From Anaerolineales bacterium (GTDB lineage: Bacteria > Chloroflexota > Anaerolineae > Anaerolineales > E44-bin32): a stretch of DNA of 64,000 nucleotides. Shown here one piece after another: positions 1 to 64,000 of the stretch; positions within the stretch are counted from its first letter, which is position 1; every line of letters begins with the position of its first letter. A program made the position numbers and the translations under genes. Where the stretch lies: contig JARRPX010000023.1 in assembly GCA_037382465.1 (NCBI GenBank), positions 1-64,000 on the forward strand, read 5' to 3'. A model generated the notes under the pieces. The model had not been told where the DNA came from. It ran no database searches and saw only the letters and a list, made by a program, of their open reading frames with translations.

Positions 1-159
1 TAATTTCAATATCCAATTTTCTTCTCTCCCTCACGAGACGCCTACGTCCCGCTCCAAACTCCCCAAATGCCCTATAGTAGAAACCATAGCGGCGGGATTC
101 CACAGGCAGCGATCCATGAAGTCGATGCAATTAGCGTTTGGGAATGGGCAGGCAGCGTG

Positions 160-1002
160 ATGTTGGTGGCCATCGCCAGCATGAAGGGCGGGGTGGGGAA
201 GTCGACCCTCGCGGCCATGCTCGCCAAGCACGTCGCCGGCAGCATGGGCGTCTCCGTCACCGTCGTCGACATGGACCCGCAGCGCGGGGCGACCATCCTG
301 CTCCTGGGACCCAGGAAAGCGGCTTCCCATACCGGACCCACGATGTACGACGTGCTGCAGAGCGAACTGGACAACATCCCCTCCCACGAAATTCTCGCCC
401 GGGCGATCGTCCCCTCGGCCTATCACGAGGGCGTGCGCCTCGTCCCCGCCTGCACCGCATTGGCCAACATTGCCGGTCCCGAAACGCCGAGGGATTTACT
501 ACGCCTGGCGTTATGTGGAAGCATCAACACACTGGACCCGCTCGTCATCATCGATACCGGTCCCGACATCACGCTGTGCGAGATGAGCATCATTGCGGCG
601 GATTTGATCTTCATCCCCGTCACGCTCTCGCATCAAAGCGGCGTGCCGACGCTGAACACGCTGCAGACGGCGTTTCGAGTCGGCTGCCCGATCGGTGGTT
701 TGATTCCGACCATGGTGGGAACGTCCCAATGGAGTGAAAAGCGTGTGGCGCAATGGCGTGAGAGTCTACGCAATACGCAATTGGTTAAAAACCGAAAAAT
801 CCAACTTTTGACCTCGATGCCTTATTCGCAGTCGGCCATTCGGGGAACGTGGCGCTGGGGAAAACTTCCCCATCTATTCATCCCCGCCCTCAAAGGGATC
901 GAAGCACAAATCTACTCGAATCGCGACTCAAGACAGGGAGAAAACGCCAACGGAATCGATTTAAGTGCAAGGACGATGGAAGGGATCGTCAACCATGGCT
1001 GA
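160..1002 (+). CDS. ParA/MinD-type P-loop ATPase
   Basis: A 280-aa ParA-family ATPase. The deviant Walker A motif KGGVGKST sits at residues 9-16, a Walker A-prime motif VVDMDPQ near residue 37, and a Walker B-like VIIDTGPD follows in the middle. Such ATPases position plasmids, chromosomes or surface machines on the nucleoid or at the pole together with a partner. The frame is open back to position 67, but ATG 160 (or GTG 157) places the P-loop at the N-terminus as usual for the family. Its last 8 bases overlap the parB start. The pair heads the tad locus, so a role in placing the pilus apparatus is as plausible as a role in DNA segregation; the sequence alone cannot decide. Confidence 0.88.
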   Translation: MLVAIASMKGGVGKSTLAAMLAKHVAGSMGVSVTVVDMDPQRGATILLLGPRKAASHTGPTMYDVLQSELDNIPSHEILARAIVPSAYHEGVRLVPACTALANIAGPETPRDLLRLALCGSINTLDPLVIIDTGPDITLCEMSIIAADLIFIPVTLSHQSGVPTLNTLQTAFRVGCPIGGLIPTMVGTSQWSEKRVAQWRESLRNTQLVKNRKIQLLTSMPYSQSAIRGTWRWGKLPHLFIPALKGIEAQIYSNRDSRQGENANGIDLSARTMEGIVNHG

Positions 1003-2155
1003 TCTCGATCGCGGCACGATCCTCGAAACGAACATCGACATCAGCGACCTGAACGGCTATCGAACAGCCAGGCCGAAGCTACAGACGGGGCGGCTAGAAT
1101 GGCCGATCATGATGATTCCGCTGGAAGCGATTTCATCAGAAAGTCCAGCACAGACGCGTCAGGAGGTGTTCGATCCGGGTCGTTATCCCCAGGACGCGGA
1201 GCTTGCGGCAAGTATCCGCCAGCATGGCGTGATCGAACCCATTCTCGTGTACAGGTTCTCCGATCCAGGAGAGGATCCGCAGTATCGGCTGATCGCCGGC
1301 GACCGACGCCGGCGCGCCGCGGCTCACATCGGGCAGGAGATGATCCCCGCCATCATTCGTCCAAGCGGGGATCAAATCAACCTGTTGACGTTTGCCGAAA
1401 ACACCGGACGACGCGATCTAACACCATATGAGAAAGCGATTGCCTTAGCCAAGATCATGGACATGGACGAAGAAGTACTTTCCTTCCGACAACTGGCCAA
1501 GAAAACCGGAGTCAGTCTTTCTTCGGTCTCGAATCTACTCAAGGCATACCGGGAATCCCCTCCGGCATTACGCAAGTTGTTTGCAGAAGGCATGGAATCG
1601 CGTGCTGTCGTCGAACTTCAGAGTGTCTTTGGAAAATATGGCGAGGCAGAGCAGGTAGAACTTGCAAGGAAACTTCGGGGTTTGTCAAAACGGCAAGTGT
1701 TGGAGATCAAAGAATTGAGCGCGCGAGGGATTCCCATCGATGCAGCACTGGAAACAATTCGTAGACCCCAAATGTTAGCCAATGTATCCGGCAGCGAGCA
1801 ACGAATCGCGAGACTTCAAAGGGAAACCCCAGATTGCACACTGCCCTCCGACGACCAAGTCGAGGCAATTGCGGAACTTACCGGCGCTCCTCGAAAAACC
1901 GTGAAGGAAATATTTTCTACAGCGGAGAAGAATCGATCCGGCATGGATGCGGTTTTTCTTGCATGCGCATTCGTGGGGCGGGGAGGAACTCCCTGTAATG
2001 CACTTAAAAATGCCGAGTCTCTTACTCAAAAAAAGAAGGCGTTTAAACTCGTACACAAATATCTCATTTTACGAAACAAAGCAAAGGATTTTATCGATCA
2101 CGTTGATGAAGATTCGCAAAAGGAATTTCTTAATACCATATTTTGGGGGGAATAA
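995..2155 (+). CDS. parB: ParB/Spo0J-family DNA-binding protein
   Basis: A 386-aa ParB-like protein that starts inside the end of the ParA gene. The N-terminal ParB/sulfiredoxin-like domain has the CTP-binding signature AGDRRRRAA and the ENTGRRDLTPYE box, followed by a helix-turn-helix (QLAKKTGVSLSSVSNLL). The C-terminal half is not recognised and may hold dimerisation or partner-binding functions. ParB proteins bind parS sites, spread as CTP-dependent clamps and stimulate ParA. I did not spot a consensus parS palindrome nearby. Its place at the head of a pilus operon suggests it either marks the locus or was recruited to control or localise the machine; this is inference. Confidence 0.88.
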   Translation: MADLDRGTILETNIDISDLNGYRTARPKLQTGRLEWPIMMIPLEAISSESPAQTRQEVFDPGRYPQDAELAASIRQHGVIEPILVYRFSDPGEDPQYRLIAGDRRRRAAAHIGQEMIPAIIRPSGDQINLLTFAENTGRRDLTPYEKAIALAKIMDMDEEVLSFRQLAKKTGVSLSSVSNLLKAYRESPPALRKLFAEGMESRAVVELQSVFGKYGEAEQVELARKLRGLSKRQVLEIKELSARGIPIDAALETIRRPQMLANVSGSEQRIARLQRETPDCTLPSDDQVEAIAELTGAPRKTVKEIFSTAEKNRSGMDAVFLACAFVGRGGTPCNALKNAESLTQKKKAFKLVHKYLILRNKAKDFIDHVDEDSQKEFLNTIFWGE

Positions 2156-2161
2156 GCCACC

Positions 2162-2479
2162 ATGGGGGGACACGCTACAGTAAAAGATCATCTCGCGGCG
2201 ATCGGTGATTCGCCCGAATGGGTCATTTCATTGGCAGAGATGATCCAGAAACTGCTGGGCACATCTTCGGCCATTGCATCAGCAAGAGCGAGAGATTTAA
2301 GTCGGCTTCCGCCGATCGGAAAGGGCCTCGAATCAATCCTTCGAGGCTGGGATATCCTGAGCGATGCCGATCTGCAAAATTTATCACCTATGCAGAAGGA
2401 AACCATTGAAAAAGTAATCTTCAAGATTTTAAACGACGTTCGTAAAATCGTCGCCACAACGAGGAGGATGGAAACATGA
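2162..2479 (+). CDS. hypothetical small protein between parB and cpaB
   Basis: A 105-aa protein not recognised as any family. It appears soluble and mostly helical, with no signal peptide, Cys pairs or membrane segment. It starts 6 bases after parB, with a G-rich stretch (GGGGGGAA) upstream of the ATG, and its end overlaps the cpaB start by ATGA, so it is translationally coupled and almost certainly real. Position suggests an accessory factor of the ParAB or Tad machinery. Confidence 0.65.
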   Translation: MGGHATVKDHLAAIGDSPEWVISLAEMIQKLLGTSSAIASARARDLSRLPPIGKGLESILRGWDILSDADLQNLSPMQKETIEKVIFKILNDVRKIVATTRRMET

Positions 2480-3495
2480 TCAACCGAGGTTTGCTAATTA
2501 TAGGAATTGTGCTTGCGCTTATCGGGTTCGGCGCAGCTTTTGTTGTCAACCAAATCATCGTCCGTCCAACAGACTACATCATTGCTGCGAGAATGGACAT
2601 AGCTGCCGGAACATACATCAATGAACTCCCGGAAGATGCTTTTATCCAGATTCCCGTTCAGTTCGAAAATTCATCTGCACGGAAAATACTGGAAGGTGTA
2701 GCGCAACCACAAGACCTGATCGCCATGCACGCAGTGGATGCCGTAATCATCCAAGACATCTATATGTACCAACCGCTCGTCCTCGGCGCCGTCATCAGCG
2801 CAGATAACCCGGCCGCATCCCGCATCGCCCGTCTTGGATTAGACAATCCAGACTTGATGGTAATTACTATTCCAGCATCGGGTAACGTACCATCCGGCCT
2901 CATGTCAGGCGACCGCATCGATCTTGCCGTGACTGTTTCTTCTGTAGCAGACCCCCTCGAGCTCACTCGGGATGAACAGGTTACAACCCTCCCATTCTCA
3001 CAAACCAGCCTTGGCACCATCCCTCCTGAAGCGCTTGCGGAGATCCTGGAAGCCTCGGGGTATTCCGTATCAGCGCCGGAAGATGGGAGTGCAGCACATA
3101 TAGCTGCGTCTGCGGAAGAAGATGAAAATGCGCACATAAACGAGCCAGAGGCACCTATACTCCGTGAGCCAGTGACCAAGCTATTGGTAAGGGGATCCTT
3201 GGTCATCAACGTTCAATATGCAAGGTCGGTTACCGGGATAACTGCAGAAGGCGAAGCTCAATTGATGCGAGGAGAAATCACCGGTATTGATGTCATCATC
3301 CCTCGGGAGGCTTTTGAATTCGTGACGATGGCCATAAACAGTGGAAACCTGCAGATTGGTCTGCTCTCGCCTCTCGTCGCTGATACCAGCGACGAACCCA
3401 CACTCGGTGCTTCATTGCAAGACTTCCTGGATCTTTACCTGAATGATCGGGAAGAACTTATCGCCGAATCAGCATTGGTAGATATATCGGAGTAA
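2476..3495 (+). CDS. cpaB: CpaB/RcpC-like pilus assembly protein (SAF domain)
   Basis: A 339-aa protein with one N-terminal membrane anchor (about residues 4-25) and an extracytoplasmic SAF-like region beginning with the IAARMDIAAGTYI segment, typical of CpaB/RcpC. In Gram-negative Tad systems this protein supports the secretin channel or pilus passage through the cell wall. No CpaC secretin is found in this window, as expected if the organism has a single-membrane or atypical envelope. The middle (about residues 195-235) is acidic and low in complexity. Translationally coupled to the small gene before it. Confidence 0.85.
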   Translation: MINRGLLIIGIVLALIGFGAAFVVNQIIVRPTDYIIAARMDIAAGTYINELPEDAFIQIPVQFENSSARKILEGVAQPQDLIAMHAVDAVIIQDIYMYQPLVLGAVISADNPAASRIARLGLDNPDLMVITIPASGNVPSGLMSGDRIDLAVTVSSVADPLELTRDEQVTTLPFSQTSLGTIPPEALAEILEASGYSVSAPEDGSAAHIAASAEEDENAHINEPEAPILREPVTKLLVRGSLVINVQYARSVTGITAEGEAQLMRGEITGIDVIIPREAFEFVTMAINSGNLQIGLLSPLVADTSDEPTLGASLQDFLDLYLNDREELIAESALVDISE

Positions 3496-3556
3496 GTATG
3501 AATTTAACATCGCAGTAAAAAGCTGTTTGCCAATTTGCGACTCAAGAGGTTCCTCA

Positions 3557-4918
3557 ATGTCAGACCAACAAATCGAGTACCTTACTACATTGTTGTTTGC
3601 GAGGCCGGAAATTAGTGCACAAATGAACGCACAAATGCACATTGCAACCGACAGAAAAGTGCGACTCGCAACGGTGCTGCCGTTGTTCGATCTTTCAAAG
3701 GCCGTCGAAATCCTGCATTCAATGAACCCTCACGTGGTTATCATTGATGCTCGTGTAGATGGATTTGAACTCGCTCACATCGTGCATCTTCGTCAGCAAG
3801 CTGCCGAACCATTTGCCGTTGTCGGTCTCGCACAAGCAGGTTCAACAGAAATGGAGCAATTGCTGGGGTGCAATCTTGACGCCACATATACATTGCCGCT
3901 CAACCCACAATTGTATGACCGCCTCGATCGAGATCTTCCGGGCAAATATGAGTTGGTATGCAAAGCATGGGGAAAAGGAGCATGGGGCGCCGGTGCCCCT
4001 GAAGCGATAAAGGCAGCCACAGCCGCCGCCGGATCAACATCATGGCAGCGATCAGCAATTGCAGTTTATTCCCCCAAAGGCGGTGTTGGAAAAACCGTTA
4101 TTGCATGTGAGTTGGCAGCTACGCTCGCCGCTCTCGGTGGAAGAGAAGTTGCGCTGGTTGACGCCAACATGAACGGCGGTCATGTGAAATTACGCTTGAA
4201 TGTGGATGTTCCCCACGGGATACTCAATGCAGCTGCCACCTATCACACCAACAAGGGACACCCATCGTTGGAGGCAGACGCACTAAAAAGGGTTCTCGGA
4301 TACCTGGTACCACTTGCTGGAACCGGCAACCTGAAGATCCTCCCTGGTGTCGTCAATATGGAACAATCGCTCAACGAGAGCTTGCTCGGCGAGGCAGGAA
4401 TGGACTTTATGATGTGGTCCATTCCCATCCTCAAACGCCAATTCGATTTCGTAGTAATCGACATGGGCAGCTCAATTAACGTCGGTATACATATTGGTGC
4501 ACTCAAGAGTGTCGATTTTATCATCGCCGTATGCGAACCAGATCTCACGAGTCTTGCGGACATCAAGGAAGCCATACATCGAAGCATTGGCTCAAAGCAT
4601 GGAATTGGTATAGATCGAATCGGATTGGTGATCAACAAATGGCAGGATGATCTGGGAATTTCCTTGAAAGAGGCATCGAAATATGCCGAAGTCACAGCGA
4701 TGGGCATCATTGCAAACGATGGCACAGGAAATATCACACGTGCCGGCAATCAAGGCCAGTCTTACTTCGCCAAATATATCAATGAAAAGAAAAATCCCAA
4801 GGAAACGGAACAGACGCTTCATGGGTTCGCCCAATTAGCGGGTCAGTTCTATCCCCCGATTTCCGCAGCTTGGTCGGAAAGATTAAAAAGCGGACACAAG
4901 AAAAAACGGTGGCTATGA
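3557..4918 (+). CDS. cpaE: CpaE/TadZ-like pilus-localisation ATPase
   Basis: A 453-aa two-part protein. The N-terminal 120 residues have a receiver-like fold pattern (VVIIDARVDGFELA near residues 60-73), and the C-terminal part is a ParA/MinD ATPase with KGGVGKT at residues 174-180. This layout is that of CpaE/TadZ, which places Tad pili at a cell site. ATG 3557 is chosen because AGAGG lies 8 bases upstream; the open frame extends to 3527. It is the second ParA-type ATPase of the locus. Its 3' end overlaps the cpaF start (ATGA). Confidence 0.88.
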   Translation: MSDQQIEYLTTLLFARPEISAQMNAQMHIATDRKVRLATVLPLFDLSKAVEILHSMNPHVVIIDARVDGFELAHIVHLRQQAAEPFAVVGLAQAGSTEMEQLLGCNLDATYTLPLNPQLYDRLDRDLPGKYELVCKAWGKGAWGAGAPEAIKAATAAAGSTSWQRSAIAVYSPKGGVGKTVIACELAATLAALGGREVALVDANMNGGHVKLRLNVDVPHGILNAAATYHTNKGHPSLEADALKRVLGYLVPLAGTGNLKILPGVVNMEQSLNESLLGEAGMDFMMWSIPILKRQFDFVVIDMGSSINVGIHIGALKSVDFIIAVCEPDLTSLADIKEAIHRSIGSKHGIGIDRIGLVINKWQDDLGISLKEASKYAEVTAMGIIANDGTGNITRAGNQGQSYFAKYINEKKNPKETEQTLHGFAQLAGQFYPPISAAWSERLKSGHKKKRWL

Positions 4919-6339
4919 ATATGCAATTCGAAGATGATCATGCAGCGAAGCTCGATAAGCAAACACTGGAAGGGAACGGCGATGAACCATACGAAAATGG
5001 ATTAAAAAAGGTACGCGATCGCATTGCTAGTGAATTCAATCCACAGCAGATCGATAACGCCGGCCCGCTAGTCACAGAAGCGGTTTCGCGTACTGCACAC
5101 GAGATCTATCAGGCTTTTAACCAGGAAGCGCTTTCCAAAAACTGTTCCCGCATCTTGATGCCCGAGGAACAATTTGTAGAAATGGTACTGGCAGATCTGC
5201 TCGGCATGGGCGCCATCGACACTTTATTAAGCGATGCGAGCGTCGAGGATATTGCCATCAATGGGCCCAAAGAAGTCGTGGTTTACAGACAAGGAAGTTG
5301 GGAAAAAACGGATCTTTCATTCCCGTCGGCCGATCGATTGCTCGAAGTGCTCAATCGCGGCTTGGCTCACTCAAATCGAAAAGCCAATATGGTCACGCCG
5401 ATTGCCGACGCTGTATTAAAAGGAAAACAGCGTATCAGCGTCGTGACCCATCCTGTGGCAACGCCCTACCCTACAGCCGTCATTCGCATCCCCAGAGCAC
5501 AAGACATCACCTTGGAGGACATGGTCAAACCCTCCAAGGTTAAAAATGAAAAACACAAGAAAGAACTTACCATTGATTACGAAAGTCTAATCGATGGAGA
5601 TGCTCAGGGTTTACTTTCGCCAAAAGCAGCCCTCTATCTGCATGCCGTCGTGCTGGCTGGAGGAAACATCGTTGCTATTGGGCCGACGGGATCTGGAAAA
5701 ACAACTCTCTTGATGGCGCTTGGCCGGAAAATTCCAAGAGGAAACCGAATCCTTATTATCGAGGACACTCCGGAGATCGACCTGCATCCCGATAGCGACA
5801 CACCATCGAACGTTCTTTATCTACGTACTCGTCCATCGACCATAGAGGGTTTGCATGAAATTCCTCAGGAAGATCTGGTCAAGCTGGCACTGCGTCAAAG
5901 ACCCGATGCGCTGACTCTCGGCGAAGCCCGAGGACCCGAAGTTTTCGATTTGCTCAACGCGCTGAACACTGGCCACAAAAATGGGCTCACCAGTCTACAT
6001 GCGTACGGCGTGGACGAACTTTTCGGACGGATATTTCTCATGCTCTCCCAGAGCGAACGAGGGCGACATCTGGATGCATACCGTGCCGCAAACCTCGTTG
6101 CTTCAACGCTCCACGTCGCCGTCTCGATCGAGATGGTCGGTAATTCACGCTTCGTAAAAACGGTAGCGGAACTAACCGGTACAGTTAAAAAGATCGGGAC
6201 ATCTTATGAACCCGAGGTAAAGCCAATCTTCCAACGATCTGGAAGCCGCGGCAAACTAGAAGGTCCTCTCATGGATTCTACACATGCAAGTCTGTTCAAC
6301 TCGGCAGGCATACCCAAACATGTTTATTCGTTGGAGTAA
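4915..6339 (+). CDS. cpaF: CpaF/TadA secretion ATPase
   Basis: A 474-aa hexameric secretion ATPase of the VirB11/GspE superfamily that powers Flp pilus extension and, in bifunctional systems, retraction. Walker A GPTGSGKTT is at residues 256-264, an acidic IIEDTPEID segment follows, and a Walker B/His-box region (TLGEARGPEVFDLL, then SLHAYG) completes the core. ATG 4915 overlaps the cpaE stop by ATGA and is the preferred start. An insertion of about 40 charged residues sits before the Walker A (KVKNEKHKKE region). As a VirB11 relative it could also serve the VirB4/VirB6-like genes downstream. Confidence 0.92.
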   Translation: MNMQFEDDHAAKLDKQTLEGNGDEPYENGLKKVRDRIASEFNPQQIDNAGPLVTEAVSRTAHEIYQAFNQEALSKNCSRILMPEEQFVEMVLADLLGMGAIDTLLSDASVEDIAINGPKEVVVYRQGSWEKTDLSFPSADRLLEVLNRGLAHSNRKANMVTPIADAVLKGKQRISVVTHPVATPYPTAVIRIPRAQDITLEDMVKPSKVKNEKHKKELTIDYESLIDGDAQGLLSPKAALYLHAVVLAGGNIVAIGPTGSGKTTLLMALGRKIPRGNRILIIEDTPEIDLHPDSDTPSNVLYLRTRPSTIEGLHEIPQEDLVKLALRQRPDALTLGEARGPEVFDLLNALNTGHKNGLTSLHAYGVDELFGRIFLMLSQSERGRHLDAYRAANLVASTLHVAVSIEMVGNSRFVKTVAELTGTVKKIGTSYEPEVKPIFQRSGSRGKLEGPLMDSTHASLFNSAGIPKHVYSLE

Positions 6340-6384
6340 TCTTGTGAGAAATAAGAATGGGGCTTTCCAGATAGGAGTAACCAT

Positions 6385-7329
6385 ATGCTGACCAGTATCC
6401 TTCTTGCTGCTTCTGCTGGCTTTGGTATGTTCTTCATCGTTATATCGTTTCGCTATCAAGCGCCAAAGCGAAATCTCGAGCGACTCACGGCGTTGCGAAG
6501 GACAGCTGACGAGATCGCAGCAGAGTCAGAACCGGATGACTCGTTTTTCCGAAACCTCCGCTATCGAGGCCTTGATGTCGCTTTAGCCCAAGCTGATCTT
6601 GACGTGACCCCTGCCGGTTTTGTACGTGTTGGCATCCTGATCACAGTAATTGCATTCGCCTTGGGCGTCGTCATAAGTGGGGGCTTGTCGGTTGCTTTGT
6701 TTACGGCGGGCGTCAGCATTTTCCTCTACTACTTTTGGCTAGGGCTGCGGCGAGATGCAAAGAAACTCGAGTATGAAGAAGCAATCGCTGATACATGTGA
6801 CCGCATCTCAGCTGGAGCACAACTCACACCCACCCTTCAAGGCGCCATCATTCATGCCGCGGAAACGTGTCCGGAAATCATCAAAAGCGATCTTGTTCTG
6901 ATCTCCAATCAATTATCTCAGGGCGCGAGTGTCGACGATGCCTTTGGGGACATCGTCGAGCGGAGGCAAAGCTATTCCTTAGGGCTGATGGCACAAACAT
7001 TAGAAATTTGGAGTGTGCGCGGAACAACACTTCCCCTCCAAGAGGTGATTAAGCCACTTAAGGACGCTATCCGGGATATGGCGGACACGGGCAGGAGAAT
7101 GGACGCCGAACTTACACAATCCAGGTTAACGGCCACGATTGTCACAATCGCGCCGCCCATATTTGTACTCTTTTTCAGGACCGCAATACCCTCGACCGCC
7201 CCAATTTATTCCAGCACAACGGGGCAGATGATCCAGATTTTCTCCTACGCCCTATCTGCCATCGGCTTTATGATGACCATGCGTATCATTCGAAACGTTC
7301 GCAAGGTCCTGGAAATACAGCATGTATAG
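6385..7329 (+). CDS. tadB: TadB-like inner membrane platform protein
   Basis: A 314-aa T2SF/GspF-domain membrane protein. It has an N-terminal membrane segment, a hydrophobic hairpin around residues 75-118, a cytoplasmic helical T2SF domain and two C-terminal membrane segments. TadB and TadC form the platform on which CpaF acts to polymerise Flp pilin. The start has a good ribosome binding site (AGGAG, 6 bases upstream). Fits the standard tadZ-tadA-tadB-tadC order. Confidence 0.87.
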   Translation: MLTSILLAASAGFGMFFIVISFRYQAPKRNLERLTALRRTADEIAAESEPDDSFFRNLRYRGLDVALAQADLDVTPAGFVRVGILITVIAFALGVVISGGLSVALFTAGVSIFLYYFWLGLRRDAKKLEYEEAIADTCDRISAGAQLTPTLQGAIIHAAETCPEIIKSDLVLISNQLSQGASVDDAFGDIVERRQSYSLGLMAQTLEIWSVRGTTLPLQEVIKPLKDAIRDMADTGRRMDAELTQSRLTATIVTIAPPIFVLFFRTAIPSTAPIYSSTTGQMIQIFSYALSAIGFMMTMRIIRNVRKVLEIQHV

Positions 7330-7338
7330 GAGATAAAC

Positions 7339-8238
7339 ATGGACACTTCACTGATATTACCCCTCTCGCTTGCACTCATGTCAGGTATCGGTATCTTCCT
7401 GGTTGTCGCATCTATCAGTATACCCACGAAATCTTTGACCGGTCGCATTCGGGATGACGGCGCCGGCCCGCATATCGTGGGCATGGCAGAAAGTAAAATC
7501 TTCCAGGCTTTCGTCTCAGGTCTGAGTAAACGACTTCGGCCCGTGTCGGGAAATCTTGAAGACCTATTACGGCGTTCTGGATGGAGATTTGAATCGGAAA
7601 TTTACTTCTATGCCCGCCGCATGCTTGCCGCGTTCGTGGTGATGGTGTTATGCGTTATTGTGGGAATTGCCCTGAATGTTATTATGGGGCTTTCGATTGG
7701 TTTCTTGCCTATGGCCGTACTTTCCTGTCTCGGCGCGCTGATGGGTTTTATACTACCCGACATCGAACTCAACAACGCCATCGACCGTAGACGGGTTCGG
7801 CTCAAAAAGGAAATGGGCTTCGGTCTGGACCAAATCCATATATACCTGCAGTCCGGCGCAGATCTTATGGAAGCGTTGGCCCAAGTCACACACATGGGCA
7901 TCTTCGGAAAAGCTTGTGAGGCTATCGCCACCCAGGCAAGCACCGGAGAACCAATCAGTACGGTCACAGAGAACGTGCAAAAAAACCTCCCACAAACACC
8001 GGAGTTTGACGAGTTCCTCAAACTGATACACACTGGCATTCAGAAGGGCGAAGCCGTTCAAGAACCCTTCCGCGAACGCGCGGCATCGATGCGCCAGATG
8101 CTCGTCCGTTCGATCATCGAAGAAGGACACAAGTCCAGAATCAAAGTTACTTTCCTTACAATCATTTTCATGCTGGTGGCCACCATGATCGTGACTATCG
8201 TCCCGATTACACTGCTGCTGTTCGAGGGGGCATTTTAA
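7339..8238 (+). CDS. tadC: TadC-like inner membrane platform protein
   Basis: A 299-aa T2SF-domain protein, the usual partner of TadB. Membrane segments are seen near residues 6-27, 95-140 and at the C-terminus (about 272-296); the cytoplasmic T2SF domain lies between. It begins 9 bases after tadB with AGGAGA upstream. It ends the compact tad core; the toxin-antitoxin pair that follows has its own promoter region. Confidence 0.87.
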   Translation: MDTSLILPLSLALMSGIGIFLVVASISIPTKSLTGRIRDDGAGPHIVGMAESKIFQAFVSGLSKRLRPVSGNLEDLLRRSGWRFESEIYFYARRMLAAFVVMVLCVIVGIALNVIMGLSIGFLPMAVLSCLGALMGFILPDIELNNAIDRRRVRLKKEMGFGLDQIHIYLQSGADLMEALAQVTHMGIFGKACEAIATQASTGEPISTVTENVQKNLPQTPEFDEFLKLIHTGIQKGEAVQEPFRERAASMRQMLVRSIIEEGHKSRIKVTFLTIIFMLVATMIVTIVPITLLLFEGAF

Positions 8239-8334
8239 GATGATGTTGAATTTTCGCTCTCGATAAGCATAAGCTGAATGCATCGGCGATCCAGCCGTCT
8301 CGCCGGCCCCAACTCTTTCATCGTTCTCACCCAA

Positions 8335-8355
8335 GGTATGATATAATATCATACC
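8335..8355 (+). promoter_or_regulatory. palindromic operator containing a -10 box (MazEF-type pair)
   Basis: A 21-bp palindrome (GGTATGATAT-A-ATATCATACC) that is perfect around one central base. It contains TATAAT at 8342-8347 and lies 11 bases before the antitoxin start, with GGAGAAG in between. Antitoxins of the ribbon-helix-helix type repress their own promoter through such sites, so autoregulation is inferred. No strong -35 box was seen. Confidence 0.75.
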
Positions 8356-8366
8356 GGAGAAGCGGT

Positions 8367-8609
8367 ATGTCGAAAGAAAAGGTTGCCGTGACGATCGAGA
8401 AGGCTCTACTTGAGCAACTGGACCGGCTAGTTGCGGAGGAGAAATATCCAAGCCGAAGCAACGCTGTTGAACGAGCGGTCGAAGACTTGCTTGAGAGAGA
8501 TGAACATACCCGTCTTGCGGTGGAAAGCGCAAAACTGGATCCTGCCTTTGAAAAGGCATTGGCTGATGAAGGGTTAGCGGGAGATCTTTCGGAATGGCCA
8601 GAATATTAA
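8367..8609 (+). CDS. ribbon-helix-helix antitoxin (MazE/CopG type)
   Basis: An 80-aa protein. The N-terminal segment KVAVTIEKALLEQLDRLV followed by a second helix (SRSNAVERAVEDLL) is a typical ribbon-helix-helix DNA-binding fold. The acidic C-terminal tail would bind and neutralise the toxin encoded next, whose start overlaps this gene by 16 bases. GGAGAAG precedes the ATG, and a palindromic operator overlaps the promoter. The pair is embedded between tadC and the pilin genes. Confidence 0.85.
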   Translation: MSKEKVAVTIEKALLEQLDRLVAEEKYPSRSNAVERAVEDLLERDEHTRLAVESAKLDPAFEKALADEGLAGDLSEWPEY

Positions 8610-8932
8610 GAGGGGAAATCTATCGGGCTGATCTTAATCCGGTTCGAGGACGAGAACAGGGCAGTCACCGTCCCGTCGTTATCATAAGCCAGGATGTGTT
8701 CAACGAACGATCGGGAACGGTCATTGCCATGGCGATTACGAGTAAGATGCAAAAAGCAGGATATCCTCTCATTCACAAACTGAGCAGCGGGGGGTTGCCC
8801 AAGGAATCATGGGTCAAAATGAGTCAAGTTCGCACGTTGTCGACTTCACGATTGGGGAATCGCGTCGGAAAGGTCGAACCGGAAGAATTGGTAATCTTGA
8901 TCGAAGGGCTGAACGAAATCATTGCCGCTTAA
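8594..8932 (+). CDS. mazF: MazF/PemK-type endoribonuclease toxin
   Basis: A 112-aa toxin of the MazF/PemK family. Family motifs are visible: RGEIYRADLNPVRGREQGSHRPVV at the start, the VIISQD strand, AITSK in the middle and the S-W-V-K-M-S-Q-V-R-T-L box. These enzymes cleave mRNA at short sequence motifs and arrest growth when the antitoxin is lost. Length is normal and the gene looks intact. It overlaps the antitoxin gene, consistent with coupled synthesis. Confidence 0.9.
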   Translation: MARILRGEIYRADLNPVRGREQGSHRPVVIISQDVFNERSGTVIAMAITSKMQKAGYPLIHKLSSGGLPKESWVKMSQVRTLSTSRLGNRVGKVEPEELVILIEGLNEIIAA

Positions 8933-9099
8933 TTCACCTGAGAAACACGGGAAGCGCAGCGAAGTGGGGTGGTTGTGGTTCTCGCAAGGTGGATTCGCGA
9001 ACAAACCTTACACCGCGGATCAACCTCCTCGATTTTCCAGTTTTGGATCGAAGTGTTAGGATTGGAATTTGAATTCGAGCTCGAGACAAGGTTATTTGT

Positions 9100-9909
9100 A
9101 TGAAGTGTAATAAAGCCGTTGTCTATATCCTGTTCTTTATCTGCCTCGGAGGAATGTTCAGTTTCGCCACAATGGATGAGGTTTCAGCGAAGATCACCGA
9201 TTCCTCCGACGCAGCGCAAGGCGTTCAGTCTACGCCGAACTTATCCTTTGAAGAACGACTTTCCCGGGCAATCCCACGGACCAACGTGGACCGGAAGGAT
9301 TTGGATCGTCTCGTATACGGTAACCAGCTCGACTGGCCCGAGATGCGCTATCTCAACGAAGGCGTTACTCTTCTCGGTCGAACGGTCACACCCATCGATT
9401 TTCAGATCTTTCCAGGCGGGGACACAGTAAGTGTATATTCGCCACGCGATGGACAATTGTACACGGATGCACTCTGGTACATCACTGAAGTTCTTGAGAA
9501 TGGCCAAAGGGCTTTTGACGCAGTCATGATCCCTCCTGGTGGAAGTCTGGTGATGGTCCAAATCGAAATCGAACCTCCAATATCAAATCCCGATGAAACC
9601 TGCGGCTCATCTTACGAAGGACCTCGCGGGGATTCCTTCCGAATCGCTTATCCCGGCTTGGGGGAACACGCCGTTGCCTACACCCCTTTGTACCCGTACA
9701 GCGGAGGGTACAAACTCCAGGAGTACGCCGCACCTTTCGTCGATTGCCCCGACGATGGCTGGCTGTACTTCTACATCCCCACGCTCGAGGCGGATCCCGC
9801 CAATATATGGCTCGAATTCGTCCAATCGACAGCCTGGTATGACGAACGGACAGGAGAGCCGATCGTCGGAACAAAGCTGGCCTTCTGGACGCTGACAGAA
9901 CGGCCTTGA
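9100..9909 (+). CDS. secreted protein of unknown function in the pilus locus
   Basis: A 269-aa protein with a clear signal peptide (basic start, hydrophobic stretch to about residue 24, likely cleavage after DEVSA near residue 30). The mature part is rich in Tyr, Pro and Gly with few Cys, and looks like a beta-rich extracellular domain; no family is recognised. It follows the toxin gene by 167 bases and precedes the pilin region, all on the same strand. It could be a pilus-associated or envelope protein, but only the location supports that. Confidence 0.7.
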   Translation: MKCNKAVVYILFFICLGGMFSFATMDEVSAKITDSSDAAQGVQSTPNLSFEERLSRAIPRTNVDRKDLDRLVYGNQLDWPEMRYLNEGVTLLGRTVTPIDFQIFPGGDTVSVYSPRDGQLYTDALWYITEVLENGQRAFDAVMIPPGGSLVMVQIEIEPPISNPDETCGSSYEGPRGDSFRIAYPGLGEHAVAYTPLYPYSGGYKLQEYAAPFVDCPDDGWLYFYIPTLEADPANIWLEFVQSTAWYDERTGEPIVGTKLAFWTLTERP

Positions 9910-10068
9910 GCTATTCAATTTTCAGTTTCGGCAGAAGGGTAGCGAAACCCATCACTATACCTGTGAATCAAAGCGCTTGAAACAATCTTCCCCCTGTCGA
10001 GCATATTCGTCCATATCCAAAACCAGGTAGATTCAAATCCGCCAAACCCACATTGTTGCGAATACCTG

Positions 10069-10180
10069 CGGATAAATATCCGCGAAAGACCGGCACCGGA
10101 TACATATCCGGCGCCAACGGTTCTATTGCTGGTTGCGGATGAATATCCGCAACCGATACCGGGCAGATATGTATATGCCC
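10069..10180. repeat. cluster of four GGATA-nn-TATCC type palindromes
   Basis: Three related inverted repeats and one looser one: GCGGATA-AA-TATCCGC (10069-10084), CCGGATA-CA-TATCCGG (10096-10111), GGTTGCGGAT-GAAT-ATCCGCAACC (10131-10154) and GGGCA-N10-TGCCC (10161-10180). Centres are 27, 39 and 28 bp apart. The first three share the core GGATA/TATCC. They could be tandem operator sites for a regulator of the pilin gene, or hairpins in a long leader RNA. Confidence 0.7.
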
Positions 10181-10321
10181 GCCTCTACTCCAGCAACCCT
10201 GGTACACAAATCACAAGAGCGTTCCTGCGCCGAATTCTTCTCTTAAACAAACACCCGCAGATACACATGCATCGCCAGCGAGTATCCCTCCATTCATCCT
10301 GCGCGGAACAAGTTGCGCAGC

Positions 10322-10400
10322 ATCGAGCGAAGTCGAAGGAGCGCACCGCAGCACCAGTCTGCGAAAATAACGCACCCTTTTTCGACTACACTCAATCGAC
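10322..10400. repeat. degenerate inverted TCGA-GCGAAGTCGA intergenic repeat
   Basis: TCGAGCGAAGTCGA at 10323-10336 faces a partial inverted copy TCGACTACACTCAATCGA at 10382-10399. Motifs of this shape are common as dispersed intergenic repeats in bacteria. The copy here is imperfect, and I saw no second full copy in the window. Confidence 0.35.
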
Positions 10401-10554
10401 GACATTCGCTTCTTCGAAGCTCGCGCATTTCAGGTTGATAAAGAAAGAAGGGACGCCCATGTCCCGTATGAGAGCCTGTTTTTATGCTAGAGTAATTTCA
10501 TGATCGCGGTCGATATCACCCCTCCATGCATACCATATTTGAAGGAGACATCTG

Positions 10555-10710
10555 ATGAGGAAACACCTATCGCAAGGGATTTTAGCCGACCAATCGGGGC
10601 AGGACACGCTGGAGTGGATCGCCATCGCCGCAGTCGTCGTGATCATCGTCATAGTGGTCTTCGCCATCATCCGCGACAAGGCGATTGAGAAGGCGGAAGC
10701 AATTTGGTAA
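10555..10710 (+). CDS. flp: Flp-type major pilin (51 aa)
   Basis: A 51-aa prepilin: a short leader ending in Gly15, then QDTLEW and an uninterrupted hydrophobic helix of about 18 residues, then a short charged tail ending in Trp. Gly followed by Glu at position +5 of the mature protein is the class III prepilin signal cut by TadV/CpaA-type peptidases. GAAGGAG lies 8 bases before ATG 10555. The mature subunit would be about 36 residues, short even for Flp. It sits directly before three pseudopilin-like genes. No prepilin peptidase gene is seen in the window, so processing must rely on one elsewhere. Confidence 0.85.
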   Translation: MRKHLSQGILADQSGQDTLEWIAIAAVVVIIVIVVFAIIRDKAIEKAEAIW

Positions 10711-10787
10711 GTGGCGAATCGGTCCGCGAATCTCGAGCGAACGAGTCGGATTCGCCCAGACGAATGCTATTACCAGCGGGGACAATC

Positions 10788-11213
10788 ATGGCAACGAAGG
10801 TCGATCTCCCAGCACAAGCACCTAAAAATGAATGCGGACAGGCCACACTGGAGTTCATCCACGCCTTCTGGCTCCTTTTTGCTTTTTTTCTGATCATGCT
10901 CGCCATCGCCACGGTGTGGTACGGACACATCATCACCTCGCCCGTATCGTTGGAAGCCGCATCGCGCGAAAGCGTACAACCTGGCTGGGGCCAGGAATTT
11001 ATTCACTCCTCTGGAAACAGTCTGTCGAAAAATACACAGCTAGATACCTCCATCAGCAATTGGGACTCGGGGCTTTTTCAATCCGAAGCGAATATCCTGA
11101 CCGTATCGGGCAAGTCGAGAGCCTCCTGGATGCCTTTTTTGATCAACTGGAGCGTCCCCGTTCAGGGTTCGACGATCTTTCCGGTGTGGGAATTCCACGG
11201 AGGAAGTCCTTAA
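10788..11213 (+). CDS. TadE-like pseudopilin 1
   Basis: A 141-aa protein with an N-terminal leader, then Gly-QATLEF and a hydrophobic helix (HAFWLLFAFFLIMLAIATVW). This is the TadE-like layout with Glu at +5 after the Gly, so it is likely processed by the same prepilin peptidase as the pilin. The rest is extracytoplasmic and unrecognised. ATG 10788 gives the shortest leader in keeping with the family; the frame is open from 10704. Its stop overlaps the next start (TAATG). Confidence 0.75.
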   Translation: MATKVDLPAQAPKNECGQATLEFIHAFWLLFAFFLIMLAIATVWYGHIITSPVSLEAASRESVQPGWGQEFIHSSGNSLSKNTQLDTSISNWDSGLFQSEANILTVSGKSRASWMPFLINWSVPVQGSTIFPVWEFHGGSP

Positions 11214-11710
11214 TGTCGCTATCGAAGCAAAATCAAATTGTAAAGAATCAAAAGGGCTCGGCGCTAATCGAATTCGTACTTCTGGCCCCTTTGGTCATTT
11301 TGCTGATGATGTTCGTTTTATTTGCCGGATGGTGGAGTTATTCCAAATTGTCATCCCAAAATGCGGCTTATAGTCGTGGCGTATTTAATCCTTCGTATGC
11401 AACATTTCGATCTGGTGGAGAATATATTCCGCGCGAGGAATCGGCAGAATGGGTGATATTGGAAAGCTCGAAGGGGATGAAACAGATGTGGTTCGATCAT
11501 ATGAGCATCGGCTGGAGGCACGGTACCTACCGCATATCAAGAATCGGCGGGGCAGGCTATGTGGTCTCCATCTTGCCAAATAAAAACTCATTCCATGAAT
11601 GGTTCCTGGATTTTTTATCGCACGTGGGAAGTGGGAATTATTCAAGCCAGTTACCAAAAGGGAATGCGTTCTTTTTCTTTACGCCACTTATATCTGAATC
11701 AGAATATTGA
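11213..11710 (+). CDS. TadE-like pseudopilin 2
   Basis: A 165-aa protein: 14 leading residues, then Gly-SALIEF with Glu at +5, followed by the hydrophobic stretch VLLAPLVILLMMFVLFAGWW. The extracytoplasmic part is rich in Ser, Tyr and Trp. It begins at ATG 11213, sharing one base with the previous stop, with GGAGGAAG upstream. A longer upstream frame to 10832 is only the shadow of the previous gene. A minor pilus subunit or assembly initiator is inferred. Confidence 0.75.
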   Translation: MSLSKQNQIVKNQKGSALIEFVLLAPLVILLMMFVLFAGWWSYSKLSSQNAAYSRGVFNPSYATFRSGGEYIPREESAEWVILESSKGMKQMWFDHMSIGWRHGTYRISRIGGAGYVVSILPNKNSFHEWFLDFLSHVGSGNYSSQLPKGNAFFFFTPLISESEY

Positions 11711-11729
11711 ACATGGCAGATGATTCAAG

Positions 11730-12200
11730 ATGAAAAACCTAACATGCACGGAAATTTGTGAAGGGAACAAACGAGGGCAGATCATGCTCGCCTTCCTGGG
11801 CTTCTTTCCCCTCTTCATCGTGTGCTTATTCGTGGTGACCGATCTTGCCCGCTATTTCTACCTCAAGAATCAGGTGCGTATTACTGCCGATTCAGCCGCT
11901 CTGGCCGCAGCCGGGGCGTTGGATATGCGCCAAGCGACTGAGAATCAAGTATTCGTCATCAACGGCGCCTGGGGCAGCATTAGAGCGATGGAAGTCGTCT
12001 TGGAAACACAAGGCAAGGTCAGCGAAGATTCTTGGATGACCATCGGGATTACATACTTAGACATTCAGGGCGACGAAGTTACCGTAATCGTGAACGGAAA
12101 GGGGCCAACCTTGTTTGGCGGTTACATTGGAATATCAGAGTTCAAAACGAGCGCCATCGCAAAAGCACGCATCGCCGTTGGCGTGGATCAAGAGTGGTAA
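11730..12200 (+). CDS. TadE/TadG-like pseudopilin 3
   Basis: A 156-aa protein with a Gly-QIMLAF junction, a hydrophobic helix (FFPLFIVCLFVVTDLARYFYL) and the ADSAALAAAGAL segment, which is the hallmark of TadG/TadE-like pseudopilins. Unlike its two neighbours it has Ala, not Glu, at +5 after the Gly, so its processing or polymerisation may differ. It is much shorter than true TadG, which carries a von Willebrand factor A-like domain. Confidence 0.7.
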   Translation: MKNLTCTEICEGNKRGQIMLAFLGFFPLFIVCLFVVTDLARYFYLKNQVRITADSAALAAAGALDMRQATENQVFVINGAWGSIRAMEVVLETQGKVSEDSWMTIGITYLDIQGDEVTVIVNGKGPTLFGGYIGISEFKTSAIAKARIAVGVDQEW

Positions 12201-12251
12201 GCATGTTTGTGGACGATGGTTTCATCGGATCTCAGGCTGGGTGGTACAAAA

Positions 12252-12779
12252 ATGGAAGACTTACGACAAATCGTTGCAGAGTTGGTAGCGATTATTACCA
12301 CCATCGGGGGAATATACTTCTTCATCGGATTCGTCGTTAATCTAGCTCAAACGCAAATCAGTTCTATTACCGGGGATACCCTGGGACGCGCCAGAGCGCT
12401 CCAGCAAGGCATTGCCATGGTTATTCTCTTATGTATCGCCGTATCTATAGGGTCGATCATGGATGGTATAACTGAGCACTTTGACACGGTTGGCGCTATG
12501 CAAGTTCCCCAAACCAAGGAAAACGTGATCGCTTTCTGGTCCAGTCTGGCGAAAATGATTGTTTCAGCCGTCGCGGGAATCTCAACTACGCTGTTAACCG
12601 TCAGTGCCGTTTTCAACGGCTTAGGGCTTCAGATTTCGAAGATGATTGGCCTACCCATTGGCATTGCGCGATCCGCCGGGAATTTACTCGCAGTCGTTAT
12701 CGGCTTGGCGCTTTCAATTACAGCCGTTGCGATTGCACAGGGGATTCTGGACGTGGTAATCAATCTTGTAACTACCTAG
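12252..12779 (+). CDS. small integral membrane protein of the pilus/T4SS locus
   Basis: A 175-aa protein with about four hydrophobic segments: residues 8-32, 52-70, 95-120 and a long C-terminal one ending AIAQGILDVVINLV. No family is recognised. ATG 12252 is chosen with GGGTGG upstream; an in-frame start at 12207 is possible. It lies between the pseudopilins and the VirB2-like gene and is co-oriented with both. Small membrane proteins with similar patterns occur near VirB6-like genes in type IV secretion loci. Confidence 0.65.
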   Translation: MEDLRQIVAELVAIITTIGGIYFFIGFVVNLAQTQISSITGDTLGRARALQQGIAMVILLCIAVSIGSIMDGITEHFDTVGAMQVPQTKENVIAFWSSLAKMIVSAVAGISTTLLTVSAVFNGLGLQISKMIGLPIGIARSAGNLLAVVIGLALSITAVAIAQGILDVVINLVTT

Positions 12780-12816
12780 TGCGGTATCCACTTTAATCTC
12801 CAAATGAGGTACACAA

Positions 12817-13296
12817 GTGATCAAATACATTACAAAGCGGTATAACGAAATACTAATCAAGCTGAACTTGATCGAGGGCCTTGCTTTTAGATTGGCAGCC
12901 ATCATAGTTTGCATTTTCCTACTCTCAGTATTCCTCATGCCCGGAATCACGGCTTTTGCCGATGGATCCACTGGAGGTAGCACAGATGATGCCGCCATGA
13001 CCTTCATTGATATTTTCAACGACCTTGGCCAGCTGGCTATTAAGGTTTGTTATGCATTGATGTTTATCGTTTTCGCCGTCGGATCGGTTAAAGCAGGACT
13101 GGGGGCACAAGCTGCACAGGCGTTTGGCGCAACCGGACGTGTATCGATGGAAATGCTAAATCTTGTCGGTGGAATCATCATATTCGTGATTGGGCTAATG
13201 ACATTGCCCATTGTCAATACGATCATTGACAGCGTTTCCACCAAACTCGCCGTAGATTCTAATATCGGAACGATCAGTAATCCTGTGATTAGGTAG
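12817..13296 (+). CDS. VirB2/TrbC-like small membrane protein
   Basis: A 159-aa protein read from GTG 12817, with GAGGT 8 bases upstream. It has a hydrophobic N-terminal segment ending ITAFADGS that could be a signal peptide cut near residue 49, then two long hydrophobic helices (ALMFIVFAVGSVKAG and LVGGIIIFVIGLMTLPIV) separated by a short GAQAAQAFGATG loop. Signal peptide plus two helices is the layout of VirB2/TrbC pilins. The resemblance is structural, not motif-based. If correct, the locus would encode two unrelated pilin types, Flp and VirB2-like. Confidence 0.55.
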   Translation: MIKYITKRYNEILIKLNLIEGLAFRLAAIIVCIFLLSVFLMPGITAFADGSTGGSTDDAAMTFIDIFNDLGQLAIKVCYALMFIVFAVGSVKAGLGAQAAQAFGATGRVSMEMLNLVGGIIIFVIGLMTLPIVNTIIDSVSTKLAVDSNIGTISNPVIR

Positions 13297-13327
13297 ATCG
13301 CATCTGAATCATAAAGGTTGATGAACG

Positions 13328-15046
13328 ATGCAAAAACGACGAATCAAATTGCTCTTTATTGGCATGACGGCGATACTGACTCTACTCATCGTGCTCGTCG
13401 AAGGCACTCGATCATCGAGCACACAGACCAGCCATAGTCCATCCTATTCAACTGCAAGCGTTGACCTGGGCGCGACCGGACTGGATCATCCTGGTCACTC
13501 TTCTCCCATCGTAAGTAACGAAATGGGCGGAGGGGAATTGGAAAAACGCCAACCTCCCCCATCCCCTATACCCGATACTCAATCGACACCTGCTCCAACG
13601 AATGATAACGAAACCCTTACTCAAGAGACGATAAAGGAAATCTATTTCCCCTATGAAGGCCTCTCGGGGGGCATCAAGAAAGCTCTCTACGAGTTATTCC
13701 TGGAAATGGAGCACGGAACAAGATCCAAAATTGGTAGCACTTTATACGAATTTGAAGAAAACATTCCCAACTATGAACAAAATCTAAAAGATGTGCGTCA
13801 TAGTGTCTGGAAAGTATCGATAAGCATCGCAGGTGTTTTGGCGACATTGATTCTCAGCCTTGTCGTTTCCATCGCTTTGAAAGATGGAGCAACATCAATC
13901 ACAGGGTATGCAGTAATTCGTGAATCCTTACTTAAGTGGATTATCGGTGTCGCCGCAGCCGCATCGAGTTTTTTCCTACTAGAAAAAACAATCGATCTAT
14001 CAAAGGCTTTGGAAAGCGCTATCCGTTCGCAGTTTATTAAATCGAATACCGACATCATTCATGGAATCGGCGTAACCCAATTAGCAAATGCACTTATACC
14101 ATCTCCAGCTGAATCCATCGAACTCGGTGTGCTTTTACTTATTATTCTCATCATCTTCAGCATTCTCTTATTAATTACATACACCACAGTGCTCACAGTA
14201 TCATGGTTTGCGACGAAAGTTATTACTATATTTGTAGTAGCTATTGCTCCGATCGTCCTAATCATTGGCGTACTACCGCCCTTCCGCTGGCTTCAAGGAC
14301 TGTGGGTAAAGATTACTACTGTCGCTTTCATCCTTTGGCCTATGAACTTACTCATGCTGGGTATCTTCTCAAAGGTTATTGCGATTTTTATCTCGAGTGA
14401 AAATGCCTCTATACCGAATACATTCTTTGCTTACTTTATCGCTGTTGGTGTCATATCGATTTTCATAGCCATAAATTCAATAATTGGGAAATTGGTGTAT
14501 GGCTCCGCCATAGAAATCGCATTGAAAACAAGGCGTATAGCCTCTACTCTGACGAGCCGAGCAACCTTTGGTTCTACAGGTATTCTGCTTTCGGGCACTT
14601 CGGGAGAAGGCTTAAGCCCCACATCTGGCGGACTCGCTGGGTTCAATCAAAGGTCAGATCCATTAATTAATCGGTTTTCTCACATTGCATCTACGCAATC
14701 AACCCCAACTTTGGACAGTATTGCTATCGACGACCCTACACCAAACAAACTATTTGGGAATCTCCACAACCCTCAAAATGAGTTAGTCCAACAAATAAAT
14801 ACTGGAATGTCAAGAAATGCACCTGTAGACGCTAACACTCAGATGGAGAGAGTTACTGGAACCAATTTCAGCTCAAGACTTGAGTTTGAATCGAAATACC
14901 ATTCGGGAGATAGATCCCGGAAGATGATCCTACATACTCCAAATGGAATTCTTCAAGCGGATGTATCGAAAACCGGCAACTCACCTGAACAGATCCTTCG
15001 AAAAATGAAGAAACCAGAGAGTTCAGAGGCCTTAAATAATGAGTAA
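13328..15046 (+). CDS. TrbL/VirB6-like polytopic membrane protein
   Basis: A 572-aa protein with an N-terminal membrane segment (about residues 8-25), a Ser/Pro-rich extracytoplasmic linker (about 28-95), and then at least five hydrophobic segments between residues 160 and 390, including a long paired segment around 255-320. A soluble, Ser/Thr/Asn-rich tail of about 180 residues follows. This is the layout of VirB6/TrbL channel components of type IV secretion. Its base composition is distinctly AT-rich compared with the two genes after it. Confidence 0.65.
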   Translation: MQKRRIKLLFIGMTAILTLLIVLVEGTRSSSTQTSHSPSYSTASVDLGATGLDHPGHSSPIVSNEMGGGELEKRQPPPSPIPDTQSTPAPTNDNETLTQETIKEIYFPYEGLSGGIKKALYELFLEMEHGTRSKIGSTLYEFEENIPNYEQNLKDVRHSVWKVSISIAGVLATLILSLVVSIALKDGATSITGYAVIRESLLKWIIGVAAAASSFFLLEKTIDLSKALESAIRSQFIKSNTDIIHGIGVTQLANALIPSPAESIELGVLLLIILIIFSILLLITYTTVLTVSWFATKVITIFVVAIAPIVLIIGVLPPFRWLQGLWVKITTVAFILWPMNLLMLGIFSKVIAIFISSENASIPNTFFAYFIAVGVISIFIAINSIIGKLVYGSAIEIALKTRRIASTLTSRATFGSTGILLSGTSGEGLSPTSGGLAGFNQRSDPLINRFSHIASTQSTPTLDSIAIDDPTPNKLFGNLHNPQNELVQQINTGMSRNAPVDANTQMERVTGTNFSSRLEFESKYHSGDRSRKMILHTPNGILQADVSKTGNSPEQILRKMKKPESSEALNNE

Positions 15047-15129
15047 GTGCATACCATGAACGATGACTTAAGATTGTATTCATCTATACCTGACCCACTT
15101 AATCGATCATTGATCAAAAGGAGCATTTA

Positions 15130-15621
15130 ATGGGCCTCGTTCCTCCACGGATCGAACCGCCGAAAACGATCATCGGGGTCGGGATGCGCGAGCTGCTCGT
15201 CCTGGGCGCGGGGCTGCTGCTCTCGATCCTGGTCGTGCTTTCCGGCCTGGCGCTGGTTATCAAAGTTGGCCTGGCTGCGCTGCTCGTGGGGCTGGCGGCG
15301 CTGCTCGCCCTGGGGCGCGCGCCCGCCACCGGCAAAACCTTCGAGGAATATTTCCTCGACATCTACCATTTTCACAAACGCGACCGTTTCCTGCAGCGCG
15401 GTGCCGCCAACCTGAACGGCGAGCCCTTCGCCCTGCGGCCTGCGCGCGTCGCAGAATCCGCCGTCGCATACGCGCCCCGGGACATGATCCGCATGCGCCC
15501 GCTGCCCCTGAGCCTGAACGCCTTCTTCGGCGTGCTGAGCGTCTGCTTCCTGTCCATGCTCGTCGCCTGGCTGTTCTTCGGCGGGCTGCAGGAACTCCTG
15601 CTGCGATTCGGAATCCGATGA
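15130..15621 (+). CDS. PrgI-family (VirB3-like) membrane protein
   Basis: A 163-aa protein with paired N-terminal hydrophobic helices (residues 20-63) followed by ATGKTFEEYFLDIYHFHKR. This matches the PrgI layout: two helices, then a cytoplasmic segment. A third hydrophobic segment lies near residues 130-152. PrgI/VirB3 proteins sit next to, and work with, the VirB4 ATPase, which is exactly the gene that follows 19 bases later. AGGAG is 6 bases before the ATG. The DNA is GC-rich from here on. Confidence 0.7.
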   Translation: MGLVPPRIEPPKTIIGVGMRELLVLGAGLLLSILVVLSGLALVIKVGLAALLVGLAALLALGRAPATGKTFEEYFLDIYHFHKRDRFLQRGAANLNGEPFALRPARVAESAVAYAPRDMIRMRPLPLSLNAFFGVLSVCFLSMLVAWLFFGGLQELLLRFGIR

Positions 15622-15640
15622 TGCGCTGGAAAGACGATTG

Positions 15641-18160
15641 ATGTTCAAGCGCAGCCCACGCAGCGAGCCGCCATACGGACCCGGCGCGCCGACCTCGGAT
15701 ACCAGCGAGGTGGTGCCGATCGCCGCCGTCACCGAGGACATGCTCGTCACGCATAAGGGCACGTTTCTCACCATGCTCGAGATGCCGCCCGTCGACATGG
15801 GCGCCGGCGGCCTGGATTTCAGCCACTGGATCCGCAAGCATCAATCCGCGCTGGATCGGATTCCGCCGGGGATCAACATGCAGGTCACGGTGCAGCTCGA
15901 GCCCCGCGATCCACAGCCCGATCTCGAGTATTTCATCGACCGCGCGCAGCGCTGGCACGCGCTGGCCAACGACGAAAACTTGCCAGCGCGTGCGCGCGGT
16001 CAGGCGGGCAGGATTTCCGCCGCCGCCCAGCAGATGACCGCCTTCGTGGCACTCTGGTTCGATCGATCGCTGCCCATCACCTGGCGGACGATCTACACGC
16101 TCTTCTGGAAGGCGCCGCTCCAGATCTCGAAACATCCGCTTTTTTCGCTGCGCAAAGACGGCGGCCGAAACCTCGGGCACCTCGATTTCGTCCCGGAGGC
16201 ACGCCAGGCGCTCTCGCGGACGCACGGGATCGTGTCCGCTGCTTTCCGGGAAGCCGGACTTCCCCTGCGGGATTTGACGCCCGGAGAAATGTGCCAGATC
16301 GTCTGGCGCGGCCTGCATCCGGCGACCAACGGGCTCGCCACCGACCAGGCCTCCGAAATCGCCGTCGCCATGGCCAAAGGGCAGCGAGCGCACCGGCAGC
16401 AAACGCCCTCCGCCGGCGATTTTCGTCCCGGCATGGCCGCCGATGAACTCGCCGACCTGCTCGCGCCGGGCACGATACTCGAGCGGGAAACGTGCCTCGA
16501 AATCGACGGCGTCCGTATGGCCGGCTACTACGTCCATGATTTTCAACCCAACCGCGTGGCCATGGTCCACCGCCTGGCCAACCTGCCCGGCGGCTGGACG
16601 GGCAGCCTGCTGATGGAATTCGCCGAACCGGCGTCCGTTGTGTCCAACCTGCGCGAGCGCGAAGTGCAGCTCTCTGCCACCGAGCTGGTCAAACAAAGCC
16701 AGGGCATGCTGCGCAGCTTTTCCAACCAGCAAGAAGTGGCCGCGGTCCAGCAGCAGCGCATGTCGCTGGAAACCATCGGCAAGACGCCGGTCTTCATCCG
16801 CTTCTTCATCATGCGCACGGCGCCCAACGAAGAAGTCCTGCAGCAGCGTACCCGCGACCTCGAAAGCCTGCTGACGACCATCGGCGCGTCCTACGTTCCC
16901 GCACGCTACAACCAGCTGCGCCTCTGGGTAAGCTCGCTGCCGACGAGCGAATTGACGATGAAGACGAAGTCCAGGAACATGACGGCGGACAGCCTGGCAA
17001 CGTTTTTCTGGCCCGCACAGCGCCGTTACATGGAAGAAAAAGGCGTTTATCTGGGCATCGATCAGGCGACGCTGCTGCCGATCCGCGTGGATCCGTTCGG
17101 CGACTACCTGGAAAAGACCCCGACGTTTTTGGCGCTGGGAAGGCCCGGCGCGGGGAAATCGGTTTGGCTGCGCACGATGATGCTCTCGGCGCTCGTCGCC
17201 GGCGACTCGGTCATGGCCATCGACATCGAGGGGGAGATGCAGCCGTTCTGCGATCGATACGGCGGACGCTACATCGAGATCGGCGGTTTCAGCAGCGAAC
17301 GCATCAACGTGCTCGACATCCCGCCCGACAGCGATAATCCACTGGAACACGGAACGAAACATCTCGTGGCGTTCTGCGAAGCCATCCGCGGCAGCCCGAT
17401 ACCCAAAGGACCGGAATGGAATGCGCTGGCGGAAGCCTATAGACTGACACTCGAGGATCGGGGAATGATCGATCCCATCAGCGGGGAACCTCTTTCTGCG
17501 TGGCGCTGCGAAGAAGCTCCGCTGCTCAACGACGTCGCCCGTATCCTGGCGCAGCTCAAGCGGCCGGAAGCGGCCTCCATTTCCGAGATGCTCCACCCGT
17601 ATACGGACGGTCTCTACAAAGAATACTTCAACATCCAAACCACGTTCGACGTGCGGAAGGAGCGACTGGTCATTTTCGGCATGCGCCACGTCAACGAATC
17701 CGGCACCTGGGACGATCAGGAGCTTCAAGTCTATCTGTGGCAGGTAATGGGTTTCATCTGGAGCGAGGTGCTGCGCCGGAATCTGGAAAATCCGCGGGCT
17801 GCGAATCACGTGATGCTGGATGAAGTGTGGGCCTTGCTCCGGGCGCCGGGGGGCGCGGCGGCGATCGAGAACATTGCCCGCCGTTCGCGAAAAAGGCGCG
17901 CCGCACTGTGGATGGCGTCGCAGCAGATCGGTGAGTTTCTCGATAAAGAACACGGCCGGAAGATCCTCTCCGTTGTGGGAACCAAACTACTCATGGGGGT
18001 CAGTCCCTTCGAAGCGAACCGCATGCGCGATCCGTTCGATTTGTCCGACTACCTGATCGATACGCTGACCAAACTCGGCTACGGGGAAGCCATGCTGCGC
18101 ATGGCCAACGCCGTGCTGAAAGTGTGGATCCGTTCACCCAAGGAACTGGAGCTGTACTGA
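15641..18160 (+). CDS. VirB4/TraC-type type IV secretion ATPase
   Basis: An 839-aa ATPase of the VirB4/TraE/TrbE family. Walker A GRPGAGKS lies at about residues 500-507, and Walker B (VMLDEVWALL) with a following arginine-rich stretch at about 723-750. The N-terminal half is the family's usual poorly conserved domain. These enzymes energise assembly of type IV secretion channels and pili. ATG 15641 is used, with GGAAAG upstream. It pairs with the PrgI-like gene before it. No VirD4 coupling ATPase or relaxase accompanies it, so substrate transfer of DNA is not supported. Confidence 0.88.
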   Translation: MFKRSPRSEPPYGPGAPTSDTSEVVPIAAVTEDMLVTHKGTFLTMLEMPPVDMGAGGLDFSHWIRKHQSALDRIPPGINMQVTVQLEPRDPQPDLEYFIDRAQRWHALANDENLPARARGQAGRISAAAQQMTAFVALWFDRSLPITWRTIYTLFWKAPLQISKHPLFSLRKDGGRNLGHLDFVPEARQALSRTHGIVSAAFREAGLPLRDLTPGEMCQIVWRGLHPATNGLATDQASEIAVAMAKGQRAHRQQTPSAGDFRPGMAADELADLLAPGTILERETCLEIDGVRMAGYYVHDFQPNRVAMVHRLANLPGGWTGSLLMEFAEPASVVSNLREREVQLSATELVKQSQGMLRSFSNQQEVAAVQQQRMSLETIGKTPVFIRFFIMRTAPNEEVLQQRTRDLESLLTTIGASYVPARYNQLRLWVSSLPTSELTMKTKSRNMTADSLATFFWPAQRRYMEEKGVYLGIDQATLLPIRVDPFGDYLEKTPTFLALGRPGAGKSVWLRTMMLSALVAGDSVMAIDIEGEMQPFCDRYGGRYIEIGGFSSERINVLDIPPDSDNPLEHGTKHLVAFCEAIRGSPIPKGPEWNALAEAYRLTLEDRGMIDPISGEPLSAWRCEEAPLLNDVARILAQLKRPEAASISEMLHPYTDGLYKEYFNIQTTFDVRKERLVIFGMRHVNESGTWDDQELQVYLWQVMGFIWSEVLRRNLENPRAANHVMLDEVWALLRAPGGAAAIENIARRSRKRRAALWMASQQIGEFLDKEHGRKILSVVGTKLLMGVSPFEANRMRDPFDLSDYLIDTLTKLGYGEAMLRMANAVLKVWIRSPKELELY

Positions 18161-18216
18161 TCGTCGATTAATCGTCCGCCGTATATCGGTTTTCGTTGTT
18201 GTGGGAATGTATTGGT

Positions 18217-18981
18217 ATGAAACAGAGTTTTTCCTGCTGTTTGCTTTCCGTCATCGGTATGTCGCTCGTCTGCATCGCCGGCTTTTTCCTGCTTAACTAC
18301 ACCGTCGCCGCCGTCGTGGCGGATTCCCTCCCCTGGCCCCTGGATAAAATCGCCTGGGAATGGATCGAGGGCGACCCCAAACCCGTCGGCCATCCGGCCC
18401 TTGACTACCAACCGATTGCCCCCGGACGGGCGATCGAAAGCGGTTCGTATTATTACGCGCCCGAAGGCTACACCGGCCCGACGAACATGATCTGCCGGCT
18501 GCCCGTCGAGCATGGATATTTCGTCGAAGCGACGGGCGGATACGGCGAAACCAACGGCCGCAGCGGCCGAGCACACACGGGAATCGATTACGGAACCTAC
18601 GGCAAAGCCGAGAACGTCATCGCCGTCATGGGCGGGAAGGTCACGCACGCCGGCTGGAGCTACTGGCTGGGTTGGACGGTCGTCGTCGAAAACGACGGTC
18701 ATCAATTGATACTGGGTCACATGTGCTGCGGGCGCAGCGGCGTTGGTGGAAGCGAACGAGGCCGCTCCTCAATCCGGGTGAAAGAGGGGGATGTAATCCC
18801 GGCCGGAACCATCGTTGGGCGCGCAGGAGAGACGGGAAACTCGGAGGGCGTCCATCTCCATCTGGAAATTCGAATCTGCGACGCTGCCGGCCTGTGCAGA
18901 ATCGTCGATCCGAGAAGCATCTATCTTCCCGGGCAGGATGCCTATTGTGATTGGCAGGGATTCGAACCTCGCAGTCCATAG
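18217..18981 (+). CDS. membrane-anchored M23 peptidase
   Basis: A 254-aa protein with an N-terminal membrane segment (residues 10-32) and a LytM/M23 peptidase domain. The zinc site is visible as HTGIDYG (His and Asp) and HLHLEIR, with GHQLILGHMC contributing a further catalytic His. M23 enzymes cut peptidoglycan crosslinks. Placed directly after the VirB4-type gene, it would be the wall-opening hydrolase of this machine, as the lytic enzyme is in Gram-positive type IV systems. Several Cys near the active site could form disulfides. Confidence 0.87.
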   Translation: MKQSFSCCLLSVIGMSLVCIAGFFLLNYTVAAVVADSLPWPLDKIAWEWIEGDPKPVGHPALDYQPIAPGRAIESGSYYYAPEGYTGPTNMICRLPVEHGYFVEATGGYGETNGRSGRAHTGIDYGTYGKAENVIAVMGGKVTHAGWSYWLGWTVVVENDGHQLILGHMCCGRSGVGGSERGRSSIRVKEGDVIPAGTIVGRAGETGNSEGVHLHLEIRICDAAGLCRIVDPRSIYLPGQDAYCDWQGFEPRSP

Positions 18982-19068
18982 GTTGGGTTGAGGGTTACTT
19001 AAACCCATCCGAATTTCAGAATTCAACGAGGCTGTCGAACACTCTCTCTCGACACCTTCAAAAGCAAT

Positions 19069-19111
19069 TTGACAAACGCCGTTCTATATGTACAATTTGT
19101 ATATATTGTAC
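19069..19111 (+). promoter_or_regulatory. promoter with overlapping inverted repeat (Phd/RelE pair)
   Basis: TTGACA at 19069-19074 and TACAAT at 19091-19096 are 16 bp apart, a good housekeeping promoter. The inverted repeat GTACAAT-N8-ATTGTAC (19090-19111) covers the -10 box, as expected for an operator bound by the antitoxin. The antitoxin start is 46 bases downstream. Confidence 0.8.
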
Positions 19112-19156
19112 AACGTTTACAGAGAAGAGAGCTGGGCTTAGAAAGGAGAAGGTTCA

Positions 19157-19444
19157 ATGTCGATCCTGGAAATCAAGAGCTCCGACGCGCGGATGAACTT
19201 TCGTGATCTTCTGGACAGCGTGATGACAGGAGACAACGACATCATGATTCTGCGTAACGGGAAACAAATCGCAGCGATTATTCCGGCGGAAGATTACGTT
19301 GAAATCCGAGAAGAACTTGAAGATCTGCGCTTGTCACGAATTGCCGATGATTCCTATGACGAGTACTTGGCAGATAAAGAAGCGGCCAGATCATATAACG
19401 AGTTTAGCGCTGATTTGATCGGCGCTGGAGAGGAGCATGCCTGA
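19157..19444 (+). CDS. Phd/YefM-family antitoxin
   Basis: A 95-aa antitoxin. The N-terminal region (SDARMNFRDLLDSVMTGDNDIMILRNGKQIAAIIPAEDY) is a standard Phd/YefM DNA-binding and dimerisation domain. The Asp/Glu-rich C-terminal half would wrap the toxin. AAAGGAGAAGG precedes the ATG. It overlaps the toxin gene by 8 bases and lies behind a promoter-operator that it probably represses. Confidence 0.88.
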   Translation: MSILEIKSSDARMNFRDLLDSVMTGDNDIMILRNGKQIAAIIPAEDYVEIREELEDLRLSRIADDSYDEYLADKEAARSYNEFSADLIGAGEEHA

Positions 19445-19721
19445 GAAAGCGGGGAAATATTATCTACTGGTGACCCCACGAGCGCAAAGGAGTCTCAATC
19501 GACTTGCGAGAGACAGGGGCATGTTTGTGAGGATTGACAAGCGGATTAAATCGCTGTCGCAGAATCCCCGCCCAACAGGATGCAAAAAACTGAAGGCCTC
19601 AAAACACGGAAATGTCTATCGTCTAAGAGAAGGGGATTGGAGAATCCTGTATGCAGTTGAAGACGATATTATAATCGTGCTCATCCTGGATGTGATTCGA
19701 AGAGACAAAGCGTACAGTTAA
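19437..19721 (+). CDS. relE: RelE/ParE-superfamily toxin
   Basis: A 94-aa toxin of the RelE/ParE fold. Visible motifs are the N-terminal TPRAQRSLNRL helix, the NPRPTGCKKL segment, the VYRLREGDWRILYAV strands and the C-terminal DVIRRDKAY. The RxGDWRILY pattern favours a RelE-type ribosome-dependent mRNA interferase over a gyrase-targeting ParE. Coupled to the Phd-type antitoxin upstream. Looks intact. Confidence 0.87.
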   Translation: MPEKAGKYYLLVTPRAQRSLNRLARDRGMFVRIDKRIKSLSQNPRPTGCKKLKASKHGNVYRLREGDWRILYAVEDDIIIVLILDVIRRDKAYS

Positions 19722-19913
19722 TGTGTATTCGTGATTCATGTGCGGGGGAAATACGATATCCACACTAAATTCCTATATAATATCAACCTGCGGACAACCA
19801 CTGCCAATCGGTAGAAAGACGCAGCGGGAGTCATATCCAAGCTCAACGCACCTCCCCGAAAACTGCGCGGGCGATCTTCGGATCTTCCATGCTTCTCACC
19901 CGGCCTGCGATGA

Positions 19914-21071
19914 TCAGATAAACCGCAGCGGCGATTGGGCCGGCTGGTGACGCTTCCAATTTCCAAACCACCACGCCAGCGGCAGCAGGATCGCCAAACC
20001 GAGCAGCCAATACGGATAAACGCTGGGAACGCTGCTCCCGTTTGGAGTCAATAATTTCCCGATGGCGAGGTATAGAAGCAGATGTACGACGTACGAGAAC
20101 AACGGCACCCGACCGTAGACTACGAGCGGCTCCAACCAAACCCGGAAGCGCCGCTCAACCTTCGAGATCAACCACAACAGCACCAGATTCAATCCCATGG
20201 TCAGGACCGTGAAGGTGATGCTGGGCGGGTACTTGACCACGTTGAGATACGCGATCCAATCATCTCCCGCGCGTGGGCGGATGTTGCCGAAACCGTCGGC
20301 CTCCCGCAGGATCACGAAGGACAGCAGGAACACGATGCCCAGAATCAACCCTCGGCGTATCGCGGCGCTTCTGTCCTTGCGCAGCCAGTGACCGAAGAGC
20401 ATGCCGAAAGTCACCAACTCCAACCAGGGCAGGATGGAGAAATTCACCCAGAATCCGTTCTGGCCGCCGCTGTAGGCGAATATCAAACCCAGGGGAGTAT
20501 TGAATTTGGTCCCCCACAGCGATGGATCGGGATGGGCGAGTTCCATGCCGATGAAAAGCGCCAGACTGAGCAGCATGAGGTAAACCGGCATCAGGCGCAC
20601 AAACAGGCCACCCAAGATCATCGTTCCGCCCAACGCCACGAGGACACCGACGTAGATCTCCGGAAATGAAAGCGGTGTCGCTTCCCAGATACGGTTGACG
20701 ACGAGGAACTGCAGCCCGATCAACACGGCGCCCCGAATCCAGAAATGACGCAATATCTGCCAGCGGCTCCAGCCTTTCTCACGCCGACTTTCGGCGAACA
20801 GCAGCATCCCCGCGCCCATCAGAAAGAAGAAGCCTGGCGCGCAGAGATGTGTGACGAAGCGATTGACGAAAGCCAGCGGATCGTCGTAGACCGGAAAATA
20901 TCCTCCCCAATACTCGCCGGACCTGTGCCGCAAGGCGACCAGGTAGTTGGCGTGGTCGAGCGCCATCAAAACGATCATCAAGCCACGCAGCGCGTCGACC
21001 GAAAGCAGGCGTCCCCCACTGGCCGCCCTCCATTTTGGAGATATTCTCGGACACTCCTCGGCCACTCCCAC
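19914..21071 (-). CDS. DUF1624/acyltransferase-like polytopic membrane protein
   Basis: A 385-aa protein with about ten hydrophobic segments. The N-terminal motif LLSVDALRGLMIVLMALDHA is the signature of the heparan-alpha-glucosaminide N-acetyltransferase-like membrane family (DUF1624/DUF5009), which may transfer acyl groups across the membrane. The substrate is unknown. It is read from GTG 21071; an internal start near the DALRG motif is possible. A long opposite-strand frame is only its shadow. Confidence 0.72.
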   Translation of the reverse strand: MGVAEECPRISPKWRAASGGRLLSVDALRGLMIVLMALDHANYLVALRHRSGEYWGGYFPVYDDPLAFVNRFVTHLCAPGFFFLMGAGMLLFAESRREKGWSRWQILRHFWIRGAVLIGLQFLVVNRIWEATPLSFPEIYVGVLVALGGTMILGGLFVRLMPVYLMLLSLALFIGMELAHPDPSLWGTKFNTPLGLIFAYSGGQNGFWVNFSILPWLELVTFGMLFGHWLRKDRSAAIRRGLILGIVFLLSFVILREADGFGNIRPRAGDDWIAYLNVVKYPPSITFTVLTMGLNLVLLWLISKVERRFRVWLEPLVVYGRVPLFSYVVHLLLYLAIGKLLTPNGSSVPSVYPYWLLGLAILLPLAWWFGNWKRHQPAQSPLRFI

Positions 21072-21172
21072 CGCTCCTCATGCCCCATTTGCCGGCAACC
21101 CGCACCACACAATTCGACCAGATCAGCGTAAATCATCGGCTGCTGGCAAGAGACGCGTGTAACAGCATTTTA

Positions 21173-21198
21173 GGGTCCGGGCAAAACTCACCGGACCC
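21173..21198 (-). terminator. GC-rich hairpin after the small membrane protein gene
   Basis: GGGTCCGG and CCGGACCC form a perfect 8-bp stem with a 10-base loop. It lies 48 bases downstream of the minus-strand gene ending at 21246. No strong T-run follows on either strand, so termination is only likely. Confidence 0.4.
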
Positions 21199-21245
21199 CA
21201 AGTATGACTCACATCGATTGCCAAGTGGGAATTCGGGTTGAGCTT

Positions 21246-21764
21246 TCAGCTTTCCTCGATCTCATCCGCCGGTGGCGCTTCCTCCATTTGCTTCCTGCCG
21301 AAAACCCCCAGCGCGTTCAGCAGCACCACAGCGCCGATGACGATGATGATCAGCGGCCATCCGACGGCAAACAGGTCCTCTGCAGCCTTGCTCACTTCTG
21401 TTAACCCGATAATCAGCAGTATCGCGCCGGGGATCAATGGCCACCAGGAAGCTTTCCTGTGTAAGATCAGATCGATGATGTAGATCGCACTAAAACCCAC
21501 ACCCAGCCCGATCTCCTCCATGCCGCCGGAGATATTGAAGGCGGTCGCCACGATCCTGCCCAATCCCAGGCCGAGCAAAATGCAGCTCGGGATCAGCAGC
21601 GCGTAGGCCCGTTTCTGAATGTACCAGGCGAAAAAGGCGCCGCCGATCAACAACAATATCGCAGCATCACTTTCATCCTTGAGCAGCTTTGCTGCCATAA
21701 GTACGATCCCTAGGACTACCAGGATCGCCCCCAAAATGATGTTGTTCCGTCGCTTGCTGTCCAT
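21246..21764 (-). CDS. small polytopic membrane protein
   Basis: A 172-aa protein with about six hydrophobic segments and a charged C-terminal tail (PPADEIEES). The repeating pattern of a hydrophobic helix, a PLI or ALLIP turn and another helix resembles LiaF/DUF5668-like membrane proteins, but no catalytic motif is visible. GGAGGGC precedes ATG 21764. Monocistronic by spacing. Confidence 0.65.
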   Translation of the reverse strand: MDSKRRNNIILGAILVVLGIVLMAAKLLKDESDAAILLLIGGAFFAWYIQKRAYALLIPSCILLGLGLGRIVATAFNISGGMEEIGLGVGFSAIYIIDLILHRKASWWPLIPGAILLIIGLTEVSKAAEDLFAVGWPLIIIVIGAVVLLNALGVFGRKQMEEAPPADEIEES

Positions 21765-21863
21765 TGTGCCCTCCTCTTCTGATTTGACGCTGTAGAAAAC
21801 GAGATCGATGTTTCTATCTCCCCCAGTAAAGCATTAACCCATTCGATTGTCCGTATCAGTCAC

Positions 21864-22526
21864 TCAGCCGCCCTGCGCGCTTGCCAGCAGTTCAGCGATG
21901 TTTTCCGCCACCGAGCCGTGATCGTTATAGATACTCGAACCCGCCACCAATACATGTGCGCCGGCGTCGACAATCTGCGGGGCCGTCGTCGAGTCGACCC
22001 CGCCGTCCACGCCGATGGGAATCTCCAGACCTTCCTCCTCGAGCATCTGACGGATCTCGCGTATCTTATCCAATTGATCGTATAAAAATTCCTGCCCCCC
22101 AAATCCCGGGTGAACGGTCATCACCTGGACGAGATCGACGAGGTCGAACGCATCCCGAATCGCCGCAGCCGGGGTCTCGGGGTTGAGCGTTACGCCTGCG
22201 TGAACACCCAGCGCAAGGATCGATTTCAACGTGCCGCGCAGATCGTCGCAGGCTTCCTGATGGACGATCAAGCGGTCTGCGCCGGCCTCGGCGAAAGTCT
22301 TCAGAAATCGTTCGGGTTCGACGATCATGAGATGAACTTCCAAAGTCAGCGAAAGCAGCGGCCGCAAAGCGGCCACGACGCCGGGTCCGAAGGTGATATT
22401 GGGAACGAACTGCCCGTCCATCACGTCGATCTGAATCTCCCCGACGCCTGCCGCTTCAGCCTCGCCTGCCTGTTCCCCCAATCGAGCGAAATCCGCAGAT
22501 AGAATGGAAGGGACGATTCGCACCAT
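21864..22526 (-). CDS. rpe: ribulose-phosphate 3-epimerase
   Basis: A 220-aa TIM-barrel enzyme that interconverts ribulose 5-phosphate and xylulose 5-phosphate. Signature segments are SILSADFARL, DVMDGQFVPN (metal and catalytic Asp), HLMIVEP, MTVHPGFGGQ (second active-site region) and GVDGGV (phosphate binding). ATG 22526 is preceded by AGGAG; the open frame extends to 22592 without support. It lies 13 bases after rpiA and forms a pentose phosphate operon with it. Confidence 0.96.
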   Translation of the reverse strand: MVRIVPSILSADFARLGEQAGEAEAAGVGEIQIDVMDGQFVPNITFGPGVVAALRPLLSLTLEVHLMIVEPERFLKTFAEAGADRLIVHQEACDDLRGTLKSILALGVHAGVTLNPETPAAAIRDAFDLVDLVQVMTVHPGFGGQEFLYDQLDKIREIRQMLEEEGLEIPIGVDGGVDSTTAPQIVDAGAHVLVAGSSIYNDHGSVAENIAELLASAQGG

Positions 22527-22539
22527 CAATGGACTCCTA

Positions 22540-23247
22540 TCATCGTCGAACGGAGGACGCCTCGATATGCCGGACTCCATCCGCTCCGGCAACGATCACG
22601 TCACTCGCCAGTCCGATAAATAGACCATCTTCTACGATTCCGGCGCGCTGTTTGATACGCCGGTCGAGCAAATCGAGATTGTCAATGGGACCAAATCGGC
22701 AGTCCAAGATGTAATTCCCCTCGTCTGTCAGATACGTTTCCCCGTCATCCGTACAGCGAAGCTCGACATCTGCGCCCAGCGTCTCCAGGTACTTCACGTG
22801 AGTCTCCCAGCCGAAAGGGACGACTTCGACCGGAAGCACTCTGAGAGTCCCGAGCATCGGAGACAATTTCCGCTCGTCGATGACGATGATCTCACGCCGG
22901 CTGGCCTGCGCGGTGATCTTCTCCCGAAGTAAGGCACCGCCTCCGCCCTTAATCAGGTTGAGTTGCGGATCCACCTCGTCGGCGCCGTCGATCGTAATAT
23001 CGATCGCGGGGTGTTTCTCCAGCGTCGTCAGCGGGATTCCCAGCCGTTCGGCCGCCGCCTCGACGGAGTGCGAGCAGGGAACGCCGACGATGTCCGTCAA
23101 TTTACCGGCTTGCATCCGAGCGGCGATGGCTTTAATGGCCAGCAGCGCCGTACTGCCCGACCCCAATCCCACCACAGTTCCGGATTCCACAAATTCGACC
23201 CCTCGTTCTGCGGCCATCTTTTTATATTGTTCGAAATCTGTGCCCAC
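22540..23247 (-). CDS. rpiA: ribose-5-phosphate isomerase A
   Basis: A 235-aa enzyme that interconverts ribose 5-phosphate and ribulose 5-phosphate. The motifs VGLGSGSTA, DGADEVDPQLNLIKGGGGALLREKI (with the catalytic Asp, Lys and Glu) and VIDERKL are all intact. It is transcribed ahead of rpe, so consecutive steps of the non-oxidative pentose phosphate pathway are made together. Confidence 0.96.
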   Translation of the reverse strand: MGTDFEQYKKMAAERGVEFVESGTVVGLGSGSTALLAIKAIAARMQAGKLTDIVGVPCSHSVEAAAERLGIPLTTLEKHPAIDITIDGADEVDPQLNLIKGGGGALLREKITAQASRREIIVIDERKLSPMLGTLRVLPVEVVPFGWETHVKYLETLGADVELRCTDDGETYLTDEGNYILDCRFGPIDNLDLLDRRIKQRAGIVEDGLFIGLASDVIVAGADGVRHIEASSVRR

Positions 23248-23684
23248 GTTGTCCTTTCCTGTCAGCCGGATATATCAATCATCTTGCTTTAAATATAACC
23301 GATCGGACAGGGTTCTATCCTATCAGAATTAACCTTACTTGTGGCGGAAAGATGTGGAGATTCTCCGAATGTATCGGGCGCCGGATAGTCACGGTTCATA
23401 TTACGTCTACCGGTATTCAATTGGCCTTGACCACCAGCACAACGCAGCCAGTATATAGAAAATAGATGCGAGGCGTGCCCGTCGCTCCCCAATCGATTGC
23501 GTTGAAAGATTGAATCTTTCGGGTTGCCTCTACTGCCCCAGGAAACTCATCTCATCATACATCAAAATGATGGACGACACAGCACATACACGCCAACGCC
23601 GAGAGCCTCTGATAGAGACATAAAGTGGAATCCGACCTCAGATTACCGCAACGCAGAGCACGAGGGTAAAACTCAGCGATCCGC
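23248..23684. other. intergenic stretch, rpiA upstream region
   Basis: No gene is supported here. It should hold the rpiA promoter and the 3' end of the MFS-DegV transcript. The only structure noted is a short hairpin (GAAAGATT-G-AATCTTTC, 23504-23520). Confidence 0.5.
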
Positions 23685-25937
23685 TCATTCTTCTTCTGCG
23701 TAGAACGCCAGCCCGATTACACCCGGTCCTGCATGTACCCCCATGACGGGCGTAAATGCACAGGTGAAAACCTCGACGCAGTCGAAACGCTCTTCGACTC
23801 GTTTCCGCAAGTCGGCGGCGCTTTCCGGCGCGTCTGCGTGCAGCACGGCAACATGCACCGGACGAGAGGCGACGCGCTTCTCCATCTCGTTCAGCATGAT
23901 CCGGATTGCGCGGTTTGTCGTGCGGGGTTTCGCCAGCACGTCGACAACACCATCATTAATAAAGAGTATGGGTTTAATCTTCAGCGCCACACCCAGCAGC
24001 GCCTCCGCCTTGCCAATTCGGCCACCACGCTGAAGGTATTTGAGGGTATCCAACATGGCAAACACGAACACGCGCTTGCGGATGTCTTGCGCCACGCGTT
24101 GAATTGAATCTACCCCGAGCCCCTTGCTGGCCGCACGGGCTGCCGCGAGCGCCACAAAACCCGCGCCCATCGCAGCCGTGCCCGCGTCGACAACGTAGAC
24201 CTGAACCTGATCTTCAACCAAGCCTGCCGCCAGGCGCGCCGCAGAGATCACCCCGCTCAATCGATCGGGCAAGTGAATCGAAACGATCGCGTCTACCCCT
24301 TCACCAAGCTGTAGATAGGTTTGCAGGAAATCGCCAACGGAGGGGGCGGCGGTTGTAGGCGTACTCTTGCTGCTACGCAAGCGTTGATACACTTCGTCAG
24401 GGTCGATGTCGATACCGTCACGAAACACATGCTCGTCCCAGAGCAGGCTCACGGGTACGACCGTGATGTCATATTTATCCACGATTTCAGACGGCAGGTT
24501 GGAGGCGGAATCGGTCACGATGGCGATCTTGCCCACGCGCGTGCGGTCGTTCTTGTCGTCAGATGACGTTCTTTTCCTTTCGACGGCGACATTGCTCGAC
24601 GGGGAAATTGCCAACTCGAGCAGCGGTTCCGCTGTCGAAATGGTCTGCAGCGATTGTTGACCCACGGCGGCCAGTCCCCGTTTGAACCCTCTTCGACTCA
24701 AGACCGCCGTGATCACCAGAAACAGACCCAGAAACGTGAACATACGCTGAACCCCAAAAAGATCCGCCAATCCACCCAATATGGGGAGGGGAGCCATGGA
24801 CAACGCGTTGCTCAAGAATAGTTGTGTGGATATCACACGACCTCGCATGGGATCGGGGGTCCGCTCTTGAACGAGGGTGCGTGCCGGGATGACAACCATG
24901 GCCGCCCCTGCTCCTGAACACACAGCGATCAGCAGGAATAGAAGTAACGAAATACCCGAAAGCGCTCTTATGAGGGGAATAACTGCGAGGCCCACACCCA
25001 AAGTGAAAAGCCCTGCCCTGAGCCAGTCTTCCTCCTCAAATCTGCTCCCCAATCTCCCCAGCAACACGACGCCCAAACCAAATCCAAGGCCACCCGGTAC
25101 GGCAAGCAGGGGCATCTGCTCGATGGGAAAATCCCAGGCGCGGGACACCAATCCGGGCACCAGCGTCATAATGACGAGTATGACGCCCGACATCAAGACC
25201 AGGTAGGCAATCGAACTGCGCACGACGGGTTTGCCAACAATGAAACGCCATCCCGCCCGTAATTCTTCCCAGGCCACACCTCGCCGAGCACCTTGCACAT
25301 TGTCCAGCAATCTGCCGATCCGGTCGGGCAAACGCGAGTATGCCCAGGCGGCCAGAGTAAAGAGCAGCAATCCCACTACGCCTACGGTCGGCGCTCCACC
25401 CGCGTGAAGCAGCACCGGCGCCAGAACGACGGTTCCTGCGCCCTGGGCGCAGATCAGCGCCACCTGAACGATCGAATTCGCCGCAAGCAGTTGGTCATCT
25501 CCGACAGTGCGGGGAAGCACGGCATCCCTTGCGGACGCAGTGAGTTGGATAAGTGCTGAAAGCAGAAAATTACAGACGAAGATCGCGAGCAGAAGCAAAG
25601 GGTCCGACCGCAGCCAACGCGTGCCTGCAGTAAAAGCGAGGGTGGTCAACAGGCCGAGCGCATTACTTACCAGAAGCACCCGCCGCCGATCGTAACGATC
25701 GACCCAAACGCCCGCGAGCATCCCAAATATGAAACCCGGCAGCGATATCGAGAACATCATCACGCCCATGAGCGTGCTCGAGTGCGTGATTTCCTCGATA
25801 AGGACGACGGACGAAAAAAAGATGGCATAGGTTGCCGCGATGGAGGTGAACTGCGCTGCGCTCAATCGGAACAAGTGCACGTTCTTAAGCACGGACAGGG
25901 TCGATTCGGTGGTCGTTGTATTGGGTCTGCTGAACAT
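23685..25937 (-). CDS. MFS transporter fused to a DegV/FakB fatty-acid-binding domain
   Basis: A 750-aa fusion. Residues 1-430 form a 12-helix major facilitator, with the inter-helix motif DRYDRRR after helix 2 and a domain of the drug-efflux or NarK-like type. After a charged linker (about 430-468), residues 470-750 form a complete DegV/FakB domain: VTDSASNLP, STPTTAAPS, LSGVISAARLAA, KPILFINDG and VMGVHAGPGVIGLAF. FakB proteins bind a fatty acid and present it to FakA kinase. ATG 25937 has AGGGGAAG upstream. The fusion suggests that a fatty acid or lipid is moved and handed to, or taken from, the DegV domain. No FakA gene is nearby. Confidence 0.88.
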   Translation of the reverse strand: MFSRPNTTTTESTLSVLKNVHLFRLSAAQFTSIAATYAIFFSSVVLIEEITHSSTLMGVMMFSISLPGFIFGMLAGVWVDRYDRRRVLLVSNALGLLTTLAFTAGTRWLRSDPLLLLAIFVCNFLLSALIQLTASARDAVLPRTVGDDQLLAANSIVQVALICAQGAGTVVLAPVLLHAGGAPTVGVVGLLLFTLAAWAYSRLPDRIGRLLDNVQGARRGVAWEELRAGWRFIVGKPVVRSSIAYLVLMSGVILVIMTLVPGLVSRAWDFPIEQMPLLAVPGGLGFGLGVVLLGRLGSRFEEEDWLRAGLFTLGVGLAVIPLIRALSGISLLLFLLIAVCSGAGAAMVVIPARTLVQERTPDPMRGRVISTQLFLSNALSMAPLPILGGLADLFGVQRMFTFLGLFLVITAVLSRRGFKRGLAAVGQQSLQTISTAEPLLELAISPSSNVAVERKRTSSDDKNDRTRVGKIAIVTDSASNLPSEIVDKYDITVVPVSLLWDEHVFRDGIDIDPDEVYQRLRSSKSTPTTAAPSVGDFLQTYLQLGEGVDAIVSIHLPDRLSGVISAARLAAGLVEDQVQVYVVDAGTAAMGAGFVALAAARAASKGLGVDSIQRVAQDIRKRVFVFAMLDTLKYLQRGGRIGKAEALLGVALKIKPILFINDGVVDVLAKPRTTNRAIRIMLNEMEKRVASRPVHVAVLHADAPESAADLRKRVEERFDCVEVFTCAFTPVMGVHAGPGVIGLAFYAEEE

Positions 25938-26286
25938 ATCGTCTTCCCCTGTTTCGACACGGGACGAAACTATGAAGCCGTATTAGTATCGAGAGCTTTT
26001 CGGCCGTTACATTATCGCACTCTCGAGATACACTGCCTGATAACCTTCTGACGCCTCTGGGACGCCCGAAGGCTCTCTTCTCGTTTTATGAAACATAATA
26101 GGGATGGATTTGTATGAACGATGCGTTGATGCTGGCCGTGACGCGCTGCTCTTTCCCTATTTAGATGGTAGCATATCTAGTGGCTAAACTTACCGAATTG
26201 GGTAGTGAGTTTTTTCGACGCGAAGGCGTGTATTATTGTGCACCCATCGATCACTCGATGCTGTAGACGACAGGAGGCCAGATACA
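25938..26286. other. divergent intergenic region
   Basis: Separates the MFS-DegV gene and the MetH-activation-like gene, so it should hold both promoters. TATTAT at 26231-26236 is a possible -10 box for the rightward gene but lacks a good -35. Nothing else is recognised. Confidence 0.4.
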
Positions 26287-27012
26287 TTGACGGAGACGCT
26301 ACAAGACACAATCTTCCGCCCCGCATCACAATTGGTCATCGGGGTGGATCAAATCTTGCGCGGCCAGGGTGCCGATCCTGATCTGACCCGGCGTCGAAGC
26401 CCTCGATTGGTGCGGATTGCGCAGCGCGCCATCGAGATCGGCCAATCCCTCACCGCGCCAGTCGCGGTTTATCGCCGGCTGGAGATGCTGGAACTGCGGC
26501 ACGATCATGTACGGCTAGTGGACGGGCATGCACTGCACGGCGCCTTGATCAGCCAGCATTTGAATGCCGCGGAGGCCGTGACGGCTGTGATCTGCACTAT
26601 CGGCGGCAGGTTGGAGGAAACGATATCGACGGCGTTGGAAAATAACCCGCCATTCGGCCTGGCGCTCGACGGTTTCGGCACAGCGGTGGTCGAAGCACTC
26701 GCCCATGAGATTTGTGGATATTTGGAGCGAGAGGCGGCAAAGCGAGGCAGGCAGGTGTCGATTCCACTCAGCCCGGGAATGATTGGCTGGCCGGTCGATC
26801 AGGGCCAGGCGCAGATCTTCGACATCGTAAACGCCGACACAATCAATGTGATTCTGACCGCCGCCTGCGTGATGTCGCCCAGGAAATCGATATCCTTCGT
26901 CACCGGCGAGGGATTGGGACTGCGTTCGAGTGGCAAATCGTGTGATTACTGCTCGATGCACGAGACTTGTCGTTATCAAGATCATTACGACCAGAAATCC
27001 ATCGAAACGTGA
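26287..27012 (+). CDS. MetH reactivation-domain-like protein
   Basis: A 241-aa protein resembling the S-adenosylmethionine-binding activation domain of cobalamin-dependent methionine synthase, but free-standing. Supporting segments are PLSPGMIGWPVDQGQAQIF, ACVMSPRKSISFVTGEG and a C-terminal cysteine cluster CDYCSMHETC. The Cys cluster is not part of classical MetH and could bind metal or an iron-sulfur cluster. Related free-standing proteins occur near corrinoid methyltransferases. TTG 26287 is chosen because AGGAGG lies 9 bases upstream. A cobalamin uptake operon lies 6 kb away. Confidence 0.75.
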   Translation: MTETLQDTIFRPASQLVIGVDQILRGQGADPDLTRRRSPRLVRIAQRAIEIGQSLTAPVAVYRRLEMLELRHDHVRLVDGHALHGALISQHLNAAEAVTAVICTIGGRLEETISTALENNPPFGLALDGFGTAVVEALAHEICGYLEREAAKRGRQVSIPLSPGMIGWPVDQGQAQIFDIVNADTINVILTAACVMSPRKSISFVTGEGLGLRSSGKSCDYCSMHETCRYQDHYDQKSIET

Positions 27013-27396
27013 TCGAAACACCAAGCGTGATTCTGCACTCGCCTGCCGACCGGCGGGTGAATACCATGGCAAAGAGAAACCGCCCCACATCCAACTGCGA
27101 GCTTTCTTAACCAATTACGGAATACCCGCCTCAGTGCTCTAGCGCAAACATGACCGGACTCATCAGGTCGCTGGACACGAGGCGTCAGCCTGCTGGTAGC
27201 AAAATCGGAGCGATATAGGCGATGATACGCTCGAATTGACGAAAGCCATTGCAGCCGAAATTTATTGGCTAAAGGAAAACCAAGGGACATCTTTCACACC
27301 ATATTCATGTAAGCCGGGAGTGCTCGCCCAAGAATCGGAAAGCATTTCCAGCGTATCAACCCGAGACATATATTTCGAATGAAAGGGGTACTAACG
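27013..27396. other. intergenic stretch before the ABC exporter operon
   Basis: About 380 bases with no supported gene; short frames on both strands have no family features. Probably contains the promoter of the exporter operon. No hairpin terminator was found after 27012. Confidence 0.4.
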
Positions 27397-28293
27397 ATGC
27401 ACGTCGTTGAAATTCACCATGTCGCAAAATCATTCGGGCCCGTACAGGCTGTTGCCGACGTATCTTTCGAGGTCGATCGCGGCGAAATATTCGGCTTGCT
27501 TGGACCCAATGGGGCCGGAAAGACGACCACCATACGTCTAATGCTGGACATCTTCAAGCCGGATCGGGGCACCGTCTCGATCCTGAACGGCCCAATGAAC
27601 GACGCCAAAGACGATCTCATCGGTTACATGCCGGAGGAACGCGGGCTGTATCAGGATACGCCGCTCGACCGCTGCTTGATCTATTTAAGTACACTCAAGG
27701 GACTTTCTACGGCCGAAGCGCAAAGCCGACTCGAGCCGTACCTGGAACGTTTCGATCTCGCAAAACACAAGCATAAAAAGGTGAAAGAGCTCAGTAAGGG
27801 CATGCAGCAGAAAGCGCAAATCATCAACACCATTCTGCACAAGCCGGAACTGGTGATCATCGATGAACCTTTCACCGCGCTCGACCCACTGAACACACAG
27901 TTGGTCAAGGATGTCATGCGTGAACTGCGCGATAAAGGAACCTCGATCCTCATGTCGACCCACCAAATGCACCAGGTGGAAGAACTCTGCGACCGCATCG
28001 TGCTCATCGACGAAGGGCGTGATGTCTTGTATGGGCCATTGGACGATATCCGCCGCCGATTTTCCGGACATGCGGTTCTGGTGCGCACTGCCGGCGAGCT
28101 GCCGCACATCGAAGGAGTCGTAGACGCGACGAGGCACAACAACGCCCAGAGGTTGACCCTGGCATCCGGCATCTCTCCACAGCAAGTCTTGCAAGACCTG
28201 ATCGCAAAAGATGTGACCATCGAGAAATTCGAGATCGCCGTCCCGACCCTGGATGAGATCTTCATCCGCGTGGTGAAGGAAGGAGATCAATAA
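27397..28293 (+). CDS. ABC-2 type exporter ATP-binding protein (NatA-like)
   Basis: A 298-aa ABC ATPase with Walker A GPNGAGKTTT, signature LSKGMQQKA and Walker B VIIDEPFTALDP, plus the C-terminal extension typical of NatA/DUF4162-type exporters. ATG 27397 has AAAGGGG 8 bases upstream, so it is preferred over the in-frame ATG at 27379. The stop overlaps the permease start (TAATG). With two following permeases it would form a sodium, drug or peptide exporter; the substrate cannot be read. Confidence 0.92.
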   Translation: MHVVEIHHVAKSFGPVQAVADVSFEVDRGEIFGLLGPNGAGKTTTIRLMLDIFKPDRGTVSILNGPMNDAKDDLIGYMPEERGLYQDTPLDRCLIYLSTLKGLSTAEAQSRLEPYLERFDLAKHKHKKVKELSKGMQQKAQIINTILHKPELVIIDEPFTALDPLNTQLVKDVMRELRDKGTSILMSTHQMHQVEELCDRIVLIDEGRDVLYGPLDDIRRRFSGHAVLVRTAGELPHIEGVVDATRHNNAQRLTLASGISPQQVLQDLIAKDVTIEKFEIAVPTLDEIFIRVVKEGDQ

Positions 28294-29466
28294 TGTCGAA
28301 GCTCTGGTTAATCGCAAAAGACGAATTCAGGCGCAACGTATACAAGAAGAGCTTCATCCTGGCGCTACTCAGCGTTCCACTCATGCTGGCTTTCAACGTC
28401 GGTATTGGGCTGATCGTTGAAAACATTGAAAAAAATCCCACACCGATCGGTTACGTCGACCATTCAGGGCTGCTGGATCACCCCATTCAAGCCTACGATG
28501 AGAATTCCTCCGATGCCGTCCCCATCATCGCTTTCGAATCTGAAGATGCGGCACGTGAGGCGCTGCTGGCAAAGGATATTCAAGCCTTTTATGTGCTTTC
28601 GGCGGACTACCGCACGACCTCGAACGTCGAATTGTATTACGTGGAGGAACCCGCAGCCAACGCCACGAGCCAGTGGTACGACTTTCTACAAACCAATTTG
28701 CTCGCGAATTATCCGCCCGATATCGCACACCGATTGATCGAGGGTACCCGCATGACCATACGGTCGCCGGGCGGGATTATCGAAATACCCGCCGGAGGAC
28801 CCACGCTGAGTTCAATGCTGCCCTTGATTACCAGCGTGGCTTTTGTGTTCCTGCTTCTCTTCAGCTCGGGATACTTGATGAGCGGGGTGATCACGGAGAA
28901 AGAGAATCGTACGATTGAGGTGATAGTGACCTCGGTCTCCACGAACGATCTGGTCGTCGGCAAGGTGCTGGGCATCGTCGCCATCAGCCTCACCCAGTTG
29001 ACCACCTGGATTCTCATCGCTGTGCTCACCATCGCCGTCGGGGGGAACGTGTTGGGATTGACGTGGTTGCAGGACCTGTCAATCAACTGGACCGCCATCG
29101 CGAAAGTGGTCGTGATTGCCCTGCCGTCCTACGTTCTCGCAGCCGGATTGATGTTCACTGTCGGATCGACGCTGACTGAAGCCCCGGAAGGTCAGGCGGT
29201 AGGGTCGTTGTTCTTTATGCTTCACATACTGCCTCGGTACGCTTCCCTTCACGGCACTGCTCACTACAGGCTTGCGCAGCATTTTCACCGACATCCCACT
29301 GTGGCAAATCACACTCAGCGTCGCGGTGCAAACGCTGTGCGCCGCCGGCTCCTTGTGGTTGGCCGGCCGCGCCTTCCGGCTGGGAATGCTGCGCTACGGC
29401 CAGCGATTGCGCATCCGCGAACTCTTCCGACGACAACCCGCTCTGGAAGAAAGGAAGACGTCATGA
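28293..29466 (+). pseudogene. ABC-2 permease 1 (NatB-like), frameshifted with internal deletion
   Basis: The first 310 residues read as a normal ABC-2 permease (N-terminal membrane segment, large extracytoplasmic region, then the membrane block with GVITEKENRTIEVI). After GSLFFMLHILP near 29236 the frame becomes nonsense. The true C-terminus continues in the +1 frame from about 29242 (LPFTALLTTGLRSIF onward) to a stop at 29466. Compared with the paralogue downstream, about 17-20 residues are missing at the junction. The original frame runs on by chance into permease 2, creating a false 814-aa fusion. Real mutation or assembly error cannot be told apart here. Confidence 0.8.
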
Positions 29467-30737
29467 AAATCAAAACCGGGCTCGTTATCCGCCACGAGCT
29501 GACCTCAACCCTGCAAAGAAAATCTTTCCTGTTCATGGCGTTCGGGGTCCCCATCCTGGTCATACTGATCTTCACCGTAGTCAACTTGATCAAGAAGGAT
29601 ACTTCAGCGGTGAAAGAGCAAGCCGCCCCGGACATGAGCGAGTTGGAGGTTGAGGGCTACGTGGATCAGGCGGGATTGATCAAAACGCTTCCCCAGGATC
29701 TTCCTGCCGGAGTACTGGTGCCCTTCGCAACAGAAGCCGCTGCGCAACTTGCCCTCGACGACGAAGAGATCAGCGCCTACTACATCATCCCCCATGACTA
29801 TATCGAAAGCGGCGAATTGATCTACGTGCATCCCGATCCGTCACCCAGTATGTCGGACAGCCAGGAATGGACCATGAAACTGACGCTGACGTTGAATATG
29901 TTGAATGGAGATCAAGCCCTGGCCGCCAAAGTCTGGAATCCAATGAACCTGCACGCCACCAACCTCAATCCTGAAGCGCAATCGCGTGCCTATGGGGAAG
30001 AGGATTGCTCCACACCGGGCGGTTCCTGCTCGAACGCATTGGTCGAAATGCTGCCCATGATCATGGTGATTCTCTTTTTCGTGCTCATCAACGTCAGTTC
30101 GGGCTTGCTCATCGGCAGCGTAGCCAACGAAAAGAAGAACCGGGTCATAGAAATTCTGATGGCCTCCATACCCCCCGGGGAACTCCTTGCAGGCAAGATC
30201 GTCGGACTGGGAATCGCCGGGATACTACAATCTGCTGCCTGGATCGGCACCATTTATGCATTGTTGAAATTCGGCGGCAGCACCCTGGGTTTGCCCCAGG
30301 AACTCAACATCCCGACCTCGATCATCACCTGGGGCATTGTCTACTTTCTGCTCGGATTCGGCATCTACGCCAGCTTGATGGCCGGCGCAGGCGCATTGGT
30401 CCCGGATCAGAAAGCCGCTGCGTCGGCGGTCTGGCTGATCATCATGCCGCTGATGCTGGGCTATATAATCGTCGTTACCCCGATCGGACAAAGCGATCCA
30501 AACGGCTTACTCACTACAGCGGTTAGTCTATTCCCCCTGACTGCTCCCGTTGCGATGATCATGCGCCTGACGGTTGGAGGGGTTCCGTTCTGGCAATTGC
30601 CCCTCGGCGCCCTGTTTATGGTAATGACCGTGGTGTTCGTCGTGCGCGGAGCTGCACGGATGTTCCAGGCGCAGAACCTGCTCTCAGGACAGCCCTTCTC
30701 AGCCCGCCGGTACTTCGCCGCCCTGTTCGGCCGCTAA
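29463..30737 (+). CDS. ABC-2 permease 2 (NatB-like)
   Basis: A 424-aa permease with an N-terminal membrane helix, an extracytoplasmic domain of about 150 residues and a six-helix C-terminal block. The conserved GSVANEKKNRVIEILMASI segment mirrors the one in permease 1, so the two are paralogues. ATG 29463 has AAAGGAAG upstream and overlaps the proper stop of permease 1 by ATGA, which supports this start rather than a fusion. It probably forms a heterodimer with permease 1 above the ATPase. Confidence 0.88.
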   Translation: MKIKTGLVIRHELTSTLQRKSFLFMAFGVPILVILIFTVVNLIKKDTSAVKEQAAPDMSELEVEGYVDQAGLIKTLPQDLPAGVLVPFATEAAAQLALDDEEISAYYIIPHDYIESGELIYVHPDPSPSMSDSQEWTMKLTLTLNMLNGDQALAAKVWNPMNLHATNLNPEAQSRAYGEEDCSTPGGSCSNALVEMLPMIMVILFFVLINVSSGLLIGSVANEKKNRVIEILMASIPPGELLAGKIVGLGIAGILQSAAWIGTIYALLKFGGSTLGLPQELNIPTSIITWGIVYFLLGFGIYASLMAGAGALVPDQKAAASAVWLIIMPLMLGYIIVVTPIGQSDPNGLLTTAVSLFPLTAPVAMIMRLTVGGVPFWQLPLGALFMVMTVVFVVRGAARMFQAQNLLSGQPFSARRYFAALFGR

Positions 30738-30741
30738 TCCG

Positions 30742-30781
30742 CGTCAGGCAGTTCACCGGCTGGCCGGTGAACTGCCTGACG
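30742..30781. terminator. 40-bp near-perfect palindrome after the exporter operon
   Basis: Two 19-base arms separated by only two bases (TG), starting 5 bases after the permease 2 stop. The hairpin would be very stable and could stop transcription or protect mRNA ends. No T-run follows, so it is not a textbook intrinsic terminator. Confidence 0.6.
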
Positions 30782-30839
30782 GCCATGAAATTCTGTAAAA
30801 TGAATGTGAATATGCGGGTAATCGACATGGAGGCCAGAA

Positions 30840-32384
30840 ATGAAAAGACTCTTGCCCATGATCTTGGTATTCGGCGCACTGACCCTCACGGCGTGTAAAC
30901 CGGAGGCGGCGGCGACAGAAAGACCACCCACGCCTCAGCAAGTCGAGCAATTACCTCCCCCGTTGACGCCCCGATCAACGCTTTTCGAAAGTGACCTCGA
31001 TGATCTGAGTCTTTTCGCTTCCGGTCTGATCGAATCCGAACGAGCTGCGCTGGAAGGGCTGGAAGACTGCAGCACTTACCGCATCGATGTAGCGCTCAGC
31101 CAGGATTTACTCCACGTCGACGGCCGGCAGGAAGTGGATTACACCAATCGTGAAGACGTGCCCCTCGAGGAGATTTACTTTCGCCTCTATCCCAACATCT
31201 CGGGCGGCGCGGCATCCGTCTCAGACGTGCTTGTAGTCGGAACCCCCGTCGATCCGGTCTACGAAAAGGAGCGCAGTGCGCTGCGCCTGCCTTTGCCAAC
31301 ACCCCTGCAGCCTGGCGATGAGATTCACATCAAGATGCGCTTTTCTGTCAAGCTTCCCACGGAAATGTCGGGGAATTACGGATTGTTTGGCTCCTTCGAT
31401 GGCGTCGTGGCGATGCAGGAACTCTACCCCGTCATTCCGGTCTATGACGACGAAGGGTGGAACATCGAGATACCGCCTTCCTTCGGCGATCTGACATACC
31501 TCGATGCAAGTTTCTACCTCGTGCGTGTGACGGTGCCGGAGCACCTGACCCTCATCGCTTCCGGGATCGAAGTGGAGACCAGCATACAGAACGACCTGCA
31601 GGTATCGACGTTCGCGGCCGGGCCCGCACGAGATTTTTACCTCGTCGCCGTCGAGGATTACGAAGTCACGAGCACCTCGCTCGGAGAAACGACGATCTAC
31701 AGCTACGCTCCTGCGGAGAAAATCCCTTTTGCCAACACTGGTCTGGAGATTGCCGCCGAAGCGCTCAGTGGTTACAGCAGCCGCTTCGGCGCCTACCCGT
31801 ATACCGAACTGGAAATCGTCGCAACGCCGATGCAGGCACTGGGCATGGAATATCCCAACACCGTTGCCATCTCGATTGATCTATACGATGCGGATTTGGA
31901 GATCGCGGGACTGCCTGCAGGGATCCTTCTCGAATCTTCGCTGGCGCACGAAGTTGCCCATCAGTGGTTCTATGGCGCCGTCGGCAACGACCAGGTCGAT
32001 GAGCCCTGGGTAGACGAAGCCCTCACGCAGTACGCCACCTGGACCTACTATCTCGATCGCTACGGGAAGGGAAGTGCTGACGGCTTTCGAGACTCTCTGG
32101 TGGGGCGCTGGGAGCGCGTCGGCAAGGCAGATATTCCCATCGGGCTGCCGACCGGCGAGTATGAACCCGTTGAGTATGGCGCTATCGTCTACGGGCGCGG
32201 GCCGCTCTTCCTCGAAGCTTTGGCTCAGGAGATGGGCCAGAAAACCTTCGACGCTTTCATGCGCGCCTATTTCCAAAACAACAAGTGGGGCATCGGGACG
32301 GCCGCCAATTTCCGACAGCTCGCGGAGGAATCTTGCGGCTGTGACTTATCCGAGCTGTTCGATGCCTGGGTATACCCGCCCTAG
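30840..32384 (+). CDS. M1-family metallopeptidase lipoprotein
   Basis: A 514-aa protein with a lipoprotein signal (lipobox LTAC, Cys19) and an M1 aminopeptidase-like fold. The zinc site HEVAH is at residues 370-374, and the third ligand Glu393 follows after exactly 18 residues. The exopeptidase GxMEN motif is seen in altered form (ALGMEYPNTVAIS). The N-terminal part has the usual M1 beta-saddle. It is predicted to act on peptides at the cell surface. The spacing of 59 bases from the hairpin after the exporter suggests a separate promoter. Confidence 0.9.
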   Translation: MKRLLPMILVFGALTLTACKPEAAATERPPTPQQVEQLPPPLTPRSTLFESDLDDLSLFASGLIESERAALEGLEDCSTYRIDVALSQDLLHVDGRQEVDYTNREDVPLEEIYFRLYPNISGGAASVSDVLVVGTPVDPVYEKERSALRLPLPTPLQPGDEIHIKMRFSVKLPTEMSGNYGLFGSFDGVVAMQELYPVIPVYDDEGWNIEIPPSFGDLTYLDASFYLVRVTVPEHLTLIASGIEVETSIQNDLQVSTFAAGPARDFYLVAVEDYEVTSTSLGETTIYSYAPAEKIPFANTGLEIAAEALSGYSSRFGAYPYTELEIVATPMQALGMEYPNTVAISIDLYDADLEIAGLPAGILLESSLAHEVAHQWFYGAVGNDQVDEPWVDEALTQYATWTYYLDRYGKGSADGFRDSLVGRWERVGKADIPIGLPTGEYEPVEYGAIVYGRGPLFLEALAQEMGQKTFDAFMRAYFQNNKWGIGTAANFRQLAEESCGCDLSELFDAWVYPP

Positions 32385-32405
32385 AGTTGTCGAGGATCTT
32401 CCAGC

Positions 32406-32774
32406 TCAACCGCTCTGTTCGAAGGACTGCATCAGGCCAAACAAGTTGCCCTCCGGATCGGCACAATAGGCATGCATACCGACGCCGGCAACCTCATTCG
32501 GCCCATCTACCGTTTTTCCTCCGGCGTCGGCGACTCGCTTCAATGCCGCGTCGAGCGATTCGACCTCGATGGTGTTGATCACCGCCTGCTGAAAGTGGCG
32601 TTCCATGATACCGCCGTTAATGCCAGCATCTTCTGCTGCACCGGTTGTGACCAACAAGTAGGGCGTGTCTCCTTCATTCCAGGGTGTGATTTCCCAATGA
32701 AGCACGCTCTTGTAGAAATCGGCTATCTTCTCGGGGTTATCGGTCAAGATCTCGAAGTGTGTAGGGCGATTCAT
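32406..32774 (-). CDS. VOC-superfamily protein (glyoxalase/bleomycin resistance-like)
   Basis: A 122-aa single-chain VOC protein. It starts THFEILTDNPEKIADFYKSVLHWEI and ends with ADPEGNLFGLMQ, the usual beta-alpha-beta-beta-beta module pair. The metal ligands His (residue 6 region) and Glu are plausible. The substrate is unknown; such proteins include dioxygenases and antibiotic-binding proteins. GAGGATG precedes the ATG. Convergent with the peptidase gene. Confidence 0.85.
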   Translation of the reverse strand: MNRPTHFEILTDNPEKIADFYKSVLHWEITPWNEGDTPYLLVTTGAAEDAGINGGIMERHFQQAVINTIEVESLDAALKRVADAGGKTVDGPNEVAGVGMHAYCADPEGNLFGLMQSFEQSG

Positions 32775-33152
32775 GACATCCTCCTCCAGATAGTATAAAT
32801 CTATTATGCCATATTAGACCCTAATAGGAATTTATTTCCTGCAATAAATGTGCAGCACATCGATACCAGGCCGTAATGAATTTCCCGGCCGGGAGGAATG
32901 AACCCGAATTACTATAGGGCTTCAACTCATCAAGCAGAATGGGCCTCTTGTCGATCGGAACCCCTGCCGCGCTGACTATTTCAGGAAACGGAATCGCTTT
33001 GGCTGCACTTCAGAAATCATCCACCATCGAGGTTGGCAGATTTCTCTTGCCAAACAAGCCGACAGATCGTCCCTCCGGATATCGTGCGGAGGGCGAAGAT
33101 ATATTTCCCACATCTTTAAGTCAATTCCCAGGCGCCGGAAAACCCGAGCAGT
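32775..33152. other. intergenic stretch, nothing recognised
   Basis: No supported gene. It lies between the VOC gene start and the end of btuD, both on the minus strand, and is expected to hold the VOC promoter. An 85-aa plus-strand frame has no family features. Confidence 0.4.
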
Positions 33153-33920
33153 CTACGACAAGATCAACGGTGTGCCGTGAATGGGGTGATCGGTGACGTG
33201 AATAGCTATTCCGTAGGCGGCAGCCAATTCCTCAGGGGTGAGCACATCGCGGGCGCTGCCGATCTTCCGGATCATCCCATCGGAAAGCAGCGCGACGCGG
33301 TCCGTAAAGCGGGCCACCAAATTCAGATCGTGGAGCGTCAGGATCACCGCCAGACCGTTCTCATCGCTCAAGCTGCGAATCAAATGCAGCACATCATCCT
33401 GATGCTTGAGATCGAGATGCGCTGTTGGTTCGTCCAGCAGCAAAACGCCAGATTCCTGCGCCAGGGCGCGGGCGATCAACACCCGCTGCTGTTCCCCGCC
33501 CGACAACTCGCCAACCTGTCGTTCGGCAAACGCAAGTGTTCCCGTTTGCCGCATGGCGGCCTGGGCGATGCGCCGATCCGACTCGCTTTCTTGGCCAAGC
33601 CACCCCAGATGTGCCGTTCGTCCCATCAAGACTACGTCCTGCGCCAGAAACGTTTCTGGAAGCTGGACAGCTTGCGGCACGACCGCCACGATTTGTGCCC
33701 TTTTCCTGGGCGGCAGCGTTTCCAGATCTTGCCCGTCGACGAATACGCGGCCGCTGTATGGAGCCAGGACGCCGCTTGCGCCTCGAATCAGGGTCGATTT
33801 ACCTACCCCGTTTGGCCCCACCCCACCCAGGATTTCCCCGCCCCGCACACTGAATGCGAGATCACGCAGAATGATGCGGCGGCCGTAACCAAAACTTGCC
33901 TCGTCAAAACGTATCTCCAT
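33153..33920 (-). CDS. btuD: vitamin B12 importer ATP-binding protein
   Basis: A 255-aa ABC ATPase of the FecE/BtuD type, with Walker A GPNGVGKST, a Q-loop (VVPQAVQLP), signature LSGGEQQR and Walker B LLLDEPTAHLD. It starts at ATG 33920, which shares one base with the btuC stop (TAATG). As the last gene of the riboswitch-controlled btuFCD operon it supplies energy for cobalamin uptake. Confidence 0.92.
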   Translation of the reverse strand: MEIRFDEASFGYGRRIILRDLAFSVRGGEILGGVGPNGVGKSTLIRGASGVLAPYSGRVFVDGQDLETLPPRKRAQIVAVVPQAVQLPETFLAQDVVLMGRTAHLGWLGQESESDRRIAQAAMRQTGTLAFAERQVGELSGGEQQRVLIARALAQESGVLLLDEPTAHLDLKHQDDVLHLIRSLSDENGLAVILTLHDLNLVARFTDRVALLSDGMIRKIGSARDVLTPEELAAAYGIAIHVTDHPIHGTPLILS

Positions 33921-35005
33921 TACCAATACCTCTGCCGCTTGGCGCGCCTCAACAAGTAGAGGAAGAACGGCGCGCCGACGATGGCCGTGATGATTCCCAC
34001 GGGCAGTACGCGCGGGGCGAGAATAGTGCGCGCCACGGCGTCCGCCGCTAAAAGGACCACGCCGCCGGTCAGAGTCGACAAGGGAATCAAACGCCGGTAG
34101 TCAGGCCCCCAGAGTAACCGCGCCATGTGGGGCACGATCAGGCCCACAAAACCGATGATCCCCGAAAAGGAAACCGCCGCCGCGGCGACGAGCGAGGCCG
34201 CGGCGACGATGACGATCTTATAACGTTCCACATCCAGCCCCAACTGCACCGCTTGTTCGTCCCCAAACTGAAGCACGTTGAGCGGTCGGGAAAGGATCAC
34301 CAATGCGGCAAGGCCAACGAGTAAATACGGCAGCGCGGCCAACACCGGTCCCCAACCTCCCAGGGCAAATCCACCCAAGAGCCAGGCGATGGCCCGGTGC
34401 AGCTGCTCCGTGCTGAGCAACATCAGCAGGCTGGTGAGTGCCGAAGTAAACGCGCTCACCGCCACCCCGGCCAGAACCAAGGTGGTGATCGGTGTGGTGC
34501 GGCCCACACGCGCCAGTTGATACACCAGCGTCACGGTCAACACCGCGCCGACAAACGCCGCCGCCGGGATGATGGACATCCCCAACAATGTGACCGGCCA
34601 ATGAAGCGTCATGGCCATAACGGCGCCAAGTCCTGCGCCGGAAGCGACGCCGATGATATAGGGATCGGCTAAAGGATTGCGGAAAAGACCCTGGTAGGCC
34701 GCTCCGCTGCCGCCCAAAGCCATACCGGTCAGTGCGATCAGGACCGTTTGCGGCAGCCGGATCTCGTAGAGGATCGTGGCGAATGTTGCCGGCCAATCGG
34801 GTTCTATCTTTGCCAGCCCCAATTGGCTGGCGAGCATGCGTACGACCGTTAACGGAGGAATGCGCACTGGCCCGATGGCGACGCTGAGCAACAAACCGCA
34901 CAGCAGCGCCACACTCGCCCACATCCAGGGAGCAACCGCCTTGCGCTTGCCTTCCGGCCGCTGCGTCACCGTGGTTTCCTCCGCCGGCTTCGTCGTGTCC
35001 GTCAT
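33920..35005 (-). CDS. btuC: vitamin B12 importer permease
   Basis: A 361-aa FecCD-family permease with about ten hydrophobic segments. Family features include GMALGGSGAAYQGLFRNPLADPYIIGVASGAGLGA and GFVGLIVPHMAR. The first 30 residues are a charged extension rich in Thr and Lys. It abuts btuF (stop then start) and is coupled to btuD. Assignment to cobalamin rather than iron-siderophore rests on the riboswitch upstream of the operon. Confidence 0.92.
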   Translation of the reverse strand: MTDTTKPAEETTVTQRPEGKRKAVAPWMWASVALLCGLLLSVAIGPVRIPPLTVVRMLASQLGLAKIEPDWPATFATILYEIRLPQTVLIALTGMALGGSGAAYQGLFRNPLADPYIIGVASGAGLGAVMAMTLHWPVTLLGMSIIPAAAFVGAVLTVTLVYQLARVGRTTPITTLVLAGVAVSAFTSALTSLLMLLSTEQLHRAIAWLLGGFALGGWGPVLAALPYLLVGLAALVILSRPLNVLQFGDEQAVQLGLDVERYKIVIVAAASLVAAAAVSFSGIIGFVGLIVPHMARLLWGPDYRRLIPLSTLTGGVVLLAADAVARTILAPRVLPVGIITAIVGAPFFLYLLRRAKRQRYW

Positions 35006-35938
35006 CTATTCAAAACGATCCGGATGCAGGATTTTCGCCATGGCTTCCAGTGCGTCCACCAGTCTTGGCCCGGGCCGATCGATCCAATTGGCGTCGATGC
35101 CATAAATCCGACCGTTCGCAACGGCGGAGATGTCTCCCCATCCGGCTCGCTCCGTAACGGATTCCGCAGTGGTCGTCACGTAGGGGCCCGTGCTGAAGAC
35201 CATCACCTGGGGATCGCGCGCCACCAACTCCTCCAGGCTGAGCGTGACGTATCCTTCCAGATCAGAGACTACATTTTCCCCGCCGGCCAGCGTGATCAAT
35301 ACGTCCTGGAACGTGCCCGCTCCTACCGTCCAGGGCGCCGTGGGATCCATGCCGTCGACTTCGTAGTACACGCTCACCGGATCGACGCCTTCGAGCCTGT
35401 CGAGTACGTCGTCCACACGCTCCCGCAGGTCCCGAGCCAGCACTCGGGCCCGGGATTCGTGCCCCGTCAGTTCGCCAGCCAATTCGATGACGTCATACAG
35501 CTCCGGGAAATCCATCGGATTGGGCAGAATGAATACGGGAATCCCTAACTGCTCGATCGCTTCGACGTGTTCCGGACTGTTGATCATCGCCCCCACGACG
35601 AGATCGGGCTCCAGGGCCACGATGGCTTCTGTGTTCAAATCGCCGTACGTGTTGCCGATGCTGGCGATGTCGACCGCTTCGGACGGGGAATCCGACCAGT
35701 CATCCCTTCCGACGATCAAATCACCGGCACCGATGGCGAACAATATCTCCGTGGTAGACGGCGCGATGCTTACGATGCGCTTCACATCAGTATCGAACAC
35801 CACTTCCCGGCCCATCCCATCGACGAGAGACACGGAACCGGATGTTCCACCGGAGACCACACCGCACCCGCTGGCGATAATCATCAACAGCAGCGAGAAA
35901 ACGATCGCAGTAAAACGTATGTTTCGAACGGATTTCAT
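35006..35938 (-). CDS. btuF: vitamin B12 substrate-binding lipoprotein
   Basis: A 310-aa periplasmic-binding-type lipoprotein with lipobox IASGC near residue 25. The fold features VKRIVSIAPSTTEILFAIGAGDLIVGRDDW and LEPDLVVGAM are typical of BtuF/FecB. It is the first gene of the operon; its start lies about 90 bases downstream of a terminator hairpin that follows a cobalamin riboswitch. It captures corrinoids at the cell surface for BtuCD. Confidence 0.92.
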   Translation of the reverse strand: MKSVRNIRFTAIVFSLLLMIIASGCGVVSGGTSGSVSLVDGMGREVVFDTDVKRIVSIAPSTTEILFAIGAGDLIVGRDDWSDSPSEAVDIASIGNTYGDLNTEAIVALEPDLVVGAMINSPEHVEAIEQLGIPVFILPNPMDFPELYDVIELAGELTGHESRARVLARDLRERVDDVLDRLEGVDPVSVYYEVDGMDPTAPWTVGAGTFQDVLITLAGGENVVSDLEGYVTLSLEELVARDPQVMVFSTGPYVTTTAESVTERAGWGDISAVANGRIYGIDANWIDRPGPRLVDALEAMAKILHPDRFE

Positions 35939-36029
35939 GATTTCTCTCCCAGGTTATATTAAGCGCCACACTCGAGATGTGCGCGCTCTTCTACACAGGA
36001 CACCAGGTCCGGCATTCGATCCTGCCAAA

Positions 36030-36057
36030 CAAAAACCCCTGCCTGGCGGACAGGGGT
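36030..36057 (-). terminator. intrinsic terminator between riboswitch and btuF
   Basis: On the minus strand ACCCCTG pairs with CAGGGGT across a 9-base loop and is followed by a run of five T. It lies between the cobalamin aptamer and btuF, so it is the likely expression platform: ligand binding would favour termination and shut off uptake. Confidence 0.8.
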
Positions 36058-36094
36058 CGTGCGATTGCCTCGACGGCCTCACCTCCCTTCCGCG

Positions 36095-36250
36095 AAGGAT
36101 GTGACGGAAACGGGGTGGGCGGTCGTCCTGGCTCTCCGCTACAGCGGATTACAGTTGCGGGACAGCGCCGGACTTCAACGCTCGTTTAGCGTGGCACCGG
36201 CTTCGCCTTTACGCCCTCTCATCCGGGGGAAGGGCTCCCACTCCGTTCGT
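36095..36250 (-). ncRNA. cobalamin riboswitch
   Basis: Minus-strand leader with the conserved core of the cobalamin aptamer: GAAGCCGGTGCC, then GTCCGGCGCTGTCCCGCAACTGTAA (split here across positions 36180-36149), and the B12 box AGCCAGGACGACC at about 36132-36120. Edges are approximate. It precedes btuFCD and a T-tailed hairpin, so control is by transcription termination. Confidence 0.93.
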
Positions 36251-36363
36251 GTAATTTTGTTCGTAACCTCATTTTACACCAGCTTCGAGGACAAGCAAGG
36301 GGTATTGGTATTTCGTGCTGCCCGCGCCGCACAACTTCATCGTTCGGCGAAACATGTTCTTGC

Positions 36364-36392
36364 TTGACACGCATCTTTCCCAACCTTAGAAT
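36364..36392 (+). promoter_or_regulatory. sigma-70 type promoter of the glyA-gcvT gene
   Basis: TTGACA (36364-36369) and TAGAAT (36387-36392) are separated by 17 bp, close to the bacterial consensus. Transcription would start near 36399, leaving a leader of about 300 nt before the ATG. Confidence 0.75.
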
Positions 36393-36398
36393 CTATCC

Positions 36399-36696
36399 CC
36401 GGCCGCATTCGCGGCCGAGGGAGTGGCCCGGCTTTTTACAAGTATCGAAAGGGTGGACTGCGCCCGATCGCTCGGCCGGGAGATGGAACGCAAAGGCAAA
36501 ACACCCGATCCGGTTGACCGCACGGCTGCCTGATCGGGCGATTACCCGATTGATGGGACTGCGCGCGAGCCATTCGACTCGTTTCGCCGCAGCGGCGTTA
36601 TACAAATCTGAACCATCTTGTACATACGGTTTTGCGAATGGACCTGGGCTGTTTGGCGCATCCGTCGCTTTCGCATCGACCTTGTTGGAGAATGGC
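36399..36696 (+). promoter_or_regulatory. long structured 5' leader of glyA-gcvT
   Basis: About 298 nt between the inferred start site and ATG 36697. It begins with a perfect hairpin (CGGCCGC-ATTC-GCGGCCG, 36400-36417), and CGCCCGATC and GATCGGGCG further in could pair over about 70 nt. The frame is open through it in phase with the gene, but the encoded residues match no part of GlyA. I could not match it to the glycine, tetrahydrofolate or other riboswitch consensus. Confidence 0.5.
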
Positions 36697-39600
36697 ATGT
36701 CCGACTTTCTATTTCGCGGTGACCTATCAGAACTGGATCCCGAACTCCGTCGACTGGCGGATCTCGAGGCCGAACGGCAATACCGCCATTTGATCCTCAT
36801 CCCTTCCGAGAGTTCCGCACCACACGCCGTCCGCCAGGCATTGGCTTCTGCCTTCCAAAACCTGTACGCGGAAGGTTATCCCAACGAATACACGCGCGAC
36901 CTCGACGAAGCAGAGATCCTAAACCTCGCCGCTCGTCTGGCATACTACCGCCGCTACTCGGACCCGCGCTACTACAAAGGCACCGAGTACGCCGACGTGA
37001 TCGAAGCCCTGGCTCGACGGCGCTGCGCCGAAGCCTTCGCCACCAGCGAAGTCGATGCAGATAAAATTTTCGTCAACGTACAGGCGCTCTCCGGAGCGCC
37101 TGCGAACAACGCCGTCTACCATGCCCTAGTCGAACCGGGAGACACCGTAATGGGCATGAGCCTCATTCACGGAGGGCATCTCACCCACGGTTCACCGGTC
37201 AACCGCTCGGGCCAGTACTACAACGCCACACACTATACCGTAGACCCCGAAAGCGAGATGCTCGACTACGACGCCGTAGCCGCCCAGGTCAAGAAACACA
37301 AGCCGAAACTCATCATCGCCGGATATACCTCCTATCCCTGGGCCGCCGATTGGCTGCGTTTTCGGGAGATCGCCGATTCGGTCGGCGCCTATCTCCTCGC
37401 AGATATCGCCCACGTGGCCGGTCTGGTCGTTGCCGGGATCTATCCTTCCCCCGTCGGTATCGCCGACGTCGTCAGCTTCACCACGCACAAATCCCTTTGC
37501 GGACCTCGCGGGGCCGCCATCCTGACGACCTCCCCCAAGCTTTCCCGCGCCATCGATCGCGCCGTCTTCCCGGGCGAGCAGGGCGGACCACACATGGCCA
37601 CCATCCTTGCCCAAGCCCTGACTTTCAAACTCGCCAGGACCGAGCGCTTCAAGAAACTGCAAGAACAGATCGTCGCCAACTGCGTGGCGCTAACAGAAGG
37701 GCTCGAAAAGGGTGGACTGCGCATCCCTTACGGCGGCACGAACACCCATCTGACCAACATCGATTGTAAATCCATCGTCGCCGACGATGGTACGACGCTT
37801 TCGGGCGACATGGCGGCTCGCATTCTCGACCTGGCGGGCATCGTGGCAAATCGCAACACCATTCCGGGTGACGTCTCCGCCGGCCGCGCCTCCGGTGTTC
37901 GTCTGGGAACGCCGTGGATCACGCAGCGCGGATTCACCGAAAAGGAAAGCCGTCAGCTCGGCGTCGTGATGGCCGAATTGCTCAAGTCTTGTACACCCTA
38001 CCAAATCCAAGGCCGCCGCAGGCCGCTGCTCCGGGCGAAGGTGGACTTTGAGGCGCTCAATTCAACCAGAATCAAAGTGCGTAAGTTGGCGACGTCTGCC
38101 GGCATCGATTTCGAACCCACCCAGCATGGCTACCCCCATTTCTACTACCTCGACGATCCCGATCCGAAGACCCCTTACGCCCAGTTGGAACTTGAGGGAA
38201 CGGCTGCAGCAGCGGTGCTGCGCTGGGTTACCGATGCCCGGCCGCTCGACCTGAAAACCGGAGAAATCGCCGCAGTACTTCTCCACACCCTGGACGAAGA
38301 CGTTGAGGCGACTCTCGAACGCGGCGAGGCTGAGCAGCTGTGGCGTTTGACTGTTCCCGGCAAAGGCGCCAATCGCATCGCGACCTGGCTGCGCGACTTG
38401 TCCGACGGTTTCGTCCCACTCGATGCGAACGACCTGCAGAAGAAATCGCCCGGCCCGTTCGTCGTGCGTCTGCTCGAAGGACCCGAGTCGCTGCCGAAGA
38501 CATCCAGGCAGGCAAACGGCGTGGATAAACCCTGGGACCTGGTTCTCGAGGGGCAGCCAGACGAAACCCTTCCGGATTTCGAATTTCAATCCGAGCAGAA
38601 CGACGAGCTTAGAACTACGGCGTTGCACGCCACGCACAAATCCCTGGGCGCCAAGATGGTGCCCTTCGCCGGCTGGGATATGCCGGTTTGGTACACTTCG
38701 GTCCTCGAAGAACATCGCGCCACGCGTCAGGCTGCCGGTCTGTTCGACGTGAGTCACATGGGCGTGTACCAGATCGAAGGCCCACAAGCTGCTGCATTCT
38801 TGGACTGCGCCGTCGCGAACGACGTCGCTTCTCTGGCCGTGGGCCACTCGCTTTACACCCATTTCCTCGATCCGGACGCGCAGGTTTTAGACGACTTGAT
38901 GATCTACCGCCGGCGCGAAGCGGTTTATCTCCTCGTGGTCAATGCCGGCAACGACGACAAGGATTGGGCCTGGTTGAATGCCGTTAAACAGGGCAGCGAT
39001 GCAATCGATCGTGCTCGTCCCTGGACGAAGGTTTTCGGAGAGAATTGCACGCTGCGCAATCTGCGCCATCCCGAAGAGGGCGCAGGCATGCTCGTGGATA
39101 TTGCCCTGCAGGGCCCACAAAGCCGCAAGATCCTTTTGGCTTTGGGATGTGATCCTCAAACGGCTGATCGGCTGTACAACTTGCCTTGGACTGCTCTGAT
39201 GGAGGGCAATTTTGGCGGGTTCGACCTGGTCGTCAGCCGCACGGGCTATACCGGTGAACGGATTGCCTTCGAATTGTTCGTCCATCCCCAGAAAAGCGTT
39301 GACCTTTGGATGGCCTTGCTCGATGTTGGCAAGCCGCTCGGGATCAAGCCTGTCGGACTTGGCGCGCGTGATTCACTGCGCATCGAGGCCGGTCTGCCGC
39401 TCTATGGGCACGAGTTGGCCGGCGATTTAGGTCTGGGAGTCGGCGCATCCGGATTCGCATCCTACGTGAAGACGTACAAGCCCTGGTTCATCGGTCGCAG
39501 CGCATTCCTCGCACAGGAATCTGAACGCGATAGCGAAGTTGCGCGTTTCCGATTCGATTCCAAGCGCGTCCGTGTGCCTCATTACGGGGACCCGGTGGTC

Positions 39601-39825
39601 GATCACCGGGGGCAGATGATCGGCTCGGTGACTTCCTGTGCAATGGACAGCGAGGGGTATCTGCTTGGACAGGCCATCTTGCAAAAAGAATTCCTCTCCG
39701 AAGGAACACCCATCGCCGTCTACCAGGGCGCTGCCAAAGAGGCGCAGACGCTGCCCGTCGATCTGTCTGCTGTCGGCAAGAAAACCGAACCCACACCGGC
39801 GACCGTGCTCTCGAGATTTCGATAA
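36697..39825 (+). CDS. glyA-gcvT: serine hydroxymethyltransferase-aminomethyltransferase fusion (GlyA-linker-GcvT)
   Basis: A 1042-aa bifunctional protein. Residues 1 to about 440 are serine hydroxymethyltransferase: [13 protein letters not shown] carries the pyridoxal-phosphate lysine (Lys265), and DIAHVAGL is the cofactor Asp region. Residues about 440-635 form a linker domain not recognised, with an Asp/Pro-rich region. Residues about 637-1042 are GcvT, the tetrahydrofolate-dependent aminomethyltransferase of glycine cleavage ([38 protein letters not shown]). Both halves use methylene-tetrahydrofolate and glycine, so substrate passing is attractive. ATG 36697 has GGAGA upstream. No gcvH or gcvP is in the window. 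Confidence 0.93.
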
Positions 39826-39969
39826 CAACAAGTTCCCCCGTTCATGGCCGTCATCGTAACGTCGCATTGCGGGCGTTCGCGTCCAGAGCGTAGCGGCCGC
39901 TGCTCTCGCGCCATTAAATCCAATCCAACCCGTACAGGTTACGATTTACTTCGAAAATATGACAAATAT

Positions 39970-40020
39970 CACATTCGACTTCCCGAATATGTTGTATAAT
40001 ACATTCGTGTTTATGAATAT
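39970..40020 (+). promoter_or_regulatory. ars operon promoter and ArsR-type operator region
   Basis: TATAAT at 39995-40000 lies 30 bases before the arsR start. ACATTCG occurs twice, 30 bp apart (39971 and 40001), each facing an imperfect inverted partner (CGAATATGT at 39984 and TGAAT at 40014). Such ATTCG/CGAAT pairs around the -10 box fit an ArsR operator. Confidence 0.6.
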
Positions 40021-40030
40021 GAGGGAGTCG

Positions 40031-40417
40031 ATGAAACCGCTGAAGAAGACCTGCGATCTATTGAAATCCATCGCCAACCCGGTGCGCGCTCAGATCCTGC
40101 TCGCCATCGGCGGCGGGGAAGCGTGTGTATGCCATCTCGAAGCGCTTCTCGGTTTACGGCAAGCGGCCATATCCCAACAGTTAATGATACTGCGCCGGAA
40201 GAAGATCATAAAATCCCGCCGTGAGGGAAAGTACGTCTTCTACCGGCTCGCAAAGCCGGAAGTGCTCGAAATCATACAGGCAGCAGGCGCAGCCGTTGGC
40301 GTCTCGACGAACTCCCTCATGATTCCGAATTCAAATCAATGCGAATGCCCCCACTGCGAGATAGACGAGCTTGAGATCGCAGCAGCAAGCGAGGCATCGA
40401 ACGGACTTCGTAGGTGA
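40031..40417 (+). CDS. arsR: ArsR-family metalloregulatory repressor
   Basis: A 128-aa winged-helix repressor. The recognition helix region (RQAAISQQLMILRR) follows a CVCH motif at residues 32-35, matching the ELCVCDL arsenite site of ArsR; Cys8 may be a third thiolate. A C-terminal CECPHC motif adds three more Cys. Arsenite binding would release it from the operator upstream and induce the operon. ATG 40031 is chosen for the family's usual N-terminus, with GAGGG upstream; other ATGs lie at 40013 and 40019. Confidence 0.9.
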   Translation: MKPLKKTCDLLKSIANPVRAQILLAIGGGEACVCHLEALLGLRQAAISQQLMILRRKKIIKSRREGKYVFYRLAKPEVLEIIQAAGAAVGVSTNSLMIPNSNQCECPHCEIDELEIAAASEASNGLRR

Positions 40418-41889
40418 AAATGGACATCATCGGATCCATCTTGAGACTCTTCAACAGTGGTCTGGGCAATCTGGCGGCGTACCTGGCCGCTCACGTATTG
40501 TTGTGCTTGCTGCCCGCATTCTATATCGCCGGGGCGATGACTGCGATGATACCCAAGGAAACCGTGACGCGTTTTCTTGGACGGAAAACCCCGAAATTCA
40601 TCTCCTATCCGGCCGCCGCTGCAGCGGGTTTCTTGCTCGCCGTCTGCTCGTGCACCGTTATTCCTCTCTTTGCCGGAATTTATAAGAAAGGCGCGGGGCT
40701 TGGCCCGGCGATCACCTTCTTGTTCGTGGCGCCGGCGATCAACATCCTGGCCCTGGTCTACACCGGCGGCGTGATCGGCATGGATCTCGCTGTTGCGAGA
40801 TTGCTCCTTTCGCTGGCTTTCGGAATCGGCGTGGGTATCATCATGGCGCTCATCTTTCGCAAAGAGGACGCCGCACACGACAAGAACACGGACGCCTTGT
40901 TCGCAGGACAGGCCGCTATGCGACCCACGGCGGTCATATTCATGCTGCTGCTGGTCGTGCTGTTGGTCGTAGGAACCTTTCAGATCGACGCACTCAAACA
41001 GAGCTATGTCCAGATCGATTTGCCGATCAGCGGCGTCGATACATTCCAGTCGCTCCTTGGCCGACTGGTACCCTTCGACCCGGCCCGCGGGGAGGAGGGC
41101 GTCACTGCGCAGGGCGCGATCTTGATCGGCATGCTCGTCCTGATTGGATTGGCGTCCTGGAAAGGAATCGAGAACATCCACGACGGTTTCAACCGCTGGA
41201 CCTGGCTATCGGCAGGATTGGTCGGATCGACGCTGATCATCGCCGCGCTCGGTATGGCGCCTCACGCCGGCGGGGTCACGCTGTCCCTGACCGGAAAATT
41301 TTTCGGCGTACTCGTCTCTGTCATCGTTTTGGGCTGGATGCTCAGATCGCAATTGGACGAAGAAGAAACCCGCGGTTTTCTTTGGGAATCCTGGAAGTTC
41401 GTCAAGCAGATATTTCCGCTGCTGATTGTTGGCGTGTTTATCGTCGGAGTCGTCCGTGAGTTGATCCAACCCGAATGGATCGAGTTCGTCGCCGGGAGCA
41501 ACACGATCCTGGGGAACTTCGTTGGCGTTGTTTTCGGCGTCTTCATGTACTTCCCCACGCTCGTTGAGGTGCCCATCGCGCAGATGTTCTTGAATCTCGG
41601 TATGCATCGAGGGCCCTTGCTGGCCTATCTCATCTCCGATCCTGAACTCAGTCTGCAAAGCATTCTGATCACCGCCGCCATTATCGGACGCACCAGGGCG
41701 TGGACGTACGTGGGCTGGGTGGCACTGTTCAGCACGCTGTCCGGACTGATGTATGGCGCCTGGGTGGACGGCACCAGCACGGGCATCGTCGCGCTGTACC
41801 TGATTTTGTTCCTGGCCGGATTGGTCGGGCTTCTATGGCAGGTGAGCCGTAGAAATGCACCTCGCCTCGCCAGCGAACACACACCATAA
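40414..41889 (+). CDS. arsP: ArsP/DUF318-type permease
   Basis: A 491-aa permease with about 11 hydrophobic segments in two related halves. The first half contains LLAVCSCTVIPLFAGIYKKGAGLGPA with the Cys-Ser-Cys motif typical of ArsP, which exports trivalent organoarsenicals. The second half has FMYFPTLVEVPIAQMFLNLG. It is longer than classical ArsP (about 350 aa), with an extra loop near residues 185-230. It starts at GTG 40414 overlapping the arsR stop, so it belongs to the arsenic operon. Confidence 0.82.
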   Translation: MKMDIIGSILRLFNSGLGNLAAYLAAHVLLCLLPAFYIAGAMTAMIPKETVTRFLGRKTPKFISYPAAAAAGFLLAVCSCTVIPLFAGIYKKGAGLGPAITFLFVAPAINILALVYTGGVIGMDLAVARLLLSLAFGIGVGIIMALIFRKEDAAHDKNTDALFAGQAAMRPTAVIFMLLLVVLLVVGTFQIDALKQSYVQIDLPISGVDTFQSLLGRLVPFDPARGEEGVTAQGAILIGMLVLIGLASWKGIENIHDGFNRWTWLSAGLVGSTLIIAALGMAPHAGGVTLSLTGKFFGVLVSVIVLGWMLRSQLDEEETRGFLWESWKFVKQIFPLLIVGVFIVGVVRELIQPEWIEFVAGSNTILGNFVGVVFGVFMYFPTLVEVPIAQMFLNLGMHRGPLLAYLISDPELSLQSILITAAIIGRTRAWTYVGWVALFSTLSGLMYGAWVDGTSTGIVALYLILFLAGLVGLLWQVSRRNAPRLASEHTP

Positions 41890-41908
41890 TTTTATTAAGG
41901 AGAAGCGA

Positions 41909-42160
41909 ATGCTTACGATAAAAATCCTTGGCTCGGGCTGTGCCAACTGCAAGCAAGTGGAGAAGATCGCCCGTAACATCGTCGACGAGATGGCGCTCGA
42001 GGCGGTAGTCAGCAAAGTCACCGACTACGCCGAGATCACGCGCTACGACATTCTCTCCACGCCCGGGCTGGTGGTCAACGAGAAGGTCGTCTGTTCCGGG
42101 CGCATCCCGACGAAAGCAGAGGTGACCACCTGGTTGGTGGATGCGCTCAATACTGCTTGA
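41909..42160 (+). CDS. small thioredoxin-like protein (CxxC)
   Basis: An 83-aa thioredoxin-fold protein with CANC at residues 11-14 and the cis-proline segment TPGLVVNEKVV. Such mini-thioredoxins (TM0996/MTH895 type) are common next to ArsP-like permeases, where they may reduce the permease thiols or ArsC. AAGGAG precedes the ATG. The stop overlaps the next start (TGATG). Confidence 0.87.
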   Translation: MLTIKILGSGCANCKQVEKIARNIVDEMALEAVVSKVTDYAEITRYDILSTPGLVVNEKVVCSGRIPTKAEVTTWLVDALNTA

Positions 42161-42472
42161 TGTCCAAGCGAAAAGTGCTCTTTCTCTGTACGGGAAACTC
42201 GTGCCGGTCTCAAATGGCGGAAGCCATCGTCAATGCGCGAATGAGCGAAAGCTGGGAGGCGCGAAGCGCGGGCTTTAATCCATCTGGAAACGTTCACCCG
42301 AAGTCTTTGCGACGCAGCTGCAGAGGCATGTCCCGTTTGGTTGGGAGGAGGGGAAAAAACCCATTTCAGTTTCCCCGATCCTGGAAAAACGAATGACATC
42401 GACGACTTTCGCAAGGTACGAGACGACATCGCTCGCGAGATCATTTCCCTACTGAAGGAATTCACCCTTTGA
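42160..42472 (+). pseudogene. arsC: thioredoxin-type arsenate reductase, broken by internal deletion
   Basis: The N-terminus is a normal low-molecular-weight phosphatase-type arsenate reductase: VLFLCTGNSCRSQMAEA holds the CX5R anion loop. After VHPKSL near 42310 the frame is lost. The C-terminus resumes in another frame from about 42326 (AEACPVWLGGGEKTHFSFPDP, then DDFRKVRDDIAREII) to a stop at 42472. About 35-40 residues, including the region of the second redox Cys, are missing. As it stands the gene cannot make active ArsC. A true deletion or an assembly fault are both possible. Confidence 0.82.
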
Positions 42473-42520
42473 CGAACTCCATTGTATGGATATTTTCAAT
42501 GGAGCCAATTTGGAGGTCGG

Positions 42521-43585
42521 ATGGCACAAGCAACCCGTAAAGGTCTTTCTTTTCTAAACCGCTATTTAACCCTGTGGATCTTCCTGGCAATGGTCGTCGG
42601 CGTTGGAATCGGTTTCTTTTTCCCCGATACAGTGCAATCGTTCAACGTCGCGGTTTCCATCGGAACGACCAACATCCCGATCGCAATTGGTTTAATCTTG
42701 ATGATGTATCCACCGTTGGCCAAGGTGCATTACGACGAACTGGGCGATGTGTTCCGCAATTGGAAAATTCTTGTTTTGTCGCTGGTGCAGAACTGGGTAA
42801 TCGGACCCATTTTGATGTTCGTGCTGGCGATCATCTTCCTGCGCGGTTATCCCGAATACATGACGGGTTTGATCTTGATCGGACTTGCTCGATGCATTGC
42901 CATGGTGATCGTGTGGAACGAGCTGGCGAAAGGAGATACGGAATACGCCGCCGGACTGGTGGCATTCAACAGCATTTTCCAGGTCTTGTTTTACAGCATC
43001 TACGCGTACATATTTATTACCCTCTTGCCGACCTGGTTCGGAATGAGCGGCTCGATTGTCGACATCACGATCGGCCAGATTGCCAAGAGCGTGATCATCT
43101 ATCTGGGGATTCCCTTCATGGCGGGTTTCTTCACACGCTTGTTCCTCGTTCGATCGAAAGGCAAGGAATGGTACTACGCCGATTTCGTCCCCCGCATCAG
43201 TCCGCTGACACTGGCGGCACTGCTTTTCACGATCGTCGTCATGTTCAGCCTGAAGGGCGAGTTGATTGTGACGATCCCTGGTGACGTCGTGCGCATTGCC
43301 ATCCCGCTGCTCGTCTACTTTGTGCTGATGTTCCTGGTGAGCTTCTTCCTTGGTCATGCAATTGGTGCGGACTACAGCAAAACGACCACGCTTGCCTTCA
43401 CCGCGGCGAGCAACAACTTCGAGCTGGCGATCGCGGTGGCCGTGGCGGTCTTCGGCATCGGGTCGGGCGTGGCTTTTGCCGCGGTCATCGGCCCGCTGAT
43501 CGAAGTGCCGGTGATGATCGGATTGGTAAATGTTGCCTTCGCATTTCGACGCCGTTATTTTTCGGGTGATGGGACGTCCGTATAG
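42521..43585 (+). CDS. acr3: Acr3 arsenite efflux permease
   Basis: A 354-aa transporter with ten hydrophobic segments. It has the conserved Acr3 features [19 protein letters not shown], with the essential Cys in helix 4, and the [20 protein letters not shown] segment in helix 9. It exports arsenite. ATG 42521 has GGAGG upstream. Last gene of the operon, followed by a terminator hairpin. Confidence 0.95.
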
Positions 43586-43602
43586 TATGTGTTAATAGTT
43601 GG

Positions 43603-43632
43603 CCCGGATCGATCTGAATCTGGGTGTTTTTA
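43603..43632 (+). terminator. intrinsic terminator after acr3
   Basis: CCCGGAT pairs with ATCTGGG (one G-T pair) across an 8-base loop and is followed by TGTTTTTATT. It ends the arsenic operon, just before the convergent radical SAM gene. Confidence 0.7.
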
Positions 43633-43654
43633 TTACGATGGGCAATGGCAAATC

Positions 43655-44644
43655 CTAAATATGATCGTAGAATCCGCGCGGCTGTAGTTCGGGGAAGTCC
43701 CCCTGATCGACCAGATATCGACGCACGTCCACACAAAGGTGGCACTTGCCGGCATATCCGTCCGCAAGTGGCTCGTATCCGAATTCTTCACTGGCGTACT
43801 GGCAAAGCCCATATGGGCCCTTCGTGATGAGCGTTTCGATCAATGCGGGATAGCGTCCCGATCGAAAGTCCTCCCACACTTGCTGGAGATCGCGCCAACT
43901 GCCGATGGAGAGGCCACCGCAAAATCCTGAGATGTAGTTGCCGTAAAGATCGAAGTGCGAGTGGTGGGCATGGAGGATCTCGTTCGCACAGCGTGCATTC
44001 TCGAACGAATGCGCCGGGAAACTGGGCACCAGGTGCCCCAGGGCATATCCCGATCGTCCGCCAGAAATGATGCCGTAGCCCTGCCACAAGATCCGTCCCG
44101 CCTCTTCCCGGCCGAATTCCTGCTCGTAGTGCGAAAGCGGCAAGGGACGATCGACATCGTGACGCCGGATCATGTTCAAGTATTCCGCCTGGTAAACGAT
44201 CAAACCTCGCCCGCCGAACACCTCCATGACCGCCCGAATGGCGCGCAGCGTTCGGACCGGAGGGATCTTTTCGGCGTGAAAAGGCGAACAACTGATCAGC
44301 ACCGCTTGAAGCCCGGCCTCGCGCAGCATCCGAAAACGAGCGAATGTCTCCTCTTCATCTACGCACCAACTGGCGCTGGTTTCCACGTAACAGGCGATCC
44401 ATCGCGAGGCGGCCTCTCGAACGCCATGCAGCAGCAAGTCGAAATGGAGGAACGGTTCGCCGCCGGTGAGATGGACCTGGGGAGGCTGAGGCCAGTTGAC
44501 GACGGCGTCCAACGCAGCCGATAGCGTTTCTTCAGACATCGGCTCACGTTCCCAGCGCGGTCCACAGTTATACAGGCAGTGCTTGCAGGCGCTGTTACAG
44601 TGATAGCTGAGAATGATACCGACGTCTTGGGGCAGAAGTTCCAT
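43655..44644 (-). CDS. radical SAM protein
   Basis: A 329-aa radical SAM enzyme. The iron-sulfur motif CNSACKHC (CX3CX2C) is near residue 17, and HLTGGEPFL is the SAM-binding GGEP motif. Cys-rich segments at the C-terminal side (SGFCGGLSIG and GKCHLCVDV) could bind an auxiliary cluster, as in SPASM or Twitch domains. The reaction is unknown; the fold resembles peptide-modifying and cofactor-maturing enzymes. It is followed 3 bases upstream by the nitroreductase gene, with which it forms an operon. Confidence 0.88.
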   Translation of the reverse strand: MELLPQDVGIILSYHCNSACKHCLYNCGPRWEREPMSEETLSAALDAVVNWPQPPQVHLTGGEPFLHFDLLLHGVREAASRWIACYVETSASWCVDEEETFARFRMLREAGLQAVLISCSPFHAEKIPPVRTLRAIRAVMEVFGGRGLIVYQAEYLNMIRRHDVDRPLPLSHYEQEFGREEAGRILWQGYGIISGGRSGYALGHLVPSFPAHSFENARCANEILHAHHSHFDLYGNYISGFCGGLSIGSWRDLQQVWEDFRSGRYPALIETLITKGPYGLCQYASEEFGYEPLADGYAGKCHLCVDVRRYLVDQGDFPELQPRGFYDHI

Positions 44645-44647
44645 GGC

Positions 44648-45157
44648 TCACCAGGTCTCGTACCGCACGATATCTTCCAACGCCTTGCGCTCTTTCGGTT
44701 CCGGCGTATCCGCGGGGTATCCCAGCGTGGTGAATATCATCGGCTCGACACCCTGCGGCAAACCGAGGACCTCCCGCGCCGCTTGCGGATCGAAGGCGCC
44801 GATCCAACAGGTGCCCAATCCGAGCGACGTCGCCGCCAGAATTAGATGGTCCGTGGCGATGGTCACGTCCACCTCGGCGGTGTTGCGGCCGCCTTTCCCG
44901 ACGTAGGCTTCGGCCAGGACTCCACAGCCGCAGATGACGATTGGCGCCGAAACGAACCAATCGCGATCATATATGCGACGCAGCTCCTGTTCCCGTCCCG
45001 CGGTATGGATCACGACAAAACGAATCGGTTGATTGTTGGCCGCCGTCGGCGCCAGGCGCACGGCTTCCAGGACTTGCGCCAGCTTCTGATCTTCGACCGC
45101 TTGCGGTTTGTAGGCGCGGACGCTGTAGCGCTTGCGTGCGAGTTCCAAGAAATCCAC
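44648..45157 (-). CDS. nitroreductase-family flavoprotein
   Basis: A 169-aa FMN-dependent oxidoreductase with the N-terminal signature ARKRYSVRAYKPQAV, APTAANNQPIRFVV and the C-terminal GLGTCWIGAFDP region. It is short for the family but complete in motif order. GTG 45157 is chosen, with AAGGGAGAG upstream. It lies first in a pair with the radical SAM gene. Substrate unknown. Confidence 0.88.
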   Translation of the reverse strand: MDFLELARKRYSVRAYKPQAVEDQKLAQVLEAVRLAPTAANNQPIRFVVIHTAGREQELRRIYDRDWFVSAPIVICGCGVLAEAYVGKGGRNTAEVDVTIATDHLILAATSLGLGTCWIGAFDPQAAREVLGLPQGVEPMIFTTLGYPADTPEPKERKALEDIVRYETW

Positions 45158-45181
45158 AATTGCTCTCCCTTGCAAAATCCG

Positions 45182-46171
45182 TCAGCCCGATCCTGCAACT
45201 TCAATATCTCCGCTCTTTTCCTCTCGTACGCCTCGACGCCAAAGCCAGAACAGGAAGACGGCCAGGGCGACGCCGACCCACATCATGCCTGTGGCGTCGT
45301 CGACGCGGGTTTCGTCCAACTCCTGCAGCGGCGCCAGAATTGCAAAAAAAGCCAGCGCACCGCTGACGAGGCCCAGTTGATGCTTTTCAATCCACGCGCC
45401 ATTTCCGGAAAGAGCATGCACGATCCCGAAAACGGAACCCAGTGCGAGCAGCGTCGCCCCGATCGTGAGCCAAACCGGAATTCGCGTTACCGGGAAGATG
45501 TACAACAGGAAGTAATAGCATACGAAGGCTCCGAAACCGACCATACCGAACCAGAACGGATCTTTTACGGCGCCGCTGTGGTTCGTCAGCCACGTCGCAG
45601 GCATGCGTTTCGCCAACGAAATCAAGCCGAGCATGCACGAGATGGCAAGCAGGTACTGCAGCACCGGCGGCCGGTACGGCGTAAGCTGAAAGTATCCCAG
45701 AAGCGTCACTGCCAGAACCAAAGCAAAGAAGAAAAATCGTCCCCTCGATCCCAGCCAGGAATCGTGCTTGCGCTCCGGGAAGATATGCTCGACGAGAAAG
45801 ATGGGAATCGCGATGCTGACAACACTGTGATAGATCATTAGATCCAGACTCCACACCCAGTTGACGCCCGCCCAGCGTCCATACGTCCCCAGCAGGCCCA
45901 GATCCATCCAGTTCGGATCGAAAAAAGACTTGACCATCAAGCCTTCCTCCAGGATGCCGTATGCACATCCCAGGGTAAAGATCGTCGGCCAGCCTTTTCC
46001 CCAGCGAACGGCAAATTCGCGAATCAGAATGGCGCCACTGCCGTACAACGAAGCCAGCAGCAGCAATGCGCCGGGAGCAAAGAATTCCCGCGGCGGCGCA
46101 GAGCCGGATACCAACTCGCCGATGGTCGGAGACAGGAAAAAAAGCAGCAGGAGGGGCGCGAAACGCCGCAC
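45182..46171 (-). CDS. polytopic membrane protein of unknown function
   Basis: A 329-aa protein with about nine hydrophobic segments. No catalytic signature is recognised; GILEEGLMVKSFFDPNW carries acidic residues inside the membrane region that recall CAAX-protease-like membrane proteins, but the match is weak. GTG 46171 is chosen because AAAGGA lies just upstream; the open frame extends to 46231, overlapping the gene before it. Co-oriented with the ferredoxin-like gene upstream. Confidence 0.65.
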   Translation of the reverse strand: MRRFAPLLLLFFLSPTIGELVSGSAPPREFFAPGALLLLASLYGSGAILIREFAVRWGKGWPTIFTLGCAYGILEEGLMVKSFFDPNWMDLGLLGTYGRWAGVNWVWSLDLMIYHSVVSIAIPIFLVEHIFPERKHDSWLGSRGRFFFFALVLAVTLLGYFQLTPYRPPVLQYLLAISCMLGLISLAKRMPATWLTNHSGAVKDPFWFGMVGFGAFVCYYFLLYIFPVTRIPVWLTIGATLLALGSVFGIVHALSGNGAWIEKHQLGLVSGALAFFAILAPLQELDETRVDDATGMMWVGVALAVFLFWLWRRGVREEKSGDIEVAGSG

Positions 46172-46184
46172 GGCGTGAGTTCCT

Positions 46185-47246
46185 TTACAGCACGCCGCGC
46201 TCACGAGCCAACTGGAGCAACGTCCTTGCAAATGTAGTGGGAACCGGGGGCTGTTCCTCCTCCGGTTTGCGTTCCAACCGCATGCTCTCGGATGAACAGG
46301 TGGTCACGCACAACCCGCAGCCGATACAGCGGTCCAGGTCGATCACCGCGACTTCATCGACCACTTCGACGGCGCCCATCTGGCAGCGTTCGACGCAGTC
46401 GCCGCAGCCGATGCACAAATCGGGATCCGATACGGCGTAAAACGGGCTGGAGACCAGGCGCGCCGGCTGGGGTTGTTTGTTCAACGTTTTCAACACCTGG
46501 CAGCAGCATCCGCAACAGCAGCAGATATTTACAATGTGTTTGGAATTGCTCGGCTGCAGCACCAAGCCCGCCTCATCGGCCCGGTCGAGGATGTCCAGCG
46601 CTTCGTCCACCGTGATGTAGCGCCCCATCCCGTTTTCGACGTAGTAATCAGCGCCGCCGCCGAATACGAGGCAGGTTTCCAGCGGCCGGCCGCATCCCTC
46701 GCCCATCATGGTATGCTCGCGTCGACAGATGCAGGGCGCCACGGCTAACTTTTCCTGCCCGCGGACCAGCTCCGCGGCATGTTCGTGAGGCAGCACTTCA
46801 CGCGTCACCGAAACACTTTCGACCACGGGAATCGTTCTCAGTTGAGGCACCTTCTCCCAAACGTTTGCCTCGAACAGATAGGGCACGTACTCGTTGAAAT
46901 CGCGAATGAAGTCCACATCCAGATCGTTGACGTGATACTCCCACATACCGACCACGAACTGCGAAGCTGCGTAGAGGGGATTCCCCTCGCGGCGGTGACG
47001 GTAGAGCAGACCCTTCTTCGCCATCGATTCCAGGCGTTCGGCGCACAGCTCCGCGTCCATTCCGATCTTCTCCGAGATGACCTCGGGCGGCTGCGGGCGG
47101 AGGGTGAGATTGAGCGCCAACCGCGCTTCTTCCTCGTCAAACATCCTGCGTAAGATGCGCAGTTCCACGCCGGATTCGGTTTCGGGAAAACCGCCCGGCA
47201 ATTTGTCCAGGAAAGCCGCCAGTTGTTTGTAAATATCTTCAGCCAT
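46185..47246 (-). CDS. Cys-rich 4Fe-4S ferredoxin-domain protein
   Basis: A 353-aa protein. The N-terminal part (about residues 20-100) looks like a winged helix (ALNLTLRPQPPEVISEKIGM). The middle has CICRREH, and residues about 245-252 are the run CCCCGCCC. The C-terminus holds two classical 4Fe-4S motifs, CIGCGDCVERC and CIGCGLCVTTC. Related proteins occur in anaerobes beside oxidoreductases, with an unknown role in redox sensing or electron transfer. GAAGGAGAG precedes the ATG. A TetR regulator is divergent from it. Confidence 0.83.
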   Translation of the reverse strand: MAEDIYKQLAAFLDKLPGGFPETESGVELRILRRMFDEEEARLALNLTLRPQPPEVISEKIGMDAELCAERLESMAKKGLLYRHRREGNPLYAASQFVVGMWEYHVNDLDVDFIRDFNEYVPYLFEANVWEKVPQLRTIPVVESVSVTREVLPHEHAAELVRGQEKLAVAPCICRREHTMMGEGCGRPLETCLVFGGGADYYVENGMGRYITVDEALDILDRADEAGLVLQPSNSKHIVNICCCCGCCCQVLKTLNKQPQPARLVSSPFYAVSDPDLCIGCGDCVERCQMGAVEVVDEVAVIDLDRCIGCGLCVTTCSSESMRLERKPEEEQPPVPTTFARTLLQLARERGVL

Positions 47247-47508
47247 CGCATCTCTCCTTCGGTCACTTCAATCATTTACCCTATATCGATCCGTAGAAAC
47301 CGGTAACCAGATTGTAGAAGCCATAAGGATACCCGATCCGTATAGTGTACGTTTTATAACACCAAACGGGCAAGCGGGAAACAGAATTTCGGCCTGTTTT
47401 TGTCCATAAAAAACGTCAGACCAGCGTCAGGGCAGACCCAGGCTTGCGCCTCGGAGGGGTGTATAGTAAGGCGCGGTCGAAAACGGCTCCAGCGAGTGGA
47501 GGTGTGAA

Positions 47509-48114
47509 ATGCAGCAAGGGGTTCCCATTTCGGAAAGGATGAACCAGCGCCTCCGCGAGCGGTTTTTCCATCTGGCAACACAACAGTTCGTCAGCCAGGG
47601 ATACAAAAAGACTTCCTTCAAGGAACTCGCCCGCATTCTGGATATCGATCGTTCCACTTTACGCAGCTATTTCCCGGACAAAGAATCTTTCCTGCTCTAC
47701 TTCGTGGAGCAGGAGATGGCATGTACCGTTCAAGAGGCCGAACGGATGTCCTCCTCTAAACGGCCTGCCGCAGAAAGGCTCGCTCACATTCTGGACTACC
47801 TCTGGGCGTACCTCAACGAAAATCGAGATTTGACTTTCCTCACGGCGCGTATACTTCCCGCCTTGAGCGATTCATGCCAGGAACGCATCGCCTCCCGCCA
47901 GAGAAAATACGTTCAGATTCTTGAAAGAATCATTCGCCAGGGGATTAAGCGTGGAGAATTTCGCCGCGTAGACCCGCGCCTTGCCGCGGCCACTTTGTAC
48001 GACCTCGTCATGGCGCCCTTCACCGCCTGGCTGCTTTATGCCGACCGCGATGAGTATGAATGCGATCCCGGATCTCGCCTCGACATATTTCTGCAGGGCC
48101 TCCAGGCGGATTGA
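47509..48114 (+). CDS. TetR-family transcriptional regulator
   Basis: A 201-aa TetR regulator. The N-terminal DNA-binding domain is clear (FHLATQQFVSQGYKKTSFKELARILDIDRSTLRSYFPDKESF), followed by an all-helical ligand domain. Divergent from the ferredoxin-like gene across 262 bases, so it may control that gene and itself. GGAGGTG precedes the ATG. Confidence 0.9.
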   Translation: MQQGVPISERMNQRLRERFFHLATQQFVSQGYKKTSFKELARILDIDRSTLRSYFPDKESFLLYFVEQEMACTVQEAERMSSSKRPAAERLAHILDYLWAYLNENRDLTFLTARILPALSDSCQERIASRQRKYVQILERIIRQGIKRGEFRRVDPRLAAATLYDLVMAPFTAWLLYADRDEYECDPGSRLDIFLQGLQAD

Positions 48115-48129
48115 GAAGCTGAGGGGTGA

Positions 48130-48597
48130 TCAGGCCTTTCGCAAGCGGGTATCGAAGGGAAACGACTGCGGTTCGCCTACAGTGATTTTGTTGAAGTCTG
48201 TATGAAGGGGGTTGAAGAGGTACAGTTGCTCGATCGGCACGATCACGCTGGGAACGGAAAGTACCGCCGAGCGCCTTTCGTCCAACCAGCGATCGCCGAT
48301 CTCGCGCAGAGCCTGCGGGGCGGGATAGCTGCGCCAATCCTGCGGTAGATTTTTACCTTCGACCACTTCCTGCAGCGCATCATCAAATTCTACCTGGATG
48401 AGGACATAATCCGACATGATCACCACGAATTCGAGGTGTGCCAGAATCTCCAGCATCGCCAGTGAGGCATGTTCGGCAGTGTACACCACGGGCCGACCTG
48501 GGCTGTTCCAGCGCCCACCGTACAGGCGTGCGCCTTCCCCGCTGAACGCCCCCTCACGGAAATGCAGTTTGACGATTCGCCAGGAATGCAGCTTCAC
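48130..48597 (-). CDS. RES-domain toxin
   Basis: A 155-aa RES-domain protein. It shows the WRIVKLHFREGAFSGEGARLYGGRWNS start, a YTAEHASLAMLEILAH helix and a C-terminal VPSVIVPIEQLYLFNPLH region. The conserved Arg, Tyr, Glu and Ser of RES toxins are present. RES toxins degrade or modify NAD+ and stop growth. It overlaps the antitoxin gene by 4 bases and is convergent with tetR. Confidence 0.9.
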   Translation of the reverse strand: MKLHSWRIVKLHFREGAFSGEGARLYGGRWNSPGRPVVYTAEHASLAMLEILAHLEFVVIMSDYVLIQVEFDDALQEVVEGKNLPQDWRSYPAPQALREIGDRWLDERRSAVLSVPSVIVPIEQLYLFNPLHTDFNKITVGEPQSFPFDTRLRKA

Positions 48598-49064
48598 GAG
48601 AACACGCCGTGCTCGAGGCGTCCGATGAGCTTCTCGACCTCCCGCGCCCCGATTTCAGTGCGGGCCATATCCAGCGGCGTCTCTCCGCCAAGAGCACTAT
48701 TCTTCGCCCGCAACCATTTGAGCGCACCTTCGTGGTTCCCCTCGAAAAGCTCGAGCGAGGTGTGCAGCACGCGCGAGAATCGCAAGAGGCGTTCGGATTC
48801 GTCGGGAGGCAGTTTTCCCTCATGCTTGCGCCTTGAAAGCGTACGCCGAGGAATCTGCAGTAAATCTGCGAGTTCCGAAATCGACAACTCGAGCTGACCC
48901 TGCAGTTCCTCGAAAGCCTGATACGAAAAACCCTCTTCGATTTCGCCGATCAGCTCCAAGGTGTTGTTCGCATTAACACCCAACTTGCTCGCATAGGGAA
49001 TCGCTGCCGTGGTTTTGCGCTTCCTCGCGCCGCGCTTCTTCATCGAAGCTGCCTGGGTTGCCAT
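48594..49064 (-). CDS. Xre/MbcA/ParS-type antitoxin
   Basis: A 156-aa antitoxin. A helix-turn-helix (SISELADLLQIPRRTLSRRK) is followed by the MbcA/ParS toxin-binding domain (LHTSLELFEGNHEGALKWLRAKNSALGGETPLDMA), the standard partner of RES toxins. The basic N-terminus is longer than usual. ATG 49064 has AAAGGAAAG upstream. Expressed ahead of the toxin gene and probably self-regulating. Confidence 0.92.
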   Translation of the reverse strand: MATQAASMKKRGARKRKTTAAIPYASKLGVNANNTLELIGEIEEGFSYQAFEELQGQLELSISELADLLQIPRRTLSRRKHEGKLPPDESERLLRFSRVLHTSLELFEGNHEGALKWLRAKNSALGGETPLDMARTEIGAREVEKLIGRLEHGVFS

Positions 49065-49214
49065 GGCGATCTTTCCTTTCACCAGAACACGTTCGTGCCA
49101 TTTAGCCAAATTATACTGGCCATTTGGCTCGCGCGCAAGCGGTTGTACGAGGATGGGCGAGGTCGCTCGCAGGACTTGCGCTCACGGCAGGCTCAGCAGA
49201 AAATGGAGAGTACC

Positions 49215-49751
49215 ATGAAACGTCGTGGGCCGGATCGAACGACATTGTTCCTCATTGCGGTGGTCATCGCGCTTGCGGGCCTCGCATGGCTTCGCGGTGG
49301 CTTTCCCCTTCTCGTGGAAGGATTGTCCAACGGCGCAAGCGAACTGCAGCGGGTTACACCGCTGCTCTTGGCCGCCTTTCTCATCGCCGGATTGACCCAG
49401 GTGCTGGTCTCGCGCCAGGTCATCGAACGCTGGTTGGGTTCGCAATCCGGATGGCGCGGGATCCTCCTGGCATGCCTGGGCGGTGCGCTGATCCCCGGCG
49501 GGCCGTACGTGTACTACCCCATCGCCGGTTCCCTGCTGCATTCCGGCGCCGGGCTGGGCGTGTTGATCGCTTTCATCAGCGCCAAAAACTTGTGGTCGGT
49601 CACGCGCCTGCCTTACGAATTCGCTTTGTTGGGACCCCGCCTCACGTTGATCCGTTATGCCGCCACATTCATACTGCCGCCCATATTCGGTTTCGCCGCA
49701 GAGGCCCTCTTCGGGCCGAGAATCGAAAGCATTCGCGAGGCGATGCGATGA
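49215..49751 (+). CDS. half-size permease A (ArsP/DUF318-like)
   Basis: A 178-aa membrane protein with about five hydrophobic segments. The segment GALIPGGPYVYYPIAGSLLHSGAGLG matches the position of the CSC(T/S)-VIPLF-GAGLG motif in ArsP-like permeases, with PGGP in place of the Cys motif. It is half the length of a full permease. GGAGAG precedes ATG 49215. It overlaps the next gene, a related half, by ATGA. Confidence 0.7.
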   Translation: MKRRGPDRTTLFLIAVVIALAGLAWLRGGFPLLVEGLSNGASELQRVTPLLLAAFLIAGLTQVLVSRQVIERWLGSQSGWRGILLACLGGALIPGGPYVYYPIAGSLLHSGAGLGVLIAFISAKNLWSVTRLPYEFALLGPRLTLIRYAATFILPPIFGFAAEALFGPRIESIREAMR

Positions 49752-50236
49752 TTCAATCCACGCTGATCATGGTCGGGATCGCCCTGGCGATGTGGATCTA
49801 CGCTCACAGCCGCGACGATGACAGCGCCCGACGCGGGGTAAGTGTAGGCTGGCAGACGTTGAAACGAACACTGCTGCTTCTGCTGATCGCCTTCGCCATC
49901 GTCGGGTACGTCGAGGTGCTGGCCCCGCAGGATCTGGTCCGCACCTGGATCGGACCGAATTCCGGGTTGCGCGGCGTTTTGATCGGAACCATCGCCGGCA
50001 TGCTGCTCCCCGGAGGTCCCTACGTCGTTTTCCCGCTCATCGGCGCGCTCTACCAAAACGGCGCCGGACTCGGCCCCACGCTGGCGATGATCACCTCCTG
50101 GGCCGCCCTGGCCTTGTTGACCGTGTCTTTCGAACTGCCCTTCCTGGGATGGCGTTTCAGCGTGCTGCGTTTGAGCCTCGGGCTGTTCGCCCCCATCCTC
50201 GTCGGATTGTTGGGATGGCTCGCCTTCGCCGGATAA
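49748..50236 (+). CDS. half-size permease B (ArsP/DUF318-like)
   Basis: A 162-aa membrane protein related to the gene before it: GMLLPGGPYVVFPLIGALYQNGAGLG repeats the same motif. Together the two genes would rebuild the two-fold architecture of a full permease as a heterodimer. Translational coupling (ATGA) fits equal production. The substrate is unknown; absence of the Cys motif argues against arsenic. Confidence 0.7.
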   Translation: MIQSTLIMVGIALAMWIYAHSRDDDSARRGVSVGWQTLKRTLLLLLIAFAIVGYVEVLAPQDLVRTWIGPNSGLRGVLIGTIAGMLLPGGPYVVFPLIGALYQNGAGLGPTLAMITSWAALALLTVSFELPFLGWRFSVLRLSLGLFAPILVGLLGWLAFAG

Positions 50237-50413
50237 TGGACGACAGCCGCGGATATCCGGCCACTCGAACCCGCCACCGAAAAGGGCGAAGTGAAGAATC
50301 ATTTCTTCATTCCCTTCGCCGCGGCTTTCCGGTATTTCCAGATTTTCAGAGATCGAGTATTCTTACGAAACAACGCAAGTGGACGACGTCGTGATCGTTG
50401 AGAGGGAGCAGCT

Positions 50414-51100
50414 ATGCAAGCGATCGTGATCGCCACGAATCTGGATGAGAAAGAGATATTCACATTCCTGATCCGAAGAGCAGGATTGGCTGTTGCATCC
50501 AGTTCCGATTACCAACGCGTGCTGAAAAACTGGACCGACCACCCGGCGGACATCATCATCCTGGCTCTTCAGGAAGATATGGATCCCATCGCAATCGTGG
50601 AGCAAGTTCGCGACGTGACCCAAGTTCCACTCCTGCTGATCACGGAGCCACTCTCGGAGGACACCTTTTGTACGCTGCTGGAGAACAGCGTAGACGTTCT
50701 CCTCCAGCGCCCTCTCTCGCCTCGGATCCTGACCGCTCAGGTCCACTCGCTCTCTCGCCGCTCCGCCTCCGTACCCAGTTTCGTTCTGCCCAGTCTCGAG
50801 TTGGAGAACATCCTCCTGGATACATCCACACGGACCGTCAGCGTCCACGGCCAGGAACCCCGGCGCCTCACACAATTGGAATTCCGCCTGTTGTTCACTC
50901 TGATGACCAACCGCGGGCAAGTCGTCCCCACGGATATTATCATCGAACGCGTATGGGGTTACGCCGGAGAAGGGAATCACGATCTGGTACGCGGGTTGAT
51001 CAGTCGCCTGCGGCGGAAAATCGAATCCGGCACCGGCGAGCATGAATTCATTGAAACGATCGCCGGTGTTGGCTATCGCTTCATTGCGGAAACCCTCTAG
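50414..51100 (+). CDS. OmpR-family regulator with degenerate receiver domain
   Basis: A 228-aa protein. The C-terminal winged helix is a clear OmpR/PhoB DNA-binding domain (RRLTQLEFRLLFTLMTNRGQVV, then RVWGYAGEG and VGYRFIAE). The N-terminal domain has the receiver fold pattern, but the phosphoacceptor Asp is replaced by Ala (DIIILAL), the acidic pair at the first strand is missing and the conserved Lys before Pro is Arg. It therefore probably works without phosphorylation. No histidine kinase gene is adjacent. Confidence 0.85.
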   Translation: MQAIVIATNLDEKEIFTFLIRRAGLAVASSSDYQRVLKNWTDHPADIIILALQEDMDPIAIVEQVRDVTQVPLLLITEPLSEDTFCTLLENSVDVLLQRPLSPRILTAQVHSLSRRSASVPSFVLPSLELENILLDTSTRTVSVHGQEPRRLTQLEFRLLFTLMTNRGQVVPTDIIIERVWGYAGEGNHDLVRGLISRLRRKIESGTGEHEFIETIAGVGYRFIAETL

Positions 51101-51320
51101 ACAATCTCATCGGATCATTCTGGTAATGACTATCGGTTCTGTTGCTTCGTCAAGGCCATAACGACGAACCCTCATTCCGCAAATCTCAATCCACTCGTAC
51201 GGCTTCACCTGCCCTTCCCCTAAGTGAAATGCCGTAAAAGAAACCTGATTTCACATATGTTTAATGCAGCATTTGAATGACCTTTACACTGCCGTTGATT
51301 ACGCTTTGACCTCGAGATCG

Positions 51321-51542
51321 ATGATGAAGACGATGCAAGCTGATTGCCCAACGTGTTCCGAAGCCGTACGTTTGAGCGGAACGCCGATCATCGGACAACG
51401 AATCACATGCCCGAGGTGCCGCGACGAACTCGAGATAACCGATCTAACCCCGGTTCGCTTGATGAGCACATGCGGTGACATTCTGGAAAATCCGTCTTTT
51501 TCCTTTCGTCCCACATCTCCAAGAAACCGTCCGGGCAGATGA
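51321..51542 (+). CDS. LysW-like zinc-ribbon protein 1
   Basis: A protein of about 73 aa with CPTC and CPRC pairs spaced as in LysW (CX2C-X16-CX2C region), followed by DELEITDLTPVRL, the usual beta-strand and Pro segment. LysW is the carrier that holds amino groups during lysine or arginine biosynthesis through a C-terminal Glu. Here the EDWGE tail is absent, so the carrier role is uncertain. The start is uncertain (51321, 51324 or 51333). Confidence 0.65.
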   Translation: MMKTMQADCPTCSEAVRLSGTPIIGQRITCPRCRDELEITDLTPVRLMSTCGDILENPSFSFRPTSPRNRPGR

Positions 51543-51681
51543 TCTTACCAGTTGACTTGAACTTAACAACCGGCTCATCGACGGAGCATCAGCGTATCGG
51601 AAAGCAGCAGGGCGAGATATGCCACGTGAAGTAAATCTGCATTTTGCTTCACGGGCAGAATGGTTGGAAAGAAAAAATAGA

Positions 51682-51912
51682 ATGATGTCGATCAAAGCTA
51701 TTTGTCCTGAATGCGACGTCGAAATCGCATTTTCTACACAGCCGACGCTCGGGCAGTGTGTGATCTGTGCGAACTGTCAGTCCGCCATGACGATCAAGCA
51801 ATTGAATCCGATCGTGCTGGATTGGGCTTTCTTGGCACCGCTAGAGCCTGCAAGAATACACCCGAATCCATCGGTGCCCAATCACCCAGAGCAATTCAAG
51901 AAACAATCCTGA
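51682..51912 (+). CDS. LysW-like zinc-ribbon protein 2
   Basis: A protein of about 76 aa with the same layout as its neighbour: CPEC and CANC pairs around a PTLGQCVI segment, then IKQLNPIVLDWAFL, which lines up with the LysW strand and acidic region. The C-terminal tail is long and lacks the terminal Glu of classical LysW. GGAAAG precedes ATG 51682. A tandem pair of such proteins next to an ATP-grasp gene is notable. Confidence 0.65.
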   Translation: MMSIKAICPECDVEIAFSTQPTLGQCVICANCQSAMTIKQLNPIVLDWAFLAPLEPARIHPNPSVPNHPEQFKKQS

Positions 51913-52032
51913 TTTATCAAGTTTGTGGCAATCGAGGTCCTCGCTTGCAAGCCGGTTCAAGCAAGGATCATGTTACACGGCAGCCTAATACTGCAGCGCG
52001 AAAACTCGAAAGCTGCGGAGGTAGGAGAAACG

Positions 52033-52512
52033 ATGAAATCGTCCCCTCTTAAAGTCCTATACATGACGCCAGAAGGCCACGCCAAATTGGAGCAGGAACT
52101 AGAGCGCTTGCGCACCGTTCGCCGCTCCGAAGTGGCGCGCAGAATCCACGAGGCGATAGAAGAAGGTGGAGAGCTGGAAGAAAACGCCGCCTATGAGGTT
52201 GCGAAAACCGAGCAGGCTTTCCTCGAAGGCCGCATTCAGGAAATCGAAAAGAAACTTGCCCGCGCGAGCATCGTTGCCCCTGGAGAACCAACTGGCGTCG
52301 CTAAAATTGGCAGCCTCGTCGTGATCCAGCAATTGGACCAGGCTCCGCAGACCTATTCGATCGTCGGTTCGACGGAGGCCGATCCGCGTCACGGAAAAAT
52401 ATCCTGGGAGTCTCCTCTCGGGCAGGCATTGCTGAATCATCGGGAAGGAGAAGAAATCGAATACAAGGCGCCGGATGGAACTTTTCGATGCAAAATACTC
52501 AAGATCCAATGA
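52033..52512 (+). CDS. greA: GreA-family transcription elongation factor
   Basis: A 159-aa GreA-type factor. The N-terminal coiled coil (EGHAKLEQELERLRTVRRSEVARRIHEAIEEG) carries the tip GELEENAAYEVAK, where the acidic residues that activate RNA cleavage by RNA polymerase are kept. The C-terminal FKBP-like domain ends GRISW-like to CKILKI. GTAGGAG precedes ATG 52033. Possibly a second, specialised copy; whether another greA exists elsewhere is unknown. Confidence 0.9.
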   Translation: MKSSPLKVLYMTPEGHAKLEQELERLRTVRRSEVARRIHEAIEEGGELEENAAYEVAKTEQAFLEGRIQEIEKKLARASIVAPGEPTGVAKIGSLVVIQQLDQAPQTYSIVGSTEADPRHGKISWESPLGQALLNHREGEEIEYKAPDGTFRCKILKIQ

Positions 52513-52641
52513 GTTGCTGTACTGGCGCAAGGAACAAATTTACACGTGTTTTCCATAGCAACAACACACCTTTTCAACATCCGCGAATTAAGATTCGACA
52601 CAGAATTTACAGGGTGCGAGGAAGAGGCAAAGGTGAAAAAG

Positions 52642-54597
52642 ATGAGCAATTCCAAGAAAAATGACAAACCTCCCCAGCACAGTTCTACGAACGGTAGACA
52701 AATTACACTAAAGGCGCTCGGTCCGGTCAGCGACCTGGAATCTCACGTGCCCACCGACTGGTGGCGTCGCATCTTCACCTCGCTCTACATCAAAACCGAC
52801 GCCGATGTGATCGCCGATGATCGCATCACGGCCGGCGAGGTCGACACGCTGCTGGAAATTCTCCAGCCCACACCCGAAACACACATCCTCGATCTGTGCT
52901 GCGGCCAGGGCCGCCATACTTTGGAGTTTCACCGCCGCGGGTACACCCAGGTCGAAGGATTGGATCGCTCCCGCTATCTCGTTCAAAAAGCCAAAAAGCA
53001 AGCCCGCAGCGAAAGCTTGACGGCTCACTTTCGCGAGGGCGATGCGCGCAAGACGCCTTACGGCGACGACGTCTTCGAAGTGGTCATGATTCTGGGCAAC
53101 AGCTTCGGATACTTCGAATCCGTGCAGGATGACCTGCTCGTGCTGCAAGACGTTTTCCGCATTCTCAAGCCGGAGGGGACCTTGCTGCTCGATCTCGCCG
53201 ACGGAGAATTCCTCAGAAGCAATTACGAGCCGCGCTCGTGGGAATGGGCGGATAAAAAATTATTCGTCTGCCGGGAACGAGAACTTTCATCAGATGGACA
53301 GCGCCTGATCACGCGCGAGATCATCAATCACACCGAGAAGGGGGTTATCGCGGACCAGTTCTATGCCGAAAGACTTTATTCCCGGGAATCGATCACACGC
53401 CTGCTCCAGGATGCGGGTTTCTCGAACATCGAACATCTCGAAGGTTTCACTCCATCCTCGACGCGAAACCAGGATCTGGGCATGATGGCGCAGCGGATTT
53501 TGCTCACCTGCAACGTTCCGAAAAAATTTTCACTGTTTACGGCCGGCGTTCCCAGCGATGTACACGATCTGGTCGTTATCATGGGAGACCCTCGCAAAAT
53601 CGACACGATCAAACCGGATTTAATCTTCGACGAGGATGACTTTCACACCATCGATGAGCTCAAATCTGCGCTTGAAGTGAATAATCACAGACAGTACACC
53701 TTCCTCGATGATCACGATAACTTGATCGATGACCTGCGCGATCTACGCCAGCGAACCGATCTCGTACTCAATCTTTGTGATGAGGGTTTCGAGAACGACC
53801 CGCACAAAGAACTTCACGTTCCTGCGCTGCTGGAAATGCTGCAGATCCCTTACACGGGCGGCGGACCGCAATGTCTGGCGTATTGTTACGATAAATCGTT
53901 GGTTCGGGGTATCGCCAAGGAGATGAACATCCCGGTTCCAGATGGTTTGCTGCTGAACGCGAACGACAGCACCATCGACCTGCCGATGCACTTCCCCGTG
54001 ATCATCAAGCCCAACTTCGGCGATTCCAGCTTCGGTATCATCCAGGATTCCGTGGCGCAAACACCGGAAGAGTTGATCGATGCCGTGGTGCAAATACGCC
54101 GCAGGTTCGGCTACGACCAGCCGGTCTTGGTGGAAGAATTCCTGCAGGGAAAGGACCTCAGCGTCGGGATCATCGGAAATCCGCCCCAAGAGTACACCAT
54201 TCTTCCCATCGTCGAGGAGGATTATTCTGTTCTTCCCGAGGGGCTGCCGCATTTGTGCGGGTATGAAGCCAAGTGGATGCCCGATTCGCCCTATTGGAAC
54301 CTGCGCTCGATTCCGGCCGAGTTGTCCGAACCCGCGCGCAACGTGCTTGAAGATGCAAGCGTCCGGCTCTTCGTTCGCCTGGAATGTCGAGATTATGCGC
54401 GTTTCGATTGGCGCCTCGACTCCGAGGGGAATCCCCACCTGCTCGAAGTCAACCCGAACCCCGGCTGGTGCTGGGACGGGCATCTGGCCAAGATGGCCCA
54501 TATCGCAGGCTTGTCCTACGCCGACATGCTGGAAGCGATCATCTCCGCGGCTGCCACGAGGTTGGGCATCATCACCACCCGGCCAGTTCCAGCCTGA
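52642..54597 (+). CDS. SAM methyltransferase fused to a D-Ala-D-Ala ligase-like ATP-grasp enzyme
   Basis: A 651-aa fusion. Residues about 30-285 form a class I methyltransferase with motif I HILDLCCGQGRHTLEF and a LKPEGTLLLDLADGEF segment. Residues about 305-650 are an ATP-grasp ligase of the D-Ala-D-Ala ligase type: IPYTGGGPQCLAYCYDK, FPVIIKPNFGDSSFGI, VEEFLQGKDLSVGI and the metal-binding LEVNPNPGWC end. It would join an amino acid or peptide to an acceptor and methylate one partner. The start ATG 52642 has AAAGGTG upstream. Two LysW-like genes sit just before it. Confidence 0.88.
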   Translation: MSNSKKNDKPPQHSSTNGRQITLKALGPVSDLESHVPTDWWRRIFTSLYIKTDADVIADDRITAGEVDTLLEILQPTPETHILDLCCGQGRHTLEFHRRGYTQVEGLDRSRYLVQKAKKQARSESLTAHFREGDARKTPYGDDVFEVVMILGNSFGYFESVQDDLLVLQDVFRILKPEGTLLLDLADGEFLRSNYEPRSWEWADKKLFVCRERELSSDGQRLITREIINHTEKGVIADQFYAERLYSRESITRLLQDAGFSNIEHLEGFTPSSTRNQDLGMMAQRILLTCNVPKKFSLFTAGVPSDVHDLVVIMGDPRKIDTIKPDLIFDEDDFHTIDELKSALEVNNHRQYTFLDDHDNLIDDLRDLRQRTDLVLNLCDEGFENDPHKELHVPALLEMLQIPYTGGGPQCLAYCYDKSLVRGIAKEMNIPVPDGLLLNANDSTIDLPMHFPVIIKPNFGDSSFGIIQDSVAQTPEELIDAVVQIRRRFGYDQPVLVEEFLQGKDLSVGIIGNPPQEYTILPIVEEDYSVLPEGLPHLCGYEAKWMPDSPYWNLRSIPAELSEPARNVLEDASVRLFVRLECRDYARFDWRLDSEGNPHLLEVNPNPGWCWDGHLAKMAHIAGLSYADMLEAIISAAATRLGIITTRPVPA

Positions 54598-54632
54598 GAC
54601 AAAACCAGGCGATGGTGAATCCAGGTGAAAAG

Positions 54633-54669
54633 AAATTCGGCGGATCAACCTTCACGATCCGCCGAATTT
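54633..54669. terminator. bidirectional hairpin between convergent genes
   Basis: AAATTCGGCGGATC and GATCCGCCGAATTT form a perfect 14-bp stem with a 9-base loop, with A/T ends on both sides. It lies between the ATP-grasp fusion (plus) and the DUF5667-like gene (minus) and can end transcripts from both. Confidence 0.8.
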
Positions 54670-54712
54670 GCAGCGCTATGAAACACTGTGAAATAAGCTG
54701 TATCGAAGCTGG

Positions 54713-55504
54713 TTATTTCCGGCCCGATCCATTTCCCGGTCCCTGCTGGCCGCCGGCTCCTTGCTGATTTTGCGGCGTTCCATCCCCCGTCTGCAGGGAA
54801 TCCGGCTGCTCGGGAGCATCCTCGGGGCGATTTTCTCCGTGCCGCAAACGAAACGTAGTCGGATCTTCCAGGCCTTCCTCCGCGGCCTGGCGCACTCGAG
54901 ACACGATCTGTTCGGTCTGCTGCAGCGCTCCGTCGGCATTGCCTGCATCCTGAGATTGCATTTGCCGGATTACCTGGGTCTGCTGCTGCGTCATGACGCT
55001 CAATCGTTCCATCGCCTGTACCAGGTTCGCATCGTCAAAACTCGATGCATACCGCAGCGCCTGCTCGAAATGCGCCTGAAGCCGGGTCGTCACCTGAGGT
55101 GGAATGGGCGCACCTTCTTCGCTGAGCGCGTCGATCTCCTCCAAACGCTCTTGTGCAAATTCCAGCAGGAGATCAAAAGCTTTCTCGGAATCCGAGGTGA
55201 GCGCCAGGCGAACGTCTTCGGAGGCGACTTTGATGGGATAGAGTATTTCGCCCGGTTCGCTGGCCTGCGCTATAGCAACGGTACCGCCTGTGGCTCCTAA
55301 CGCCATGGACAAAGCCAGAGCAACTCGTACGAGAGTCACCATAATCGAACGCTCCTTTCGTCTGATGTTCTTCCACCATTTACGACGGTCTGGAAACGCA
55401 GGAGATACGGGTTTCGGCATGGAACGCACGCTGTCCATAAAAGCCGCTCGGCCGCTTTGAACGTCCAACAGATCCCGCTCGGGAACGTCCTGCAGCCGAC
55501 TCAA
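54713..55504 (-). CDS. DUF5667-like membrane protein linked to sigma factor
   Basis: A protein of about 263 aa. An N-terminal cytoplasmic part (about 70 residues) is followed by one membrane segment (LVRVALALSMALGATGGTVAIAQ) and an extracytoplasmic part with SEPGEILYPIKVASEDVRLALTSDSEKAFDLLLEFAQERLEEI, typical of DUF5667. The tail is rich in Gln, Gly and Asn. It follows the sigma-factor gene by 22 bases, so it probably acts as its membrane-bound regulator. The start is uncertain; TTG 55504 or CTG 55513 are options. Confidence 0.7.
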   Translation of the reverse strand: MSRLQDVPERDLLDVQSGRAAFMDSVRSMPKPVSPAFPDRRKWWKNIRRKERSIMVTLVRVALALSMALGATGGTVAIAQASEPGEILYPIKVASEDVRLALTSDSEKAFDLLLEFAQERLEEIDALSEEGAPIPPQVTTRLQAHFEQALRYASSFDDANLVQAMERLSVMTQQQTQVIRQMQSQDAGNADGALQQTEQIVSRVRQAAEEGLEDPTTFRLRHGENRPEDAPEQPDSLQTGDGTPQNQQGAGGQQGPGNGSGRK

Positions 55505-55526
55505 CCTTTTCAGGACGGCATTCGTT

Positions 55527-56075
55527 TTATCGGGACCGGCAGATGCACCGCACCCGGCGCAGCGCGTTGAGTCCGCGATGCTGCAGCGCCTTGACGGCAC
55601 CGACGGGTTTTTCGATCGCGGCACTTATTTCCTGGTTGCTCAAGCCTTGTAAGAATTTCAATACGATCACCTGGCGTTGTTCGTGCGTAAGACGCCACAA
55701 TGCCGCCCGCGCCTCTTCAGCCTGAATGCTCATTTCCGCTGCCGAGGAGGGATCGTCGTCCGCCGGCAGGGCTTCAAGGTTCTCGGATGATTCCAGCGCT
55801 TCACCACGTCCTCGACGATGGACATCGACGGCCAGATTGTGCGCCACACGATAAAGATAAGCACGTAGATGCTCGCGTGGGCCGCCGCCGGCATGAAGGG
55901 CACGCAGAAAACGATAGAAGGTTTCAGCAACGAGATCCTCCGCCGCATGCGGGTCGCCGATCAGTCGATAGGCGTAGCGATAGAGTTCATCACTGAATGC
56001 ATCGTAAATCGCTTCCAGTGCATTCTCATTCAGGCTACGTGCTGCGATCAACCAGTCCGATTCGGGCTTCGCCAT
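55527..56075 (-). CDS. ECF-type RNA polymerase sigma factor 1
   Basis: A 182-aa sigma-70 family protein with region 2 (YDAFSDELYRYAYRLIGDPHAAEDLVAETFYRFLRAL) and region 4 (HEQRQVIVLKFLQGLSNQEISAAIEKPVGAVKALQHRGLNAL). Lacks regions 1 and 3, as ECF factors do. Linked to the DUF5667-like gene downstream, and possibly directs the two envelope genes upstream of it. Confidence 0.92.
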   Translation of the reverse strand: MAKPESDWLIAARSLNENALEAIYDAFSDELYRYAYRLIGDPHAAEDLVAETFYRFLRALHAGGGPREHLRAYLYRVAHNLAVDVHRRGRGEALESSENLEALPADDDPSSAAEMSIQAEEARAALWRLTHEQRQVIVLKFLQGLSNQEISAAIEKPVGAVKALQHRGLNALRRVRCICRSR

Positions 56076-56224
56076 CCTTCACCTATTACGACGCATTCCC
56101 GGCTCGAGCGATACGTCATCACTGTGACGGGAATGCTGTTGAAAAGGTTCTCCGATGGGAAGTGATGGTAAGAACTCACCCTCGGAGAACCATCCAATCG
56201 ATCGTACGCGGACGATATTTTACA

Positions 56225-56791
56225 TCACAAACCTTGCTGTCCCTGCCCTGCCCACATCGGACGGCCGCTGTCGGCGCGCAGAATCAGGCTCGTTCCATTG
56301 GAGAGATTCTCGATCTCCGTCGTCTTCCATTCGCCGTCCTCGTAGAAGCCCGACATCGCGATGCGGTCCCCCGCCTGAGCCTGGAAACCCATATCGCTTG
56401 CAAACCTCCACGAACGGCCATCGATTACGAGCGCATCTCCGTCAGTCGTTTCAACGGCGAGAGCGTCTCCATCCACAGCGACGACTTCTGCGAATACCCG
56501 AAGCACCTGCTGCGGTTCAGTGTCCTCGGCAGCGTTTCCACTGCCCGCGCGGCTGCCTCGATTTCCCTGTCCAGGCTGGGCGGCCGTTTCCGCCGCTTGA
56601 TTCCGGCCCGCCTGATTTACGACATTCCGCTGGCCGGAAATACCTGCGGTTTCTGTTTGACGGCCCTGTGCTTCATCACTATTGCTGCGCGCACCGCGCT
56701 CGATCCTGCTCGTCGTGCGCTGGATCGCACCAACCACCAGAATGCCGCACAGTCCCAACAACAACGATCCCAACACAATCTTCTTCAACAT
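56225..56791 (-). CDS. membrane-anchored protein with C-terminal beta-barrel-like domain
   Basis: A 188-aa protein with an N-terminal membrane segment (residues 6-22), a long Gln/Asn/Gly/Arg-rich disordered linker (about 25-92) and a compact C-terminal domain (VLRVFAEVVAVDGDALAVETTDGDALVIDGRSW onward) resembling DUF5666/OB-like beta folds. Function unknown. It lies just upstream of the sigma-factor gene and on the same strand, and is probably an envelope target or partner. Confidence 0.65.
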   Translation of the reverse strand: MLKKIVLGSLLLGLCGILVVGAIQRTTSRIERGARSNSDEAQGRQTETAGISGQRNVVNQAGRNQAAETAAQPGQGNRGSRAGSGNAAEDTEPQQVLRVFAEVVAVDGDALAVETTDGDALVIDGRSWRFASDMGFQAQAGDRIAMSGFYEDGEWKTTEIENLSNGTSLILRADSGRPMWAGQGQQGL

Positions 56792-56845
56792 CGCATCAAC
56801 CTCCTAATCGGATTCATCAGATTTTCGAAATACCGCAACGAAACG

Positions 56846-57487
56846 CTACACCGGCTCTGCTTCCGTCAGGTTACCCCGCACTACTTGAGGGCTCAGGGAT
56901 AGGAAGAATCGGCGAGTGACCTTCGTGATCCAGCGCCAGTGAATTGCGAAGTGAATCACTGCCGTGACGATCATGACCACGCCCGCCCAGGTATGGATCA
57001 AATCCCACGTGGCGTCTCCCAGTCCGGCGCCGGAATCCAAAACCAGGTTCGTCCCGCCTCTGAGCGCTCGCAAGGGAGCGAAAAGGAAATACACACCCGA
57101 AACCGCGGTAGTGAAAAAACTACTGGCCAGCAAAGCATCGACGACCAAGTTGAACTTGGCTCCGAGCGACATGCGCGCCTCACGCGAGCGTAATCCGCTC
57201 AGCATTCTCTTGGCCATCATGCGCACCCATGGCCAGTGATAGACAAAGTGAACCAGCGCGGCAACGATCATCAAAACGCCGCCCCAGGTGTGCAGATCGT
57301 CCCAGGTGCTGCGCTCGAAAAGAATCTGCAGGCCGTACGTTGCGTTGCGCCCGCCCTGGAAACCGCCCACGGGAAGGAACAGGAAGTAGATGCCCGTAAT
57401 CACGGCCAGGATTCCCCCGAGAAAAACAACGAAATCGAGCAGCCAATTGATACGCGTACGAGTGGACATACTGTTACATCGGGCCAT
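56846..57487 (-). CDS. DUF4405/cytochrome b561-like membrane protein
   Basis: A 213-aa four-helix membrane protein made of two similar halves. Each half contains a helix start with His-Thr-Trp (DDLHTWGG, DLIHTWAG) and a His-containing helix end (HFVYHWPW, HFAIHWRW), placing four His for heme binding. Likely a membrane electron carrier. ATG 57487 has AAAGGAG upstream. It precedes the gene at 56225, in the same direction. Confidence 0.78.
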   Translation of the reverse strand: MARCNSMSTRTRINWLLDFVVFLGGILAVITGIYFLFLPVGGFQGGRNATYGLQILFERSTWDDLHTWGGVLMIVAALVHFVYHWPWVRMMAKRMLSGLRSREARMSLGAKFNLVVDALLASSFFTTAVSGVYFLFAPLRALRGGTNLVLDSGAGLGDATWDLIHTWAGVVMIVTAVIHFAIHWRWITKVTRRFFLSLSPQVVRGNLTEAEPV

Positions 57488-57710
57488 ATGCGTTCTCCTT
57501 TGAACATAAACGATAGCTGGATTGTAGCGGTGTCCTGTGAAGAACATGTGAAACATATGTTGGGAAGATATGAAGGTTTTATTGTACGAAATGATCGGCC
57601 TTCAACAATCCATGGAGCCGGTAAGCGAGTGTTCCCCGAAACGACCTGGGGTATACTCTGCGTTGAACCATCGTCCGGCAAGTAGAAATGGAGAGTATGT
57701 ATCCGCAGGT

Positions 57711-58352
57711 ATGGCGAAGCACTCGACGCGCACGAATGAAGCCTGGCGCAACGATTTGAGTTCACCCGGCGCTGCGCAAGAGGCAGCGCTGGCAGATTTG
57801 CGGCAGGTCGTTCGCGCCGGTTTGCCCTACGCGCTCTCGAAATGGATTTCTCCTTCCGACCCCGCTTTCGATGCCCTGGTCGAAGAAACGACACAAAACA
57901 CGCTCCTGCGCGTACTCGATCGCTTGCACACGTTCGAGGGCCGCAGCAAGTTCACCACCTGGGTTCACAAAATCGCAGTCCACATTGCGTTGAACGAACT
58001 GCGCCGCAAACGCTGGCAGGATGTTTCGCTGGAAATGCTGGTCGAGGGCGAGTTCGGAGCGCCCGCATTGATGGAAGACGAAGCGGGAGGGCCCGAACTT
58101 GCCTCCGAACAATCCGACCTCGCCGATCGTATGATGCGAATCATCAACGAGGAACTAAGCGAGCGACAGCGCACGGCCCTCATCGCCATTGGAATTCGCG
58201 GGATGCCCATCGCGGAAGTGGCTCGTCGCATGGATACCAACCGCAACGCACTGTATAAGTTGATGCACGACGCCAGGCTGCGACTCAAGCAGCGCCTGAC
58301 CGAAGAAGGTCTCACCCCGGGTGAGATTCTCAACGCCTTCGGTGGTGGGTAA
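57711..58352 (+). CDS. ECF-type RNA polymerase sigma factor 2
   Basis: A 213-aa sigma-70 family protein. Region 2 is EETTQNTLLRVLDRLHTFEGRSKFTTWVHKIAVHIALNELRRKR, and region 4 is ELSERQRTALIAIGIRGMPIAEVARRMDTNRNALYKLMHDAR. The start is uncertain: ATG 57711 follows AGGT, while the open frame begins at 57570. The next gene encodes a probable zinc-finger partner, 45 bases downstream. Confidence 0.88.
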   Translation: MAKHSTRTNEAWRNDLSSPGAAQEAALADLRQVVRAGLPYALSKWISPSDPAFDALVEETTQNTLLRVLDRLHTFEGRSKFTTWVHKIAVHIALNELRRKRWQDVSLEMLVEGEFGAPALMEDEAGGPELASEQSDLADRMMRIINEELSERQRTALIAIGIRGMPIAEVARRMDTNRNALYKLMHDARLRLKQRLTEEGLTPGEILNAFGGG

Positions 58353-58397
58353 GAACGATGCGCTTCACGCCGTCTTAAGTACGGAAAGTATGGTTAC

Positions 58398-58634
58398 ATG
58401 GATTCGAACGCAAACATAAAAAATCTTCTCGATGTCCTCGAAAAGACTCGGGAAGATGAAGTCGACTGCGCTGAAGCCTTCGACCACCTCGATGTGTATG
58501 CCGAAATCGTGGCGCGCGGCGAAGATCCCAGCAAACTGCTGCCGCTGGTCAAGCGGCATCTAGAAATCTGCAACTGCTGTCATCAAGAGCTCGAAGCTTT
58601 GGTCCGTATCCTCGAAGGGAATCTCGACCGATGA
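58398..58634 (+). CDS. small zinc-finger anti-sigma-like protein
   Basis: A 78-aa protein with an RHLEICNCCHQELEAL segment: His-X3-Cys-X2-Cys, the ZAS zinc-binding pattern of anti-sigma factors. It is acidic and has no membrane segment, so it would be a soluble inhibitor. It follows the sigma factor 2 gene and is terminated by a T-tailed hairpin. Sigma-binding is inferred from motif and position. Confidence 0.7.
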   Translation: MDSNANIKNLLDVLEKTREDEVDCAEAFDHLDVYAEIVARGEDPSKLLPLVKRHLEICNCCHQELEALVRILEGNLDR

Positions 58635-58685
58635 CTTCGAGGCTCGATATGGGCCAACTTTACCGGACACCGCTTCCGTACCGCA

Positions 58686-58717
58686 AAAGCCCCGATGAGA
58701 ATCGACCGGGGCTTTTT
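58686..58717. terminator. intrinsic terminator, likely bidirectional
   Basis: AAAGCCCCG pairs with CGGGGCTTT around a 14-base loop; TTTTT follows on the plus strand and AAAA precedes it, giving a T-run on the minus strand also. It separates the sigma factor 2 operon from the convergent Lon-like gene. Confidence 0.85.
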
Positions 58718-58763
58718 CTATTTCGTCTGGAATCTTGCCATCAATTGAAGCTGGTGGCGCACG

Positions 58764-61235
58764 TCAATCGCCGTTTTCCGCTTCATCCTCGCTCTCGCCG
58801 TCCAGTTCTTCGGAATCGGCATACATCTCGAGGCGCTGCAGAATCAGTTGGTTGATCGATCCCTGCGGAAAAGAACCGTCGTCCAGCACGGCCCCCGGAT
58901 CCTTACCGGTCAACAACTGCAAGCCTTCATCGACCGTCGAGATTGGCCAAATGTGGAAGTTCCCCGCGGCGACGGCATCCACTACTTCTTGATTCAGCAT
59001 CAGGTGCTGCAGGTTGCCCTCGGGGACGATCACGCCCTGCGATCCGTTGAGTCCCTCTTTCCGGCAGGTGGCGAAGAATCCTTCGATCTTCTCATTTACG
59101 CCCCCCACGACCTGAATCGTTCCATGCTGGTTCACCGAACCCGTAATGGCACGATCCTGGCGCAACGGCGTGTCCGCCAGCGCAGATAAAATGGCGATCA
59201 ATTCGGCGGCCGAGGCGCTGTCGCCCTCCACCTCGTCGTAGGATTGCTCGAAGGTAATCCGCGAGGAAAGACTCAATGCACGCTTCTGCCCATAGCGGCT
59301 GCCCAAGAAGCCGCTGATGATCAGTACGCCCTTGGTGTGAATGGGGCCACCCAGCTTGGCCTCGCGCTCGATATCGAGGACGCCGTCCTTTCCCGGATAA
59401 ACGGTTGCGGTGATCCGCGTCGGGCGACCAAAGGCATATCCGCCGATCTCCAATACGGATAAGGCGTTGATCTGCCCCACTCTCTCTCCGCCCACATCGA
59501 TCAGCAGCGTTCCGTCCGTCACCATTTCCTGCAGGCGCTCCTCGATGAGGTTGTCACGGTAGATCGCCTCGTCGATGGCGCGGTCGACGACCGCAGCGTC
59601 AACCAGCTTTTTCCCCTCTTTCTGCGCCCAATGGGCGGATTCACGGATCAAATCGGCGATCATCCCAAAGCGCGTGGATAGTTTATTCTGGCTCTCGGCC
59701 AATCTCGACCCGTGTTCGATGATCCTGGCGACGGCCGTACGATCGAAGGGCGGCAGGCCGTTCTCATCGATAACAGCCTTGACGAAAAGCGCATACTCAC
59801 GCTCGGTCTCCTTTGTGCGCTCCATGAGTGTGGCAAATTCGGCCTTCACTTTAAACAGCTTCGTGAAATCTTCATCGTGGTCCTGCAGCATGTAATACAA
59901 CATCGGCGTTCCAATGAGCACGACCTTGACGTTCAGCGGCATGGGTTCCGGCTCCAGGGTGGTCGTGCTCAACAAGCCCAATTGCGTACCCAGCTCGACG
60001 ATGCGTAAAGCCTGATCGCGCAAGGCACGCTGCAAACCTTCCCAGGCATACTGGTTCAGGAGAACCTCACGCGCCGGCAAGATCAGATAACCGCCGTTTG
60101 CTCGATGCAGGGCGCCCGGCCGGATCAGGGTGAAATTGGTCAATGTTGCGCCCAGTACCACCTCGTGCTCGATGCGCCCCATGAGATTGTGGTACGAAGG
60201 GTGGTTTTCGACGATCACCGGTGCGCCCTCACAGCCGGAATTGTCGACCAGCACGTTCACCTCATATCGCTGGCGGGCGTCGATTTCTGCCACACGCCCT
60301 GTCGCGCGGGGCGGTTCCTGCTCGCCATCACGGAACTGGTCGGCGTTGACGACGATGTCGTCCTTCAAGACATCCAGATATTCGACGACCGGATCCTGGT
60401 CGGCGTATTTCTCTTTCAACGCCTCGACGAGGTGCTCGATCGCAAAGAGCGCCGTTTGCTCGTCCAATTCCTGCAGCTTTTCGTGAAGTTCACGCGTTTT
60501 CGCCTGGATCTGGTGCAGGCTTTTTTGGACTTCACCTTCAAGCATGCTCTCCTTTTTCTCGAGTTTCTGCTTCTGCTCGTCACTCAACGCTTCGAGTTCT
60601 TCCGGTTTTACGGGTTCGCCGTTTATTCCGGGCACCAACTTAACCCCGTACGGCGTCTGCGCCAGGACGAAGTTGTTCTTATCCGCAAGCTGCGTCAGCC
60701 GGTCGAATTCCTGCTCCTGCATTTCTTCCACTTCGCCTGCCAGCAGGTTTTGTTGGCTTGAATATTCCTCACTCGCAAATATGCGTTGGATTTCCTGCTC
60801 GCATCGCTGGATCAGTTCGTGTACGTTCTTTCTCAACTTCAGCGCCTGTCCTTTGGGCAGGCGGAGCAATCTGGGCCGGTGCGGATCATCGAAATTATTG
60901 ACGTAGCACCAATCATACGGATCGGGTTCATTCGCGGCTCGTCGCTCGAGATGCTCGCGGATCAACGTCGTTTTCCCCGAACCCGGCAGCCCCAGAGCGA
61001 AGACGTTATAGCCCGGTCCGCTCAACTCCATCCCCATCTCCAACGCCCGAAAAGCGCGCGGCTGCCCGATGACCTCTTCCAAACGCGGCAACTCATCCGT
61101 GGTCTTAAATCCCAATGCCGCCGGATCACACACGGCTCGCAGCGCCGTGGTTTTCAAGCTCTCACCTACCTTTATCTTTACGCCCCGCGTCTTCCTTTTT
61201 ATGGTTTTTTTCGCCTTTCGTTTGGTCATGGACAA
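58764..61235 (-). CDS. Lon-like ATP-dependent protease (S16, AAA_32 type)
   Basis: An 823-aa protein. After a basic N-terminus, Walker A GLPGSGKTT lies near residues 82-90. A long helical, glutamate-rich insertion (about 140-280) follows, then the AAA part, and a C-terminal S16 protease domain with EGDSASAAELIAILSAL (catalytic Ser) and VGGVNEKIEGF (catalytic Lys). The layout is that of the LonB-like family rather than housekeeping LonA, which has a LON N-domain. The tail is acidic. It degrades damaged or specific proteins. Confidence 0.9.
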   Translation of the reverse strand: MSMTKRKAKKTIKRKTRGVKIKVGESLKTTALRAVCDPAALGFKTTDELPRLEEVIGQPRAFRALEMGMELSGPGYNVFALGLPGSGKTTLIREHLERRAANEPDPYDWCYVNNFDDPHRPRLLRLPKGQALKLRKNVHELIQRCEQEIQRIFASEEYSSQQNLLAGEVEEMQEQEFDRLTQLADKNNFVLAQTPYGVKLVPGINGEPVKPEELEALSDEQKQKLEKKESMLEGEVQKSLHQIQAKTRELHEKLQELDEQTALFAIEHLVEALKEKYADQDPVVEYLDVLKDDIVVNADQFRDGEQEPPRATGRVAEIDARQRYEVNVLVDNSGCEGAPVIVENHPSYHNLMGRIEHEVVLGATLTNFTLIRPGALHRANGGYLILPAREVLLNQYAWEGLQRALRDQALRIVELGTQLGLLSTTTLEPEPMPLNVKVVLIGTPMLYYMLQDHDEDFTKLFKVKAEFATLMERTKETEREYALFVKAVIDENGLPPFDRTAVARIIEHGSRLAESQNKLSTRFGMIADLIRESAHWAQKEGKKLVDAAVVDRAIDEAIYRDNLIEERLQEMVTDGTLLIDVGGERVGQINALSVLEIGGYAFGRPTRITATVYPGKDGVLDIEREAKLGGPIHTKGVLIISGFLGSRYGQKRALSLSSRITFEQSYDEVEGDSASAAELIAILSALADTPLRQDRAITGSVNQHGTIQVVGGVNEKIEGFFATCRKEGLNGSQGVIVPEGNLQHLMLNQEVVDAVAAGNFHIWPISTVDEGLQLLTGKDPGAVLDDGSFPQGSINQLILQRLEMYADSEELDGESEDEAENGD

Positions 61236-61419
61236 ATGTCTCCTGGATTTCTTTAACGCAATCTACCGTATGATACACCGACAGATGTAAAAATGGCGAC
61301 GGGATCATTCGAGCGATGTTTTTCCGCCCGGATCATTCGTTTCAATATCGTGTCATAATACAGAGACGGAAGATGATAAAGAACACCGTCATTCCCACAC
61401 GTTGAGGAGTCTTGCCAAG

Positions 61420-61893
61420 ATGCGCATCGAATACCACGCAATCGGCCTCATTCACAGCCCTTTCAAAACGATCGAAGGAACACCGATCCAGCCCTCCCGC
61501 GCGAAGAACGCCAGGGGAACCGTCGAGTTGTTTGCGGAGTACGCCGCGGGGCTTCGCGATCTGGACGGATTTTCACACATCATCCTCGTGTATCACCTGC
61601 ACAAATCGCGGCCGTATCGCCTCACGGTCACGCCTTTTCTCGATACGCAGCCACGCGGGCTGTTTTCCACGCGCGCCCCAAACCGGCCGAATCCCATCGG
61701 CCTTTCGGTCGTCAAACTCATCAAGATCGATGGCAACGTCCTCAGCGTCGAAGGCGTGGATATGCTCGATCAGACGCCTCTTCTGGACATCAAACCCTAC
61801 GTGGGCGAATTTGATCGGCGTGACGACATACGTCTGGGCTGGCTCGAATCCGCCCCGAAAAACATCGACGTCGCGGACGAACGGTTCAAGTAA
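61420..61893 (+). CDS. trmO: tRNA N6-threonylcarbamoyladenosine methyltransferase (TrmO/TsaA)
   Basis: A 157-aa TsaA/TrmO-family protein, which methylates t6A at position 37 of tRNA-Thr using SAM. Family features are IGLIHSPFK, DLDGFSHIILVYHLH, FSTRAPNRPNPIGLS and LDIKPYVGEFD, the SAM-binding beta-barrel core. ATG 61420 has GAGGAG upstream; the open frame begins at 61402. Convergent with the GH53 gene. Confidence 0.93.
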   Translation: MRIEYHAIGLIHSPFKTIEGTPIQPSRAKNARGTVELFAEYAAGLRDLDGFSHIILVYHLHKSRPYRLTVTPFLDTQPRGLFSTRAPNRPNPIGLSVVKLIKIDGNVLSVEGVDMLDQTPLLDIKPYVGEFDRRDDIRLGWLESAPKNIDVADERFK

Positions 61894-61905
61894 CCACTCC
61901 TTTTT

Positions 61906-63645
61906 CTACCCATCCGCTCCAAACGCAGCCAGCGCAGGACGCGCCCTGCCTTCTCCATCAAACAAGGCAAAGGGACTCCATACCTCACCACTGAACCAAA
62001 AATCCGGACCGAAAACATAAACACCGGCGACGTCGTTTCTCCTGCGCATGCCCGCCAGAAAGTCTGCCAGCCAATACGCCTGTCCGGCGGGCGTCAACGG
62101 ATAACCTGGCAGAGTGCGCTTCCAATCCCCAAAAGGGCCGCCGCTGGGCGGCTCTGCCGGATAGGCCGTTTCGGCCAGAATTACCGGCTTGCCCACATCC
62201 GCCTTCAAGCGATCCAAGGTTTCACAGAATCGTTCGTATGCGGCCAGACCGAAAGCGGACGGATAAAGCGACAGACCGATGTAGTCGTAGTCGACGCCCG
62301 ACTCGGCCATTGCCCGATAAAAGGCCGCCGAAAAATCCGGGTCCCAGGAGGTGGCGATGTGCAGCATGAATCGAGCGTCCTCGTCCGCTTCGAGCACGCC
62401 GTCCATGGCGGCTCGAATCAAGTGAGCCTCGTCGGGCCAGATCGTCTCCCGCAAAGAGGCTGGGTCACGTGCCTGAGCCGGATCCGCAAACACACCGCTG
62501 ATGCCGTAGTCGATCTCGTTGCCGATCTCATAAAAATCGAGGTCGATTCCCGCCTGCATGAAGCGGCTCACCGCCTCGGTCGAATACTCCCGGATCAATT
62601 GCGCCCGCTCCTCGAGGGTGCGGCCGGACCAGATCTCCGGCACGGGCTGCTTGTTCACGTCGGCCCAACCGTCGGAGAGAAAGATCACCAGATAGGGACG
62701 CAAGCCGGCATCTTGGGCCCGACGCGCCAGATCGGTGGCGTAGTTCAAACCCGATTCTCCTTCGTCGCCCACCCACAAGCGCACACGGAAAGCATCCACG
62801 CCGTTGGCAGCGAAAAGTTCCAACGGATCCACGCGCCGATCGCCGGCAAAATACCCCCGTCCTGCAGCTTCCGCCTGGGGTACGTAATTGGCATCCACAC
62901 CGGTGCGAAACACGGTTTCGCCGCCGCTCTCGGAGGATACGGATGCGGAGCAACTCAAATCGAACGGCGCAACTGCACCTTCCCAGAGGGTTATCTCGTC
63001 GATGGCGATCGTGTTCGGCGACGGCGCGGCGATGAACCCGCTGATGTCGATCAGCACCAGCGTTTCCAGTTGATCCTCATCCAACTTTCCGTTCTCGTCC
63101 ACGCTGCCGTCCAGCAGGCTCATGCCCTCGAAGGGGATACTCTGCTCGACGGAATGCTGCACGCTGAGGGGCAGAATCAAGCCGTAGGTTGAATCATCCG
63201 ACTCTTGAACGCCGAGGATGATAAAAGCGGCCCGATCGAACGTATCGAGGCGAATCGTCAATCCATCCGCCTCGGCCAGGGACGGCCAACGTCTGGCCAG
63301 CGCTGTCGATTTCTCGGGCTGCGGCTGGACCGACCAGAGCAGCCGCCCCGCTCCATCCCAGGTCACGTCCGAAAGCGCTTCGCCTTCCGCCCAGCCCTGC
63401 CAGCCTTCCACACCCCCATCGAACGTCTCGACCGCCAGGTCCTTTCGAGGGATTTCCGATCCTGCCGTGCGCGTCGGCAGTGGTGCGAGTAAGGGCGCCG
63501 CCGCAGTAGTGGGCGCCGCCTCCGAGCAGCAGATCTGTGAAAGCATCAATAATGCGACGACGAGAAACGGAGCGATTGTTCCGGATGTCCTTCGAATGAA
63601 TCTCTGCCTCGATACGCTATTTCGTGATCGCTCATCTCGCTGCAT
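61906..63645 (-). CDS. secreted GH53-like endo-beta-1,4-galactanase
   Basis: A 579-aa exported protein. An N-terminal membrane or signal segment (about 22-42) is followed by a beta-sandwich region (about 70-225; FDGGVEGWQGW, carbohydrate-binding-like) and a GH53 catalytic domain: GVDANYVPQAE, FRVRLWVGDEG, FYEIGNEIDYG with the acid/base Glu, and VILAETAYP with the nucleophile Glu. GH53 enzymes cut beta-1,4-galactan of pectin side chains. AAAGGGG precedes the ATG. No other sugar-uptake genes adjoin it. Confidence 0.88.
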   Translation of the reverse strand: MQRDERSRNSVSRQRFIRRTSGTIAPFLVVALLMLSQICCSEAAPTTAAAPLLAPLPTRTAGSEIPRKDLAVETFDGGVEGWQGWAEGEALSDVTWDGAGRLLWSVQPQPEKSTALARRWPSLAEADGLTIRLDTFDRAAFIILGVQESDDSTYGLILPLSVQHSVEQSIPFEGMSLLDGSVDENGKLDEDQLETLVLIDISGFIAAPSPNTIAIDEITLWEGAVAPFDLSCSASVSSESGGETVFRTGVDANYVPQAEAAGRGYFAGDRRVDPLELFAANGVDAFRVRLWVGDEGESGLNYATDLARRAQDAGLRPYLVIFLSDGWADVNKQPVPEIWSGRTLEERAQLIREYSTEAVSRFMQAGIDLDFYEIGNEIDYGISGVFADPAQARDPASLRETIWPDEAHLIRAAMDGVLEADEDARFMLHIATSWDPDFSAAFYRAMAESGVDYDYIGLSLYPSAFGLAAYERFCETLDRLKADVGKPVILAETAYPAEPPSGGPFGDWKRTLPGYPLTPAGQAYWLADFLAGMRRRNDVAGVYVFGPDFWFSGEVWSPFALFDGEGRARPALAAFGADG

Positions 63646-63818
63646 TCATCGCCCCTTTCTACCGCTCTACGACTATGCGGAGACCTCCGACTATATTACC
63701 GGACAAGGCGGCAAACGGGGAAGGCGCCGCGCACTGCTGTGGCGCTACTGTGCGAATCTGCACTTTCTGGTTACGAAGAAGCGATGATAGAATCCTGTTC
63801 ATATTCAAGGAGTTTTGC

Positions 63819-64000
63819 ATGGACACGAAACACAAGGTCACTGTACTGTGCTTGCTGATCGCGCCTCTGCTAGCCGGCGGGTGCGCTGCGGCTGAAGAGC
63901 GCCCGACTTCCACGCCAACGCAAGAATCCGCCCTCGTCGAGGGAACGGCCGCCTCTGGTGAGGCGCAGGAGCAGGGCGGCGAAGTCGTTGCAGTGGAATC
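63819..64000 (+). CDS. lipoprotein, partial (runs off the window end)
   Basis: The first 60 residues of a lipoprotein: a basic start, hydrophobic segment and lipobox LAGGC, then a Thr/Pro/Glu-rich linker. CAAGGAG precedes ATG 63819. The mature domain lies outside the window, so no function can be given. Lipoproteins of this shape are often substrate-binding proteins of ABC importers. Confidence 0.75.
   Translation, partial: MDTKHKVTVLCLLIAPLLAGGCAAAEERPTSTPTQESALVEGTAASGEAQEQGGEVVAVE

Follow-up and report, generated by a model that had tools for sequence, protein, structure and literature searches.

A single open reading frame joining an MFS transporter to a DegV/FakB-type domain in an Anaerolineales genome, a candidate for lipid entry into the Fak pathway

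In E. coli, LplT and Aas form a complex that is proposed to pass flipped lysolipid to the enzyme (PMC11416262). In FakB1 of S. aureus, the fatty acid is held in a network that runs Ser171-His270-Thr62-carboxylate-Ser95, while Arg173 is required for catalysis and Arg205 for contact with FakA and the membrane (PMC8892158). Here we analyse a stretch of 64,000 nucleotides (the window) from an Anaerolineales bacterium, in which a transporter of the major facilitator superfamily (MFS) and a DegV domain are encoded together. We give somewhat better than even odds that this gene encodes a lipid-handling MFS transporter fused to a FakB-type fatty-acid carrier, which would feed FakA and then PlsY.

Layout and occurrence of the fused gene

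The gene, at 23685-25937 on the minus strand, reads as a single open frame of 750 codons without a frame break, and the search of its own genome matched the whole frame with no internal stop. Pfam MFS_1 is found at residues 26-380 (3e-30, 106 bits against a cut-off of 33.4), which places the first part in the MFS superfamily, and Pfam DegV (PF02645) is complete at residues 470-747 (profile positions 1-279 of 280, 6e-80, 269 bits against a cut-off of 27). The one-frame fusion of an MFS transporter and a complete DegV domain, with which the original prediction began, is therefore confirmed (Table 1). Judged by the composition of the contig, which is like that of the other contigs of the genome, contamination is unlikely. 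Among the matches listed in a search with ribose-5-phosphate isomerase, there was no other genome of the same family. Elsewhere in the window, two overlapping small genes at 19157-19721 on the plus strand, Phd-type antitoxin-like and RelE-type toxin-like as judged by eye, lie downstream of a VirB4-like ATPase (15638-18160).

Table 1. Features of the fused gene in the window
Feature	Position	Strand	Evidence
MFS transporter part, residues 1-418	24684..25937	-	Pfam MFS_1; NCBIfam TIGR00900 below cut-off; hydropathy peaks; 17-row clade
Hydrophilic linker, residues 419-467, outside the ends of MFS and DegV homologues	24537..24683	-	
GTG codon of Val468, possible former or internal start codon	24534..24536	-	DegV alignment column
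DegV/FakB-type fatty-acid-binding domain (predicted), residues 469-750	23688..24533	-	PF02645, TIGR00762, FakB-chain alignments, residue mapping
Stop codon of the fused gene	23685..23687	-	

Because the closest relatives of the MFS part end just past the last helix, residues ~419-467 are extra. Val468, at the start of the DegV domain, has a GTG codon and stands in an alignment column that is Met in 48 of 93 aligned DegVs, mostly as their start. The fused gene may thus have arisen when a stop upstream of a once separate degV was lost, which suggests that the linker is made up of what was once the end of the MFS and the intergenic sequence behind it. These observations bear on the strongest alternative, namely that the two parts are separate or separately translated genes serving one lipid pathway as two proteins, the single frame being due to an error of sequencing or assembly, or else to a stop codon lost very recently. 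The alternative gains from the position of Val468 and from the finding of the fusion in only one of the genomes sampled. A random linker of 54 codons would stay open with a chance of about 0.12, so that the open linker in itself does little to prove a true fusion. Within the same window, at 28293-30737 on the plus strand, an 814-codon frame joins two ABC-2 permeases, and its residues ~310-395 read as out-of-frame sequence; this joint is likely a frameshift (error or decay) and not a true fusion. On the other hand, the linker is crossed without a change of frame: over residues 415-469 no frame has a coding score above that of frame 0, which is equalled in a single stretch (450-465) and is otherwise the highest. 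GC3 hardly varies (0.66 in the MFS part, 0.69 in the linker and 0.66 in the DegV part), and the composition match to the rest of the genome also speaks against an error. Internal initiation at the GTG of Val468 is possible, though the sequence before it shows no clear ribosome-binding site. Among the neighbourhoods of relatives examined, none has mfs and then degV in that order as separate genes. Taken together, we regard separate genes as unlikely, if still a reading to be reckoned with, and the favoured reading remains a true fusion of transporter and carrier.

The MFS-DegV architecture was also sought in other genomes, as the original prediction had proposed, but among those sampled it is seen in this genome alone. 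The searches covered 60 relatives, 400 genomes of the phylum (whole protein), 396 genomes of the class (MFS part), 48 genomes of the order of G777, which holds the closest separate relatives, and two genomes of the order of G489. These sets overlap, and with handles running up to about G805 they amount to roughly 800 other genomes; they are samples, for which some runs scored few candidates per genome and the best matches were listed. Among the matches listed from these ~800 genomes, a sample with no genome of the same genus, no second one-frame MFS-DegV fusion was found. Scans of genome contigs returned two distant DegVs only, those of viral contigs no match, and those of plasmids, among the matches listed, DegV only. 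The literature that we searched holds no description of an MFS-DegV fusion. Several candidates were rejected. In G303:C96, an apparent MFS and DegV across a stop, the upstream frame has no match to the MFS of the window; the 1446-codon frame around a DegV in G633:C19 is accompanied by long opposite-strand frames and is read as overlapping noise; and the long MFS frames (862-866 aa) in G501, G525 and G474 are of another kind, G501 being an MFS-glycosyltransferase by Pfam and the others matching its glycosyltransferase part.

The DegV half and the Fak pathway

The DegV half belongs to the DegV/FakB family by TIGR00762 (NCBIfam; 295 bits against a cut-off of 99.7) and falls below the FakB1 equivalog model NF038249 (190 bits against 350). 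For mapping of the pocket, it was aligned with the chain of 5woo, which we take to be S. aureus FakB1. The numbering of this chain agrees with PMC8892158, and T529, S561, R640, R672 and H735 of the window protein align with FakB1 T62, S95, R173, R205 and H270, respectively. The position of FakB1 Ser171 is Gly638 in the window protein and is likewise Gly in FakB2. Thus, the FakB-type Ser/Thr and His residues on which the original prediction had staked the fatty-acid pocket are kept in the alignment, at the carboxylate, latch and FakA-contact positions tested. The full set of T, S, R, R and H is present in 63 of the 93 DegVs. Two of the closest DegVs, the first copies in G777 and G010, have Ala instead of His, so that not every member of the group can be assumed to bind fatty acids. 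G010, which belongs to the same family as the window genome, carries three tandem DegVs (L237:1002-4088), two of them in the closest DegV group; the first of the three has Phe for Thr in addition to Ala for His.

A fakA homologue, the other component that had been looked for, is encoded elsewhere in the genome with all three domains (Dak2, FakA-like_M and FakA-like_C), and PlsX and two PlsY are also encoded away from the fused gene. The own-genome fakA is followed by two DegVs and then recG (L097:4192-10187), and the first of these DegVs is without most of the residues that hold the fatty acid. In the tree of 93 DegVs, the window DegV belongs to a group of five rows (98/91), the others being the DegV found in the G489 cluster, one DegV of G777 from a degV-degV-plsY-plsY cluster, and two of G010; the seven other DegVs of its own genome are far from it. 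Within a wider clade of 29 rows, 12 of 28 members have PlsY no farther than 1.5 kb away, compared with 2 of 64 other DegVs.

The MFS half and the neighbourhoods of its relatives

The MFS part is DHA3-like, with motif A (GVWVDRYDRRR) after helix 2, and its hydropathy profile has 11 peaks, one of them broad enough for two helices. Among the NCBIfam models it scores highest, though below cut-off, against TIGR00900, which describes an H+ antiporter, and there are weaker matches to the EntS and Mef exporters. The LplT model (PRK11195) gives 21 bits against a cut-off of 297, and the model of MFS-acyltransferase Aas fusions (PRK08633) is matched weakly by the MFS part alone, the C-terminal domain here being DegV; since both matches are below the cut-offs of these models, the fused MFS is a member of neither family. 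In a tree of 83 MFS sequences, it lies in a 17-row clade (100/97) whose other genes come from families of the class different from its own. None of the MFS genes sampled from its own family and order is placed in this clade, and the branch that leads to E. coli LplT is very long.

Of the 16 other members of the MFS clade, 10 have a gene for DegV, PlsY or a patatin-like phospholipase no more than 5 kb away, on the same strand every time. The same holds at 1 of 44 loci in the sister clade and at none of 20 control MFS loci (Fisher p 5e-8). This p-value overstates the case because these families were picked post hoc, after viewing the neighbourhoods, and some clade members are close kin. A safer measure is the number of lineages: G489, G501/G525, G523/G471, G466, G735/G651, G522 and G777. 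The remaining 6 of 16 members, some on short contigs, have none of these neighbours within 5 kb. The clearest cluster is that of G489, in which the overlapping genes degV, mfs and plsY share a strand. The gene order is degV-degV-plsY-alpha/beta hydrolase-mfs in G501 and G525 and patatin-mfs-plsY in G735, and patatin adjoins mfs in G523, G466, G471 and G651. The alpha/beta hydrolase between plsY and the MFS (L132:3418-4299 and L133:6516-7385) may have the role that patatin has elsewhere. In G777, the nearest separate relatives of both halves, an MFS (54%) and, in the degV-degV-plsY-plsY cluster, a DegV (56%), are encoded on different contigs. The window that holds the fused gene has no plsY or patatin. 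By these neighbourhood counts, both halves come separately from PlsY-linked families. Separate mfs and degV genes in relatives, which were half of what was to count against the original prediction, do exist, yet in shared clusters. With PlsY, DegV and lipases encoded around relatives of the two halves, a lipid function of the MFS appears likely.

The same data bear on two further alternatives. One is that the MFS expels fatty acids or lipid-like toxic compounds, which the DegV domain loads or senses. MFS pumps that guard against antimicrobial fatty acids are known in staphylococci, and the exporter-type model matches described above point the same way, but the neighbours PlsY, patatin and alpha/beta hydrolase of the relatives suit uptake or remodelling better, and we consider export rather improbable. 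A chance fusion of a drug-type MFS with a DegV tail, without functional coupling, would fit a single occurrence and weak MFS model matches, but is highly improbable given that separate relatives of both families cluster in several lineages.

In the sister clade, an MGDG-synthase-like glycosyltransferase lies within 5 kb of the MFS at 19 of 44 loci and is fused to it in G501, G525 and G474. In the fused genes (L139:4117-6675, L140:941-3487 and L141:3127-5676) the glycosyltransferase resembles MGDG synthase/diglucosyl-diacylglycerol synthase, and the pairing is a candidate module for flipping or export of glycolipids.

Proposed route of the lipid and comparison with known systems

For the fusion of transporter and carrier that we favour, the following route may be proposed. 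The MFS, of the 12-helix type, would deliver either a lysophospholipid or a fatty acid to the inner leaflet. On the cytoplasmic side, the C-terminal DegV domain, tethered through a flexible linker some 50 residues long, would take up the free fatty acid and present it to FakA; in the case of a lysolipid, a cellular phospholipase would free the fatty acid. FakA would then convert it to acyl-phosphate, which PlsY would place on glycerol-3-phosphate. PlsY is the acyl-phosphate:glycerol-3-phosphate acyltransferase, and FakB is thought to take fatty acids directly from the bilayer. It is not evident that a flippase for fatty acids is required, given that free fatty acids can pass through bilayers by themselves. 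What is transported and in which direction, the physical hand-over, and the production of the full-length protein are inferred here. The original idea, in which the transporter carries its own fatty-acid carrier, is thus supported in part: the kept FakB residues, the FakA and the PlsY/lipase clusters speak in its favour, and the cargo of the MFS and its coupling to the carrier are the conjectural part. More tentatively, and with less than even confidence, we speculate that an MFS lipid transporter, FakB, PlsY and a phospholipase or hydrolase form an undescribed bacterial lipid-salvage module that leads from uptake to new phospholipid, with transporter and carrier fused in this genome. An MFS joined to FakB, together with the MFS/FakB/PlsY/lipase clusters, is a testable candidate for dedicated lipid entry into the Fak pathway, and it hints at the substrate class of this MFS clade, for which a proton antiporter is the best-matching curated model.

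Among known architectures, the MFS-glycosyltransferase fusions are similar in that a sister MFS clade is fused or adjacent to a lipid enzyme, but they carry a glycolipid glycosyltransferase, whereas the window gene carries a fatty-acid carrier. The likeness to the FakAB system of S. aureus, with FakB1 and FakB2, lies in the complete DegV-family domain, the five functional residues of FakB1 and the FakA in the genome. In S. aureus, however, FakB is soluble and shuttles between the membrane and FakA, whereas the carrier here would be tethered to a transporter. LplT-Aas of E. coli resembles the fused protein in having an MFS that moves lipid inward, as is proposed here, coupled to a cytoplasmic lipid partner, which in E. 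coli is an acyltransferase/acyl-ACP synthetase and here a carrier of the Fak pathway. Of the analogy with LplT-Aas drawn by the original prediction, the shared logic stands as a proposal, but kinship does not carry it, since the MFS shows no more than a weak relationship to LplT or to the transporter portion of the MFS-acyltransferase fusions. By this analogy, the best reading is that the fused protein would work like LplT-Aas, with a Fak-pathway carrier in the place of the partner enzyme.
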